Shown here: positions 1 to 64,000 of the stretch, in pieces
Numbering within the stretch: position 1 is the first letter of the stretch
Layout of the letters: the number at the start of each line of letters is the position of its first letter
Source: Fragilariopsis cylindrus CCMP1102
Lineage: Eukaryota; Bacillariophyta; Bacillariophyceae; Bacillariales; Bacillariaceae
Reading direction: 5' to 3'
NCBI GenBank assembly: GCA_900095095.1
Contig: FMBT01000336.1
Location: 1 to 64,000, forward strand
Length of the DNA: 64,000 nucleotides
Translations under genes and position numbers: made by a program
Notes under the pieces: generated by a model
Databases searched by the model: none
What the model was told of the DNA's origin: nothing
The model's input: only the letters and a program-made list of their open reading frames with translations

Positions 1-391
1 CGGTACCGATTTTAAAATCTTTAATTTTTACACCATTCGATAAGGTCGTGAATTGTGTTGTTTCACCGACAAATACACCACTTCCTGACGTCGACGCCGC
101 CATGGATGGTGATGGGAGAGGTGTACTAGTTCCAAATTCACCGTCGTTCGCATGCGCTGCCTCGACGAAATTTGACACCAGGAATCCGCCGAAGACGCCA
201 GTTGCTGTTGTACCAATATCTTCCATGACATCACGACGGTTGACGAATAGATCAAATTGTTGTTGTTGTCGTTGTCGTTGCCGCTGTTGCCGCCGTTGTT
301 GTTGTACATGTTGTTGTTGCGGTTGCCACGAATCAGCCACAAACGGCACTACCAACAGCAAGCTTATCGTTATTAATTTATGTAGCAACAT
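1..391 (-). CDS. Putative thylakoid-lumen FKBP-type peptidyl-prolyl isomerase, N-terminal part only
   Basis: The gene runs off the left edge; 130 codons are visible. The ATG at 389-391 is preceded by an in-frame TAG, so the start is firm. The protein opens with a signal peptide (M-L-L-H-K-L-I then a hydrophobic run), a Gln/Arg-rich linker, then a twin-arginine N-R-R-D, a weakly hydrophobic stretch and an A-H-A cleavage-like site at about residue 82. That is the layout of a bipartite leader for Tat import into a thylakoid lumen. The last visible residues (T-T-L-S-N-G-V-K-I-K-D-F-K-I-G-T) resemble the opening strand of lumenal FKBP domains. The catalytic domain lies outside the window, so the isomerase call is inference. 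Any other lumenal protein with the same opening motif is possible. Confidence 0.5.
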   Translation of the reverse strand, partial: MLLHKLITISLLLVVPFVADSWQPQQQHVQQQRRQQRQRQRQQQQFDLFVNRRDVMEDIGTTATGVFGGFLVSNFVEAAHANDGEFGTSTPLPSPSMAASTSGSGVFVGETTQFTTLSNGVKIKDFKIGT

Positions 392-773
392 GCTAATGTT
401 TCTCTACTGTTTGTTGTCTGTAACTACTGTAGAGTATCGGTAATAGATAATACGGTTGTCAGTAAATAAGTAATGTCACCATCTAGACTGCCTGTATCTT
501 CTCAAAAACAAAAACATCAAGATCGTGCGTGTGAAGACATTTGTATTGAATCCCGCGTAAATATATTATAATTCATTCACTGAATACACGCGCAGGCCAA
601 ACACTGAAAACAAAGCTCTGCTACGAGTACTGTAGTGCGCCTAGAAAATAGTAGGAATGATAATAATAGCGTCAATCAAGAACGGAGGCTATCACGTACA
701 AATATAGAATCAGAATTATAAATCTATTTTATAGTGATAATTCTAGATTTTAGTTAGATAGTAAGTTAGTTAG
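392..773. promoter_or_regulatory. Intergenic: 5' flank of the FKBP-like gene and 3' flank of the exonuclease gene
   Basis: No open frame stands out. AT-rich DNA with a short GTTA tandem run at about 759-780 just beyond the exonuclease stop. It must hold the promoter of the leftward gene at 1-391 and the 3' end of the leftward gene at 774, but I see no specific element. Confidence 0.4.
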
Positions 774-2231
774 TTAGTTGCACAAAATCGATGAATCGAA
801 TCGTCGGCTGTGTTCCGCCAGTAGAATAAGTAATATAGCGGCATCCAATCCAGCATAATTTAATTGTTGTTCCGATAAAGGTCGTAATTCCCAATTTGAG
901 CATTGTTGCTCTTTTGAAAATATCATCGCCATCTTTGTTGTTGTTGATGACGAAGAAGAATATTGTTCCACACATCTTTTCAATCCGGGGGGATTATTCT
1001 TATTATTAGTAGTAGTAGTAGAAGAAGATGATGATGATGATTCTTGTTGTTGTTGAGCAAGAATCAGTTTTTGTATATCCAGGATATGATGGTAATCCTG
1101 CTGATGTGATGATGATGATGATAAAGTGCAATCTTCACTATTATTATCATTATTATTCTTGTTGTTGTTGTTATTTCCTCGTAAAAGAAACGCTTCCAAT
1201 AAGGGGATATCATGTCCTATAGAAAATCCTAATACATAAAATGGATTACTGTTTTCATCATAGTTGTTCTCGACAAGGGATGATCCACTCCTATGTAATA
1301 ACCAACGAACCAATGCTTGTACAAGTCGATGATAATCATCGTCATCAACACTAGATGTATTATCACTGTCACCGTCACCGTCACCGTTACCGTTAATGTT
1401 GTCGTTATAATTACCAATCGCAGTAGCCAGAAATGCGCCCTTTTTTAAGTCTACCACATACGATAAAATATCCTTACTACTCTCACTTTCCAGATATGAA
1501 ATTTGAAGTGTTGATAACGTGATTGTTGTTGTTGTTTTCTGCCTGTTGTGATTGTTACTATCATTGTTGTTGTGATTGTCGTCGTCTTCTACTTCTACTT
1601 CTTCGTGGATGGTATTATACCATTCAGTATCTATTGCTATCAATCGACGATTCATTATACATTTCTGAAGTATTGTCAATTGTTCCACCGTATCAACAAA
1701 TATAGGAGGATTCGGAAGACAAAGAATAGGAAAATTCGTTTTCTTCTTCTTCTCTAGATAAGACATGTCAAGATGGCGGACCTCGTGACAAATTATCTTC
1801 CAGCAAGGTTCAGAAAAAGAAGAAGAAGTTAATACGTTGGGAGTTGTAGTAATCATTGTACCTGATGATATAGATTGTTGTTGTTGTTGCTGCTGTTGTT
1901 GCTTCTTGACCCCTTGAAGTCTATGAAGAATCTTTTGAAGTAATTCTTTTTGCCGCTGTTGTCGCTGACAAAGATTGTTCTGTATTGCAGATTCAATCAG
2001 TTGAATAGTCTTATCTTTACTACCACCAAAATGATTTATAAGTTTCGTTGTCATTTCTTGTATCCAAGCAAAGTTTTGTTTGTCACTTAAATGTACAATT
2101 CGTAATAGTAACGACGATGATTGTTCTGATGTTGACACAATATTCTCCCACGCTTCTTCCAACTCGTATTGTTCATGTGATGAAAGAGCTGATAATAATA
2201 ATGCATCTTTCTTCCTTTTAATACTATTCAT
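774..2231 (-). CDS. DEDDy-type 3'-5' exonuclease domain protein
   Basis: 485 codons. All three motifs of the DnaQ-like DEDDy fold are visible: ExoI I-A-I-D-T-E-W near residue 196, ExoII G-H-D-I-P-L-L near 337, and ExoIII Y-A-G-L-D-A near 456, where Y and D give the y subtype. The spacing is stretched by Asp/Asn, Ser and Thr runs that come from trinucleotide repeats. The family (WRN exonuclease, mut-7, EXD2/EXD3) hydrolyses DNA or RNA from the 3' end; the N-terminal Leu- and Gln-rich helical stretch is loosely like the region before the exonuclease domain in mut-7/EXD3 proteins. The ATG lies only 11 bp after the stop of the ankyrin frame at 2243-2947, so the two may be one gene split by an unrecognised intron or frameshift. 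Substrate is unknown. Confidence 0.75.
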   Translation of the reverse strand: MNSIKRKKDALLLSALSSHEQYELEEAWENIVSTSEQSSSLLLRIVHLSDKQNFAWIQEMTTKLINHFGGSKDKTIQLIESAIQNNLCQRQQRQKELLQKILHRLQGVKKQQQQQQQQQSISSGTMITTTPNVLTSSSFSEPCWKIICHEVRHLDMSYLEKKKKTNFPILCLPNPPIFVDTVEQLTILQKCIMNRRLIAIDTEWYNTIHEEVEVEDDDNHNNNDSNNHNRQKTTTTITLSTLQISYLESESSKDILSYVVDLKKGAFLATAIGNYNDNINGNGDGDGDSDNTSSVDDDDYHRLVQALVRWLLHRSGSSLVENNYDENSNPFYVLGFSIGHDIPLLEAFLLRGNNNNNKNNNDNNSEDCTLSSSSSHQQDYHHILDIQKLILAQQQQESSSSSSSTTTTNNKNNPPGLKRCVEQYSSSSSTTTKMAMIFSKEQQCSNWELRPLSEQQLNYAGLDAAILLILLAEHSRRFDSSILCN

Positions 2232-2242
2232 CCTCCTCTTGC

Positions 2243-2947
2243 TTATTCAAAATTATCGGAATGTGATTCACGAAAATTCCACCAAGAATCATTATTATTA
2301 ACATCATCATCAATAGTATTAGAATTATTTCGTCGCCCCTGTATGGAATCTAATTCTATAATTTTTTCCAACACATCACTACCCGCATTGAAATGAGATG
2401 CAGCTATACTTAATACGGATTGTCCTTTGTTGTTAATAATAGTAACTTTAATAGTATTACTACTGTTATCTTGTTGATAATTCAATAAATACTCTGTTAT
2501 CTCAATTCGACTTTGTGTTATTGAAAAAAAGATGGCTGTTTTACCATAACTAAATTTTTGTTTGGAATAGGAATTGATATCACAACCAACATTTTCAATT
2601 AAGTATTGTACATTTTCTATACAACCCTTCCATGCTGCCATATGCAATGCTGATTTTCCATTGCTATTGCCATTACTATTACTACTACCGCCGTTATCGT
2701 TATCGTCGTCGCCGTTATTGTCGATCTCTTCTGCTGTCCATTCTTCATTCGTTATTATTTCAATCAATTTTGATAAGGATTGTGATCCAGCGGCACGACG
2801 AAGGCGACAGTAGTCGTCATTACTTCTCCTACGAGGTGGTGATGTACCAGTAGTAGCCGTAGTAACAGTCACCATAGTACTAGTATTAGACTGCATTCTT
2901 GTTGTTTCGCATCCATCATTCATCGTCCAAGCAATGGCAAAATGCAT
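2243..2947 (-). CDS. Ankyrin-repeat protein, possibly the N-terminal part of the adjacent exonuclease gene
   Basis: 234 codons. After a Thr/Asn-rich N-terminus the protein shows ankyrin-type units: K-S-A-L-H-M-A-A-W-K-G-C near residue 98, then a Y-G-K-T-A-I-F-F-S-I unit and a K-G-Q-S-V-L-S-I-A-A unit. Ankyrin repeats bind other proteins. An Asn/Asp/Gly run near residues 77-95 comes from simple repeats. The frame stops at a TAA and the exonuclease ATG follows after 11 bp in another frame. Two separate eukaryotic mRNAs at that distance are unlikely, so a fused ankyrin-exonuclease protein is the better guess. A candidate GT-AG pair of roughly 65 bp around 2235-2300 exists, but its branch site is not convincing. 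Confidence 0.6.
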   Translation of the reverse strand: MHFAIAWTMNDGCETTRMQSNTSTMVTVTTATTGTSPPRRRSNDDYCRLRRAAGSQSLSKLIEIITNEEWTAEEIDNNGDDDNDNGGSSNSNGNSNGKSALHMAAWKGCIENVQYLIENVGCDINSYSKQKFSYGKTAIFFSITQSRIEITEYLLNYQQDNSSNTIKVTIINNKGQSVLSIAASHFNAGSDVLEKIIELDSIQGRRNNSNTIDDDVNNNDSWWNFRESHSDNFE

Positions 2948-3072
2948 TTATGTGCAATGCAAGAGAAAATGTTTCTGTCATAATAATCATGATTGATTTA
3001 ACAGCTTATGCTACTTTATAAAGTCAAAATATCAGCGAGAAACTAAGTCAGTACAACACAATACGAGCTTGC

Positions 3073-3079
3073 GAATTCG

Positions 3080-3118
<39 letters not shown>

Positions 3119-3152
3119 TTCGTTGGCAGGGGTTCGAATCCCCTCGAATTCA
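3073..3152 (+). tRNA. tRNA-Leu (anticodon TAG)
   Basis: The acceptor stem pairs GAATTCG (3073-3079) with CGAATTC (3145-3151), followed by discriminator A. The D arm starts GGCCGAGTGG. The anticodon stem CCAGA/TCTGG holds loop TTTAGGC, giving anticodon TAG for CTA codons. A long variable arm, typical of tRNA-Leu, precedes the T arm AGGGG-TTCGAAT-CCCCT. A-box and B-box promoters are intact. There is no intron. A second copy identical over all 80 bp lies at 36959-37038. Confidence 0.96.
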
Positions 3153-3599
3153 CATTTTGGCATTTCTTTTCTTTCTCATTATATATTCATACGATACCTC
3201 CATTTTTTTAAGTTTAAAAATCAATCAATCAATTGATAATTGTTTTTGTTCTAATTCTTTTAGTCGTTTCCTTTCTTCTGGCTGGGTTTTATTTATTTAC
3301 TATCATTGCTCCATTCTGGTTTTGAATTGATAACTACAGGGAGCATTCTATTTCCTTTCATGATCAACTCTTTTTAAATAATAAACTTCTCTAAAGTTGG
3401 TTCTTTTCATAAAATTCTTGGCTGTCTCTCAGATCTCAGACAATTAATTCAAGATAGGTGTTTGTTGAGCACTGTTGTTACCGTATACCAACTGCATGAC
3501 AGCTGCTGGCATTGTTGATACTATGTAGTAGTATAGCTTGTTATTCATTTTAATAGATAGTCTGATGCATTGCTCCGCTCCCTTGCCACCTTAAATAGA

Positions 3600-3926
3600 A
3601 GGGCTAACAAGAGCCATGCCATTTGCGCCTGTTAAGTGCATATTATCTATCACAGATAAGAATGGTCATCACACAAGATCATCGCACAAGATTACGCACT
3701 ATTTTTTGCGTAGGATGGAAGCTGTATATAGTCCAAGTATTACTGGAGAGAGGAACAAAGGTGACATACACCTGCACCAACTTTCCCATAATTTAGGAAA
3801 CCATACATAATATAGTTTAGATAGTGGTGGGAGGAACATCCAGGAAAGGATCCAATCCCAGAAGGTTATGGGATACTGGTAAAGAAAGCACTACAAGGGA
3901 CATCCTGAATCACTACGGCTATGAGA
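3600..3926 (+). pseudogene. Possible degenerate Ty1/copia pol fragment (reverse-transcriptase part)
   Basis: A weak call. Short frames read like decayed copia pol: P-E-G-Y-G-I-L-V-K-K-A-L-Q-G near 3860-3900 resembles the P-G-Y...L-x-K-A-L-Y-G-L stretch of copia reverse transcriptase, but stops and frame changes interrupt it. The firmer RNase H relic at 4560-5345 lies downstream on the same strand. The foldback element at 3927-4137 would then have inserted into the retroelement. Confidence 0.3.
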
Positions 3927-4137
3927 TACTTCCTTTGTGCACCAGAAGTTATCCACTGGGATAAGCGCGATAGAAAATACACAACAAAGGCACAAAGAAT
4001 GAGTGATTTGAGACAACACTTTTACTAAATTTTACTATCCATCATTTCCCCTCAAATCACTCATTCTTTGTGCTTTTGCTGCATACATTTATATCGCGCT
4101 TATCCCCGTGGACAACTTCCGGTGCACGGAGGAAGTA
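3927..4137. mobile_element. Foldback (MITE-like) element with ~85-bp inverted arms
   Basis: Two arms of about 85 bp (3927-4012 and 4051-4137) are inverted copies, separated by a loop of under 40 bp. Matching stretches include TACTTCC at the tips, GTGCACC, GATAAGCGCGAT and a run ending GAGTGATTTGAG. The arms differ at several sites, so the element is not brand new. It is flanked by TA on each side (3927-3928 and 4136-4137). The tips share TA-CTTCC with the MITE family at 5361 and 54286, which suggests the same transposase class. There is no coding capacity. Confidence 0.75.
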
Positions 4138-4559
4138 GTAATAATAATCATAGATGATGATCACTAATGAACTGGGATTTACATCAACTGTGCACGAAGT
4201 CTGCCTGTACTATATTCACAACAAATATGATAATATTTCATCACACGAAGATGATAGTATTACCTATTCTTTGACAAATGGATGATTTTCTAGTCGCAAA
4301 CAAGGATTCAAAGGAGTGCGATTGACAAATCCACTGAATCAATTCTGAAGCAGAAGAAAAGGAGAAAAATTGAAGTTGGCTATGTAGAGCAAAGAAAATA
4401 CTAGTAAAACCATGAGCGTACAATGTGGAACATACATCAATAAGTTTGTATCACATCATGGTTTAAGAGAAGCACTTGATCACCACCAACACCAATACAT
4501 ATGTATATAAAGCGAAGAGTTATTCAAAGTTCCAAGCTGAATATACAAACAAGTGGGGG

Positions 4560-5345
4560 TACGGAATCAATAAAAGAACAGATTGAATTTTAGGACGTTG
4601 AATGGGATTTACAAACAATTGGTGAATTAATTTATGCATCAACAGTACTATGTAAAGTCAAATATATCAATTGCAGTAATAACATTAAGTCAACATGCAC
4701 AACTCCCAGCCCAGATTCAATATGAAGCTGTTGAAGCGTGGAACAGGTAGTTGCATCTCTAAATGCAACCAAAAGAGTTGGTTAGCCATGATATTGGCGT
4801 CATCAACCGTGAATAGATCATCCGTATCCCAGTTGAAATACATTAGAAATCACAGATCTTGTAAAATGAGTTGGGGCATCGGACTGGTACTATGTAAATA
4901 CTCTTATAACAGTAATGATGGTAGCAGGAACATCAGTCTATTTTATATCAAACAAGATTACAACCAACAGTAATAGCACAAACTTCAACAGAGGCTGAAT
5001 TTACAAATATGGCAGATGCAGGTAAAGCATCATATATTTAAGATAAAACTATAATCTTGATAGCTCATAATCACAGTGCAGTTGTTTAGTATAGCTAATG
5101 CACATCAACCAACAAAAAGAAAGCGGCAAGTACAAGTGAGACACTCAATTACATTACAATGAATAGATGATAAGTCCATTGATTTTGTCAATACACTGAC
5201 AGATGACAACCACATCACAGTGATTCTGTGAGCAAACCACAGGGATGATAGAACAAAAAAAGTATCACATACAGATGTCTTCAAGGGAAGATGGAAATCA
5301 GCATATGCAACCTATACTAATGAGCAACCACGCTCACGCTTCTAA
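4560..5345 (+). pseudogene. Degenerate Ty1/copia retrotransposon, end of reverse transcriptase and RNase H
   Basis: Across shifting + frames, a series of peptides matches the copia RNase H order: L-N-A-T-K-R-V-G near 4750, M-V-A-G-T-S-V-Y-F near 4920, T-S-T-E-A-E-F-T-N-M-A-D-A-G-K-A near 4984-5035 (the S-T-E-A-E-(Y/F) signature), then A-H-Q-P-T-K-R-K-R-Q-V near 5100, D-F-V-N-T-L-T-D-D-N near 5180, and a final H-T-D-V-F-K-G-R near 5270. Frameshifts and stops break it throughout, so it is inactive. No LTRs were recognised. The MITE at 5361 begins about 15 bp after it. Confidence 0.72.
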
Positions 5346-5360
5346 TAAACACTATTTACA

Positions 5361-5749
5361 TACTTCCTCCAGTCAACGCTTAATGACCGCGCGCTATCGT
5401 TTGAAAATTAGCGCGTAATTAACACGATATCACTTAAAAGACTAAATAATGCCCAAAAAATAACTAGTAATACTAGTAAAACTATACATCATTCAACTGT
5501 GTGCAACTCTATCAATAAACAATTTCTTTCAAAATTTGAAGGTTCCATCTAAACTATTATTCTACACAGATTTCATATATCAACATCCATAAGGTTCTAC
5601 CCTAGCTGAAATAGGCAACCTGATAGACTAAATTAGCATGTGTGAAATGCACGTTAAAAAAATCAAGATTGACCGTTGAACGTGTTAATAACACACGCTA
5701 AATTTTTACGAGATAGCGCGCGGTCATTAAGCGTTGACTGGAGGAAGTA
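5361..5749. mobile_element. MITE with 38-bp terminal inverted repeats and TA flanks (copy 1)
   Basis: The element begins TACTTCCTCCAGTCAACGCT at 5361 and ends with the exact inverse at 5749; the inverted repeats match for 38 bp. TA dinucleotides sit at both ends (5361-5362, 5748-5749), as left by Tc1/mariner-type insertion. The interior of about 310 bp is non-coding and is an inverted homologue of the interior of the element at 54286-54639. A third, one-ended relic lies at 40045-40130. No transposase of this type is in the window. Confidence 0.88.
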
Positions 5750-6253
5750 CTTACATAATTAGGAAATCTTCAGTCAAGTGAGCCTGAGATGAGGTAGCTA
5801 GACGCATTTACAATTTCAATGATCATTGCATCAGCAACTATTTTAGAATCTTGTAAAATTCGCTGCGCTCGCAATCTTGTGAAATTCGCCGCGCTAGCAA
5901 TCATGCATTGGATTTTCCTTTTTTGATATTTACCTAGTATGAGAGAAAACCAACGACTAGAAATATTTTTTTGGCGAAAATCGTGAGACCTCGCTCAATG
6001 AACGACTATCAATTTTTTCTCTTCACAACATACCCCTTTTGGAATTTTACGACGTGAAGTATCAATGTAAGTCCGAAGTTCTAGTGGACCAAAAAAGGAC
6101 ACCAAGGCAATTATTCTTCTGGCGAATACTGTAAGAACAAGACCAACCAAACACAAAGCAAGAAAGCAGGAGAACTAATTCCAAGAAATCGAACAATAAA
6201 CATCAGATAAAAAACATTCATTCGACACAAAACAAAGAATATTTTCACAAATC
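5750..6253. promoter_or_regulatory. 5' flank of the TLDc gene, with a 26-bp tandem repeat
   Basis: Non-coding. Two 26-bp units at 5847-5872 and 5873-5898 (core AATTCGC-GCGCT-GCAAT) differ at three positions. The A-rich stretch from about 6160 to 6253 runs into the ATG at 6254 and is probably the 5' UTR. No TATA box is convincing. Confidence 0.45.
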
Positions 6254-9200
6254 ATGACATCCGGAGGAGTGCCTCTTCATCGTAGTGATTCCAGTTTGTC
6301 GACGTCGACGCAAATGACGACAATGACGGCAAACCACAGGCAAGACGAGCTGCTAGATCCTACCGCTGGAAACGATGGGGTGATCACTGCCAACGATAAT
6401 ACGGACCAGGATGATGGCGATAACAACGAAGACGACGACGACAACGACGACAACATCAGTCAGACGGAACTACCGGCAATGCCTCGTCCGAAAAATTCAA
6501 CGACCCGTCAAGAATCGCGTGATGTATCTATTTGTTCAAGGAATACTCGTGATTCGTTGCGACGTCAGGTATCGACGAGGAGCAATACCTTCACGGAATA
6601 CGAACGTTCATTTTTGGAACAATTGACTATAGATGGAAGTGATAGGGAGGTGGAAATGGCGCTTCAAACCGTCGAGAACGAGGATTTGTTTTTCGATCAC
6701 TGTACACCTCGGCATTTGAAACACAACAATGGTGACGAAATTGGGTTAAACATCAGTGATACTAGCCACACATCGGACACCCTCGACGATGATGCAACAC
6801 GTGACGGTAATGCTCCTTCTGTAGCGACTACTGAGCGAAGAGGCCTCCTCGGAGCGGCAACTAGCTCATTGACAACGTCGTCAATCAATAATGGCAAAAA
6901 AGACAGCAGTAATAATAACAGCGGCGCGACATCCTCAACGAAGATATCGTCGTCTTCGCCTTCCGCTATTCCATCTACGATAATCGGATCGAAACGTCGT
7001 CATCTGATCTTGGAACGACGGCGTAGTGAAAGAACTAATAACTTGACAAACCTTTGGCGGGCTCATGAATCTGGACTCGCTGTGACTGCGAATGGGTCAC
7101 GAAAATCATTGCTACGACGAGAATCGAGTGTGAGTAGTATCGGGAGCATTGCAAGTGCTATGAGTGGTCTTTCTGTCCTTTTTGGAAAGCATCCGCATCC
7201 TGATCAGCAGGATATTTTTAGATCGGACAATAATGATGATGATGATGGTAGTAGTTTCACCCCAAACAAAAACAGCGACAGAGCGAAAGCCACCAAATTA
7301 CAGAAACAATTCCTCCCGAGGAGCCTTCCACCGACGACCCGTCCATCACCACATGGTCGTTCTAAATCTGTGACGATGTCTATGTTGATGTCTCGTCGTG
7401 CGTCTCAAAGGAGTTTGCCAAAAATTCCAGAGCCGATCAGTTTCAAAAAAAACGATCGTCGATCATCCTTTGCTTCAGATGGTAGGAAAAAATCTGTGAC
7501 CTTCCATGCATTTAACGAGGAATTAGAGTTTGATAAAGGAAAAACTGCTCTCACAACCGTAGATGATGCCGCGGATGCGAACAAGTTAACGTCGTCATCA
7601 AAACAACAAAATCCGCGTTCGAAAATTGTTCGACGGGCCATGTCAGATTCCCACTTACCGGTCACCGAGGCCACCGATACATTCGACGAAGATCAAGAGC
7701 AGAAGGAGGACCCGCGGAAGTTAATGATGCAAAGAGAAACCAGCAATAGTAGTATTCCAAGTTTACATCATGGTCAGGCCCTTAGATCATCATCTATTTC
7801 GAGTATTCCTTCATTGCATCATGGAAACGCTATCCGACAGGATTCTGTCGCTAGTTTTGCATCTCTGCATCACGGGGCTCCAATTCGACAGGATTCAGTG
7901 TCAACAGTAGGCCGACAGAGTTCCGTAGCTAGTTTCGCTTCCCTACACCACGCGACTCCTATCAGACAGGATTCTATATCGACCATTCCTTCACTTCACC
8001 ACGGTAGACCTGTTCGTCAGGATTCGATAGCTAGTAGCATTAACCTGAACCCAATGACTCGAGATCAAATGGTTCAACAGTTCGGAGTCACAGAAGACGT
8101 TGCTTCGGCATGGGTACAACTAGAATCGTCGTCACATACAGATCTGACGGATAGTGAGCCTAAACAAACTTCCTCTTCTTTTCCACGTGATATGGCAATT
8201 CTTCTCACAGTGGAAACGGATCCAACTATCGCCAATACTATCGATGACGACCACTTAACAGTTCATTCGGCAGTATCGAAACGAGAAGATAGCGCATCAC
8301 CATCTAAACCCGTACTCATGCGACTAGCCTCTCGGAATTTGTACGAAGGGGAAGGTGTTGAAGTGATGGAAATTGAGGACGAACCTATTGACGATGATAA
8401 CTCACGTTATCAATATCGGGATGCTTCGACAGCTTTCCGAAATATATCCCAGTTCTTGAACAACGATGTTAGTATTCGGAACGCTAGTTCGTTCGATGAT
8501 GTTTCTATCTTTTCTTCCTTTGGGAAGCAACAACGTACATCGGATGTGTTTCGAAACATTCGTAAGTCCCTATCCGATGAAAATATGTCAACGCCCTTTT
8601 TTGGTTCCAGCAGAGATCTTTTGTTACAGATTCCCAACTCGTCAGATGAAGCTTCGGATACTTTCGCTGATGAGCTTTCAGAAGGTGGATCCGCATCTTG
8701 GGAAATGGAATTTGGTGGGTCCCCCAAGGGAAGATTTGACGCCTGGAATATCTTGCAAGATGAATATGTCAATGGGTATGGTGGAGGTGGGTCTCTCGGC
8801 TTTAAAATTCTAGGAACATCAGTCGCGGATGAGTCAGCACAACCACACGTCCTCAGTCCTCCTCTCATGGAAAGTCTGCAAGCATTTTTGCCCAGTTCAA
8901 AAAGCGGTGAGAATTTCTATATGAAGTACAGTATGGTCCGAGACGGAGCACACCTCCAGACATTATTAAAACGTGCTCGGGGTGTCCAATACTCGATCTT
9001 GGCCATTGAAACACTCGACGGTGAAGTATTTGGTAGTTTCACGGGAGAAGCTTGGAGGAAGAGTTGGAATTACTTCGGAACGGGCGAATCGTTCTTATGG
9101 AAAATGCGAAATTCACGATTGGAAAAAACACATGGCATTCTCGATCAAGCTCACAAGGAATCTGAAATTGATGTTTACCCATACACGGGTGAGAATGGAT

Positions 9201-9550
9201 TCATCCAGCTTTGTACCCACGATCGAGTCGCTATTGGAGGTGGAATGCCAGATTCAACGTCGGCCGAAAAGAAAACGGACGAACCTATTGATAATAATCC
9301 TCCTGTCGAACACAGCCACAATTGGGGATTCGGATTGGCACTTCAATCCGATTTGCTCCAAGGTTCCAGTAGTCCCTGTATAACATTTGGATCACCCTCT
9401 TTGAGCAATGCACATCCGGACGGTTCTCTTTTTGAAATTTTGAACATCGAATTGTGGACTCCAACTCCTTGTATGACCGAGAAAGAAGCCGAAAAGCTGG
9501 AATTAGGCAAGTTATTTCTCAACCAGAACTCGAATCCAAATAAATATTAA
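6254..9550 (+). CDS. TLDc-domain protein with a long Ser-rich repeat region
   Basis: 1098 codons, single exon. The C-terminal part (about residues 868-1085) is a TLDc domain as in OXR1/NCOA7/TBC1D24: A-F-L-P-S...L-L-K-R-A near its start, then I-E-T-L-D-G-E-V-F-G-S-F, W-x-Y-F-G-T-G-E-S-F-L-W, an I-A-I-G-G-G-type turn, G-F-G-L-A-L, and the closing F-E-I-L-N-I-E-L-W. TLDc proteins protect against oxidative damage and bind V-ATPase. The N-terminal two thirds are disordered, acidic and Ser/Thr-rich. Residues about 496-597 hold five units of roughly 17-24 residues centred on S-L-H-H-G/A followed by I-R-Q-D-S, many with R-x-x-S basophilic kinase-like sites. The start ATG follows an A-rich leader. 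Only the TLDc call is firm. Confidence 0.85.
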   Translation: MTSGGVPLHRSDSSLSTSTQMTTMTANHRQDELLDPTAGNDGVITANDNTDQDDGDNNEDDDDNDDNISQTELPAMPRPKNSTTRQESRDVSICSRNTRDSLRRQVSTRSNTFTEYERSFLEQLTIDGSDREVEMALQTVENEDLFFDHCTPRHLKHNNGDEIGLNISDTSHTSDTLDDDATRDGNAPSVATTERRGLLGAATSSLTTSSINNGKKDSSNNNSGATSSTKISSSSPSAIPSTIIGSKRRHLILERRRSERTNNLTNLWRAHESGLAVTANGSRKSLLRRESSVSSIGSIASAMSGLSVLFGKHPHPDQQDIFRSDNNDDDDGSSFTPNKNSDRAKATKLQKQFLPRSLPPTTRPSPHGRSKSVTMSMLMSRRASQRSLPKIPEPISFKKNDRRSSFASDGRKKSVTFHAFNEELEFDKGKTALTTVDDAADANKLTSSSKQQNPRSKIVRRAMSDSHLPVTEATDTFDEDQEQKEDPRKLMMQRETSNSSIPSLHHGQALRSSSISSIPSLHHGNAIRQDSVASFASLHHGAPIRQDSVSTVGRQSSVASFASLHHATPIRQDSISTIPSLHHGRPVRQDSIASSINLNPMTRDQMVQQFGVTEDVASAWVQLESSSHTDLTDSEPKQTSSSFPRDMAILLTVETDPTIANTIDDDHLTVHSAVSKREDSASPSKPVLMRLASRNLYEGEGVEVMEIEDEPIDDDNSRYQYRDASTAFRNISQFLNNDVSIRNASSFDDVSIFSSFGKQQRTSDVFRNIRKSLSDENMSTPFFGSSRDLLLQIPNSSDEASDTFADELSEGGSASWEMEFGGSPKGRFDAWNILQDEYVNGYGGGGSLGFKILGTSVADESAQPHVLSPPLMESLQAFLPSSKSGENFYMKYSMVRDGAHLQTLLKRARGVQYSILAIETLDGEVFGSFTGEAWRKSWNYFGTGESFLWKMRNSRLEKTHGILDQAHKESEIDVYPYTGENGFIQLCTHDRVAIGGGMPDSTSAEKKTDEPIDNNPPVEHSHNWGFGLALQSDLLQGSSSPCITFGSPSLSNAHPDGSLFEILNIELWTPTPCMTEKEAEKLELGKLFLNQNSNPNKY

Positions 9551-9967
9551 CGATTCTCTCAGATCCAATTATACAAATTGGTGAAAATAATGAAAATCGG
9601 AATGTTTTCTTGAACGATATAATAGCATATATAACACGTAACAGAAACTAATCATCTAAATTCATAATAATATATTTACTCCTTATGTAAAATAGGTAAC
9701 TTTTATAGAGAGGTTAAATTATCGATTAATACCAATACTTATGCTGCAATGTATGCATTTATCGTGAAGCATGATTTTGCGCAACCACCTGTTGCAGTGT
9801 TTTGATGACGCTGAAGAAGAGGTCAAGATAATCGCAATAGTATAAATCAAAGTTTGCTTTGCGTTGCTCCGCACCAAAAGATAGCAGTTGAATATCTCTT
9901 ATTTTTACACATATCATTGTTAATGCTGATTGGAAACGGAAAGGATCGTTTTTTGTTGTTGTAGTTT
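9551..9967. other. Convergent 3' intergenic region
   Basis: Between the TLDc gene (rightward) and the FAD oxidoreductase gene (leftward). AT-rich DNA with no convincing frame. It should contain two 3' UTRs; no canonical polyadenylation signal was singled out. Confidence 0.5.
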
Positions 9968-12163
9968 TTACCAAAGAAAATCTACTAAGGATGGTGCTTT
10001 AGATGGATCACCCCGTCCAAGTATTGTTTTGAATGATGTAAGTGCTGATCGACCAAGAGATACATGTAATTCATCAGGTTCTAATGGTATGATACCATAT
10101 TCTGGACTTCTATTTAGGATTGAATTTGCTGCTTCAATTCCAGATACGAATGCCTTTTCTTGACTCCAACTTCCATGTCGTGTTCGAACAAGGTCTCCAG
10201 CAAAGTATACATTTGGTATCGATTTCGATTGCACATCAGGCATATTAGCATACGATCCAGGTGAGTACCAATTCACAGCCTGTGGTAAACGTACAATAGC
10301 AGCATCCACAATAGTAGCATCAATACATTGTGTACCTAATATCGTATTCAAATCCTGTTTAACTTTTGATACAATCGCTTCATCACTCATAACTAATAAC
10401 GATGCAGCATGATAATAATCAACTTCAATAATACTTCCTATTCCATCTTGCTGTTTTTGTTGTTTTAATCCATGAAGTGTAGTTATATCAAAAAATGTCA
10501 TACCAACACCTTTATCGAATCCCCAACACGCGTTAGCAGAATATGGTATATCCAAATAGTTGTCTAAATATATTCTTGTTGCTAATACACCGGTACCGCG
10601 TAGATTTGCAAATCTACGAAATTCTGTATGTTTTGCTAGAACGTTTGGACTATTTCGAACAAATCCATTCAATGCGGAACCACCAACAGCAAAAACTACT
10701 ATATCTGATTCAATACTAATACTATAATCATCTTCATCTTTATCTTTGTTGTCGCTGCTGTTATCATCATTGGTTTTCTTACAAATAACTTTTGTAATAG
10801 TATCAGCGTCGTTCTCATTCTCAAACCCAATTACACGTGTTGACGTCATGAAGTTCACTGATTGTCGTGCATTGCTATCATCATTGCTATCATCATTGCT
10901 ATCATCATTGCTATCATTATTGTTAGCATTATTATTTTCTAAATGTTGTACCCATGGTTGGAATATTTTTTCACCAATATTACCTTTACACCATCGCACA
11001 TCAAAGGAATTTTGTGATTTTAAGACAAAAAAATAAGCCATACCTAATGCCGCCGCTGCACTACATTCGGATCCTGGTGAAAATAATCCGGTTAATATCA
11101 TGGGTTCAAAGGCTTCCTGATAACATTTCCGTGTGACACCTAATTTGATACATAAATCTTGAAATGAGACATTATCATATTTCTTCCATGCTTCGGGTGA
11201 ATCATCAAATTCAGAAAATGCTAATACTAATGATGCCGCACTGATCCGATCCAATAATGGTAAATTTTGAAATTTTGTATATAACCCTTGTGCTAATCCT
11301 GTTGGTAATTGTGGTGATTGTTGTCGATATACTGGCCAAATTGCTTCTAATCCATTTGGTGAATATTGTCCCTGTTCGGCATATCCTGTTAATATATCAT
11401 CTGTAGTAGTATCTCCTAAAAGATTATCTTTAGGTAGTATATTATCATTATCTAATAATGAAAATATATTGGAATAATTATCCCAAAATCCATGTTGACC
11501 AGCTTCTGCCTTGTTCACAATACCATTCATTGTTTGATATCCATCACGAACCAGTCCACCAACGTTGGTGGCGGAATCAATCACTGTGATATCTAATGGT
11601 ATGTCGGTTTGTGAACTTAAGGCATGTGCTGTGGATAAACCACCCCATCCGGCTCCGATAATTAAAACAGATTTGTTTTTCTTTTTCTTTTTCTTAACAG
11701 AGTTGTTGCGTCTACTATTTTGGCGCAAGTAGTTGCGTTGATTCTTCTTTAAACCATTCCACTCCTCCAAGGTATAATATCGATTATTGTCAATCTTCGA
11801 AGAGTCATAATTAGCGGATGGATCATAATTATCCTCCTTACCACCGGTCTTAAGAACAGATTTTTTCTTTTTCTTTTCTTTCATCTCGTCTTGTTCTTGT
11901 TCTTGCTCTGTTGACAATAATGATGAGGTATTCTCATCGTCGTTGTTGTTAATAGATGTTGTTGAGGAACGAAGAAAAAAATTCTGTCGAGAATAATGGC
12001 TGCTACTAGTACTAAAGTTTGGTGCTGCAATAGTAGTAGTAGTGAAGGCTTCAACATGATGGAATGTTGTTGTTGTTGTTACGGTGGTTGTCACTAAAAA
12101 AGATACCACCAATGCTACCGCTACGGTTCTTATTGTCGATGACATCATCGTGGTCATGGTCAT
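9968..12163 (-). CDS. Plastid-type FAD-dependent oxidoreductase (amine oxidase / carotenoid desaturase-like)
   Basis: 731 codons. A signal peptide (hydrophobic run at about residues 12-33) ends at H-V-E-A-F-T, an A-F junction of the sort used for import into complex plastids. A Lys- and Gln-rich linker follows. The Rossmann FAD motif V-L-I-I-G-A-G-W-G-G-L-S is near residue 168, then the V-I-D-S-A-T-N-V-G-G-L second half, and a C-terminal V-Y-F-A-G-D-L-V-R-T-R-H motif with S-x-E-K-A-F-V-S-G for FAD pyrophosphate binding. This is the plan of flavin amine oxidases and phytoene/zeta-carotene desaturase relatives. A S-N-D-D repeat of four units (nt 10877-10919) interrupts the middle. The substrate is unknown; a carotenoid or porphyrin-like substrate is a guess. 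It is divergent from the gene at 12780. Confidence 0.8.
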   Translation of the reverse strand: MTMTTMMSSTIRTVAVALVVSFLVTTTVTTTTTFHHVEAFTTTTIAAPNFSTSSSHYSRQNFFLRSSTTSINNNDDENTSSLLSTEQEQEQDEMKEKKKKKSVLKTGGKEDNYDPSANYDSSKIDNNRYYTLEEWNGLKKNQRNYLRQNSRRNNSVKKKKKKNKSVLIIGAGWGGLSTAHALSSQTDIPLDITVIDSATNVGGLVRDGYQTMNGIVNKAEAGQHGFWDNYSNIFSLLDNDNILPKDNLLGDTTTDDILTGYAEQGQYSPNGLEAIWPVYRQQSPQLPTGLAQGLYTKFQNLPLLDRISAASLVLAFSEFDDSPEAWKKYDNVSFQDLCIKLGVTRKCYQEAFEPMILTGLFSPGSECSAAAALGMAYFFVLKSQNSFDVRWCKGNIGEKIFQPWVQHLENNNANNNDSNDDSNDDSNDDSNARQSVNFMTSTRVIGFENENDADTITKVICKKTNDDNSSDNKDKDEDDYSISIESDIVVFAVGGSALNGFVRNSPNVLAKHTEFRRFANLRGTGVLATRIYLDNYLDIPYSANACWGFDKGVGMTFFDITTLHGLKQQKQQDGIGSIIEVDYYHAASLLVMSDEAIVSKVKQDLNTILGTQCIDATIVDAAIVRLPQAVNWYSPGSYANMPDVQSKSIPNVYFAGDLVRTRHGSWSQEKAFVSGIEAANSILNRSPEYGIIPLEPDELHVSLGRSALTSFKTILGRGDPSKAPSLVDFLW

Positions 12164-12779
12164 GATCGTCGTTGAAGTTGCTGATCTGACTAATCCGACC
12201 TTCGTAGGTTGGGATAATAGTATTGTGTATGGAATGGAATGGAATGACGAAGAGTTTATGTCATTCCGATCATATCCCCCATTCGATCATGCAGCGATCA
12301 GCAATCAGCAGATTTTGACTACTAGTACCGGTAGATCGTGGTGTACAATACCTGCATCCAATGGAAGACTGACTGACTCACGAAAACACCCAACCGTGAC
12401 TCGATGTGTGATTGATTATGATTGATTCGATTGAGATTCGTGGCGGGAAAAAAAATCTTTGTGCATCATCAAATTCGAACAAGAACAATCAGCAATAAGA
12501 AATGACCGTGACATGCATCAGTCGACGGATGCTCACACAGTAACAGATATACTGTAACACATCATCATTGGTTACGCCTGTAGTACTGTAATTTGCTTTG
12601 AGAATTCATTCTACATCCACAACTAAACGCTCTTCCTCTTCATAAAAATAAATAAAAACAAAACTTCGGACAAGCAAACACAAGGAATTATCAATTTTTC
12701 ATCTGTCTTCTGCCTAACTAGTATAACTTACTGTACCGAGTGATCTGTTTCCCCAAATATATAATTAATTACTACTAAT
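12164..12779. promoter_or_regulatory. Divergent promoter region
   Basis: Separates the leftward FAD oxidoreductase from the rightward secreted protein. No frame stands out as a gene. It contains several GATTGATT/TGACTGACT stretches (12366-12430) and an A-rich run before the ATG at 12780. It must carry both promoters; no defined element was recognised. Confidence 0.5.
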
Positions 12780-13817
12780 ATGCATTCTTTGATACAACAA
12801 CAACAACAACAACAACATGGACGTATATTACTGTTGCTGTTGGTAGTAAATATAATACTGGTGCCTCTACTTTCATCATTCCAAGAACGTGATTCTATCT
12901 TTGTGGAAGCATTATCAGCACAATCACAAACATCAGCACAACAACCACAGCAACAACAACTTTTTACTCATAAAGGATGGAGAATTGCAATGAATATTGG
13001 TCGAGAACCTGAAACTAATGGTATGGTGTCATCAGAATGGGCAAAATCAGGTTGCCGTTTACCGGTAATAGCTCAATGTGATTTTCAACAACAAGAAAGT
13101 AATGATGATAAGAAAAAACAAACTACTACTACTGGTATTGTTGTTCCACTTACTAATGATATACGATATACTGGTCCAGATGGTGAAATAATAAAACCTA
13201 TTCAAGGTGGAGAATGGTCACTTAATAATAATAGTAATGATTCACAAAGTAATAAAAATGAATTATCATTTTATATGAATTTTCCAGAAGAATTAATTCG
13301 ACGGGATGTGATAATAAATGCTGGTGCTATACTACGTTTGGAGGGTATCATGTATTCGACGACACAATTAAAAGAAATGAATACGAATTTTTATACTGCA
13401 CGTGATCAGAAATGGGATGCCGGTGAAGAATTAAATAGTATAGAGAAAAGACGTACGGCACCATTAAAATGGAATCCCAACCAAAATAAATGGGAAAAAG
13501 AATCATTTCCAGAGGATACTATATTGGTACGATTACAAAAGGAAACAAATTTAAAACGTGCGGAACAAAAGATTAAAGAGATTAATCAAGAACGACCAAA
13601 TCCAAAAGATATCTCATTAGATTGTGGTCCCTTTCCTGGAATAGTAGACGATGATGGAGACGGTGATGGTGATGTATATTTCCGTAAGAAAGGTAAAGTG
13701 TTATTGCAAAGTGGTGGTAATGGTGGTATATTTGGACAATGGAGTATCAATAAACAATGTGTTATTGGAACTTGGTCTGCGGAACCAATAAATGACAAAC
13801 CACTTTCATACTACTGA
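12780..13817 (+). CDS. Conserved algal protein of unknown function with secretory or plastid leader
   Basis: 345 codons, single exon. A poly-Gln stretch (residues 6-12) precedes a hydrophobic signal segment (R-I-L-L-L-L-L-V-V-N-I-I-L-V), ending near V-E-A-L-S-A. The mature part opens K-G-W-R-I-A-M-N-I-G-R-E-P-E-T, a block I associate with uncharacterised algal proteins, then E-W-A-K-S-G-C-R-L-P-V. The C-terminus has paired Gly-rich strands (S-G-G-N-G-G-I-F-G-Q-W-S-I) and ends W-S-A-E-P-I-N-D-K-P. The last third reads like a small beta-rich domain. No catalytic motif is recognised. Whether the leader targets the plastid or secretion is open. Confidence 0.65.
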   Translation: MHSLIQQQQQQQHGRILLLLLVVNIILVPLLSSFQERDSIFVEALSAQSQTSAQQPQQQQLFTHKGWRIAMNIGREPETNGMVSSEWAKSGCRLPVIAQCDFQQQESNDDKKKQTTTTGIVVPLTNDIRYTGPDGEIIKPIQGGEWSLNNNSNDSQSNKNELSFYMNFPEELIRRDVIINAGAILRLEGIMYSTTQLKEMNTNFYTARDQKWDAGEELNSIEKRRTAPLKWNPNQNKWEKESFPEDTILVRLQKETNLKRAEQKIKEINQERPNPKDISLDCGPFPGIVDDDGDGDGDVYFRKKGKVLLQSGGNGGIFGQWSINKQCVIGTWSAEPINDKPLSYY

Positions 13818-14586
13818 TAAGTAGCTAAGTTAGTTTATACCATTATTATTACTCCTACTATTACTAATAGTATCTTATTTCGACAACCACAACAAAAAAA
13901 CTATACTATTCAACAAACAAGTTATGATTTATTTCTGTAGACTTTTGGTTTATTTTGTTCATCTTTTGGTCGTCTGGTCTAATAACTAAGTCGTTTTTTT
14001 TTGTGGGTCAATGAAGAAATATACATTTGAAATGGAACCTTCTAAAGTCCTTGCTGTTTTTCAATTCGAATCCAATAATGTAGACTTTTAAATTCTTGCC
14101 CCGCGTGTTAAAGATTGTGTGATGACTCCGTGAAACATAAACAAATTCTGTTTTTGACGACGCTAAAAGCGGGTCGTCCTATTTATGTTTCAATCTGACT
14201 GACTTGCCGGTTTAGTTTTACCATCAATAGTGGGAACTGTACCGGTACGAGCGAAAACTGATGGATAGTGAACGTCGCCCATTTTAATACAAGCGAAAAC
14301 CTGAAAAAATACTGTACAATTGTCAACGTACCTGTACGTACAACAGTATTGATTGTGAAATATCTATTTTCTGTTTGAGCAATTCTATTGGTCAATTTAG
14401 AATGAATCATCATCAATCGACGACATCGCCAACAGATAATCTACGAAATGAATAACTGATGTTCAAACTTTACGAATTATTATATACATTTTTAAAAGTA
14501 ATACTCGTTTTATTGCTATATCAGTATTGCTATATTTTACTTGACACTAGTGAATTGCATCGCATTTTCGACAATTCCTCCCCAAA
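13818..14586. other. Intergenic region between two rightward genes
   Basis: About 770 bp without a supportable gene. It contains the 3' UTR of the upstream gene and, near 14480-14586, the AT-rich 5' flank of the ISG12-fusion gene. Short frames on the minus strand near 14183-14416 lack coding character. Confidence 0.5.
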
Positions 14587-15786
14587 ATGAAGCTATCAGG
14601 TCTTCCGTGCATGGAAGAAGCAGGCCATGAACTGTGCTTCATCTCTCACCCCAAATCCAGAAAGGAAATAAGTTGCGATATTTTCGGAAAGCTACAAATG
14701 TACAGAACTCAAAACGGATGGGAAGTATGGCGATTTATCAAAGATAAAGACAGTGGGAACTTCATCATTACATCGTGGACTCATACGCATAAGGCACTTT
14801 CTTCCAGTAGAGACGGAGGTGTGTATACCACCGAGAACAAGAACGGAAGCTGGGAGAAGTGGAAAATATCCCTTCATCCCAATAGTCGTGGCTTGAGAAT
14901 TCAATCAGCGGAGCACGGCCGATCCCTAGTCTTTAATGGTCATAAACTTTCCACAACGGATAAAGACTGCGAAGACACTGCCTGTTGGCATCTGGAGCCA
15001 GCTCATCGTAACCAGTTCTTCATTTCCGTAATATCCCATGATAAGAGACTTTCAAGTACCCTTAATGATCCATTTACTCATCACAATCGCAAGTCTTGGG
15101 AGAAATGGATCGTTGAGCCTAGAAATGACCATGCTGGTCAATTCATAATTCAGTCGCTGGAGCATGGGAAGTACCTTGGCTCGTGCGAAGATGGATCCCT
15201 TGTTGTTAGCGGATCTCCGCACTATTGGACATTTTGTACATCTACACATGGTGGCGTCTTTATCCAATCTGTGGAATATAGCAGCAAGTTATCATGTGAC
15301 AAAGACGGACGACTCTCCACCACCTCAGAACATAGTGGATGTTGTGAAAGCTGGACTCTCGAACCCATTATGCCGGCAACAATTAACGGCAAGCAGATTT
15401 GGAGTTTGGTGGGCACCGGAGTCGCAACAATTACTCTTGCTATTGCTGCGCCATTTGCAGTGATGGGTGTTGTTGGGGCAATAGGATTTGGGGTTGAAGG
15501 CATTGTAGCAGGATCGACTGCTGCTGGGATGATGTCAACTAGTGCAATTGCAAGTGGAGGCGGTGTGGTTGTTGGAGGAACCGTTGCCACATTGCAATCT
15601 ATCGGAGCAGCTGGATTGAGTGCAGCTGGAGCGAGTGCTGCGGTAGGAGCTGGGGCAGTAGCGGGTGGAATGGCATCTCTTGGAGTCGTCGCTGTTACTA
15701 ATGGACTTGCTACCAATGAGGGGGAAATTAAATTAAACGAAACTAAACGGCACTTGCCACTTTGCTCCTGGCGTCTCTGGTCGTGA
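14587..15786 (+). CDS. Beta-trefoil-like repeat protein fused to an ISG12 (IFI6/IFI27) domain
   Basis: 399 codons, single exon. Residues 1-260 hold repeated blocks of about 40-45 residues ending in a Trp pair: S-W-E-K-W-K-I-S-L, S-W-E-K-W-I-V-E-P, S-C-E-S-W-T-L-E-P, each preceded by an H-G-(R/K)-x-L-type turn. This is the look of fascin-like or ricin-like beta-trefoils, which bind actin or sugars. Residues about 275-370 are hydrophobic and Gly/Ala-rich and match the interferon-induced 6-16 family closely: G-I-V-A-G-S-T-A-A-G-M-M-S, A-I-A-S-G-G-G-V, V-A-T-L-Q-S-I-G-A-A-G-L-S. Animal ISG12 proteins sit in mitochondrial or nuclear membranes and affect apoptosis. The fusion is the odd point. Composition is less repeat-ridden than its neighbours. 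The function here is unknown. Confidence 0.75.
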   Translation: MKLSGLPCMEEAGHELCFISHPKSRKEISCDIFGKLQMYRTQNGWEVWRFIKDKDSGNFIITSWTHTHKALSSSRDGGVYTTENKNGSWEKWKISLHPNSRGLRIQSAEHGRSLVFNGHKLSTTDKDCEDTACWHLEPAHRNQFFISVISHDKRLSSTLNDPFTHHNRKSWEKWIVEPRNDHAGQFIIQSLEHGKYLGSCEDGSLVVSGSPHYWTFCTSTHGGVFIQSVEYSSKLSCDKDGRLSTTSEHSGCCESWTLEPIMPATINGKQIWSLVGTGVATITLAIAAPFAVMGVVGAIGFGVEGIVAGSTAAGMMSTSAIASGGGVVVGGTVATLQSIGAAGLSAAGASAAVGAGAVAGGMASLGVVAVTNGLATNEGEIKLNETKRHLPLCSWRLWS

Positions 15787-16881
15787 AACGTAACACATGA
15801 ATCATTATGATTGATGACTGACTGAATCTACCAGATGTTAATATATAATCATCATGCCAGTCATTAAAGTATATTCATACAAGCGCCCGTGTAATATAGT
15901 GATGATCATATGTCCAGCTTGCTATGCTTCTATAGTATTAGTCCTATATATAAACCATTATCCCTATTTGCCTAAAGCTTTAGACTAATCATAATCATAG
16001 ATACTACTTTTATCCTTGTATTGATACGCGCTCATCACAAATCCAGCTTTCCTGTAGACCTCGGCCTCTGAAGGGAGAATTTATAAGACAATAGAATATT
16101 GAATCAACCCTCTCTATGTCATAGTATGTAACTCTTGTAGTGCCTACTCCTATTGATAATTAAATCAACAGCAACAACCACAGCAATGATGATGATGACT
16201 ATGATGGCGATGACGAATGATAGTATGTCACAATGAGTGTCTTTATTATCATCGAATTGGACGCTACTGTATCAATTTGTAAGTCTTCTTCTCTATGAAT
16301 GAATCATCAACTATCATTGCGATTTTGATCATAAAGTTATTCAGTAAATATTGCGATGCAGCTTCAAAAAGACCTGAGCCCTCCTAACCTCACGATCACA
16401 AACGACGGCAATATTATGATACAGTTAATTGATCTCTAGAACAGATTTTCTGCCATGGCCGTTGTAGATACTTTTGCTTGCATACACTCTAGAACATAAA
16501 ATGAGTCGAGTCCAATAGGATACAATATATATATCATTTTATCTCTTAATAGGAGTACTATACACACAAATATTATTATGCTTGTAAATAAAGGATTTTG
16601 AGGGGGGCTGCGAAAATCTGAAAATTTCGTTTCAAGACAAAAGTGCATATTCATATTACCGTACATAATATATTACTTCTGATTTGAGTTTAGAGCGCCA
16701 GGCAAACCATAATTTTTTATAACGCAAACTCCGAGTACTGTAGTGTAATGTAACGGTCCTAGTTAAGTAACTGACAACTCACCGATAATACTTCAAGTAG
16801 CTCAATTAGTAAGTGTAGCATCACAAAAAAAAACGCGGCGGATTTAATTCTTGCATCTTCTCACATCTATTGCAACAAACG
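15787..16881. other. Intergenic region, no gene seen
   Basis: About 1.1 kb. No frame has coding character on either strand. There are GATGAT runs near 16185-16220 and the AT-rich 5' flank of the Gln-rich gene near 16690-16880. Confidence 0.5.
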
Positions 16882-16917
16882 ATGTATCATCCAGCGATAG
16901 GGGGAAGTACTGCTGGT

Positions 16918-16958
<41 letters not shown>

Positions 16959-19380
16959 CCAACAGCACCAACAGCACCAACAGCACCAACAGCACCAACA
17001 GCACCAACAGCACCAACAGCACCAACAGCACCAACAGCGGCAACATCAGCAACATCAGCAACAGCAGATGATGATGATGGTTGGACTTCAACAACAACAA
17101 ACAACAACAACAACACAAGCACAAGCACAACAAGCACGAGCACAGGCACAGGCGCATGGAGGAGGAGGAGGAGGAGGAGGAGGAGGAGGAGGGACAGGAG
17201 CAGGAGCGATAATGCCTTTTCTTCCTCAACAACAACAACAGCAACAGCAACATAATTATCTTACAATAATAATTATCTTGTTGGACAACAACAGGCACAA
17301 CACCAACAACAGCAGGCACAAAAGCTTCTCCAACAACAAAAATTGTTTGTTGAACAACAACAGCAGCAGCAGGCACAACAACAGGCACAAAAGCTTCTCC
17401 AAGAACAACAGGCACAACAACAGCAACAACAGCAGGCACAAAAGCTTCTCCAACAACAACAACAATTTGTTAGAAAACAACAACAGCAGCAGCAGGCACA
17501 AAAACGTCTCCAACAACAACAGGAGGCACAACAACAACAGGCAGAACAGACACAACAACAATTGCAACAACAACAATTGCAATCGCAACAATCACAGCAA
17601 CGACATCCCCATCAATCTCAGCCACCTGCAGTACAAGCGCAATTGATTAGACAATTGCAACAACAGCAGCAATATCAACTTCAACAATTGCAATCAAAAG
17701 AACAGCATCTTCGTCTACAACAACTACAACTTGTTCAAGATCATAAACAACGACAGCAGTCGTCACCAACATTTAAAGAACGGATTCAAAATCCTTATCC
17801 TCCATCACAACAGGAGCTACTAAGGATGGCAGCACGAAATCGAAGTCAATTACAAAATCAAAATCAACAACAGTATCAACAAAAACAACAGCAACAAAAA
17901 CAACAACAACAATTATTGCTCTATCAACATGAGCAGCAGCAGCAGCAACAGCAGCGACAGGCACAGGTAAAGGTACAGGTAGACCAGAAAAGAAGAAAGA
18001 ACAACTTCAACACAACCAAACAATTCATCCAAGACAAAGTGACACAACAGCAGCAAAATCAGCAACAACAACAACAACAACAAAAACAACAAGATCAACC
18101 GCAACCACCACACACACTATCAAATATGGCACAAATGATGACAGAATATCATCAGCATCAGTATGATCAAGAGCAGCAGCAGCAGCAAAAACAGGTACAA
18201 AAACAGCCATTATCGATGGCACAATCTCAATATAATCAGGGAGTACAGTTACGGCGGCTACAGTTACAGCAACAGTTACAGTTACGGCAACAGCAACAAG
18301 TACAGTTGCAGCAAGAACAAGAACAAGATCAGAATAATTTTAAACCACCACCACCACGATCCTCCACAACAACAACAACAACAACAAAATCCAATAGAAA
18401 TAATAATAATATTGCAGCAGTAGCAGCGGAAATTGTTATAATCGACGACGAGGATGATGATGTCACAGTATCAGCAAAAGTAGAAACATTAGCAGAACTT
18501 CGAGAAACAACCAGACAAGAAAGATTAAAGAAACGAAGAGAATCGTACAAAAAAAGACGAGAAAATAGAACACCAACACAAATCAATGATGATGCGATGA
18601 AACAGTTACGGCGGTTACAGTTACAGCAACAAGTACAGCAACTAGTACGGTTGCAGTTACAGCAAGAACAAGAACAAGAACAAGAACAAGATGAGAATAA
18701 TTTTAAACCACCACAACCACGATCCTCCACAACAACAACAACAACAACAACAACAGCAACAAGATCCAACAGAAATAATAATAATACTGCAGCAGTAGCA
18801 GCAGAAATTGTTATAATCGACGATGACGATGATGATGACACAGTATCAGCAGAAGTAGAAAGAGAAGCAGAAGCAGAAAAAACATTATCCAGACGACAAA
18901 ATAAACGGCAAAGACGACGTAGTAGTAGTAGAAGTTGTGTTGTTCAAAAAAATCGTCCCAAATTATAATGACGATAAAGATGATACTAAATATGAACAAA
19001 TAATAAAGGGATTTGAAAATAATAGTTATGATACTGGTACTGGTACTGGTACTGGTACTGAAGATAATGATGACGATGATACAATAGCTTCGACGGTAGC
19101 AGATAAGACTACTACTACTACTACGGGAACAAAACCATCACTATCATTATCATTACAGCTACGGGCACGGGCACGTGATGTACAGGCACTACTACCACCA
19201 CCACCACCACAGCAACAACAAGATAAGACTACGACTACTACTACTACGGGAACAAAACCAATATCGTCATTATCATTATCATCCCAGCTACGGGCACGGG
19301 CACGTGATGTACAGCCACCACCACCACCACAGCAACAACAACAACCAAAGAAAAAACAACGTTTATTCGTACATATATAA
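16882..19380 (+). CDS. Glutamine-rich nuclear-type protein, reading frame broken twice
   Basis: Three consecutive + frames look like one gene. Part 1 starts at ATG 16882 (M-Y-H-P-A-I-G-G) and is Gln, His-Gln and Gly-run rich. At 17254-17279 a 17-bp tandem duplication shifts the frame. Part 2 continues as Q-K-L-L-Q-Q-Q repeats to a TAA at 18966-18968. Part 3 (to 19380) has no ATG at all and joins part 2 in sense if the A7 run at 18946-18952 is one base out. Part 2 carries two copies of an acidic E-I-V-I-I-D-D-(E/D)-D-D-D block, like a SUMO-interaction motif, and a basic R-R-Q-N-K-R-Q-R-R-R stretch that could be an NLS. Transcription-regulator-like composition; true function unknown. Assembly error is possible at both breaks. 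Confidence 0.55.
16919..17040 (+). repeat. CAG and CAGCACCAA coding microsatellites
   Basis: A pure CAG run (about 16919-16956) is followed by nine 9-bp CACCAACAG units up to 17037. They are translated as Gln and His-Gln-Gln runs in the Gln-rich gene. A GGA run follows at 17158-17193. Such tracts are prone to length change. Confidence 0.9.
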
Positions 19381-19576
19381 TGTTGTGTATGCAATGATTG
19401 AATAAATCGAGAAAAAGATAGAGAAGAAGAAGAAATATAAAGAATAGCTAGGAATGAATAACAACTTCTTCGCCGACTTCTAGTTCTGCTTCTGTGCCGA
19501 CTGATGGTTCTAGTTCTTCTGGGAGTTCTAGTTCTAGTGAAAGCGGTCTCTCAACAACTTCTTCGCCGACTTCTAG
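19381..19576 (+). other. Short Ser/Thr-rich open frame between convergent genes, with a 25-bp direct repeat
   Basis: From about 19456 to the TGA near 19586 the + strand reads through as T-T-S-S-P-T-S-S-S-S-A-S-V-P-T-D-G and similar, with no ATG. The stretch CTTCTTCGCCGACTTCTAGT occurs twice, near 19465 and 19558. It looks like a broken or terminal coding exon of a Ser/Thr-rich protein, or a duplicated fragment. It overlaps the stop of the ankyrin gene on the other strand. Confidence 0.3.
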
Positions 19577-21334
19577 TTATTCATGACCTTTTACAGATAA
19601 TATATCCCATTGTATTTCATCTGGTACGAAATCTAAATTCCATTCATGATCATGATTTGGATATATTGTTGTTGTCATTTCAAATATTAGATCCTGTCTG
19701 GAACATTCACCATAATGCCATGGCAATCGACCATTCTTATCTTTCTGTAATAAACCATCTGGATATATCTTAATAAGTAATCTTAAGATATTTTCATGAC
19801 ATGTTGGTGATGCTGATGCATAATGAATAGGTAATCGACCATTATTATCAGCTGTTGATAATTGTTGTATAGCAGTACCAGTATCAGTACTAGTAGCACC
19901 TTCTGTAGTCCCAAATAATAGATAATGTATAATTTTATAGGCATCATTTGATTTCGATAATACAGCATAATGGATTGGTAATCTACCATGTATATCTTTT
20001 TTTAATACTATACTATTATTATTGCTGCTACTGCTACTGCTACTGCTGCTACTGGAATCATTATTATTATCAGTAGTATTATAATAGTCCATCCAATTTT
20101 TGACATCGACTATTGTGATTGATTTGACCATTGCTAATGAGGAATATAATAATTCACCATTAAATTTAGTATCATTAAAAATAATTTGGGATGTATCGAA
20201 TTGAATTTGTTCTGGCCATTTACGTAATAAAGTATATATTTGTGTTACCGAGTTGTTACATGTACATGATAACATTAATGGTGTCATTTTGAATACTGAA
20301 TCTTGTATACGCAAACATCCTTCATAGTCATTTAATAATATATTAATAATTGGATCGTAGTATTTTGATTTGGATCTATTATATAAGTAACTACATTCTT
20401 TAATTAGTCGATGGATTGGTAAATCACCATTACCACCATCACCATTATTAACAGCAGTAGTGCTGATGATACTTCTAGTATTCCCAAATTCATCTTCATT
20501 GTTATTATTGTTATGAATTCCAGATGATTCAGATATTGATGATGGGAATGATAATAAAATAGGATTCTTTTGTAGTAATAATTGAAGGATTTGAATATGA
20601 GGACTACTACTACTAGTACTAGTACTAGTAGTACACGTACTAGTAGTACTAGTAATATTTTCAATTCCTATTGCTGTTTCTAATGCATAATCAAATGGAA
20701 ATTTTCCATAATTATCACGACAGTGACAGGCATCCGGATAACATCGTATTAAAAAATCAATTGCATTCACTAATTGATTTGTATTATTATCGCCAGTTGT
20801 TGTTCTTTGACACACAATATGTAATGGCAATTGACCACCATCTCTTAATGACGTTGTGGATACAATACTATCCGGAAATAGTACAATAATTTGTTCCAGT
20901 AAATCCTTTATACTAGTGGTCTCGTAATGCTGTTGCTGCCACCATTGTGATTTAGGAGATAATAAATAATGAATTGGTAATCTACCATTATCATCTTCTT
21001 TTTGTAATGCCTCTGGATAAAATTCTAATACTATATCAATTATACTATTACTACTACTAACGTTATTACTACTAACTTTACTACTAAATGGCATGGGATT
21101 TTCATAACATTTATGTATTAAAGTTTGACCGTATAAAAATGTACGTTTGGATTCCGATGGTAAACGTAAAAATAAATCTTTGATTGCAGTTACAATATTG
21201 GGAAGAACCCAAATTATATTATTATTTTTATTATCCAATAATTCATATATTTGATAGGCATCATGATAATAAATTATAACACCGCCGTCGTCGTCGTCGT
21301 CGTCGTCGTTAGCATCATTATTGGCGTTGTTCAT
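19577..21334 (-). CDS. Ankyrin-repeat protein of the diatom G-R-L-P-I-H-Y type
   Basis: 585 codons, single exon. It starts at the ATG at 21332-21334, right after an Asp run from GTC repeats. Repeats of about 33-45 residues carry a core G-R-L-P-I-H-Y (D-N-G-R-L-P-I-H-Y-L, H-G-R-L-P-I-H-Y-A, N-N-G-R-L-P-I-H-Y-A, K-N-G-R-L-P-W-H-Y-G), often with a preceding Y-P-(E/D)-(A/G)-L-x-(K/Q)-(E/K)-D. I count at least eight, some degenerate. Ser, Thr and Asn runs sit in loops. No signal peptide or membrane segment. Such proteins bind partners and are numerous in diatoms; no specific function can be assigned. It is divergent from the gene at 21866. Confidence 0.85.
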   Translation of the reverse strand: MNNANNDANDDDDDDDGGVIIYYHDAYQIYELLDNKNNNIIWVLPNIVTAIKDLFLRLPSESKRTFLYGQTLIHKCYENPMPFSSKVSSNNVSSSNSIIDIVLEFYPEALQKEDDNGRLPIHYLLSPKSQWWQQQHYETTSIKDLLEQIIVLFPDSIVSTTSLRDGGQLPLHIVCQRTTTGDNNTNQLVNAIDFLIRCYPDACHCRDNYGKFPFDYALETAIGIENITSTTSTCTTSTSTSSSSPHIQILQLLLQKNPILLSFPSSISESSGIHNNNNNEDEFGNTRSIISTTAVNNGDGGNGDLPIHRLIKECSYLYNRSKSKYYDPIINILLNDYEGCLRIQDSVFKMTPLMLSCTCNNSVTQIYTLLRKWPEQIQFDTSQIIFNDTKFNGELLYSSLAMVKSITIVDVKNWMDYYNTTDNNNDSSSSSSSSSSSNNNSIVLKKDIHGRLPIHYAVLSKSNDAYKIIHYLLFGTTEGATSTDTGTAIQQLSTADNNGRLPIHYASASPTCHENILRLLIKIYPDGLLQKDKNGRLPWHYGECSRQDLIFEMTTTIYPNHDHEWNLDFVPDEIQWDILSVKGHE

Positions 21335-21865
21335 TTTTTTGCGGCTTATATGCGCTACTCTAAAGATTACGTTAACTACTTGTGGTACCCTCCTCCAACT
21401 GTCTTTGCAACGGCGTTGTTGCAGTTCTCGCTCAAGAAAGCCAGAATTTTGGATTTTTGCTTTGAACGATGAGTGATGATGATGAAAATGGATGATGATG
21501 ATGTGTTTCCTCTCGTGATTTGATTCGAATGAATCGAATCACTGAGTCTGGAAAATCCAGTGATCGGGGGTGGGGGGGATGCAGTAAAATAATATTATGC
21601 TTGTTTTGTTAGTATAATTTTTTGGAAATATCCACGTTTGGAAGGCCCAAGGAGATCGCCACATCACAACAAACAACAACAAACAATTTCATAAAATATG
21701 AATATTCTCAAATCGAAACAATTTTATATGATCGAATGCATACACTCTAGCTAGCTAGTATAATCTCTAGTAGTCCCGAAGTAGAGCAACAACAACAAAG
21801 AATAACAACAAGAAGAATAACAACAAAAAGAGTAACAGTAACAGTAACAACAAATCAAGATTAAG
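21335..21865. promoter_or_regulatory. Divergent promoter region
   Basis: Lies between the leftward ankyrin gene and the rightward glycosyltransferase-like gene. It has GATGATGAT runs, a G8-type run near 21567-21576 and a long AAC/CAA-rich leader (21787-21860) just before the ATG at 21866. No gene seen. Confidence 0.5.
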
Positions 21866-22345
21866 ATGGGAGTAGGATCATCACCATATGAAAAAATAAA
21901 GTTTGAAAATACAGCACGTATCTTCTTGAAAAGACAACGGCAGCACGACGCAAAAACTCAGCAACAAAAACAACATCATCGTCGACTTTATCATTTTCAT
22001 CTTATCGCCGATACGACGACGACGACGACGACGACGTCCAATAAATCAGCTTTACATTTCTTATCAATTGTAGTATTGTCGGTATATATATTTAATTTGA
22101 TATATTTGGGAATCAGTGTTCACAAAAATATTAGAATTGACCCAAACAGCAGCAATAATAATATTAATAGTATTGCTCATCATCATCATCATCCTCATCC
22201 TACAGGAATCGCAAGTATAACGTCGTCGGCGGCGGCGGCGGCATTGTCATCGAAGGATGTAACAATAGATAACGAAAAAGAGGAATTGTCATCGATTTAT
22301 TCAAAAAAGCAGCAGCAGCAGCAACAGCAACAACAGCGGCAAAAA

Positions 22346-22384
<39 letters not shown>

Positions 22385-24211
22385 AAACAATTTGACCAAA
22401 AAGATAATCAAAAACAAAAACAAATTAATCAAGAATTGAATTTTATCCAAAATAATGAATTAAATGATCGTGATTATTTTTCGGATACATTTTTATTATC
22501 GAGAAAACGATTTTTAGAATTGGATAGTTCCAGAATAAAGACAATCGAGGCAGCAACCATGGTAGCCTCCAATGATCAAAGAGGACATCCCTACCAGCAT
22601 TCGAAAATGTTTGTCGATTGGACGGATTTTAATGTGGAACATATGAGTAAATATTGGAACATGTTGGGTCTATTAGATTCCAATGATCCAAATCAATTAT
22701 TAAATCATCTGATTACCACATTTTATGAACCATATATTAAACGTAGTATAATGGATGAGAATGAGAATACAAAACCAAAAACAACTATTATGTCCAACAC
22801 TATAGCAATGATAGCATTTATGCCATATTCTTATAATCGTCGAAAATCACTTTTTATAAATAAAACACCAGAGGGTATACAAAGAGGAAAAGTCTTAACA
22901 TCGTATTCCTTAGCAGCCACAATTGCATCATTATGGTCTAGTGGACCATTTGGTCGTATCGTGATTGTTGGTTTAAACGAATCTGACAAGCAATATACAA
23001 TAGAGGCATGTAAGATATTACAAAAATTATCATCAGCATCAGCATCCGACCAAAAATCTACATTAGTAGATGACAACAACGACGAATCTTTACCGAGAAC
23101 GACGGTTATACTTAGCAGCAGCAGCAGCAGCAGTAGCAGCAACACTACTGTAAACAGCTCGATTGCTGAGATTGTATATACACCTGCTGCTACCTACGAC
23201 AATAGTAAGCACAATAATGACGATGGCGGAGGCGGAGGCAGAGGCGTCGATCAAAATAATAAAATAATAATGGATATTGCTCATATACATGTAACAGATC
23301 CGACTTTGTATGAATCAAAGTTTATGAAATTTAATGTACCACGTGCAGCTGTTGTTGGTATGCAACAAGCATTATTATTAGGACAGAATAATAATGATAA
23401 TGCTGGACATCATCATGACGAATCATTAAATTGGCTCGGTACTAGACACATCGTCAATAATAATGATAGTAATAATAACAATAACAATAACAATGACAAT
23501 AATAGTGATTATTGGAAATATATTGTATTAATTGAACCAGATACAATAATGAATATCAATCATAATTTATTACCAAAAATTAAACAAGCATTAGATGGTA
23601 GTGAATCAATATCATTATTTCCGCATCGATTGCATCCATTACCACATGAATCAGATTTACCCAAAAATACAACATTAAATCGTGGTTTGTATTTACCAAA
23701 TGTACCAGAATTATATGTCACAACCTTAATGACAGATCCAACTGACAGTAGTACAAGCACTGCTACTTCTGATGATAATGATAATGATGAACCATATATA
23801 TCTTGTTGTGATGATGGGGGGAATTATCCAATAGGGAAGCCAGGTAGTGGTGGTAGTGGTGGTGCACCATCATCTCCTTGTCCACAGAAAATAATTAATG
23901 GACAAAATAGTGGTGGTGGTAGTAATAAATGGTATTTGTGTGGATTTCGTGAAATTGATAATGATTATGATGATGATGATGATGATTATGACGACGATTA
24001 TAATGGTGGTGGTGTTGACCACGTTGACGGTAGGCATAATAAGAAGCCATCTCAATCAACAATAACAACAAATGAACAAATATTAAAGGGACATGAAAAT
24101 ATCTTAAAATATAAAATGATGCGTTTAAAAAATGGACTTGGTGTTGTATTTGGTTCCTCCAATCAAGGTCGAAGATGTTTACCATCCAAGATACCATGTC
24201 CTATTACGTAA
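21866..24211 (+). CDS. Type II membrane glycosyltransferase-like protein
   Basis: 781 codons. A single membrane segment at about residues 68-90 (L-H-F-L-S-I-V-V-L-S-V-Y-I-F-N-L) follows a short basic cytosolic tail, the topology of Golgi enzymes. A Gln-rich stem (CAG/CAA repeats, nt 22308-22390) follows. The lumenal part has A-M-I-A-F-M-P-Y-S and G-R-I-V-I-V-G-L-N-E near residues 315-375, and W-K-Y-I-V-L-I-E-P-D-T-I-M-N near 555. The E-P-D-T patch sits where GT-A enzymes have a D-x-D-like metal site. A Cys-containing C-terminus ends S-N-Q-G-R-R-C-L-P-S-K. Catalysis is inferred, not shown; donor and acceptor are unknown. Asn/Asp runs interrupt the domain. Confidence 0.6.
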
Positions 24212-24273
24212 TGTAATGTAATGCAATATAGGTGAGCTACTTAGCTACTTAGCTACGTAGCTACGTATTCCTA

Positions 24274-24304
<31 letters not shown>

Positions 24305-24616
24305 GTAGTAGTAACTAACTTTTTGCTTTGTTACGGTAGTATGTCTATATTATTATATATATCATGAAATAATATACAGTAGCTTCCTAATAACATGAGA
24401 AATTAGACTACTTTTGTAATGTATACTAGTATTCCGTCCAATTTTTTATGCCGATAAGTTTTGATTCCAACCATGACTCGTGGTCCTTTCCTAACGTTTC
24501 CAAAGAACCCCAATTAATGAAGAAGCATAGTTAGGGAATCACCCCGAGTTTTGGCCCAGGACATGAATTCATTCCCTTGAACTTAGACTCCCAAAATCAT
24601 GAGAGTAATATCGCTA
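24212..24616. other. Convergent 3' intergenic region with AAT microsatellite
   Basis: Contains a near-palindromic TAGCTAC repeat cluster (24233-24266), an AAT run (24274-24303) and AGT units. The cluster could fold and serve 3'-end formation of the rightward gene, which is inference. Confidence 0.5.
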
Positions 24617-25231
24617 CTATATCTTCTGGATTTCTCGTCCCTTCCAGTAGTTCTCTCCATAGTCAAAGCACAGCTCCTCCCCAATGTTCACATCTCGTGC
24701 TATGAAAAAGGCAACTTGGCCTCCTTGAGAAGATAGAACTCGCAGACAATTGCACCCTGCCGAAGCCTTGTCGGCATGGTTCAAATGCACAGGAGAAAAG
24801 ATATCTCTATCCTGTGCTCGCTCGAATCCCTCCATAAAGGTGGCACCACCGTCCAGCGACATTACATAGTCGGTGGTTTTTACCAATTCCGATATATCTT
24901 CTGAGGAAGACGACTTGATATTAATAAGTTTGCCTTCATAAAAACCCAGAAAAGTTTCTTTGACGAGTGGTTGAGTACAAAATGCTCCAAAGCTTTTAAT
25001 GGTTCCCGTGTCACGGACTTGGATGGATTCCAATGTGGATGGTTGAGCAAGCGTTCCCGATGGTGGAGCTGTGGGCAAGGTGCTGGCATCTCCCAATTGG
25101 ATTCGCAGTATTCCTCCTTCGTCCAACGATATGCTTCGACCTCCTGGAAGAGGGATAGTAAAAGCCTCTGTTATGGTCATTGCAACCCATGTTAAGGCAA
25201 CTAAAAGACTGAAGCACCGTTTTGGCATCAT
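24617..25231 (-). CDS. SET-domain protein with a secretory/plastid-type leader
   Basis: 204 codons. It opens with a signal peptide (S-L-L-V-A-L-T-W-V-A-M-T-I-T) ending at T-E-A-F-T-I, an A-F junction typical of plastid import in this lineage. The rest is a compact SET domain: G-A-F-C-T-Q near residue 77, L-N-H-A-D-K-A-S-A-G-C-N-C near 156 (the N-H-S/A AdoMet site), and E-E-L-C-F-D-Y-G-E-N-Y-W-K-G near 190 (the catalytic Tyr and G-E-N-Y closing motif). SET enzymes methylate protein lysines using AdoMet. There is no pre-SET or post-SET region. Plastid methylation of a non-histone protein is the natural inference. The histone alternative is disfavoured by the leader. Confidence 0.78.
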   Translation of the reverse strand: MMPKRCFSLLVALTWVAMTITEAFTIPLPGGRSISLDEGGILRIQLGDASTLPTAPPSGTLAQPSTLESIQVRDTGTIKSFGAFCTQPLVKETFLGFYEGKLINIKSSSSEDISELVKTTDYVMSLDGGATFMEGFERAQDRDIFSPVHLNHADKASAGCNCLRVLSSQGGQVAFFIARDVNIGEELCFDYGENYWKGREIQKI

Positions 25232-26291
25232 TTAAAAAAAATGATGGGCACCCTTCTGTTGTTCATTCCTGGTGATGTGCTCTTAAAGTGATTTGTCCCA
25301 CATTATTGCCTCTCGACACACGCTGCAGTATTGAGTATGATGATAGCTTTGGGGGACTAAATCTCGGCTAAGGGGATAGCTAGAGTCGGGGCGGGGGTCG
25401 CAACGCAACGCAACTAACCCACCCTATCTCCCCCAAAATCATATCTCGAAGTCGTCACCGCGTACCGCCGTATCTTCTTTTGAATCTCGTCTGATTATTA
25501 TTTTTATTAGATTTCACATTCTCGAATCGAAGAATCATCGAATCACGATAGGAAACACATCATCATCATCATCATCACTCATCGTAAAGCAAAAGACAAG
25601 AAACAAAAATTCTTGCTTCTTGAGAGAACTACAACCGCCGTTGCAACGACAGTGGAGGAGGGTAGCTACCACAAGTACTTGCGTAACGTACTCTTTTTAC
25701 TTGATAAAGATATCGCAACAACCGATATTTCAATCATGTTACTGCGCAAAACTCTACTTTCTATAGAGGAAGGTTTCAGTAGCGCCGTTGCTGAAATGGT
25801 CCGAGTGAAACCCTAAGTGTTTCCTGTCCAACCTATCGGAGGAGGTGTAAACTTTTACATCGACTACCACTGCAAACGAACAGGGTTCTTGTACAATTAT
25901 CATAATTGTGGTCCCATTTTTTCCGAGTCCAGAATTTTTTGAAATAGAATATAGTAAATATTATTATTCCCAATCGGTCCCTCTTGTTGCTAGCGCGAGA
26001 ACGACGATCATTTTATTGATTGTAGGAGTAGAAGAAGACGAGGAAGGTATAATCTACTGGCAAATACGATCGAGGTAAGATTTAATAAACGTTTGCTTGT
26101 TTGTTTGTTTGTTTAGTTTATGTATCTAAAATATGTATTGGATTATTATTCTATTGGAATGATTTGGAATGATTCTTCGATCCGCGCTTTGTAGTGTTAT
26201 AAGTTATTGTTCGATGATAGATGGAGATAGATTGATATGCGTCGGATTTTTAATTAACGTGACGTGAGGTCCCTAATTTCATTATTATTAT
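25232..26291. other. Intergenic region, no convincing gene
   Basis: About 1.06 kb. It holds the 5' flank of the SET gene, a CATCAT run (25559-25578) and a short + frame (25613-25816) without a usable ATG. The last 280 bp are the 3' flank of the secreted repeat gene and include a TTTG tandem run near 26097-26114. Confidence 0.45.
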
Positions 26292-27514
26292 TTACCATGC
26301 CTTGGTCGAGGTGTCAGTCGATTGAATGACACTTTCAACTGCGATAGAGCATTTCTTGGTTAGACTCAATTCGGCACTAACAGAGTTTTGAAGTTTCTTG
26401 CAGAATGCAACCTCAACCATCTTCTTGTTAAAGTTACTTGACTTTAAAGTTGCCATGTTGAATTGGGTTCCCATGGAATCGTCATCAATGCAGTTGTTAC
26501 ACATACCACCAACAACAGGAGTGACAATGTCCAAAACTAAAGTCTTGGTCATAGCATCCATATTAGAATCATCATCGATACAGTTGTTACACATGCCACT
26601 ATCAGGACTACCAGCAGAGAATGGGATCTCAGCATCAGCCAAGTAATGATTTGCATCCCAGTGGACGTCATTGTAGGCAGAAACAAATGCTTTTGCAATA
26701 ATAGCAAGGTCTTCCTTGGATGTAGCATCACCAGCAACACCCTTCAAGATAAGAGTGCTATCGATGGTGGCAACATTGTTGGATGCGTTCGATTTCAATG
26801 CAACCTGCTGTGTGTTTTTGGTATCAGCGTCAAATTTGATGGAGCACGATTTAGCAGAGTTCAAGTACTTTGATCCAGCGCTTTCAATCTTGTTGCAGAA
26901 ATTGACTTCAAGTTCTGCTGTAGCATCCGACGTCAAAAGCGATTCAAAACTGCCAATAGAATCATCATCCCTGCAATTATTGCACATACCACCGACCGTA
27001 GTCTTGACGGAGAAAACATTCAAGGTACCATCTCCCGTCGAGTCATCATCAATACTGTGTTGTGTGAGTTAATTAGTAGAAGATATAATTATTTATAAGA
27101 ATGTATGTGAGATAGGGAGCGAAGAATGCAAGAGGGAAGCAAGCGAACGAATAATACGATACGATACGGTACAATGCGATATGATACGATATGATACGAT
27201 ACGCGAAACTGATACATCACTAAAAAGTAGAAATAAACTTACCAATTATTACACATGCCGAAATCAACATCATGTTCCCCTTTCATGAAATATCCAGCTT
27301 CCCAGTGAACATTGTTATAGGAAGCAACAAGTGCTTTTCTGATGAAGTCCATATCTTCTTGTGTGGGTTCACCTTTTGTACCCTTGAGGAAGATTTCAGT
27401 ATCGACGATGGTTCCTTCCACGTTGTTCACGGCTTGCTTGTTGATGCGAAGCATAGAACCTTGGACAGAGGCGATGGTAAGAGTGAGAGCGAGAGCGGCG
27501 ATGGAGAGTTTCAT
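26292..27514 (-). CDS. Secreted protein with four C-N-N-C-x-D-D-D-S motifs, two exons
   Basis: Exons 27243-27514 and 26292-27054; the 188-bp intron (27055-27242) has GT and AG ends and splits a Cys codon. The spliced protein is 344 residues. It starts with a clear signal peptide (M-K-L-S-I-A-A-L-A-L-T-L-T-I-A-S-V-Q-G). The motif G-M-C-N-N-C-(I/R)-D-D-D-S occurs four times; the first copy spans the splice junction, which confirms the intron. Two paralogous blocks of about 50 residues precede motifs 1 and 3, sharing (F/I)-L-K-G, (S/N)-A/N-Y-N-(N/D)-V-H-W-(E/D)-A. The CxxC with an acidic cluster suggests disulphide or metal binding outside the cell. The family is not known to me. The intron is rich in GATAC repeats. 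Confidence 0.85.
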
Positions 27515-27862
27515 GGTTGAATTGTAGAGTTTAGAATTGAAAATAATTGTGTAGGAAGTTTGTATTTAATTTGCTTTTGAATTGTGAAGCTTTTGATTTT
27601 TGTGAGGATAAGGAATGAGTGTTCGAAATTCAATTATTTCACAAATTTGACAGGAATAATTTTTTGGATGTATTTCATTTGACGTACAATTCAGGTAGAC
27701 CTTAATACTCAACTGGATATCTACTTCATGTAATCGTCGAAATGCCTGTTTCGATGACTTGTATAATTTGAGAGGCTTCAATTTCCATATGCTTTTTATT
27801 GAGGCTGTTGTTTACAATAGACAACGTCAGCTTCATTCGTGCATGAGGAATTCGATTATGTT
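27515..27862. promoter_or_regulatory. 5' flank of the C-N-N-C gene
   Basis: AT-rich DNA with no gene seen. The first 60 bp upstream of the ATG are T/A-rich on the coding strand and probably hold the 5' UTR. Confidence 0.45.
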
Positions 27863-28705
27863 AAATAAAAATGTTCTCATCGACAAAATCGCGCCCTACT
27901 AGCTGTTAGCTATTTTCTTCAACATTCTCAGACATAATTTTTGTATTTTCAACATTCTCAGACAAATGGATTATTTAAGTTAGATATAAGAAGTGCTAAA
28001 TATACATACTATAGCTCCAGCTACCTAACATTATAGATGTCATATGCATACATGATAGAGTCTCAACAATATACTCAACCAGCATTGGAGGTTTGTTGGC
28101 AACAGGAATTCTTGAATTGTATGTGAAAGTTACAGTTGAGCACAAATAAAAATGTTCTCATCGACAAAATCGCGCCCTACTAGCTGTTAGCTATTTTCTT
28201 CAACATTCTCAGACATAATTTTCATATTTTCAACATTCTCAGACAAATGGATTATTTAAGTTAGATATAAGAAGTGCTAAATATACATACTATAGCTCCA
28301 GCTACCTAACATTATAGATGTCATATGCATACATGATAGAGTCTCAACAATATACTCAACCAGCATTGGAGGTTTGTTGGCAACAGGAATTCTTGAATTG
28401 TATGTGAAAGTTACAGTTGAGCACAAATAAAAATGTTCTCATCGACAAAATCGCGCCCTACTAGCTGTTAGCTATTTTCTTCAACATTCTCAGACATAAT
28501 TTTCATATTTTCAACATTCTCAGACAAATGGATTATTTAAGTTAGATATAAGAAGTGCTAAATATACATACTATAGCTCCAGCTACCTAACATTATAGAT
28601 GTCATATGCATACATGATAGAGTCTCAACAATATACTCAACCAGCATTGGAGGTTTGTTGGCAACAGGAATTCTTGAATTGTATGTGAAAGTTACAGTTG
28701 AGCAC
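27863..28705. repeat. Perfect-period tandem triplication, 281-bp unit
   Basis: Units at 27863-28143, 28144-28424 and 28425-28705 are nearly identical; the first has TTTGTATTTT where the other two have TTCATATTTT. Each unit also carries an internal short repeat with core TTCAACATTCTCAGACA. There is no open frame over the unit. The near-identity points to a recent tandem duplication. Confidence 0.97.
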
Positions 28706-29309
28706 GTTAGTTAGTGTGCCTGTCCATCACAAACAAGTTGTCCACCTTCCATGTGTTTTGAACCTAAAGCATGATATTGTTTTTGTTTATAATTTTCTAT
28801 GTATCATTTCTTGTAACAGGTAGCTGTAGCCTAGAGACTTCACCAGATGTTTTAACCAACACTTAGCATAGCCAATGAACCGTTAGAAAGCAGGTACAAC
28901 ATTTTGTAACATACTACTATCCATTGTCAGTGTTTCTCTGTCTCCCTCCCTTCAAATTGATCAGTCAGTTAAACATACATGCAAGCCTAAGATAGAGCTC
29001 ATTTTGTTTATGTACAGGCAGGCAAATATTGAGATGGGACAAATAGGCCTCTCTCTCTCTCTCTCTCTCTCCCCGTTGTTCCAATACAACAGCAGACACT
29101 GGTGTTAAGGTAGACCAGAGTTATTGACTTTTAAAGACTGTTCTAAACAACTTAAATGACGCTAAGAGCTATTGCTCTTAGTCTAGCTAGTGTTGTTACA
29201 AGTTGTTTTGGGTTTTCTTTTCTGTCCATTCATTCTGGTATAATGTCAGCAAAGGTTGTATCTCTATAGGTCGTCTTGCTCACTATTTCAACTTGGGGCT
29301 ATTATACTT
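28706..29309. other. Intergenic DNA with a CT microsatellite
   Basis: Non-coding; a CT run at 29049-29071. No gene seen on either strand. Confidence 0.5.
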
Positions 29310-29975
29310 GGGGTTCTTAATAGTGACACATGCCGGCCGGGCAATGGTGCCCACTATTAATGAGGATCTCAAACACACCCTAATAGCGTCATTGGGCTTA
29401 ATTCTTCATTGTACATGCATATTGGTCCCACTTCTTTAATGATGTGATGGTGGATACAGTTTTGAGAAGTAATCTACTAAATTGCACATTCCTGGTGCCC
29501 AATATATTCTAAACTATCCTTGTTCTACTCAGTCTTGTAACCAGTAGAATCTCATGTCCATTGCTTCTGATTGTTTTTGTTCTACTGTTTTGTTCATTAT
29601 TCCATCGGCTGTGCTGGTGTCTGCTTCTAATGTTGTTAGTGGTTGTTTCGGTCCTATGTTTTCTGCTGTTATTCTTTCTTGTAACTACTGCTTCTGGTGC
29701 ATTCACACACAGTCCACCAGTTTCTGCTTTGGCTGCTGATGACGTTACCTTATTTTTGCCAACAATGGGAAAATTAGTCCACTAAATAACTTTCCATCTT
29801 TGTTTCCAAGGAAGCTTTGTTTCCAAAGAAGTGATATTCTGCTGCTATGCTCCTGATTTTTGCTGCTACTAGGTGTGTTGCATCACTGTGAATTGTTAAT
29901 ATCATTTCACTTTCTATAAATGTTATTTCTGCACCTGGGTTGATCAATACACAGTAGCTCATAAATTATTCTAAT
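29310..29975 (-). pseudogene. Degenerate Ty1/copia RNase H region
   Basis: Read on the minus strand across several frames. L-T-I-H-S-D-A-T-H-L-V-A-A-K-I-R-S near 29905-29860 and Y-H-F-F-G-N-K-A-S near 29840 give the start of a copia RNase H; further on come T-A-D-G-I-M-N-K-T-V (near 29600), A-M-D-M-R-F-Y-W-L-Q-D (near 29560), and a closing V-G-P-I-C-M-Y-N-E-E near 29420. The order matches RNase H domains of algal copia elements. In-frame stops and shifts show it is dead. No LTRs recognised. Confidence 0.75.
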
Positions 29976-30777
29976 CCTCCTGTTTCCTTTGAAGTTGAGA
30001 TATGCATGCCACACTTGGTCTGTCCATAATATGTTGTGATGATCGAAGATCCTCCCTCTCCCTCCCACTAAATTGACATGTCAATCAAACACACATGCAA
30101 GTCCAATATAAAAATCATTTCCACCTCCTAATCTACTACATAAAATTACCTCCTTCTCTCCTTTTCCCTAGTTGTTTATGTTTGTGTATTGCTATTACCA
30201 TGTAATTGTGTGCAGTAAAAAAGGGTGGTAGTTTTTATAACAACTCCGTGCTGTATGTTTTAGTACACACTACACTGTGCTAGCAATGAAAATACCACTA
30301 CCAACACCACTGTTGCCCAACTTTGCTTTGTATCTTTGTATAGCTTGTACTACTTTTATATCTATTCTAAGTTGAGCAGAATTGGACCATGTCTCCACAA
30401 TTTGCTTTATAAATGTGCACCAGCACCTACTAATACAGGACTGGATAATGAAACATACATGGGATGGCAAATGTAAAATTGGGAGGTGTGGGACAAGACA
30501 TTTGTCAAATATTATGTTGAAAGTTGTCATCTCTGCAACCTGATTTGCTTATTGGATTCAAGCAATATTATATGGGTATGACTACAATACAATACAAGCC
30601 ATGCAATGAAAAAGAGCTAAATTAGAAACTGCATTATGCCACATACATAGGACTTCCTTTGCGCTACTTACTGTGCATTACAGCAGGAAATGTCTACAAA
30701 ATAGAGTAGTAGGATTACACTGAAAATCACCTATTATAAAGTATTCATTTAATTATCTATGTATTCTATGCACTGTT
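29976..30777. other. Intergenic DNA left of the piggyBac element
   Basis: No confident gene. A minus frame (30270-30530) ends with G-V-G-S-G-I-F-I-A-S, perhaps further retroelement debris, but the match is too short to call. The piggyBac target TTAA lies at 30778-30781. Confidence 0.4.
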
Positions 30778-30781
30778 TTAA

Positions 30782-30796
30782 CAGGATTCAGGTTAT
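30782..30796 (+). repeat. Left terminal inverted repeat of the piggyBac element
   Basis: CAGGATTCAGGTTAT, directly after TTAA. It matches the inverse of 34282-34296 at all 15 positions. Confidence 0.95.
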
Positions 30797-31254
30797 AAGG
30801 ATTTTTTTGCCGATTTCTAATTTTTTTTACTAGTTAATTCACGTGTTATTTTTCCAAAAAAATAAATTTAACTTAGAAAATATAGCGAGTTTTCACTGGT
30901 TGATTGCTAGATAAATACAAAATCATTCAGCCTGTTAGTTTGCGCTAGATCGACTCGAACTAGTGACCTCAGTTAATAATATTATCTTTTCAACCAATTC
31001 AACCAAGAATTGTGGAAGATTTTATTTGGCTGAAGATTGACAAGCAATTTGAGTACATAGACCATGAAGCGCGCTAAATTAACACGCGCTAAATACAGTG
31101 ATTTTCGGTCGAATCAAGATTGATAATGGGAAATATACAAGTATCGACACACATGCTAACAGTATGTGTGTGTATACTCAACTAAAGTAGAAAAGAAGAT
31201 AACGGACATGATCTCCATTAAATAGAGGTTATATATTACCTGGTTAAGTATCTA

Positions 31255-33714
31255 CTACTCTGTTAGTTCGGATACAATAGTACTAACACTAACACTACTT
31301 GGTGCTGTTATCTCATATAATTTCATGTCTACATGGTATGCTGCATGACAATTAACCACTGTCTTGATTCCATCCACTATTTTGATTGAATTACATAGCC
31401 AAAAATCGGATCCCTTCTCCATAGAACACTGCTCACATACATACTTTGATGGGTACGCTCTTGCTCTCTTTGCTCCAGTATTGAAACCAGGGCATTTGAT
31501 GTACTTGCAATAAGAGAGCTTCTTATCTAGCACAATCAGTGGAACTGATAGATGATTCCTTCCAGGCTGCATTTCCTTTTGACGATTAAAATCAGATTTT
31601 CGATAACGGAGTGCCCTTGCAGTAATAGTAGAAGCTGGTGTTTGAGGTGTACCAGTAACTGTTGCAGTAGGGGAGGTAAAAGGTTGTCTAACTGCATCAG
31701 ATCGAAGTTTTCTTCCATCCAATGAAGATGAGGTAGTAGTAATATCCTTTGTAGCACTTGGGGCATCTCCAAAGCCTCTTGTTCGTATTTCGGATCCTTG
31801 CTGCAGTAGTGAATGAGTCAAATCGTTGATACATGATCTCATTAGCATTGGGGTCCTGTCAGGATGATACTTGGTGTAAAGGTACTTGTAGATGTTGTAG
31901 GCATTGTTAAGATTCATATTGAAAAATCTAGCTGCTAACTTGGGGGACCATCCATGCAGATGCGATTCAGTAGAGAGATCATACTTGGCTTCAGCACCAT
32001 TGCCTTTATCAATCAAATGATATGTTTGACAGTACACCCACTGTTGCTCAGGGCAATCAACATCAGTGAAGTCCTTGTTCCTCCTGAATGTTACTGGATC
32101 CCTCAGCTTTCTCTGAATTCCTCCTCTTAGAAGATTAGGACCATGAAAGTTAGAAAGCGTCTTGACATAGTTGTTATCAGCCCAAATAGCATAGGTAATG
32201 GGCTTGTCCTTGTGTTGATACATAACTGATTGATGTGTACCAACCTTGATCCCTCTTGCAGCGACAGTTGCCTTACCACGACTACCAGCACCAGTACGAT
32301 TGGATTGACAAGTACCAACCATGTTGATTTTCCATTCTTCTCTTCCAACTTGACACATGGCATCACTCATGTAAGCAGAATCCATGACAACACAATGACC
32401 CTTATGCTTGAATGGCTCAAGCATAAGGTCATAGAGAGAGATCATCTTGTATTTTCCATAATCATTGATCTCTGGAATATCTTCATCGAATTGACCACCA
32501 TAGACTCTAGCAAACAACTTGTATGTACTGAGACGACCTGTAGTGATGCAGACAGTATGAATGGTAGCTCCAGTTTGAATTGGTTTTGGTTCAGGTCCAA
32601 TTGTCATGCAACTATGATACCAGCCCCCAACTCGACTCTCATCAGTGGTGATCCACTTGCCAAAGTTGACAATAGCTTGCCACCTCTTGAAAGAAGAAGA
32701 AGAAGAAGAAGAAGGAAGGTAGGTTAGTAATCGATTCGAAACAACAACAACAACAACATATACAGTACATACCTTATTATATCCATCTTCCAATAGACCA
32801 TGTTTCAATCGATGCTTTGCAGTGCCTGGTGGTGCAAGTACTTTTGGATCATCATATATATCATCCCAATCACTACCACACTCTGGATCCCAATCGTCAC
32901 TGTAGTGCAAGCATGTAGTAAGATCCTCCAAACAAGATTTAGTCATTGACTCTCTAATCGATGGAACAGCATCCATTATTTCTCTTGTTGAAAATATTTG
33001 TTCAATGGATCGACCTCCATGGATCATTCTGCATAGACAAGCACCATAGAAACGAGCCACATGGTCTCCAGTTATCACTTTGTCGCCTTTGTAATACCTT
33101 GGCTTGAAGCCACTTTCAAGGACCCTTTTCCTCATATAATTTCTCATCCTAGCAGCTTGGAATTCAAACAGAGTTTGATCATCGTCATCTCCAAATCTGG
33201 GAAGGCACCATTGGAAGACCTTCTCAAACCTGATCTCTCCATCAATGTCCCTTAATGAAACTAACTCTTCATCAGTTATCTTAACAGTGAACTCTTCATC
33301 TCCTTCCCATGCAAGTGGTTCAATCGGACGACCACCAGTATCAGTATCACCATCTTCAATAACAACCTCATCCCATTCTTCCGGCTCTGTTCTAAAATAT
33401 TTTTTTGTTTCTGTTTGTATCTCATCATCACCATCTCGAATAGGTTGTTGTGTTAGTTGGAACTCGTTGTAAGTGGAGGAGTCGAAGTCTGCATACTTAT
33501 AGATAGCCTCATATGCCATGAGGTAGAGAGCATCATCTTCTTTAGTATCTAATAATAAATTCCATCTTTGACTGATAGGACAATATGAATCGATTCTTCC
33601 ATCACAGAGCTTGTGACTCTTGTAACCGGGCCACCAGGACTCAGGGACCTTCATAGACAGTCCTACTAATGTTTCGGCCCATTCTGAACTGATTGGGCGT
33701 GTTTTAGGAGGCAT
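31255..33714 (-). CDS. piggyBac-type transposase (DDE_Tnp_1_7), one intron
   Basis: The frame is open across 820 codons, but 32686-32772 is an 87-bp intron in frame: donor AAG/GTATGT, branch-like TTACTAAC, a CTT polypyrimidine tract and acceptor TTTCAAG. Spliced exons 32773-33714 and 31255-32685 encode 790 residues. The D-D-D catalytic residues are visible in order: T-T-D-E-S-R-V-G-G-W, V-V-M-D-S-A-Y-M-S and A-I-W-A-D-N-N-Y-V-K-T-L-S. The C-terminus carries a Cys-rich zinc domain (C-K-Y-I-K-C, C-E-Q-C, W-L-C-N, N-C-H-A-A-Y-H) that binds the transposon ends in this family. No stop or frameshift is seen. Cuts and joins at TTAA. Confidence 0.92.
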   Translation of the reverse strand: MPPKTRPISSEWAETLVGLSMKVPESWWPGYKSHKLCDGRIDSYCPISQRWNLLLDTKEDDALYLMAYEAIYKYADFDSSTYNEFQLTQQPIRDGDDEIQTETKKYFRTEPEEWDEVVIEDGDTDTGGRPIEPLAWEGDEEFTVKITDEELVSLRDIDGEIRFEKVFQWCLPRFGDDDDQTLFEFQAARMRNYMRKRVLESGFKPRYYKGDKVITGDHVARFYGACLCRMIHGGRSIEQIFSTREIMDAVPSIRESMTKSCLEDLTTCLHYSDDWDPECGSDWDDIYDDPKVLAPPGTAKHRLKHGLLEDGYNKVCTVYVVVVVVSNRLLTYLPSSSSSSSFKRWQAIVNFGKWITTDESRVGGWYHSCMTIGPEPKPIQTGATIHTVCITTGRLSTYKLFARVYGGQFDEDIPEINDYGKYKMISLYDLMLEPFKHKGHCVVMDSAYMSDAMCQVGREEWKINMVGTCQSNRTGAGSRGKATVAARGIKVGTHQSVMYQHKDKPITYAIWADNNYVKTLSNFHGPNLLRGGIQRKLRDPVTFRRNKDFTDVDCPEQQWVYCQTYHLIDKGNGAEAKYDLSTESHLHGWSPKLAARFFNMNLNNAYNIYKYLYTKYHPDRTPMLMRSCINDLTHSLLQQGSEIRTRGFGDAPSATKDITTTSSSLDGRKLRSDAVRQPFTSPTATVTGTPQTPASTITARALRYRKSDFNRQKEMQPGRNHLSVPLIVLDKKLSYCKYIKCPGFNTGAKRARAYPSKYVCEQCSMEKGSDFWLCNSIKIVDGIKTVVNCHAAYHVDMKLYEITAPSSVSVSTIVSELTE

Positions 33715-34281
33715 TTTATTGCCATTGTAGTGTTAAAAAGTTGGTTGTTTTTGGTGTGCTTTTGTAATATTATGAAAATACGTAAAATGCGTGGTAAAGT
33801 TAACGAAAACAGCTAGTGACTAAAATATTTTTACTAGTAGTTAGTGTGTGTGAAAATTTGAAAAAACAAGTTTTGAGAAAGTTTTGTTAGTAAATTTGCT
33901 AGTTATTTTCCAAGACTGACCATTTCATCCATATTTTCCATGCGTTGATTGCCTCTTTTTCGTGTGATTTGAATAATTTTTCAAATTTTGAATCTTGGGT
34001 GTGAGTCACATAATAATATTGACCAAAAAGAGGGTTGCGCGGCACGATTTTCGTCTCTCTATATTTGAACACATGCTCTTCCAAATTTTATTTAGGACTG
34101 CAGCTGCCGGAGTAGTAACAGCCAATACATAGTGACCGGGAGTTATTTTAACTTAATAAGAAAGCACGTGTCTTTGAACGGAGATGCACTGTGTCTCAAT
34201 AGGGGGGTCTAAGTCCATTTTTTGAGGGAAATATGCCCCTACAAAAAATTGACCCCAAAAAGTGGCGCCAACCTTGGCGCC

Positions 34282-34296
34282 ATAACCTGAATCCTG
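34282..34296 (-). repeat. Right terminal inverted repeat of the piggyBac element
   Basis: ATAACCTGAATCCTG, followed at once by TTAA (34297-34300). Perfect inverse of the left end. Confidence 0.95.
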
Positions 34297-34300
34297 TTAA

Positions 34301-35178
34301 CTAACACATACATACATGTATGAGTCTATCTAAGCTACATGCCAAATAGTCTACCCAACATTCAAGACAAAGCTATTGAGAATCCCAGCTTGTCCTGCGC
34401 TGCACTGTACACTATTATCTATCCTCCTTACTGTAGTAGCATTCTCTTATTGTTGTAGTTAGTCTGCACCACCTACACAACAGCCACAACAACACGCACT
34501 ACTGGTCAAAGATCATACCCACACATAAATCGATTACAATTGTAATCACACCAGCATGCACTAGCCAAATGTAATCAACTTTGACTGCACATAACTTGTC
34601 CTAGAACAAACATTCTTTTGACTATGATCTTCTAACATGACCTAGCACTAGTCTGAACATCAGCATGTATAACTACGTGGTTTCTGAAATGAGCAAAAAA
34701 GTTCCATTCATTCCCACAACAATTTTTTTTACGGTCATTTGAATTCTTACTTCAAGTAATATTGAAGTATAATCGTAAAGAAACAATAGCCCCACATCCG
34801 AAGCATAAGTAAAAGGATTGAAGTTGTGTCGGAGAAAGAATAGGAAAGTGTGTATGAAATGACTTACTTTCATTGGAGGTATGTGAAATTCGCAAAGTAA
34901 ATTGTCTTCATTTTGATGCTACCTATGACTTACCGTAAGAACAGAAATTGATCAATCTTGTATACAAGGTATTCGTTTATGTTTTCTTCTTGCTTGAAAA
35001 GCAAGCTTCTCAGAAAAAATTATCTCCTTGTGTGGTGTGCTTTTAATTTTAATTGCTTGTTCCTTATAAATAATACTTCGACCACAATACAAAAATCGTT
35101 CTACTACTAACTACGTAGAAGAAGAAGACAACCATCGCCATCATCGCATACATCGCATCGTCGTCACCACCAGCCATC
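34301..35178. other. Intergenic region right of the piggyBac element
   Basis: Non-coding over nearly 900 bp. The last part (35100-35178) is a GAA/CAT-rich leader before the ATG at 35179. No other gene seen. Confidence 0.45.
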
Positions 35179-35431
35179 ATGAAGAATAACAATACTACTA
35201 CCATCTCTACCAGTAACGAAAACAAAGACGAAAAGAACGAAAACAAGACCACTATCACGACAACAACAACACTAGCACGTACCATCTTTTATCGTAATGT
35301 CTTTACTGCTCTTTTTCTACTTCTGGTGGCATTCGCACTATCATCAACGTACTCGTCGTCGTCGTCGGGACGATGGTCGTTCCTGGGACGACAAGACGAT
35401 AATAACGATGACAATAATAATAATAGTATCA

Positions 35432-35468
<37 letters not shown>

Positions 35469-36564
35469 GTTATTCTCCTATCAACAACGCAATAATAAGT
35501 TATTCTCCTATCAACAACGCCAGTACAAGAACAAGAACATCAAGATCATCAAGAACATCGAGAACATCGAGAACATCAAGAACAAGAACGCAGTAGATGA
35601 TGATGAGAACGATGATAGTGTGAACGATAGCAGGATGCTTCGTGGACGTGGACGTGGACGTGGACGTGAACGTGGTGGTGGTGGTGTTTATTTTGGTCAT
35701 CATGGTATGGGTAGTCGTGTTCGTCCTACGAATACTAATACTCGTTTTATTCATGCTTCTTCTCTTACGGCAGTCGATACTACTAGTAGTAAAATTCCCT
35801 CGAAGATGTTATCCTACTCTCCTACTACTACTGCTGATGCTACTCCTACTACTACTACTATTAAGCATCATCTTGACAAGAACATTCTGAATACTGCTGG
35901 TAATAAAGAAGATTATTTTGTTCGAAATAGAAACAGAAACAAGAACGCTATTGATGATGATGATGATGATGAGGATGATACAACAAGTAGTAGTCGTAGA
36001 TTCCCATTATTAGGACAATGGTTTCGTCAACGTTTTGCCTCAACCTCATCCTCATCACCTACCAAGGATGATACGAAGCGTCATCATCGTCGTCAACTTC
36101 GAGTACGTGATACTGCATCTAACGATGATAAGAACGTCAAGTCTGGTACTGATCGAGACGACTATGGTTGTATCAATTCGGCAGGATATTCCTGGTGTGA
36201 ATCACAAAGTAAATGTATTCGTGTGTGGAACGCTACTTGTGATTGTGTACCTTCTGCTGGTTATGTCTGGTGTGAATCGACCAATGAATGTATCCGACCA
36301 TGGGAAACAACATGCCCTATTTCAACTACTGCAAGTACTTCTACTATTTCTACAAACAGCAGCATGATGATACTCGGTAACAGTAACGATGATCATAATA
36401 ATTGTTTACTTTCTGCTGGTTATTTCTGGTGCGAATCGACCAATGAATGTATCCGACCATGGGAAACAACATGCCCTTCCACTACTACTGCTACCACTAC
36501 CACCACTACAACTACTTCTCCTTCTACAAACAGCGACATGGTACTCGCTAATATTGAGGAATAA
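35179..36564 (+). CDS. Membrane-anchored protein with three W-C-E-S Cys repeats
   Basis: 461 codons. A membrane anchor lies at about residues 38-58 (V-F-T-A-L-F-L-L-L-V-A-F-A-L-S). A long disordered Asn, Arg and Thr-rich stretch follows. From about residue 330, three units of about 25 residues share C-x-x-S-A-G-Y-x-W-C-E-S-x-x-x-C-I-R-x-W-x-x-T-C. Units 2 and 3 are almost identical at the DNA level (36253-36318 and 36412-36477), a recent duplication. Four Cys per unit suggest disulphides outside the membrane. Units 2 and 3 are separated by, and unit 3 is followed by, Thr/Ser linkers fit for O-glycosylation. Similar single units occur in algal surface proteins as far as I recall. No enzyme motif. 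Confidence 0.7.
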
Positions 36565-36958
36565 CGATTGAATAGTATATACATAGAAGGGTTATTAAAG
36601 TGAAGTCAGCTCCCCTCTAGTCGGGTAATTTTAGACATAAATGAAGTAATACCAATACAACAATATAATAAATTGATTATACATATATCTTTATCATTTT
36701 TCTTCTTCTCGATTTCTATGTATCTGCGGTGCTAGCTAGCTAGCTTGACCGGAAAAGTTTATTCGGTGTACTGTACAGTATCTGCTTACAGTAGCTATAG
36801 CACTTAGACCATTATTTGAACGTGAAAGTTATTCACCTCAGATCTAATTTCTTTGCTGATAGATACCGGTAGAAGATGATGGTAAAACACGAAAAAACAA
36901 CAAAAAAGTAGAAAGTTATTATTGTCAAATGCCAGTCGGTTGATCAGCTTAAAGCGAT
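36565..36958. other. Intergenic region before tRNA-Leu
   Basis: AT-rich, non-coding; GCTAGC repeats near 36731-36744. No gene seen. Confidence 0.45.
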
Positions 36959-36965
36959 GAATTCG

Positions 36966-37004
<39 letters not shown>

Positions 37005-37038
37005 TTCGTTGGCAGGGGTTCGAATCCCCTCGAATTCA
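36959..37038 (+). tRNA. tRNA-Leu (anticodon TAG), second copy
   Basis: Identical over 80 bp to the gene at 3073-3152: GAATTCG/CGAATTC acceptor, anticodon loop TTTAGGC, long variable arm, intact A and B boxes. The flanks differ, except that both are followed by a T-run fit to end RNA polymerase III transcription. Confidence 0.96.
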
Positions 37039-37435
37039 CATTTTTGAAACTTTGAGACTTTTTGAATTTTTTTGTTGGTTTTGAATTGATTTTGCCTGTA
37101 ATTAATGCAGATAGCATTAATTACTGGTTTTCTTTGATCACACCACACATTTAAAATAATTAGACTAAACGCGCGGAAGGGGGTAGCGCACCCCGTATTA
37201 TTATGACCCCTGATTCACGCGTCGCGTTAAAAAGTTGAAAAACTTATCACCATGGATAGACTACCATACTAGGTCCTAGTTACCGTAGAGTTTTTTTAAG
37301 TTGTGTGCCCAAACGCAATACTAAACAGCAATAATACATGCTTACAGTATTATAATATTATATCATCATGCTGCATACTGTAATGCACAAAAGCTTTTCG
37401 GAAGCTTTGCTCTTTTCGCATCGAGATCGAGATCG
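37039..37435. other. Intergenic region after tRNA-Leu
   Basis: Starts with T-runs that probably terminate the tRNA. CGCG-rich short inverted stretches near 37168-37230 are reminiscent of MITE ends but no element is defined. No gene seen. Confidence 0.4.
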
Positions 37436-38131
37436 ATGTCATTTCCTGCTGAAACAGCGCATCATCATCATCGTGCGTGGACAATAACCACTTCTTTTGG
37501 TCTACTACAACATCAACGTCATCAGCAACAATACCAGCAGCAGCAACAACAACAACAACACCTCTCTCTATTCCAATGTTACTCCTCGAAGACGAATTCT
37601 GATGCAGCAGCAGCAGGTGCTACAAACGACACCCCAACATCTTCCACTGTTAGGAAGACTTACGCTACTGGTAGTATCGATTCGAATGGGGTTGTGAGTA
37701 TTCACAAGAAGAGCGATGGTGGTAGTGATGGTAGTGGAGATGGTAATAATAGAAGAAGGAGAAAGCACAGTGGTAATAGTGGTGGGGGTGGTGGTAGAGG
37801 AGGAGGAGGGAGGAGGGGACAACAACAACAACGTCGGCCGTCACGTCGACGAAATAATCGAGATCCACCTCCCCCGTTAGTACCATCCATCTCATCAGGA
37901 GGAGATCCTACAAATAATGATACAAGAGGAGGATGTTATCGTTCGGTACTTTTGCCTGGCACGGAAGTTGACATTATCAAAAAGGAACATCAACGAACAA
38001 TAAGTCCACAAATTACCACGCATGGATTCATTGAACGATCTCTTGGTCGATCATCCTACCATCCTCGTGGAATCAAAGTCGTCCTTCAAGGGAGTGGTGC
38101 TATTGGAAGAGTCTGTAAAGTATTTGAGTAA
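37436..38131 (+). CDS. YwbE-like (DUF2196) domain protein with a disordered basic N-terminus
   Basis: 231 codons, single exon. The last 65 residues carry the bacterial YwbE/DUF2196 pattern: P-G-T-E-V-D-I-I-K-K-E-H-Q-R-T near residue 178, T-H-G-F-I-E-R near 200, H-P-R-G-I-K-V-V-L near 213 and G-R-V-C-K-V at the end. Bacterial members are about 60 residues and of unknown function; here the domain is appended to about 165 residues rich in Gln, Gly and Arg, including R-R-R-R-K-H and a G-G-G-G-R-G-G-G-G run like RNA-binding RGG tails. The N-terminus could be a mitochondrial or plastid presequence (W-T-I-T-T-S-F-G-L-L), not certain. Nucleic-acid binding is inference from composition. Confidence 0.75.
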   Translation: MSFPAETAHHHHRAWTITTSFGLLQHQRHQQQYQQQQQQQQHLSLFQCYSSKTNSDAAAAGATNDTPTSSTVRKTYATGSIDSNGVVSIHKKSDGGSDGSGDGNNRRRRKHSGNSGGGGGRGGGGRRGQQQQRRPSRRRNNRDPPPPLVPSISSGGDPTNNDTRGGCYRSVLLPGTEVDIIKKEHQRTISPQITTHGFIERSLGRSSYHPRGIKVVLQGSGAIGRVCKVFE

Positions 38132-38239
38132 GTACTAGTACGTAGGACGACAAGGACGAACTCTTGATAGGAGTATAGTGTGAATAGGAACTACAGTACA
38201 GTAGTCGACGAACAGGATATTATAGTAGGTGTACTAAAT

Positions 38240-38531
38240 TAGTAGAGCAACTATCAAACAGAATACTACAATTGAAACTCTCGTGGCACAAGTAGCAGCA
38301 GCAGCAGCAGCAGTAGCTACCGGTCCACCACCATCCCCAGTACAAGCAAATGCAACTACACTAACAACACCAGCAGATATAGATACCAAAATGGTGAAAA
38401 TCATGATGAGAATAATGAACAAGATGACAACAACAGGTAATCTAGGAGGCGGAAATCCAACACCATGGAGGGGGATCACAAAGAAACATGCACACGGACT
38501 ACTTGATGGTGTGGGAGGAATAAAACACTAA
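38240..38531 (+). pseudogene. Unassigned coding-like relic
   Basis: A + frame without an ATG start reads T-T-I-E-T-L-V-A-Q-V-A-A-A and later G-G-N-P-T-P-W-R-G-I-T, ending at TAATAG. The composition suggests a decayed gag-like or Ala-rich fragment. Not confirmed by any motif. The rest of 38132-38774 holds no gene that I can see. Confidence 0.22.
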
Positions 38532-38774
38532 TAGGTATTCCAGATTAAACTAAACAGAATATAAAAACATTTAACAATTATACTACTAGTCCAACTTCCT
38601 TGAGCAAAACACAACAAATAGTCACACCAACCAAATCGTATGCAATGTCTGTCACAAATGGTGGTAGGACCTAACACATTCCCACTCCTACATAAGCAAC
38701 TACTAGCAGCAATAGCATCCCTAGAACCAACACTAGTCAAAGCACATCCAGATACAGCAGCAAAGCGACACTTT

Positions 38775-39776
38775 CTACCAATAGGATGTTGCTCTGTGAA
38801 TCAGCATTGCAAGATTGGGAATGTTGTCGGCATCATTTTTCCAACTGTGGTTTCCGTGGAAGGATTGCAGATACCAGGTAGGGCAGGTGGCGAAAAAAAA
38901 GCCACCAGCAAGAGCATGAGGCATATGTGCTTCCGACTCTGTAGGAATCAGTCGTCCACATACGTTCGTTTCTTCCATCATTTCGGCAATAAGATATTGC
39001 TCATCAAAATTCGTTCCGATACCGATTACTAGCGGGGTGTCGGAGTGATGAGACACCAGGGCAGTCATGGTCGACTTCCATTCGGTCTCCCAAGAAGTAC
39101 CGTCAATATGGTCGCACGAATTGGGGATTGGTGACAGTAAAATCGAAGGACCACACCATATTCCATTGGTAGCGAGGAACGTGAGAATATTGACACCTTT
39201 GGACGATACAATCAACACATCTATTGGTGCTTTCTGCTTTTGCATTGGGTCATCTGCCTCACCGCTAGTAGTAGTAAAGATACTGCGAAGCTCCGGTTCA
39301 AAATAATCCAGCGCCGATTGGAAACTCTGCTCCTTCATGATGGTACCAAATCCATCGAGAGTTATCTCTTCGATGGACCAGGGTAGTGACGAAGACGAAA
39401 TATGAGTTGTTGCTTTTGCTGTTGCATTTGTTTTTACTGCTGCTGCTGCTGCTGCAGCTGATTGTTCCACCAATCTCCAATCAACGACACCGTTGGCAGC
39501 ATTTATAGAAAGAATGCGCAGTTTCTTTTGGCGTGTTGTTGCCGTCGTGTCGCCATTGGCGTATATGTTTGCTTCCCTACCTGATACAGTTGGATGATGT
39601 GCAGTAGTAGGTGAATTTGGCAACACGCTACCGAACATCCAAGCACCCAGAAGGAGGAGTGCCATAAAGAGGCTACTACGAGTACCAAAAGCACGGACAC
39701 GACTAGGAGGGAGCACCCGCATTCTCATGATACTAAGATCTTGTTCTGCGCTGCTGTCTGGCTTCGTACTGTGCAT
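38775..39776 (-). CDS. Membrane-anchored orphan protein, hydrolase-like fold possible
   Basis: 333 codons, single exon. A signal-anchor sits at about residues 36-52 (S-L-F-M-A-L-L-L-L-G-A-W-M-F-G). The lumenal part alternates hydrophobic strands and loops: V-L-I-V-S-S-K-G-V-N-I-L-T-F-L near residue 190, P-S-I-L-L-S-P-I-P-N near 212 and T-P-L-V-I-G-I-G-T-N-F-D near 245. This order looks like an alpha/beta-hydrolase core, but the nucleophile elbow lacks a clear G-x-S-x-G, so activity is doubtful. A Cys in A-T-C-P-T-W-Y near the end is of unknown role. Ala runs come from GCT repeats. No family recognised. Confidence 0.6.
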   Translation of the reverse strand: MHSTKPDSSAEQDLSIMRMRVLPPSRVRAFGTRSSLFMALLLLGAWMFGSVLPNSPTTAHHPTVSGREANIYANGDTTATTRQKKLRILSINAANGVVDWRLVEQSAAAAAAAVKTNATAKATTHISSSSLPWSIEEITLDGFGTIMKEQSFQSALDYFEPELRSIFTTTSGEADDPMQKQKAPIDVLIVSSKGVNILTFLATNGIWCGPSILLSPIPNSCDHIDGTSWETEWKSTMTALVSHHSDTPLVIGIGTNFDEQYLIAEMMEETNVCGRLIPTESEAHMPHALAGGFFFATCPTWYLQSFHGNHSWKNDADNIPNLAMLIHRATSYW

Positions 39777-40044
39777 TCATTTAATGATGTAGGTGCCAAC
39801 GCCTTCGATCTTTCACGGAAAGGTTCTTGATGCCATTGATGGTGGGAACGAAGTTAAATCGTGGTTTGCGCTGTGCATGTTTCAATTCAATCCATCGCAT
39901 TCTATTCCATTTATTTTGCTCGATTCGCCTCGAGATAATAGACTCAAGAATCAATCGAGAATGAATCGAATGAATCGAAACTACCACGTGTTTGAATAAT
40001 TGCGACTCTAATACTTAGCTAGCTAGCTACTAATTAGTTGTTGC
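39777..40044. other. Convergent-side intergenic region
   Basis: Promoter side of the orphan gene at 38775-39776. GAATC repeats near 39940-39978 and GCTA repeats at 40016-40028. No gene seen. Confidence 0.4.
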
Positions 40045-40130
40045 GTAGATTTTAAGGTTTTTGCGTGCTTTAGCGCGTCTTAATTTTCACGCGATTGCGC
40101 GCAAACATTAAGCGTTCGCTGGAGGAAGTA
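40045..40130. mobile_element. One-ended relic of the TACTTCC MITE family
   Basis: Ends GCGTTCGCTGGAGGAAGTA at 40112-40130, matching the right terminal repeat of the elements at 5361 and 54286, with CGCGC and TTTTCACGCG internal stretches as in those elements. No matching left end is found upstream, so this is a truncated copy. The sulfotransferase gene ends 28 bp beyond it. Confidence 0.65.
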
Positions 40131-40157
40131 AATAAATTTTTGTTATTGTTATTGTTA

Positions 40158-42242
40158 TTATTTCTTTTTTATCGTATTTCCTTGTTGTTTTCTTGCTCTT
40201 TTCTCTTTATCTTTCTTGAGATCTTTCTTCTTCTTCTCCCTTTTATTATTATTGTTATTATTATTATTATTACTTGGATCATCATCGGCTACTGTACGTA
40301 TTTGATAATCGTATTTCTTTCGATTTGGTGGTGGTGGAATAATAGTTGTATTAAAGGATGGATCTAAGATATATTTTATATTACTATCATTATTATCATT
40401 ATCATCATTGTCATTACGGACTAATAGTAATCGTTTACATGGATCTAACTTATAGGATTGAATGATATCTAAAAATTCATTATTGGGTCCACTGACAATT
40501 GTGACATCCGTACGATTCGGATCTACTGCCACTGGTAAAAAATGGTATTCCAACCATACTGACATTTCATACGAGGATTTCATCATAATTGCACGAAAGG
40601 AATCATATAATGGATCACAAATATCTAATTGACTTTGATTTTTACCTTTGGAGTATTGACGTTGATTGTTATCATGTGGTATTCTTGATACTTTTAAAAA
40701 GGATGCTAACCCTTCCCATAAATAATCCTCATTTAATTGTGTTTGATCATAGACAAATATATCATTGGTGACATTCCAACTAATTAATCCATTTTCTGCT
40801 ACTCCACCATCTGGATCATTTGGTGCTAATAAATTCCGTTCCTCGTGGGATGTTAATGGAGTTTTACCTAGTCGTGCTAATGATACATGAAATCGAGCAC
40901 GTGCTGTACAAAATAATTTATATCCACATTCATTCTTACAACCAACGACAATCGTAGTTTTATTACTTTTATTATTCTTATTGTCTTGCTCTTCTTCATC
41001 TTCTTCAGGTATTATTGTACATCGTCTTGTTAAACTATCATAAATTTGTGAGTCATTTTTAAATAAATTATTTTGTGTAGGATTGTCATGTGGTGGACAG
41101 GGACATATTTGTGTTCGTTCATAGGGTCCATCATTACCTTGCATTTTCCAAAAACTTTGAAACCAGGTAATGGGATGTCGAATACCAATAATAAATTTGG
41201 TCTTTGGTAATGATTGACTATAACGTTTTAACATTGGTAATCCCAATAAGGATGGACATTTCGATCCCTTTAAATGTATTCCATATTGTTCTTGTTGTAC
41301 TTGTTGTTGTTGCTCTTGTTTGAATGGTGTTGTGTCATTATTATTATTATTATTTGATTCTAATTCTAATTCTACTAATGATGGTATAATAATTTCCGAT
41401 ACATTATTAGTCCTATAATATTGTTTGGGCCAATCATTATAAACCATTGATAAAATATTTTCTGGACTTAGACATATATCTTTTGCCGATGGCATTGGTG
41501 CAATTTTACCCAGATTTGACAGTAATGTGGTAGTTCCTGTCTTGGCAGAACCAACAATTAAAAAATCTAATATCGGTCCTGGTAGTATTGCATCCGAATT
41601 TAATTTTAATATTTTTTCCTTGTTAACTTTTGTTTTATTCTTACCTTTTGTTTTTAGTATTGTTATATTTTTAGATTCTTTAAACCATTTATGAAAATGT
41701 TTGGAACGATCACGGATCCATATACCATCCTCTATTGATAGTAGTAATTCGATTGGACGTCCATCATCATTACCAGTAGTATTATTTGTGTTGTTGTCAT
41801 TGTCATTGTTGCTTTCATTGTCATTGTTGATAATGGCAGTCGTTGTAGTACTACTTGTAGTGGTAGTAGTAACAATATCACCATTCGGTAATGTTTCTGT
41901 TGATATCGTTTCTACAATTGTTGGTAATGTATCAACATAATCGACATCGACATCGACATTGTCGTTACTATTGGTACTATTAACTCGTACAAATGTTCTC
42001 CCCTGAAGAAGAATTAAAATTAGAATGAAACCACCAAATAAAGGAATACCATAATACAACAAATATTTGCTCTTGGTGTAGTACCGCCGCGATAACCACT
42101 TCTTGGACGATGCTCGGGTGGTGGTGGCAACGGTACTGCTGCTGCTGCTTGCTGAGCTGCTCATACTCTTTACCGTACGTGTATAGTGTTCATCGATTGG
42201 ATTGCATTGCATTGCATCGTATTGGATTGCATTGCATTGCAT
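40158..42242 (-). CDS. Type II membrane sulfotransferase
   Basis: 694 codons from the first ATG; a second ATG (M-S-S-S-A-S) at 42162-42164 is a plausible start because the first 26 codons come from a TGCAT microsatellite. One membrane anchor at about residues 63-82 (L-L-Y-Y-G-I-P-L-F-G-G-F-I-L-I-L-I-L-L). PAPS-binding motifs are clear: 5' loop F-L-I-V-G-S-A-K-T-G-T-T-T-L near 227 and 3' motif K-F-I-I-G-I-R-H-P-I-T-W-F-Q-S-F-W near 350. This is the plan of Golgi carbohydrate sulfotransferases, which move sulfate from PAPS to sugar chains. Cys residues near 385-440 may form lumenal disulphides. The C-terminus is Lys-rich. A copy of its 5' end lies at 44460-44570. Confidence 0.85.
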   Translation of the reverse strand: MQCNAIQYDAMQCNPIDEHYTRTVKSMSSSASSSSSTVATTTRASSKKWLSRRYYTKSKYLLYYGIPLFGGFILILILLQGRTFVRVNSTNSNDNVDVDVDYVDTLPTIVETISTETLPNGDIVTTTTTSSTTTTAIINNDNESNNDNDNNTNNTTGNDDGRPIELLLSIEDGIWIRDRSKHFHKWFKESKNITILKTKGKNKTKVNKEKILKLNSDAILPGPILDFLIVGSAKTGTTTLLSNLGKIAPMPSAKDICLSPENILSMVYNDWPKQYYRTNNVSEIIIPSLVELELESNNNNNNDTTPFKQEQQQQVQQEQYGIHLKGSKCPSLLGLPMLKRYSQSLPKTKFIIGIRHPITWFQSFWKMQGNDGPYERTQICPCPPHDNPTQNNLFKNDSQIYDSLTRRCTIIPEEDEEEQDNKNNKSNKTTIVVGCKNECGYKLFCTARARFHVSLARLGKTPLTSHEERNLLAPNDPDGGVAENGLISWNVTNDIFVYDQTQLNEDYLWEGLASFLKVSRIPHDNNQRQYSKGKNQSQLDICDPLYDSFRAIMMKSSYEMSVWLEYHFLPVAVDPNRTDVTIVSGPNNEFLDIIQSYKLDPCKRLLLVRNDNDDNDNNDSNIKYILDPSFNTTIIPPPPNRKKYDYQIRTVADDDPSNNNNNNNNNKREKKKKDLKKDKEKRARKQQGNTIKKK

Positions 42243-42695
42243 TGCATTGATTGCATAAAAGATATAGATAGATAAAAGAAGCGACGTTCCGTCAATCCGT
42301 ATCGTCTCATTTTATGTGAAGTTAAATGGGTGTTCGCGAGAATAGTAACAAATACGCGTGTTTTAAAGAAAAAATGGTGGATTTGGTGTCCGCGAAATAG
42401 TGGTAGTCGTGACTGATATTGCTGATTGAATTAAAATAAGCGAATTCACGTACTTGTACGGTAGGATACATACATATATATGGTACGGTAGGCACGCATT
42501 TACAACACATCCTGTAGAACAGAATTTGTCGACGTGCTGGTGTATTTTACACTATTTTCAATTTACAATTATTAATGACAATAAGTTAGCGTACACTTGC
42601 TACGGCAACTTTCGATTCCATCAGATAACTACTGTATCAGTATCTATACTCTTATAGACTAGCATCGCATCTCCTCGCCGAACAATAACTACGGT
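42243..42695. promoter_or_regulatory. Divergent promoter region
   Basis: Starts with the TGCAT microsatellite (about 42203-42249) and a GATA run (42262-42275). Non-coding up to the ATG at 42696. Confidence 0.45.
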
Positions 42696-43639
42696 ATGAC
42701 ACTGTCCCTGCGCGGCGTCCGGAATCTCGCCCTCAACAACAACTACGAAGAAATTGCCTGCAACGAAAATTCTTGTGTCGTTTCTTTCCGGAGAGGATCC
42801 GCGCAATCCTCCACCCGTATCAACGTCTACTACAGCACCGGAACCGTCGGCAGCTGCCTGCACCATCCCAACAGGGGGAAGACACAGCTCATTCGAAGGA
42901 ACATCTCGAGCCTGGTTCTACTGAAGAATATCTTTGAGAACCCACGTGCCCACACCAGGGAAGGATATTACACCAGGAAAAGCATCCAACAGCAATGGAA
43001 GAATATCTGGACCGATACGTTCCAGGTTGATTCCGCAAGGCGCTGGCTCTATGCTGGGGCTGCCACTGGACTCGTGAAAAAGGAAAGAGAAAGGAACATT
43101 ATCACCGAAATCTGCACCAAATGGGATACCATTTCATGGAATCGTGACAGTCTGCCATCACATCAGCGTACGCGCCACGGTTGTGGTACGAATTCACTTT
43201 TGCTTGTCTTGTTCGAAGTAATGCAACACACATACGGAGACTTCCAGCTACACAACGGCACAGACGTCAACAACTATTGGCAACAAAAAAAGAGAATGTC
43301 ATTCGGTGATGTGTGGAAAAGCCTTCGCCTCGCAAACAACGGATCTGCGGCCACGGCTGCGAAAAGTACCAAGCCTTCCAAGAAGCCCATGCCGGTGATG
43401 CTATGGCCTTGCAGCGGCTGTTCATGTCACTCCGCAAAGTGATGCGATTAGAGTTGGCAGCATGGTTCTTGTCCAGAAATCAAGAAGGTGTCGTCTTTAC
43501 AAATTTGAACGTCGAACCGTTCCATGCACAGTCCAGGTACCACCATCCCTTACATTTTGCCCACATTGAATACGGCCAGCTGAATTATCCTCAGACCAAG
43601 GGCATGTGCAATCATTGTGGTGTACTAAGTCCAGGCTAG
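42696..43639 (+). pseudogene. Diatom-family protein of unknown function, frame broken near 43313
   Basis: The first frame (ATG 42696) reads R-I-N-V-Y-Y-S-T-G-T-V-G-S-C-L-H-H-P then G-K-T-Q-L-I-R-R-N and F-E-N-P-R-A-H-T-R-E-G-Y-Y, a block series I associate with a multicopy diatom family of unknown role. Around 43308-43315 the sense shifts: the next frame has no ATG of its own at that point and continues R-I-C-G-H-G-C-E-K-Y-Q, L-A-A-W-F-L-S-R-N and closes at TAG 43637-43639. One missing base in the short G run before 43316 would join them. So this is a recent pseudogene, a sequencing error, or an unrecognised intron. Composition is more even than the neighbours, with few simple repeats. Confidence 0.6.
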
Positions 43640-45143
43640 CATAAAGGAGGAGACAGATAGAAAATCTAGTATTCATATTTATCATGTCGACTTTAGTAAG
43701 AAGAAATTTCGAAACTCTAATAGAAGCGTAGCAGAAACGACACATAATTACAACTATTCACAGATTATTGGGTGGAGACAGAGATAACAACGATTTTTTT
43801 TAAACGAATACAATGGCGTCCAATTCACACAGAAATAAATTCCATAAACAACAAAACACTATACAAGAAGAAACAAAATCAGACGTCACAATCAACATCG
43901 TCGTCACTACTTTTCGATTATACTATACTCATCACGAGGTGAATCGTAATCATCATCATCATCACCATCACTTGCAGAAAGGCATCCTTGTGTTGGTAAT
44001 AGTAGTTGTGGTAGATGGAATGAAAAGAAGAAGAAGATTCACTCGATTCATTATCAGTATGATCATAATCGGGAAGTGGGGCGGTATCTTCTGTAGATAT
44101 AGGCAGCTGCTTAACAAAAGCTACATGAAACGCCAAACTGTCTAAATTGGCTCGTCATCATCGTCGTCGTACAATCAGTAATTATCCATCATAATATCTT
44201 AAACTCTTTATCTAAAGATACGTAATGGAATACTATCTGTCTTCTATAATGTTCTTTCCAGTATCCCCTACTTCGTCTTCCTCGACCAACCTGATTAATA
44301 TATTCACAAAATCCAAAGACCACTCTATTTTGCCGTTTGTTACCGTAACATTTTGAAAAAGAGACGTCCTAATAGGTCCAAACCAAACATCTCGTACACA
44401 GTCACACCATAGGAATGTTGCATCATTTGTTGATACAAGGGAGATAGAGATTGAGAGAGAGGACGATGCTCGGTTGGTGGTGGTACTGCTGGTGCTGCTG
44501 CGTCCTGCTGAGCTGCTCATATTCTTTACCGTACGTGTGCAGTGTTTATCGATTAGATTGCATTGCATTGCATCTCATTTTTTTAAATTTCCTGTCGATT
44601 GAGTACTAGATTTTTAGGGTTCTCCACGCTTTTATCGTGTGAAAATTCCTCACGATAGCCCCCAAAAAGGTTGGAGGATCAAGGAAACTTGATATTTAAA
44701 AATATAAAAAAATATGATCGGAGGAGGTTCAGAGAAAATATATGAATTTTCGTTCGATTTTTATTGGATGGATATCATCTGCTTCTTTGCCTTGTGAATA
44801 CTAGTAGCGATTTCTCTCAGCTTCCAAACGTGCGTTATTGGGAGAACAAAAGAACAACCGTGTCAGCAGCGAAGTATGAAGGAACAAGAACGCTTTTGCA
44901 GGAAAATAAGAACAACAAGAAATAAAATCACATCACGACATGATATCTACGAATCTCCGAAGTACGAAGGAACAAGAACACTACACCCACATGTACTACT
45001 GTACTGGCTAGCAAACGATCAGGAAAACGAGAGATATGTAAAGCACATAATTTAATATCACAAAAAGAAGAAGAAGAAGAAGAAAAACATAATATAACAT
45101 CCAATTGTTTTACAGTCATCAAAAATCTCCCAAAAAACCAACA
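43640..45143. other. Intergenic region with gene relics
   Basis: Besides the relic at 44233-44568, the minus strand near 43890-44150 shows coding-like pieces (L-P-I-S-T-E-D-T-A-P-L-P-D-Y-D, and in another frame G-D-D-D-D-D-Y-D-S-P-R-D-E-Y) without a start, probably part of the same decayed gene. A GAA run at 45066-45084 and a TTTTACAG/T splice-like site at 45107-45115 lie just before the surface-protein ATG. Confidence 0.35.
44233..44568 (-). pseudogene. Truncated duplicate of the sulfotransferase 5' end joined to unrelated sequence
   Basis: The first 35 or so codons (M-Q-C-N-L-I-D-K-H-C-T-R-T-V-K-N-M-S-S-S) copy the opening of the sulfotransferase at 40158-42242 (M-Q-C-N-P-I-D-E-H-Y-T-R-T-V-K-S-M-S-S-S), including the upstream TGCAT repeat. 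The similarity then stops, and the frame continues D-V-W-F-G-P-I-R-T-S-L-F-Q-N-V to a stop near 44233; that part is not recognised. It looks like a partial duplication fused by chance to other DNA. Confidence 0.6.
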
Positions 45144-47084
45144 ATGATATTTTCGTCTGCTTTAATTTCATTCCTTTCAAGCCTTTCAACGGCGGCTTCG
45201 GTCGCAATGGCTATGGAAGAATCCCATGACTCTGTCCTACATGACATAACAGCATCGATCCTTGAAGAATCATTCAAAGTCAAATACAACAACAAGAACA
45301 AAAAGAACCAGGAGAATACACCCTCTCTCTTTTCTAAAATTAAGACAAGCAATAATAAGTACAAGAAGCTCATGAGTCATCTTGAGCCATTAAAGATTCA
45401 AAATAGCAATGATGGTCGTCGTTACAAAGCAAGTGGTACCATTGCAGATCTTGCTGATGATAAAGGTGATATCATGCAGAAGAAGGACTCGTTTCATCAT
45501 CTAGTAGAACATCAGCAGCACCAAGAAGGAAAATCATTGGAGGAATGCAATATTTCTCCTACTACTACCACTACTACTACTTCTGATCATGATTCTCTAA
45601 TGAAGCAGAAAGTCTCTTCTTATAAAGAAAGTATCACTAAAATTGACTTTGGTTATCTAAATCGTGGTACCTGCTCCTCCCCTAAAGACGTTTGTGTTCC
45701 TCATGACAAAGTAATCGAAGGAAACGGTGCCTTTTTGGAACCAGAAGATGCATCCTATGCATCCTGTGGATATTGTGTTCCACTTCCTCTTCTAGAAGGT
45801 ATGGAATATTCCAATGTTGTTGCTAATACTAGTCCCCTCATTGGTAAAGAAGAATTCAGTGGGGAGGAGGAAATGACTGATTCCTACCACCATTACCACC
45901 CACAATATGACCACCATCACCATCACCGTCAACTTGATTCGTTCAATTGCACTGCTGCATGCCCTGATCCACGTCCAGACGTTTCTACTTATTTAAATGA
46001 AGATAAACGTTTTCCCTTCCGATATTTGATCAAGAATTGTTACAACAATGAAGTTTGTCCATCAGATGATGCTGATATTAATTGCTGGAATACGGCAGGC
46101 ATTACTGATATGGCAAATACGTTTGCTAAATATCTTGTACTTGACCCACGAATTTATTTTAATGATCCATTAGAGTGTTGGGATGTTGGACAGGTTACAA
46201 CAATGTATGGAATGTTCAGTTATTCCATTTTCAACCATCCTATTGGTAATTGGGACACGTCTCAAGTTTCAGATATGGGTAGAATGTTCGATGAGGCAAC
46301 TTATTTCAACCAGCCTATTGGTAATTGGGACACGTCTCAAGTTTCAGATATGGGTGGAATGTTCGATGAGGCAACTTATTTCAACCAACCTCTTGCTAAT
46401 TGGGACACGTCTCAAGTTTCAGATATGGGTGGAATGTTCCGTAAGGCAACTTATTTCAACCAACCTCTTTCTAATTGGGACACGTCTCAAGTTTCAACAT
46501 CTATGAATTCAATGTTCCGATATGCAACTTTCTTCAACCAACCTATCGGCTCATGGAATGTATCTCAAGTTTCAAATATGGGTGCTATGTTCTTAGGTGC
46601 AACTTCTTTCAACCAAGCAATTGGTGAGTGGAACACGTCACAAGTACAGTATATGGCTGGAATGTTTTTTGGCGCATATGATTTTAACCAATCTGTTGAC
46701 ACGTGGAATGTATCTCAGGTAGAGTCCATGATATTTATGTTTTACTATGCAAGTGATTTTAATCAATGTCTTTCCACATGGGCTGGAAAGACTCCTGATA
46801 ATGTGGGTACAAATTCAATGCTGGATCGCACTGATTGTCCTGATGGTATAGGTTATCCAAATGCAACTATTGGACCATGGTGTCAAAACTATACACAAGG
46901 TTGCTTTGCTTCTGGTTTCGAGCCGTCTCAACAGCCATCTGATCTCCCAAGCAACAAACCAACTGATGTACCCACAAAGTCTCCCACGAATGCTCCAACA
47001 AATTCACCAACTACAAAGAGGCAAAAGAAAAAGAGTATCAAGAAAACAAAGAAACAAGTCAAGAAGAAATCCAAGAAAATGTAA
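45144..47084 (+). CDS. Secreted BspA/DUF285-type surface protein
   Basis: 646 codons from the ATG at 45144 (the frame is open further up but has no ATG). A signal peptide (M-I-F-S-S-A-L-I-S-F-L-S-S-L-S-T-A-A-S) opens it. Residues about 330-545 hold DUF285 units of 25 residues: F-N-Q-P-I-G-N-W-D-T-S-Q-V-S-D-M-G-x-M-F, eight or nine in number, the 'mycoplasma lipoprotein/BspA' repeat thought to form a leucine-rich-like solenoid for surface binding. Four middle units are 75-bp near-copies (46241-46540). The tail has P-S-D-L-P-S-N-K-P-T-D-V-P-T-K-S-P-T-x-x-P, typical of diatom wall or surface proteins, and ends in a Lys-rich basic stretch. An upstream exon is possible given the splice-like site just before the ATG. 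Confidence 0.85.
   Translation: MIFSSALISFLSSLSTAASVAMAMEESHDSVLHDITASILEESFKVKYNNKNKKNQENTPSLFSKIKTSNNKYKKLMSHLEPLKIQNSNDGRRYKASGTIADLADDKGDIMQKKDSFHHLVEHQQHQEGKSLEECNISPTTTTTTTSDHDSLMKQKVSSYKESITKIDFGYLNRGTCSSPKDVCVPHDKVIEGNGAFLEPEDASYASCGYCVPLPLLEGMEYSNVVANTSPLIGKEEFSGEEEMTDSYHHYHPQYDHHHHHRQLDSFNCTAACPDPRPDVSTYLNEDKRFPFRYLIKNCYNNEVCPSDDADINCWNTAGITDMANTFAKYLVLDPRIYFNDPLECWDVGQVTTMYGMFSYSIFNHPIGNWDTSQVSDMGRMFDEATYFNQPIGNWDTSQVSDMGGMFDEATYFNQPLANWDTSQVSDMGGMFRKATYFNQPLSNWDTSQVSTSMNSMFRYATFFNQPIGSWNVSQVSNMGAMFLGATSFNQAIGEWNTSQVQYMAGMFFGAYDFNQSVDTWNVSQVESMIFMFYYASDFNQCLSTWAGKTPDNVGTNSMLDRTDCPDGIGYPNATIGPWCQNYTQGCFASGFEPSQQPSDLPSNKPTDVPTKSPTNAPTNSPTTKRQKKKSIKKTKKQVKKKSKKM
46241..46540 (+). repeat. 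Four 75-bp tandem coding repeats
   Basis: Units begin at 46241, 46316, 46391 and 46466. Units 1 to 3 differ at only a few bases; the fourth diverges after about 40 bp. Each encodes one DUF285 unit. Their similarity indicates recent expansion. Confidence 0.9.
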
Positions 47085-47400
47085 GTTCTAGCAATGCATA
47101 TATGAACATCAATAACTAATGACAAGAAAGAAATGAAATATAAAGAGAAGAACGTCTCAGTTCTTAACATCAACAACAAATCAAAATGACAAAGACAGAT
47201 CGAAAATCAAATAGAACAGAACAATACCAAAGAAACATTAACAATATTGATATTAACAATAGATTTTATTATTAGATAACTTCTAAATAAAAATACACAT
47301 TTCTTTCCAGTGTAAAGATTATTATGCTACTATTATAAAAGTCTCCTACATGAATAGTGACAATGATAAGAGAAGAAAATCATACATTCATGTATTCATA
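47085..47400. other. Convergent 3' intergenic region
   Basis: AT-rich and non-coding, between the surface protein (rightward) and the oxygenase (leftward). It must hold both 3' UTRs. Confidence 0.5.
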
Positions 47401-48762
47401 TTATTTATTCAATTTGGGTATAGTAGGAGTAGGCCTACACAACATTATAAAAAGAACTCGTAGTAGTATGAATATATGAACAATAACACCATATATTAGA
47501 AGAGGATTGGGGAGACTTGTTGGATCGTCAGGATCGTCAAAATTAATGAAATTTTTAGTGTAATGTTGGATGAGAATTTTTCGTGCTGTACGGGTACCAG
47601 GACAAACGATTTCATAGTCATTTTTATACTTATTGTTCCCATATTTATATTCATCGTGATTGTCTTCAACAGTTGATATTGATGATACATTCACACAGGT
47701 AGCAGTGGTTCCAAAATGTCGATATTGTAAATAATACGGTATATTCTTCCAGGATCGTAAATTCACAAAACCAACCAGTAGATATCTTGTTCCTGATCTA
47801 GTTTGTGCACCGGAATGTAATAGTCCCGAATCATGAACCAACATATCACCCTGATGGATCCGTTCAGTATTATTCAACAATGGAAAAAACGTTCCACCAC
47901 CAGTGTAATGATTATTTGAATCATCATTAATTATTGGCCTATGATTATCATTATTATTATCATCATCATCATTATATTCCGAAAGTGCTACATTGAATGA
48001 TATCATTGATCCATCCATATGTAAATCTAAAGAATCTTGTTGTTGTCCATCAATTCCACCACCACCTGTGTATTTGACAATGAATAAATCTACCAATTCT
48101 AAATCATCAATAGGAATGTCGTACTGAGCGGCAACCACTGGTAATACTTTATCTTGTATCTTTGAGTTCCATAATTTGGTTGCTTTAGGAATTGAAAAAA
48201 GAGACAAGTCAGTAGTAGCATAATAATTATGTCTTTCTGTCAACCATTCACTACTACTTGTACTTGTACCACTGTCGTCCTCGTTGCTGTTGTTGTTGCT
48301 GTTGCTGCTGTTGTTATTAACGCCCTTAATAATGATAGTAGCATTATTATCATTATTATTATCGTTGATGTCGATATTGTTTTTGTTTCTTTGTACATCT
48401 TCACCAGCAGAAGCAGTAGAAGCAGAAGTAGCAGCAGAAGCAGCAGAAGCAGTAGCAGCAACAGCAACATATTCTTCTGCAGCTTGTATCAGTTGGTGAC
48501 ATTCATTGGGTGAAATAATAGTACGATAAGTCGTGAGTAATGCAATATTATTGTATGGAAGAAAACATGTGGCCCAAAATGTTAATGTTAATACGAGTAA
48601 TAATAACGATGATACTATCATTACCCGCCATCGCAAGATTTTTTGCTTTCCTACTATTGATAACCAATTAGTAGTATTGATATTGGTATTATCATCGCCG
48701 TTGTCGTTGTCGTTGTCGTTGTCGTCATCGTTCTTTACCTTCTTATTCTTCATTATTATCAT
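47401..48762 (-). CDS. Membrane-bound 2-oxoglutarate/Fe(II) oxygenase, prolyl-4-hydroxylase type
   Basis: 453 codons. Signal-anchor at about residues 46-66 (V-M-I-V-S-S-L-L-L-L-V-L-T-L-T-F-W). The double-stranded beta-helix shows L-D-L-H-M-D-G-S near residue 245 (first Fe ligands H-x-D), G-G-G-T-F-F-P-L near 290, and L-L-H-S-G-A-Q-T-R-S-G-T-R-Y-L-L-V-G-F near 316-333 (distal His and the Arg that binds 2-oxoglutarate). Prolyl-4-hydroxylases act on proline in secreted proteins in the ER or Golgi. A second hydrophobic segment (G-V-I-V-H-I-F-I-L-L-R-V-L-F-I) lies near the C-terminus, so the enzyme may span the membrane twice. Asn/Asp and Ala runs come from repeats. A P-S-x-x-P-tailed surface protein is its convergent neighbour, which may be chance. 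Confidence 0.83.
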   Translation of the reverse strand: MIIMKNKKVKNDDDNDNDNDNGDDNTNINTTNWLSIVGKQKILRWRVMIVSSLLLLVLTLTFWATCFLPYNNIALLTTYRTIISPNECHQLIQAAEEYVAVAATASAASAATSASTASAGEDVQRNKNNIDINDNNNDNNATIIIKGVNNNSSNSNNNSNEDDSGTSTSSSEWLTERHNYYATTDLSLFSIPKATKLWNSKIQDKVLPVVAAQYDIPIDDLELVDLFIVKYTGGGGIDGQQQDSLDLHMDGSMISFNVALSEYNDDDDNNNDNHRPIINDDSNNHYTGGGTFFPLLNNTERIHQGDMLVHDSGLLHSGAQTRSGTRYLLVGFVNLRSWKNIPYYLQYRHFGTTATCVNVSSISTVEDNHDEYKYGNNKYKNDYEIVCPGTRTARKILIQHYTKNFINFDDPDDPTSLPNPLLIYGVIVHIFILLRVLFIMLCRPTPTIPKLNK

Positions 48763-49157
48763 TTTATGACAGTAATTTTATGATTATGAATAAGAATATT
48801 GTCTTTGTCGTTCGATATGATATATTGTATGATACACAGTTGGTATTTTTGTCCCGTGAGACACTACTCTTGTATGCTTGTACGTGTACGTCGTTACAGT
48901 AAAATGCTAATATTTCCATTGCTACCGGTTCTTACGTTGAACAAACTGAGACAGGGTCGTCGACACCTTACTTAGAACTTCTAAGAAGTTCGCGCTATGT
49001 TTTATTTTAAGATTTTAGGGCGAAGATAAAAGGGGTACAGTATATGATAATAGTGCCACCTAAAAGGGTGGTCCCCAGATTATCCCTGATCTAAATCACC
49101 GACTCTATGCATGCAACCCAACCAACCAACTCATCGTCGTTAGAAGGAAGTATACTA

Positions 49158-49197
<40 letters not shown>

Positions 49198-49228
49198 CCG
49201 CGAGCTAGCTCCGATTAGTAATTGCACG
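48763..49228. promoter_or_regulatory. Divergent promoter region with CT and TA microsatellites
   Basis: CT run then TA run at 49158-49197, about 30 bp before the fibrillin ATG. Non-coding. Holds promoters of the leftward oxygenase and rightward fibrillin. Confidence 0.55.
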
Positions 49229-50233
49229 ATGATGATGTCACAATATAATAAAAATAGATGTACTACCGTCTGTTATTATTACTTGATTATACTTACTACC
49301 AATTATTTGGTTGTGTTGGTAGCTGCCTTTTCCAGCAGCAGTAACAACAGTAACAACCATGGTGATTATTTTACATCGAGATTGCCGTTAATGGATTTCC
49401 ACCACCATAACCATAACCACCAATCATCATTATCATCTCATTATTATAATACCGGTAGTAGTAGTTGTACACAACTTTTTGCTGCTGCTGCCTCGACAAA
49501 ATCAAAATCAAAATCATCCACTACGGTCGTCGACGACGACGATGACGACGACAATATGATGATGAAATTGCGTATTTTAAAATTAATTGAACCAACCAAG
49601 CGTGGTCTTGCTACAACATCAATTCAAAAAATAAATATCGAAAAAGAAATTCGTATATTAGAAGAATCATGTTCATTGAAATTGAATGAACCAGCTCGTG
49701 ATATAAGAATGGGTGGTTTATGGGAAGTATTATATACCACAGCACCACCACCATCCAATGGTCAACTTGGTCCATTCATTGGTATAGCAAATCAAAAAAT
49801 TGATTTGGAGAATGGTACCTATAGTAATATACTTGAAATTGGTGGTAGTAAAAAACCATGGCTCACAGCAGTTTTAAATGCATCATGGGAAGAATGGGAT
49901 GGTACACTATTAGAGGAAAAAGAAGGAAATGGAGGAGAAAAAAAATGGAAAGATGCAGTAGTAAATGTAGACGACGACGACGATTCAAAAGATGATGTTA
50001 CTGCCACTAATGAGGATGTTATAGATTATGGTGCAACAAGTTGGAAGGTTGATTTTAAAACAATTACTATTCGTTTATTTGATATACCATTATTGAAACA
50101 ACAATTTAAAGAAGGTACATCACGTGTATGGAGAATGAGTTATTTAGATAATGATACAAGAATTGTTCGTGCGGGACGGACAGGGAAAGGTGAGGATGAT
50201 GTTGTATTTTATATGATTCGTAAAGGAAATTGA
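49229..50233 (+). CDS. Plastid lipid-associated protein (PAP/fibrillin)
   Basis: 334 codons, single exon. The leader (Y-Y-L-I-I-L-T-T-N-Y-L-V-V-L-V-A-A-F-S) ends at A-A-F-S, a plastid-import junction for this lineage; a Ser/Asn and Asp-rich spacer follows. The fibrillin domain starts near residue 112 (L-K-L-I-E-P-T-K-R-G), with G-G-L-W-E-V-L-Y-T-T-A near 160, G-Q-L-G-P-F near 176, I-A-N-Q-K-I near 184 and closing R-V-W-R-M-S-Y-L-D. Fibrillins coat plastoglobules and thylakoids and bind lipids. An acidic insertion (nt 49905-50035) widens the domain. Confidence is high for the family; which fibrillin subgroup is unclear. Confidence 0.85.
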   Translation: MMMSQYNKNRCTTVCYYYLIILTTNYLVVLVAAFSSSSNNSNNHGDYFTSRLPLMDFHHHNHNHQSSLSSHYYNTGSSSCTQLFAAAASTKSKSKSSTTVVDDDDDDDNMMMKLRILKLIEPTKRGLATTSIQKINIEKEIRILEESCSLKLNEPARDIRMGGLWEVLYTTAPPPSNGQLGPFIGIANQKIDLENGTYSNILEIGGSKKPWLTAVLNASWEEWDGTLLEEKEGNGGEKKWKDAVVNVDDDDDSKDDVTATNEDVIDYGATSWKVDFKTITIRLFDIPLLKQQFKEGTSRVWRMSYLDNDTRIVRAGRTGKGEDDVVFYMIRKGN

Positions 50234-50500
50234 ATCTGAATTGAATTTGAATCGTGGCGTAGCGTGACATATAAAAATAATAAAATATGATAATATATAA
50301 TAAAAAGTATTCCATCTTTATGGAAGATAACTGGATCTCTATTATACAATGTGTAGTATCCCATGATCATCACTCACATATATAACTCGTTATTTAAAAG
50401 CTGCCGCGTCGCTCCTCACTGCCTTAGAAAGACCAGTAAGTCAACGATCGACCCGCCTATGATCATCACTAACATGTAACGTAACGTAAGCGTAACGTCG

Positions 50501-52461
50501 TTAGGTTAATCTTGATCGTTTGTTGCTGTTATTAGTGCTGCTGCTGCTCCCTCCTCCTCCCATAGATGTAGTAGTTTCTGCCGCCGCCGTCGCCGTCGCT
50601 GTTGATGCAATGTCAGTAGTAGTGGTAGTGATAGTGGCAGTGGCAGCCTTCGCTGCCATTACCGGTAGTATTGATGATACTGCTGGTGCTGCTACTGGTA
50701 CTGGTACTGTTCCCATTAGACTCATTGCTACTACCTGTGAAAGCGACTGCATTCTTTGTTCCTGAGAAGAAGAAGGAACTGCTGCACAGGGAAATGACAA
50801 CGATGAAGATGATGACGACGATGATGAAGACGACGAAGAGACTTCATTCGTACAGGTTGTTGTTGTTTTTGTTGTTGATGGTATTGCTGCTGCTGCTGCT
50901 GCTGTGCTTCTACTGAGAAATACTTTTTGTAAAAGAAGATTTGGATTTGGTGCATGATGTATAAGATGTGCATGGTGACCTTGCTGCTGCGGTGAAGGAT
51001 ATTGCAGCGATGACGATGATGATTGTTGTTGTTGAGGATGTTGATGCTGATCTTGTTGATTCTGATTCTGTTGCTGTTGATGCTGTTGATTTTGTTGTTT
51101 GGAATCTAATAATTCTTTCACTAAATTAGCCAGTCGATCACATTCGGTGGTTAAGGAGGTAATACGTCGATTGTAGTCATAAGTCATATCGGAAATTTTA
51201 CGTTCCATACCCACTTCCATTTCGGTGACCAAATTTTTTAATTTATAGACCTCTAATTTTAAGGTATCCACATCCTCTTTCGATTGTTGATCGGAAGCTT
51301 TCGTCGCACGTTTGATGGTCTGTAATAATTCGGGATGGTCTTTTTGAAATTTTTCATGATAAAAGCGTACATAACACGATGTTTGTGGATCTATATCATT
51401 GGTTAATATTGGATCACTTCGTAATTTACGAAAACCATAAAAATTTAATTGTCGTGCAAAACTGGAAAAATTACTATGTTTGAAATATAATGGCAATACC
51501 TCACTGGCAAATTTTTCCACATCCTTCACTACAAAATTATCACCAGCGATTGACCATGTTGATATAGTAGGATCACATCGATCAATCATATGATATGTTT
51601 CTGTATGTATATTATTATTATCATTTCGTTTTATGACAGGGGACAAGAAGAACAAAGAAAAATCATTTAATTAATTGTGTGAGAAAAAAAAGAGTTTGGT
51701 TATTTTACTACTACTTCACACATACCGTAAGTACACTGTTAGATCCCTTTGTTTTGAAGGCGATGTAATGTAATGTAATGTGATGTAATGTAATGTAATG
51801 TAATGTAATGTCAAGTCAAACAAAACAAAACAAATAATCGTTACTGAAACTGAGTACTGTACTTACTGCTAAGAAAAAGAGGAAGTTGATGTTGTTTTGT
51901 TGGACACGATGATGAAGAAGAAGAAGCCTTAACAGTATATGATGTTTCGATGCTGCTGCTGCTGCTGCTGCTGCTGCTACTGCTCCCGCGTTTTTGTTTT
52001 TTGGTAGGATGCACCATCGTCATTGTAGTACTATTATTACTACCTTGATGATATTCTGCATCTGTATAAAGAAAACCATGCATACCTAATGGTTGTCCTG
52101 GAGGAATAATTGTTGATAATGATAATGATAATGATGGAGTAGGGGCAGCTCCACCAGAAGCAGCATTAGCAGTTGATATTGTTATTGGTTGTTCCGTTGT
52201 TAGTGCTGTTCGAATAATCGGTGCCGTCGTGATTGTTCTAGGAGACGATGATGATGACGACGACGATGATGATGATGAGGATGATACTACAACGTCGTGT
52301 GTTGATGTTGATGTTGAAGATAAAGGTTTTACCATTGCTGATGAAGCCAATGAACATAATGCATCACATGTTGTCAGTAATCGTGCTGCTGCTGCCGCTG
52401 TCGCTGCAGCTTCTTCTTCTTCTTCTTCCTGTAGTTCCGATTCTACAGCAATTTGCTTATT

Positions 52462-52495
<34 letters not shown>

Positions 52496-52620
52496 GCAAG
52501 TTTTTCTTGTTCTGCTTTGCTTGAAAGAATGTTGTCTGTTACTTTCTCTATACCGGTATTAGGATTATTAGGATTAGGAGAAGAATCTTTATTATCTCTT
52601 GACTTTAAATGTGATAACAT
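50501..52620 (-). CDS. Heat-shock transcription factor, two exons
   Basis: Exons 51867-52620 and 50501-51600; intron 51601-51866 (266 bp) has GTAAGT and a TACAG end. Splicing makes a Lys codon across the junction and yields F-L-S-K-T-Y-H-M-I-D, the opening of an HSF DNA-binding domain. 617 residues in all. The domain (about 247-345) continues S-T-W-S-I-A-G-D-N-F-V-V, F-K-H-S-N-F-S-S-F-A-R-Q-L-N-F-Y-G-F-R-K. A coiled coil with L-x-x-L-V-x-E spacing follows (about 365-420) and should mediate trimer formation. Unusually, about 245 residues of Thr, Ser and Glu runs precede the DNA-binding domain. The tail is Gln/Ser-rich. Binds nGAAn elements as a regulator. Without splicing, each exon frame would look like a separate short gene. 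Confidence 0.88.
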
Positions 52621-54285
52621 CTTGTGTGGAATTGACTATTATGCAGTGGTTGACGACCTTCTGTGGATGTTTGATGGGTTGATGGTTTTGATGTTTTTAT
52701 TTGTAGATGTGCTGATGGAATGGAATGGATTGGAATGGAAAGTGTTTTCTTCAAATAATACACAATGCTGCAGAATCTCTAAACGCCCACACTCTCACTG
52801 GTGCTTTTCTTCGGGATGTCGATGCATGCTCTGCATGCTTTTTTATCGAACTTCGTAGAACAACGAAGAGAAATCTAAAAAGAAGTTCTTGAAATAATTG
52901 AAGAAAGAAAGATTGAGCGACTGCGCGGTCGATGTGCGTGAAGTGAACATCCGCTCGTGTAGAATGTGTTAAAGTCAATGATGACGTTGAGCTTGGCTAA
53001 GATCTTTCACGCTACGTACTGTAGCAGACCTACCATACTAGTAGCGTAGCGTACAGTCGTACACATCATAGTATAATCTGATAGTACCGTACCATCATAC
53101 TGTATATAAACATACATACAGGACTAAAAAAAGTAAGTGTACGACTGAGCAGAGCTTGGTTTGGCATTTGTTGCAACCATCTAGAACTAACCCAAGTTCT
53201 AATATTATGGAAGAATAAAGTATCCAGCCAAAGCCATGCCAAACAAGAAAATTTCCACTGACATCTCCTCATAAAGTTGCTTTGCTTGCATTGTTTTTAT
53301 TTTTTGTGGTGGTAGCTATATTTACCAACCAATCATTATACTATGTATACATTGTGTGGTGCGTGGTGGAGGAAGTTGTTGTCATTGTTAAGAAATAGAC
53401 TACAACAATATCTATCAAATTTGTAAACATAACCACTTTTCTGATCATCATAGCTTGCTTATGCTTTGTCTTAAGAACAGTTATGGGCGATATAATTATT
53501 AATGAGGAGGGGATAAAACAAGGAACAACACGCTCCCTTGTTTGAGAGCTGTTCCCTTGTATGTACTTTGTTCCCTTGTTTTTGCGCGCAAAACCTCGTC
53601 CAAACAAACTTTGAATGGAAAATTATCCCATCATCATGACAATGGGAATGTACTTGATCAAACCTCCATGGATATCAATTTTTTTAGTATACACTTACCA
53701 GATAAAATATAGATACTGGTACTGTTAATACTGTAGAGGCAAAAAGTTTCGGTTGAATTTGGTCATTTGGGGAAAATTCTATGAGGTCGTATACTGATGA
53801 CAGGCAGATTTTGAATCGCCAGGAAGAGGTGCATAAGAGAGGAGGATTACAAATCGAATAATCGACTAATGTATAAAGTAATAGTACAGATGTCTCTATT
53901 ATTGTTATATTAGTAGACCGTCTAGTTAGTTTTATTAATAGAGCGTTAGAAGGTTACCCATTGTCAACGGGTGTATTTGACGTGTTTTATATTTATTAAC
54001 AAAATTTACCTACGCGTTGAACGCGTTCTTCGATGCGCATGACAAAAATTACACAAATAAATAATAGATTCAAATTTTAATGATGAATAATAACGAGAGA
54101 GAGAAAGAGATGGGAGGGTAAACTAAACGTATATGTAGTTTACTCGCTGACGAAGATGTTGTTATTCATTTTTGTCCATCTTCTATGCATGGAATGTGAA
54201 TACTGATATTGGCTGACCATTGCTTCATGTCGCTTTGTCGAATCGAATCGAATTGAATTGTTCATTGAAATTGATGCATTGATGA
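52621..54285. other. Intergenic region, no gene seen
   Basis: About 1.66 kb without a supportable frame. A stretch near 53520-53595 shares the core GAGGTTTTGCG...AAGGGAACAA (minus strand) with 57456-57490 (plus strand), perhaps the ends of a small repeat. Otherwise AT-rich. Confidence 0.4.
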
Positions 54286-54639
54286 TACTTCCTCCAGCGA
54301 GCGCAAAGTGTCGCGCGGGCTATTGGTTGAAGATTTTTACCGTGCATTTCACACATGCTAATTTAGTCTATAAGGTTGCCAATTTCAGCAGGAAATATAT
54401 AACCTTATGGATGTTGATATATGAAATCTGTGTAGAATAATAGTTCAGATGGAACCTTCAAATTTTGAAAGAAATTGATTATTGATAGAGTTGCACACAG
54501 TTGAATGATGAATAGTTTTACTAGTATTTGCTAGTTATTTTTTGGGCATTATTTAGTTTTTTGGGTGATAGCGTGTTAATAACACGCTAAATTTTCACAC
54601 GATAGCCCGCGCGACACTTTGCGCTCGCTGGAGGAAGTA
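54286..54639. mobile_element. MITE with 38-bp terminal inverted repeats and TA flanks (copy 2)
   Basis: Begins TACTTCCTCCAGCGAGCGCA and ends with its exact inverse; the ends match for 38 bp. TA on both sides (54286-54287, 54638-54639). The middle is homologous, in inverted orientation, to 5361-5749. After the shared CTTCCTCCAG tip the 38-bp repeats differ between copies, yet each copy's two ends agree. Non-coding. Confidence 0.88.
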
Positions 54640-55168
54640 TGATTTTCTGATTTTCAAAAAGTAAGGGGGCTAAATCAGTCTTTTAGCTTTAGTTCAATCC
54701 GGGAATACAAAATTAAACTTGACTGGATTTATTATCGAACAAACGAAACTTGAAACTGGAATTTCGAATTTGTATTTTATTGTAAACGGCAACGGAACTG
54801 GAGACACTACCGGTAGCGGTCCTGGGATTTTTTTTATTTCGATGGCGGCGTACTATTGAAAAAGTTAAACGTCTCACAAAATTAATAACAAACTCAAACA
54901 ACGGTAGAGTCAACATCAGTCAACACCAGTTCGATAGCTACAATCACAACAAGCCAGCAAACATTCGCCGTCCGCCTTACCAATACAATACAATACCTGT
55001 ATCCCCGTAATCGTCTTGTTATCGTCTCGTCATTGTCTCTTCGTCGCCGCTATCGCAACCATAATAATTTCAATACATTCACGTTACGTTATAAATAATC
55101 TAAATAACCAATTACACTACTGTAGTCATAAAACGTATTCTGGAACTCTCAAATCACTTTACTTCCAA
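54640..55168. promoter_or_regulatory. 5' flank of the SAP-RING gene
   Basis: No gene seen. The frame before 55169 is open but lacks an ATG. CAATACAATACAATAC repeats near 54981-54996 lie in the probable 5' UTR or promoter. Confidence 0.45.
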
Positions 55169-56425
55169 ATGCCTTCTATCAATTGCGAGGAGATCACCAC
55201 GATGTCCTTGCGGCAACTTCAGGACGAGAGCCGCAATGCAGGCCTGATAGCAACAGGAAATACCAATCAGCTACGTAAACGACTTTTTGAGTGGAACAAG
55301 AGCCAGTCCCAAAACGTTGAACCGGATACAACATCAGAAGAGAAGTTCGTTTGTCCAATTTGCTTGAATGTGGCTAGTGATGTGCTTGAGTCCTCCTGTT
55401 GTGGCAACCTGTACTGTAGGGAATGCGCTGGGACCGCTTTCAAAACAACTAAAGCGTGCCCCACATGCCGCAAAGCCCACGATGGACTTGGCATCCCTGA
55501 GAGTTGGCAGCATAGCACCTGGATTGAGCGGCAGATTAATGAATTTGCTCCTAAATGCGCTTGTGGACGCAACATACCCAAAGTGGAACTACTCGAGCAT
55601 GGAAAGGTCTGCCCGAAACTAAACCGTCCATGCTCTAAATGTAAATCCACCGGATCTTTTGTAACAACTACTGGTCGTACAATGAACTGCAACGCATGCC
55701 AAGGAACTAAGGTGCTTTTGGGCTTTGAATGGAAAAAATGTTTCAAGTGCAAAGGTACTGGTGCGTACCATACAACTGTTTTGCCCTATAGATCGCATTG
55801 TCAGCCGTGCAGTGGTATCGGTGCACTCAAAGGGAAGGACTGGACAATGTGCACCAAGTGCAGTGGTATAGGAGCTCATTTCTCAGTCGATCCAAAGAAA
55901 GGATTTGTAAATTGTAGTGCCTGCAATAGTAATGGTGTGCTGAAGGGTGTGGATTGGACGAAATGTTTCAAATGTGAAGGTACTGGTGCTTACAACATAG
56001 CTGTTTCCCCCTACAGATCAGTTTGCCAGCCATGCCAGGCTCGTGGACAGCTCAAGGGTAAAAACTGGACGAAGTGCTTTAGGTGCAAGGGAATCGGTGG
56101 GTTGAATAAAAAGAACTGTAATGCATGTGATTCCAATGGCGTCTTGGTTGGCGTTGATTGGACGAATTGTGCTAAATGCGAAGGTATCGGCTCGTTGACC
56201 GTCCTTACACCACGTGTGTGCGATGTTGAATGTGATGCTTGTACAGCAATGGGCTACCTGAAAGGACTAGGGTGGGTTAGTTGTACCAAATGCGCGGGGA
56301 ATGGGGGGCACGCAACTAAATCTGGTACAATCGTCAACTGTAGCACATGCAACGGGTCTGCACAGGTGAAGAGGCGATTTATTCCAAACCCTTCAACGAG
56401 GAGTCCAGACAGTACAGATAGTTAG
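55169..56425 (+). CDS. SAP-RING protein with fourteen DnaJ-like CxxC repeats
   Basis: 418 codons from the first ATG. Order: a SAP-like helix pair (M-S-L-R-Q-L-Q-D-E-S-R-N-A-G-L, residues 12-45), which binds DNA in nuclear proteins; a RING finger (C-P-I-C-L-N...C-R-E-C-A...C-P-T-C-R, about 59-105), the E3 ubiquitin ligase motif; a CxC plus His-Cys stretch like a TRAF zinc finger (about 126-150); and then, from 154 to 392, fourteen CxxC units, many as C-x-x-C-x-G-x-G, the DnaJ zinc-finger pattern. They alternate 'C-F-K-C-K-G-T-G' and 'C-x-x-C-x-x-x-G' halves, each pair joined by G-x-x-W-(T/K)-K-C. No J domain is present. E3 activity in protein quality control is the natural guess, inference only. 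Less simple-sequence rich than neighbours. Confidence 0.82.
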   Translation: MPSINCEEITTMSLRQLQDESRNAGLIATGNTNQLRKRLFEWNKSQSQNVEPDTTSEEKFVCPICLNVASDVLESSCCGNLYCRECAGTAFKTTKACPTCRKAHDGLGIPESWQHSTWIERQINEFAPKCACGRNIPKVELLEHGKVCPKLNRPCSKCKSTGSFVTTTGRTMNCNACQGTKVLLGFEWKKCFKCKGTGAYHTTVLPYRSHCQPCSGIGALKGKDWTMCTKCSGIGAHFSVDPKKGFVNCSACNSNGVLKGVDWTKCFKCEGTGAYNIAVSPYRSVCQPCQARGQLKGKNWTKCFRCKGIGGLNKKNCNACDSNGVLVGVDWTNCAKCEGIGSLTVLTPRVCDVECDACTAMGYLKGLGWVSCTKCAGNGGHATKSGTIVNCSTCNGSAQVKRRFIPNPSTRSPDSTDS

Positions 56426-57610
56426 TAAATATGTAATCTTTGAGTCATTATCATAGAGAGGTGACGAGGTCACGTAAAACAAGCAATCGATTGATTTTTT
56501 TCTGGCTCCGAAAATAACAGTTACATTCTACGTTATTTACGGCAATCGCATAAATAATACGAATGGTTAGGGTACTGATGAGTGGTACGACGTACCACTA
56601 ACTTGTGTTTTGTATTGCACAAACGCAACAGCACGCAACCCATCCTTTTCCTTTATGTACAGTCTACAAAGTCTGATAAGGCAGCCATGCCTAGTTTTTC
56701 CAAATAATAATATACAACAATCTAAATACACGAAATCATCGAACAGGAGTTATACTTATTCACATCCTGCTCTATCCAGTCAACATCAACAAAACACGAA
56801 TCACCAAACAGGATATTGTTCAGATACATTACAATTATTCATCCTGTTTATCAAGGCAATATCGTTCTACCGAAGTGTGTCATTCCTCACTTACCAGAGG
56901 CGAGTTTAAAGATGTAATAGTCTGCTATACATATCTACATAAAAACTAGCTAGATTAATAAAATATATATATATATATATAGATATATTTATATATATCA
57001 CATAGTAAATCAATGAGTTATATTAAATTATGTACAATCTACAAAGACCTGACAAACAGTGTATGTGCAAATTAATTGACACATTCAACAGACGCCTAGC
57101 TAGTTGTACGAAAGCACTAACTACTTGGCACTCTCGATAATCGAACAACATAACTAGACAGTGCAGGACAGGACAGTGAATTATTTACGTTGCCATGCGC
57201 CGGACCATTTATACTGGGTTCTCATGCCCTTACGCTGCTATAAGAATTATTATTATGTCAGTTTGACGCTGTGTTTGATGATAATAATTCTTGTCGAAAA
57301 AGGATCAGATGCATTTTTTTGTGACGCCATCATCATCATGCTCTTCACGCTCTTCACGACGCCATCAGCATCGACATAGATTTGTGCATTATCCGCCCAA
57401 TAAAGGCAGTTTTCGGTCGTCTCGGGTCTTCCTACAAAAGAGTTAAAAGCTTTTGTACGAGGTTTTGCGTGTTAAAAGAAGGGAACAAGAACTTGGGGCA
57501 TTTACATGTACTTAGATATGACTTAGATTGTTGATCCCAATAAAGATTATATGCTGAACTTCGACATATTAAAAACTTGGTTTCTATTATAAACATTATT
57601 TATTTTCCTT
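56426..57610. other. Convergent 3' intergenic region, no gene seen
   Basis: Contains AT microsatellites (about 56963-56999) and GATGAT/CATCATCAT runs. A + frame near 56610-56909 lacks coding character. Confidence 0.45.
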
Positions 57611-58459
57611 TTAAATGTCATCCCAATCAATACTATTATCATCGTTAGTTGTACTACTACTACCCGTATTTTTACTCGTAGTAAGAACGGCGTCATCGTC
57701 ATCATGCCGAGGCAGTGATTTTTGTTCTTCTATTATTACTTCAGTGTAAGCACTATCATCAAACACAAAGTTAGAGCTCTCCTTCAATATGTCAATTGCT
57801 AACTCTTTGGCTATATCTCGATCACAAGGTACTATGAGGAGTCTCTCATTGACAGCCCAGATTGGTTTAGTTTTGACTGTTTCCCAATCGATTGGAGTAC
57901 GAATCAAGGCATCACCAGCAGTACCAACAACACGATCACATTTCTCATCGACTTCTTCTTCATGTTTCATCATCAAGAGGTTGTGGTACAAATCTGGATA
58001 CTTTGCTTTCAGGACATTCTCTAAAATCATGGACAAAAATTTCGTATCATTTCGAACCCGCAACGTTGAAAAATCAATCATCAAACGATCTCCATCTGCC
58101 GATCCAGACGAGCCAGAGTTCCGTTTCTCTACAATCACACAAAGTTCTTCGAGAGCATCACACCGTTGTCGAAAGATATTGTGTAAGGGACTACCCTTCC
58201 GGTTTTTACGATAACCATTCCCTCGTACTGTCAGGAAGGACGAATAAAAACTATTGCCACTACTGTTGCTGTTGCCACAGGATTTTTTCTTGGCGAGTTC
58301 GAATAATTTACGTTCCTCTTGATTGAGCCGATGACAATGGTATTTACTTCCTGTTCCTCGTTGCTTTTTCGCTCCTTTTCCGTAGCTTAGTCGTTCAACG
58401 TCATCGAGGTCCGGACGGAATACTTTAGGTCGTACTACGCTGCTGCTGGAACAATACAT
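57611..58459 (-). CDS. Conserved algal protein of unknown function
   Basis: 282 codons from the first in-frame ATG; the frame stays open another ~150 bp upstream without an ATG (P-I-I-F-C-H-H-C-C-Q-A-F), so a 5' exon with a Cys/His patch may exist. Visible blocks: K-K-Q-R-G-T-G-S-K-Y-H-C-H-R-L-N-Q-E-E-R-K near residue 29, F-L-T-V-R-G-N-G-Y-R-K-N-R-K-G-S-P-L-H-N near 75, D-R-L-M-I-D-F-S-T-L-R near 124 and P-I-W-A-V-N-E-R near 200. The R-G-x-G-Y-R-x-x-R-K-G-S-P pattern with basic residues suggests nucleic acid contact. The C-terminus is acidic. No known family recognised. Confidence 0.6.
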   Translation of the reverse strand: MYCSSSSVVRPKVFRPDLDDVERLSYGKGAKKQRGTGSKYHCHRLNQEERKLFELAKKKSCGNSNSSGNSFYSSFLTVRGNGYRKNRKGSPLHNIFRQRCDALEELCVIVEKRNSGSSGSADGDRLMIDFSTLRVRNDTKFLSMILENVLKAKYPDLYHNLLMMKHEEEVDEKCDRVVGTAGDALIRTPIDWETVKTKPIWAVNERLLIVPCDRDIAKELAIDILKESSNFVFDDSAYTEVIIEEQKSLPRHDDDDAVLTTSKNTGSSSTTNDDNSIDWDDI

Positions 58460-59398
58460 CGGGCTTTCTGAAGAAACTGAAGAACAACTTGAAGAAGAAA
58501 CAGGAACAAGTAGTAGTCCTAGTACTACTAGTGGCGCATGGTGTTCAATAATACATGTACTAGTGCTCCCCGCCAAGCTAATGTCATCGTTTCGATGTTC
58601 GAATGCCTGGCAACAATGATGGCAAAATATAATGGGACTGACTCAATCACTCACTAGGATGTCCACGCACATACGGTAGTACGATACACGAGGGATGTAA
58701 ACACAATAAGAGAGATGAGTGAGTCGAGTCGAGTTGAAGTACAGTAATTACAAGTTTGTTTCTTATCATAGAGAGTACGGGTAAATATGACGTCATCATG
58801 ACTCCTTTTGCGTGAGGTTATTTTAACACGCCGCCGGTGGTGGATACCGCTGATTCGATTCGTTTACAGTTCAATCACAAAACAATATTTACCGTCTAGT
58901 TAGTGCATCATCTCGCCGTCACTCATTTTTCTGACACATCATAAAACGGAACCTTTAATTAGCGCTTGCTCACTTACCATCCTCAGCTTAAGTAGCTTGT
59001 ACATAGATACAGCACTTTCCTGCGTACTTCTAAGTACGAGTATTGAGTCAAAGAAAGAGAAGCGCCGATACTGAGTAGTACAGTATTGCCGCCACAGACC
59101 AATGATTGATTCACATCAATCACCTATTAAAGTCACACGAGCGAGCGAATGAATGAATGAATGAAAAAGTGGTTGCATCAATCATATTGACTCACTCATT
59201 GCTGGCTGGCCATAACAGTTGGTAAATGATAATAGAAAAAAGCAATCAGAACCTCAAATAATACTGTGGCTTGACTAGTTGTTCATAAAAATCAAAGAGC
59301 TATTGATTTATTTTATTTTGTTTGTTTCTTTTATTGAGTATAGACTACTGTAGACTAGACGAACTTAGTAACAGTAACATACACAGTAATAGCAAGCA
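58460..59398. promoter_or_regulatory. Divergent promoter region
   Basis: Lies between the leftward orphan gene (whose frame may extend to about 58600) and the rightward ABC transporter. GAATGAATGAATGAA run at 59148-59164. No other gene seen. Confidence 0.45.
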
Positions 59399-62300
59399 AT
59401 GTGCCAAGAAACAATGAAGAATACCGACGACGAAAACTACGACGGTGGTGACAATATGGAGGGTGCTGGAGTATATGGATCAAACGACAACGGTGGTGGT
59501 GAGAAAATGGAGGGTGCTGGAGAATACGGGACAGTCGAAGTTGGTGAGAAAATGGAGGGCGCTGGAGTATATGGAACAGTCGAAGTTGTTGAAGTTGCTG
59601 CTGCTGCTGCTGATAGTAGTAATGAAATAATGCAAATACGACCAGAGAAATTTCCATGGTGGAAAGGTGGTGGTTTAATTCCCTATTCCGGAAAAGATTT
59701 AGGTGTGCACACTAAGTCATTAGAAGATAATGCCAATTATTTTCAATTATGGTGGATGTCGTACATGAATCCCTTATTAGATTTAGGATCACGTAAAATT
59801 TTAGATTCCAATGATGTTGGTGTACCCTCGACACAAGATCGTGCGGAACATTCCTACAGTATGGCGAAAGCGGCATGGGATAAACAAGTAGAGTATTGTA
59901 AACTAAAAAATGAACCATTACTGGTGGAAATTGAAACACAAAAACAATTCGAACGTGAATTAGAACAACAACAATTAGAACAAGAACAAGCATTAGATGG
60001 TGGTGATGGTACTACACTAGCAGCAGTAGCAGCAACAGTATCCAAAAAAAAGTTAACGAAACAACAACGAAAAAAGAAAGAAATTCAATTGCATGAACCA
60101 TCGATTGCCTTATCCTTGATCTATAGTTTTGGGAGAGGACAAATTTGTTTAGCATTATTTTATCAAGTCATTGCATCTTTACTGGCATTTGTTCCAGTAC
60201 TTATCTTAAATGATTTGGTACAATATTTTGAATGGTATAATTTATATAAAGATCAACCAAAGGCTGCACCATACGATGGTTTGGTACCACCATGGTTGGA
60301 AGTGGTGGGATTAGGATTAATACCCTTTATTGTTTCATTATTACAAACCAGACATAATGCTATTATGGCGCATTGTGGTGTCTTTGTACGTACCGCGGTC
60401 TCGACCATGCTGTATCGGAAAGCATTAACCGTCTCCGCGGCCGGACGGGCGATGACCTCGACGGGACAAGTCGTCAATATGATGTCGAATGATACCATGC
60501 AATTACAACGTTTTTTACAATTTGCAGGCTTTACTATTATTGCACCCTTGCAAATTATTATTGCCTTAGCCTTAATTTATCAACAGGTCGGCAATGCCAT
60601 GTGGGTGGGTGTCGCGTATATGATCTTTTTAATGCCTATTAATATGTGGGTCTTTAGTGTCGTGGGTAAGATGCGTCGGAAAGTTTTAAAGTATTCTGAT
60701 TCTAGAGTGAAAATGATGAATGAAATTTTAACAGGAATACGAATTATTAAATTTTATGCCTGGGAACGTCCATTTGGAAAAGAAGTATCCCGAGTCCGTG
60801 CAAAAGAAATGGATGCCTTAACCAAAATGTCCTATACAGTGGCGGTAGGATTTAGTATTATTTTACTAAGTACACCGATCGTGCAACCAATCTTTGTGTT
60901 TGTGACCTATGTGAACATTCAAGATAATCCATTAACGGCTGCCACTGCATTTACAACAGTGGCATTATTCAATTTAATGAGATTCCCATTTGCCTTTATG
61001 CCGATGGGTTTATTGCAATACATACAATCCAGAATTAGTTTACATCGATTAGAACGGTACTTAGCATTACCAGAATTGACTCAATATGTCATTGATGGCC
61101 CACCACCCACACAATCGAAATCCATTGAGGGTGATATTGAGGATGATACGACCACCTATGATCAATCTGGTAGTATTTCTATCTTGGATGGTTCCTTTGG
61201 ATGGATCGATCCGGATGGACCAGAAATTAAACCAATTCAGGAAGAAGAACGATCCAAGAAGAAGGAACGATTAGAACGAAAAGAACGAAGAGCAAGTCGT
61301 AAATCAAGTATGAGCCGTCGTAAGTCGGAAGCGACTATTAACACTGAAAACCAACAGGAGGGTGGTGGCAGTTACAGTGGTGCTAGTAGTGTGTCCGGTA
61401 GTGATTACGCATCGAGTATTGCTACAGATGAAAGTGGTAGTTCTGTGAAGAATACTACTATTACATTAAATAACATTACTACTCATATCAAATCAGGTAG
61501 TTTAGTTGCGGTGGTTGGTTCTGTCGGTTCTGGTAAATCAAGTTTATTGTCAGCAATATTAGGTGAAATGGAAAGTATCAATGATAGTAAGGTATATATT
61601 CCCCGTAATGGTGACGAAGAAATTGGTTTCACTTCCTACTGTACACAATCACCATGGGTTATCAATGAGACATTACGTGAAAATATTTTATTTGGACGAG
61701 AATATAACGAAGAACGATACAATGAAGTACTATTCGTATGTGCAATGACGGATGATATTGCTATTCTTCCAGCAGGTGATCAAACAGAAATTGGTACGTT
61801 TATTTTATTTTATTTTATTTTTCCCATTGTAATGTTTTTAACTAGGATATTACTTTGTTGTTGTGTTACCCTTGCTATTGCTTTCATTGGTAGACAAACT
61901 CTCTCATCATACTTCATCACGCTCACCATTTATATTATCTTCCCTGTCAACATTCGATTCGTTTTATTTCTTCCATTTTATAGGAGAACGCGGTATTAAT
62001 CTATCCGGTGGCCAAAAGGCTCGTGTATCTCTAGCAAGAGCCATGTACTCAGCCGATACCCGTCTTCTATTATTGGACGATCCTTTATCGGCTGTAGATT
62101 CTCATGTCGGAGAGCATTTATTCACACATGCTATTGAGGGAGAAATCAGTAAGGGAAAGACTCGTGTCCTCGTCACTCATCACGTCCACGTACTCTCTAG
62201 GTGCGATAGTGTTATAGTAATGGACCGTGGTAGCATCAAACACCAAGGTTCCTACCAAGACCTACTCGACCAAGGCGTCGACTTTGCCGGTGCGGTAGAT

Positions 62301-64000
62301 GTTTCCAAGATTCAAGCGAAAGAACCCGAACGTCAAGTAAAGAACGATGGTGATAAGGTGATGGGTGACGACGAGAAAAAGATATCTGGAAAAGTTGAAG
62401 ATAAAGTGGCACAGAAAAAAGCTGGGGCGAATCTCGTCAATGACGAAGAACGTGCGGAAGGAAATATTGATTCCGACGCCTATATCCGTTATATGAGAGC
62501 TGGAGGTTGGTGCATTGCTATTCTAACGATCTTTATCCAAGGTGTTGGTCGAACATTTGAAATTATGTCTTCATTTTGGCTCGCGTTATGGGCTGATAGG
62601 ATGCAAGCTGCTGAAGCGAACGGAACGCCATTCACAAGTCAAGAAACGTCCTTTTATGTTGGAATATTTGGTCTTTTTGGAGTCCTTTCTGTGTTTGGTT
62701 TGGGATTACGTGGTATCTTTTTGGCGATGCATCGATTGAAGGCTTCCAAAAAGTTGCACGATGGTCTTACAAATGCTGTACTCAAGGCACCTGTAGCCTT
62801 CTTTGATGTGACGCCGATTGGTCGGGTGTTGAATCGTTTTGCTGCCGATATGGACAAGATCGATCTCGAACTAACTCAAACCGTCTCGCAGGGCATCAAC
62901 ACTACATTTCAAGTTTTGGGTGCATTAGGTGCAATTCTTATTGCCACTAAGGGAGCTTTTATCGTTCCACTAATTCCTCTCAGTTATGGATATTTTCTTG
63001 TCCAACGGTGGTTTCGTAAAACTTCAACTGAACTTCAACGTATTACCAGTGTAGCAAACTCACCGATCTTTGCTGATTTCTCACAAACGTTGTCGGGAAC
63101 ATCGTCAATTCGTGCTTACGGTGTGCAGAAGGGATTTTCCGATAAGTGCAAGGGATCCTTTGACAATATGAATGCCTCTTACGTTCTCGTGCAGCTAGCG
63201 TCGTACTGGTTGGCACTTCGATTGGATGTTATGGGGGGACTTATTGGTATGTTCATCGGAGCAATTGCAGTTGGTACGCTAGAAACTGGTTTCATGCCAG
63301 CGGGATATCTCGGTCTTGCTCTATCGTATTCAATCGAAGTTACGTCCTATTTGAAATACGGGGTCCAAATGATTGCTAAATTGGAAGCAGATATGAGCTC
63401 AGTCGAACGTATTTTAACATACACCGATAAAATCGAACCGGAAGCTGCGGATACTATCCCCGAGAAAGATCCGCAATCAGGAACCTGGCCGGTCAAGGGA
63501 GAAATCGAGTTTTCGCACGCGTCGATGCGGTATAGAGATGGTCCCTTGGTCCTCAAGGATTTAAGTTTGACTGTCAAGGGTTGTGAGAAGATTGGAGTGT
63601 GTGGACGAACAGGAAGCGGAAAGAGTAGTCTCATGATTGCTCTATTTCGAATATCAGAACTCGAAGATGGCGGTTTCATTAAAGTCGATGGCGTAAATAT
63701 TAGAGAGATTGGTACAGCGGCATTACGATTGAATGTCTCTATCATCCCACAAGATCCTGTCATGTTCTCAAACACAATCCGATACAATATTGATCCGTTC
63801 GCAGAAAAAACTGATGAGGAACTCTGGGCTGTTCTCAAGAAGGTTGAAATGGGTGAAGCAATTGCCGGTCTTCCCAAGGGTCTCGACGATATTGTAGCGG
63901 AGGGTGGAGAAAACTTTTCCCAAGGTCAAAGACAGCTACTGTGTATTGCTCGATCCTTGTTAAGGAAACCAAAGATTCTTGTTATGGACGAAGCAACGGC
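59399..64000 (+). CDS. ABCC/MRP-type ABC transporter, 3' end cut by the window
   Basis: Exon 1 is 59399-61793, then a 190-bp intron (61794-61983, GTACG...TATAG), then exon 2 to the edge. Protein order: three M-E-G-A-G-(V/E)-Y-G repeats; [13 protein letters not shown], the MRP entry motif; first membrane domain; NBD1 with [20 protein letters not shown] and [10 protein letters not shown]; second membrane domain; NBD2 with [20 protein letters not shown] and V-M-D-E-A-T-A at the very end. The core MRP layout without a TMD0. NBD1 lies behind a Lys/Ser-rich insertion (about residues 616-700). ABCC pumps export glutathione conjugates, organic anions or metal complexes, often into vacuoles. The substrate is unknown. 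The split codon at the intron rebuilds [11 protein letters not shown]. Confidence 0.93.

Follow-up and report, generated by a model that had tools for sequence, protein, structure and literature searches.

The locus and its reading frame

The window, the whole stretch of 64,000 nucleotides from Fragilariopsis cylindrus CCMP1102 analysed here, carries on its forward strand a frame (55169-56425) that translates into 418 amino acids (aa) and a stop codon, without an internal stop. The first in-frame ATG is located at 55169 and the upstream in-frame stop at 54935, with no ATG between them. Searching the assembly of the same genome (67.9 Mb, 818 contigs) with the encoded protein, P0001, returned a single place at E ≤ 0.01. 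The frame joins a SAP-like part, a RING, a Cys/His knuckle and an expanded DnaJ-type array with no J domain; the architecture proposed in the preliminary description stands. The features are as follows:

55169..56425, + strand: coding frame of P0001; open frame, single place in the assembly
55187..55309, + strand: SAP-like stretch, aa 7-47; 36% match to a SAP of the genome, 22.1 bits with our own SAP HMM, no Pfam match
55352..55468, + strand: RING, apparently of the RBBP6 type (CC-x-N), aa 62-100; Pfam and solved-structure matches, consensus of PMC1360078 (in excerpt)
55556..55612, + strand: C-x1-C-x11-H-x3-C knuckle, aa 130-148; motif, aligned with the RNF125 C2HC finger
55622..56383, + strand: array of seven repeats with 14 CxxC units, aa 152-405; Pfam and motif counts
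55622..55729, + strand: repeat 1; repeat alignment
55730..55840, + strand: repeat 2, closest to repeat 4; repeat alignment, divergence
55841..55954, + strand: repeat 3, closest to repeat 5; repeat alignment, divergence
55955..56065, + strand: repeat 4; repeat alignment, divergence
56066..56158, + strand: repeat 5, with a short loop; repeat alignment, divergence
56159..56272, + strand: repeat 6; repeat alignment
56273..56383, + strand: repeat 7; repeat alignment

Seven Pfam families reached E ≤ 1 on full-length P0001. A J domain was not among them, in agreement with the earlier claim of an array without one, and neither were a DnaJ C-terminal substrate domain, a DWNN domain, C2H2 fingers or a UIM.

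Pfam assigned the neighbours of P0001 in the window to an ABC transporter, an HSF-type factor, a fibrillin-like protein, a transposase and DUF285, and one of the seven neighbouring frames scanned had no Pfam match; none of these neighbours suggests a shared pathway. A forward-strand frame at 14587-15786 carries an interferon-induced 6-16 domain (62.1 bits), preceded by weak, sub-cut-off beta-trefoil matches (RicinB_lectin_2, Fascin, FGF), and a reverse-strand frame of 819 aa at 31255-33714 encodes a DDE_Tnp_1_7 transposase (47.6 bits). Searching for a second allele of 52900-59300 returned, besides the region itself, a repeated element at at least 39 long places plus end pieces, as well as three short matches outside that element (40 of the 613 candidates scored). 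A MITE-like element roughly 360 bases long (54282-54643) lies 525 bases upstream of the P0001 ATG. Its inverted ends of 55 bases are 91% complementary, and with 40 of 613 candidates scored the genome has at least 39 more long matches to it.

The SAP-like region, the RING and the adjoining knuckle

The SAP assignment of the preliminary description held in part. Pfam SAP gave no match in aa 1-60 or aa 7-47, and the stretch is absent from the 86 SAP-like places of the genome listed at E ≤ 10. However, aa 6-47 match a stretch on contig C91 of the same genome with 36% identity (E 0.009), and this stretch is itself scored as SAP by Pfam (38.8 bits). An HMM that we built from 19 of the 30 SAP loci of this genome, omitting 11 as equal-score copies, yielded 22.1 bits on aa 1-60 and 17.1 bits on whole P0001, with 5.1 bits as the best of 1,000 shuffles of aa 1-60; as the C91 stretch was included in this HMM, its score and the pairwise match are not independent. 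Residues 7-47 likely adopt a SAP-like fold.

The RING (aa 62-100) reads C-x2-C-x11-C-C-x-N-x2-C-x2-C-x10-C-x2-C and has eight zinc-ligand positions. RINGs of the RBBP6 family follow C-X2-C-X11-C-C-X-[NS]-X2-C-X2-C-X12-C-X2-C, named C4C4 or C3NC4 (PMC1360078, in excerpt). Judged by its ligand pattern and gaps, which agree with this consensus bar x10 for x12, the RING of P0001 is probably of the RBBP6 type; it is not, as initially described, C3HC4: CC-x-N stands where C-x-H would be expected. The trimmed RING piece scored above the Pfam cut-offs (zf-RING_2, 29.8 bits, cut-off 27.3; zf-C3HC4_3, 27.2 bits, cut-off 27), with full-length P0001 remaining just under them (26.4 and 23.6 bits, respectively). 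Comparing aa 51-155 with solved structures matched the E3 ligases RNF4 (5.4e-12, two RINGs in one chain), RBBP6 (1.6e-8), RING2 (1.2e-6) and RNF125 (3.3e-6, with the alignment extending through the C2HC finger), in support of the earlier reading of the RING as an E3-type domain; TRAF6 RING structures were among the weaker sequence matches.

In place of the TRAF-like Cys/His patch suggested earlier, we found a single C-x1-C-x11-H-x3-C knuckle, and no zf-TRAF or MATH model of Pfam matched full-length P0001 or its trimmed pieces. Pfam returned nothing significant for the knuckle (aa 130-148), which falls on the C2HC finger of RNF125 in the alignment to 8gbq. This finger is required for E2 binding by RNF125 (PMC4944129, in excerpt).

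Two equally scoring places of the genome, perhaps alleles, carry its DWNN (RBBP6) gene (G000:C69:217895-218119 and C143:28695-28919). The frame of this gene contains a RING-like stretch without CC-x-N, and a motif search of 584 of the 832 frame residues revealed no RING of the CC pattern.

The DnaJ-type array, its growth and its relatives

The array comprises 14 CxxC units at aa 155-394. Compared with 5,000 shuffles of P0001, its motifs occur beyond chance: whole P0001 contains 17 CxxC (14 in the array and three in the RING; shuffle mean 3.9, maximum 11), seven CxxCxGxG (maximum 2) and 12 CxxCxxxG (maximum 4). Pfam DnaJ_CXXCXGXG matched full-length P0001 over five stretches with 55.6 bits (cut-off 32.7), which, along with the motif count, bears out the fourteen paired CxxC units of DnaJ type noted before. 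The array alone reached 64.9 bits over six stretches with the Pfam model of the DnaJ central domain (cut-off 32.7), and 29.7 bits, below the cut-off of 32, with that of anti-TRAP. Its earlier designation as CxxCxGxG repeats applies to half of the units: seven of 14 are complete and the other seven are not, 12 of 14 matching CxxCxxxG.

The units are arranged as seven repeats, each about 37 aa long, with the consensus WTxCxKCxGxG...C..AC...G.LKG; all seven share four invariant cysteines and one invariant glycine. Between pairs, the distance is 17 at each of the six junctions; inside the pairs, it amounts to 19, 20, 21, 20, 14, 21 and 19, so that repeat 5, at 14, stands apart from the 19-21 of the others. 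Repeats 2 and 4 differ in 32% of residues and repeats 3 and 5 in 35%, compared with at least 55% for the other 19 of the 21 repeat pairs. As these two pairs are the closest, the simplest reading is that the array grew by duplication of a two-repeat block, that is, four CxxC units or about one DnaJ domain. In 20 of the 21 pairs, with one tie, divergence is highest at third codon positions, as expected for repeats diverging under selection on the protein.

In DnaJ, units 1 and 4 share one zinc and units 2 and 3 another. An alignment to DNAJA3 (2ctt, E 0.002) placed DnaJ units 1-4 on even, odd, even and odd array units, by which an odd-plus-even repeat of the array would correspond to the inner DnaJ pair, 2 and 3. 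Going by this correspondence, the array probably consists of seven modules of four cysteines, each forming one zinc ribbon like the inner DnaJ CxxC pair. Such a model uses all fourteen units, whereas two would remain unused with DnaJ-type modules of four units, and linkers of uniform length speak for equal modules; the fit of repeat 5, with its short loop, may be doubtful. Structure prediction yielded unusable models both for whole P0001 without an alignment (mean pLDDT 31.9, pTM 0.19), where the only blocks near pLDDT 50 were helices in the SAP-like region (aa 11-40), and for repeats 2-3 (pLDDT 33.5, pTM 0.21) with a nine-row alignment that combined three non-overlapping repeat pairs from the window with three bacterial arrays, each split into two halves.

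Relatives were sought in prokaryote, viral, phage and plasmid sequences, with the genome of F. cylindrus itself as the sole eukaryote. Protein scans of viral and prokaryote contigs and tblastn against phages and plasmids returned no relative of whole P0001. A viral origin is unsupported, PHROGs giving weak matches only (best E 0.0087). Each part of P0001 is already known; a RING and a DnaJ-type array in one protein were found nowhere else in the prokaryote, viral, phage and plasmid sets or in the own genome, nor in the open-access literature (titles and abstract starts among the matches listed), which does not contradict the earlier statement that the architecture belongs to no described family. 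As this is the only eukaryote genome among the sets searched, the combination may be common in eukaryote relatives. When used as a protein query, the array found only itself in the genome at E ≤ 10, and a search with the DnaJ central domain found five places outside P0001, three of whose frames were read and are DnaJ-like; in such six-frame searches, genes split by introns can be hidden.

A DNA pattern for one even-odd array junction matched 75 prokaryote and two viral loci, the latter with three CxxCxxxG each in frame and taken as chance. In 64 of the 75 prokaryote loci the frame also contained HPD and was taken as DnaJ. Three loci (L085, L086 and L097), all from Desulfobacterales, are eight-unit J-less arrays in proteins of about 145 aa with unit distances of 16-20. 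The other eight are L065, L070, L071, L079, L115, L123 and L124, in part taken as chance, and L137, a DnaJ-like frame cut at the edge with unit distances of 17/22/14. The array is therefore not as singular as the preliminary description had it. L086 aligns with the window array at 29% over 139 aa; alignments of this type are driven by cysteine and glycine and are not proof of common descent, but judging by these sequences long J-less arrays of similar geometry do exist.

The source of L086 is contig JAUVVL010000002.1 of a Desulfobacteraceae MAG (L147, L148; G001:C251), in which six J-less CxxC array places with three to eight CxxCxxxG units lie within 25 kb, with gas-vesicle genes around them. 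This cluster encodes GvpL/F twice, GvpO once, two AAA_5 frames, which we take to be GvpN-like, CDC48, ArsA and a weak Hsp20 match. One GvpL/F frame (L148:1975-2997, - strand) also has a J domain (PF00226, 55.4 bits), so that within this cluster the J domain and the zinc array belong to different proteins. Another frame (L147:13319-14362, - strand) consists of a six-unit CxxC array and a half with weak, sub-cut-off winged-helix matches (MarR_2, TrmB). Among the literature matches listed, nothing described such a combination of J-less arrays and gas-vesicle genes.

Proposed function and comparison with known systems

Given the family resemblance of aa 51-155 to solved E3s, we consider it quite likely that P0001 has E3 activity. 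In the way that RNF125 uses its RING and C2HC finger together, P0001 would bind a ubiquitin-loaded E2 through the RBBP6-type RING and the knuckle next to it. The seven putative four-cysteine modules of the C-terminal array would hold client proteins, and the SAP-like N-terminus would tether P0001 to DNA or a nuclear partner. Recognition of misfolded clients by the array, as suggested in the preliminary description, is a reasonable inference from DnaJ and from ZnJ2, a zinc-binding protein that functions as a chaperone with four units and without a J domain (PMC5818400, in excerpt). A RING-type E3 whose array binds clients is our preferred, tentative reading, to which we assign somewhat less than an even chance. 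It is favoured by the trimmed RING exceeding the Pfam cut-offs, the role of the RNF125 C2HC finger (PMC4944129, in excerpt), the DnaJ central domain score of the array, the residues invariant in all seven repeats and the third-position excess between repeats. Against it stand the lack of a RING-plus-array relative in the sets searched, the sub-cut-off full-length RING scores, the SAP missed by Pfam, the seven of 14 units that are full, the short repeat 5 and the low-confidence structure models. Moreover, the plant E3 BnTR1, which binds DnaK through its RING, did not function as a chaperone by itself when assayed for refolding (PMC5481349, in excerpt). A quality-control E3 with a built-in chaperone, in which the seven DnaJ-type modules serve as a multivalent arm in cis to the RING, appears unlikely; here, duplication of the four-CxxC block would have multiplied the modules, allowing client capture and ubiquitination without Hsp70 or Hsp40.

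The main rival, which strikes us as somewhat unlikely, is a DNA- or chromatin-associated E3 in which the array, instead of binding unfolded proteins, serves as a rigid spacer or as the docking scaffold of one specific partner. The SAP-like part lies near the RING and the C2HC knuckle, linkers of 17 at all junctions suggest a regular rod, and the array touches the model of anti-TRAP, a zinc protein resembling DnaJ that has TRAP as its one specific binding partner (PMC4027176, in excerpt); yet the SAP is weak and absent by Pfam, and the array scores far better as a DnaJ central domain. The 14 CxxC units might instead act as thiol switches or as a zinc store controlling the RING, a redox or zinc sensor that would fit 41 cysteines in 418 aa; assays of thiol-disulfide activity have been carried out on the zinc domains of DnaJ and ZnJ2 (PMC5818400, in excerpt). 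We regard such a sensor as improbable, as a mere thiol store would have no need of the glycines and the tryptophan that are conserved in the repeats.

Equally improbable is a zinc protein that derives from a RING but can no longer bind an E2 and retains a binding role only. Its unusual ligands, CC-x-N, and Pfam scores near the cut-offs would suit an inactive ligase, but CC-x-N is the very consensus of RBBP6 RINGs (PMC1360078, in excerpt), and solved RBBP6 members are labelled E3 ligases. Only a very slight chance remains for an artefact, be it a decayed frame or a fusion of two genes introduced in annotation or assembly, as could be argued from the single place in the assembly: one open frame runs from SAP to array with no stop, and the repeats have diverged with an excess at third positions.

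In kind, P0001 would be a multi-zinc RING E3. If its array grips clients, it would represent a ligase with a chaperone arm in its own chain, allowing a direct test of a DnaJ zinc domain selecting clients without J domain and Hsp70; if the array is a mere spacer, P0001 would be an unusual domain shuffle in one lineage.

CHIP and other quality-control E3s rely on a borrowed chaperone for finding clients, and RAD18 carries SAP, RING and C2HC finger in another order. The RING of RBBP6 has the same C-x2-C-x11-C-C-x-N-x2-C-x2-C core as that of P0001, but x12 before the last CxxC in the excerpted consensus where P0001 has x10, and P0001 is without DWNN. RNF125, of the RING-UIM proteins, has a RING followed by a C2HC finger, and its structure 8gbq aligns with P0001 through both; its finger begins with C-x2-C (C100/C103, in the excerpted source) and the P0001 knuckle with C-x1-C, and where RING-UIM proteins have a C2H2 finger and a UIM, P0001 has a SAP-like part and the array. 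BnTR1, a plant E3 acting on DnaK in E. coli, is another RING protein that acts together with a chaperone system, but there the RING itself is the active part, and the excerpt of PMC5481349 does not mention a DnaJ-type array. ZnJ2/BSD2 resembles P0001 in having CxxCxGxG units without a J domain; it is a chloroplast protein with four units, and the words RING and ubiquitin are absent from the main text of PMC5818400. The J-less arrays of Desulfobacterales (L085, L086 and L097) are stand-alone proteins of eight units in which no RING was matched. Finally, DnaJ class A central domains share the CxxCxGxG units, with the Pfam score above cut-off on P0001, but have four units and not 14, P0001 in turn having no J domain, and the uniform between-pair linkers of 17 set P0001 apart from the varying unit distances of the DnaJ-like L137.
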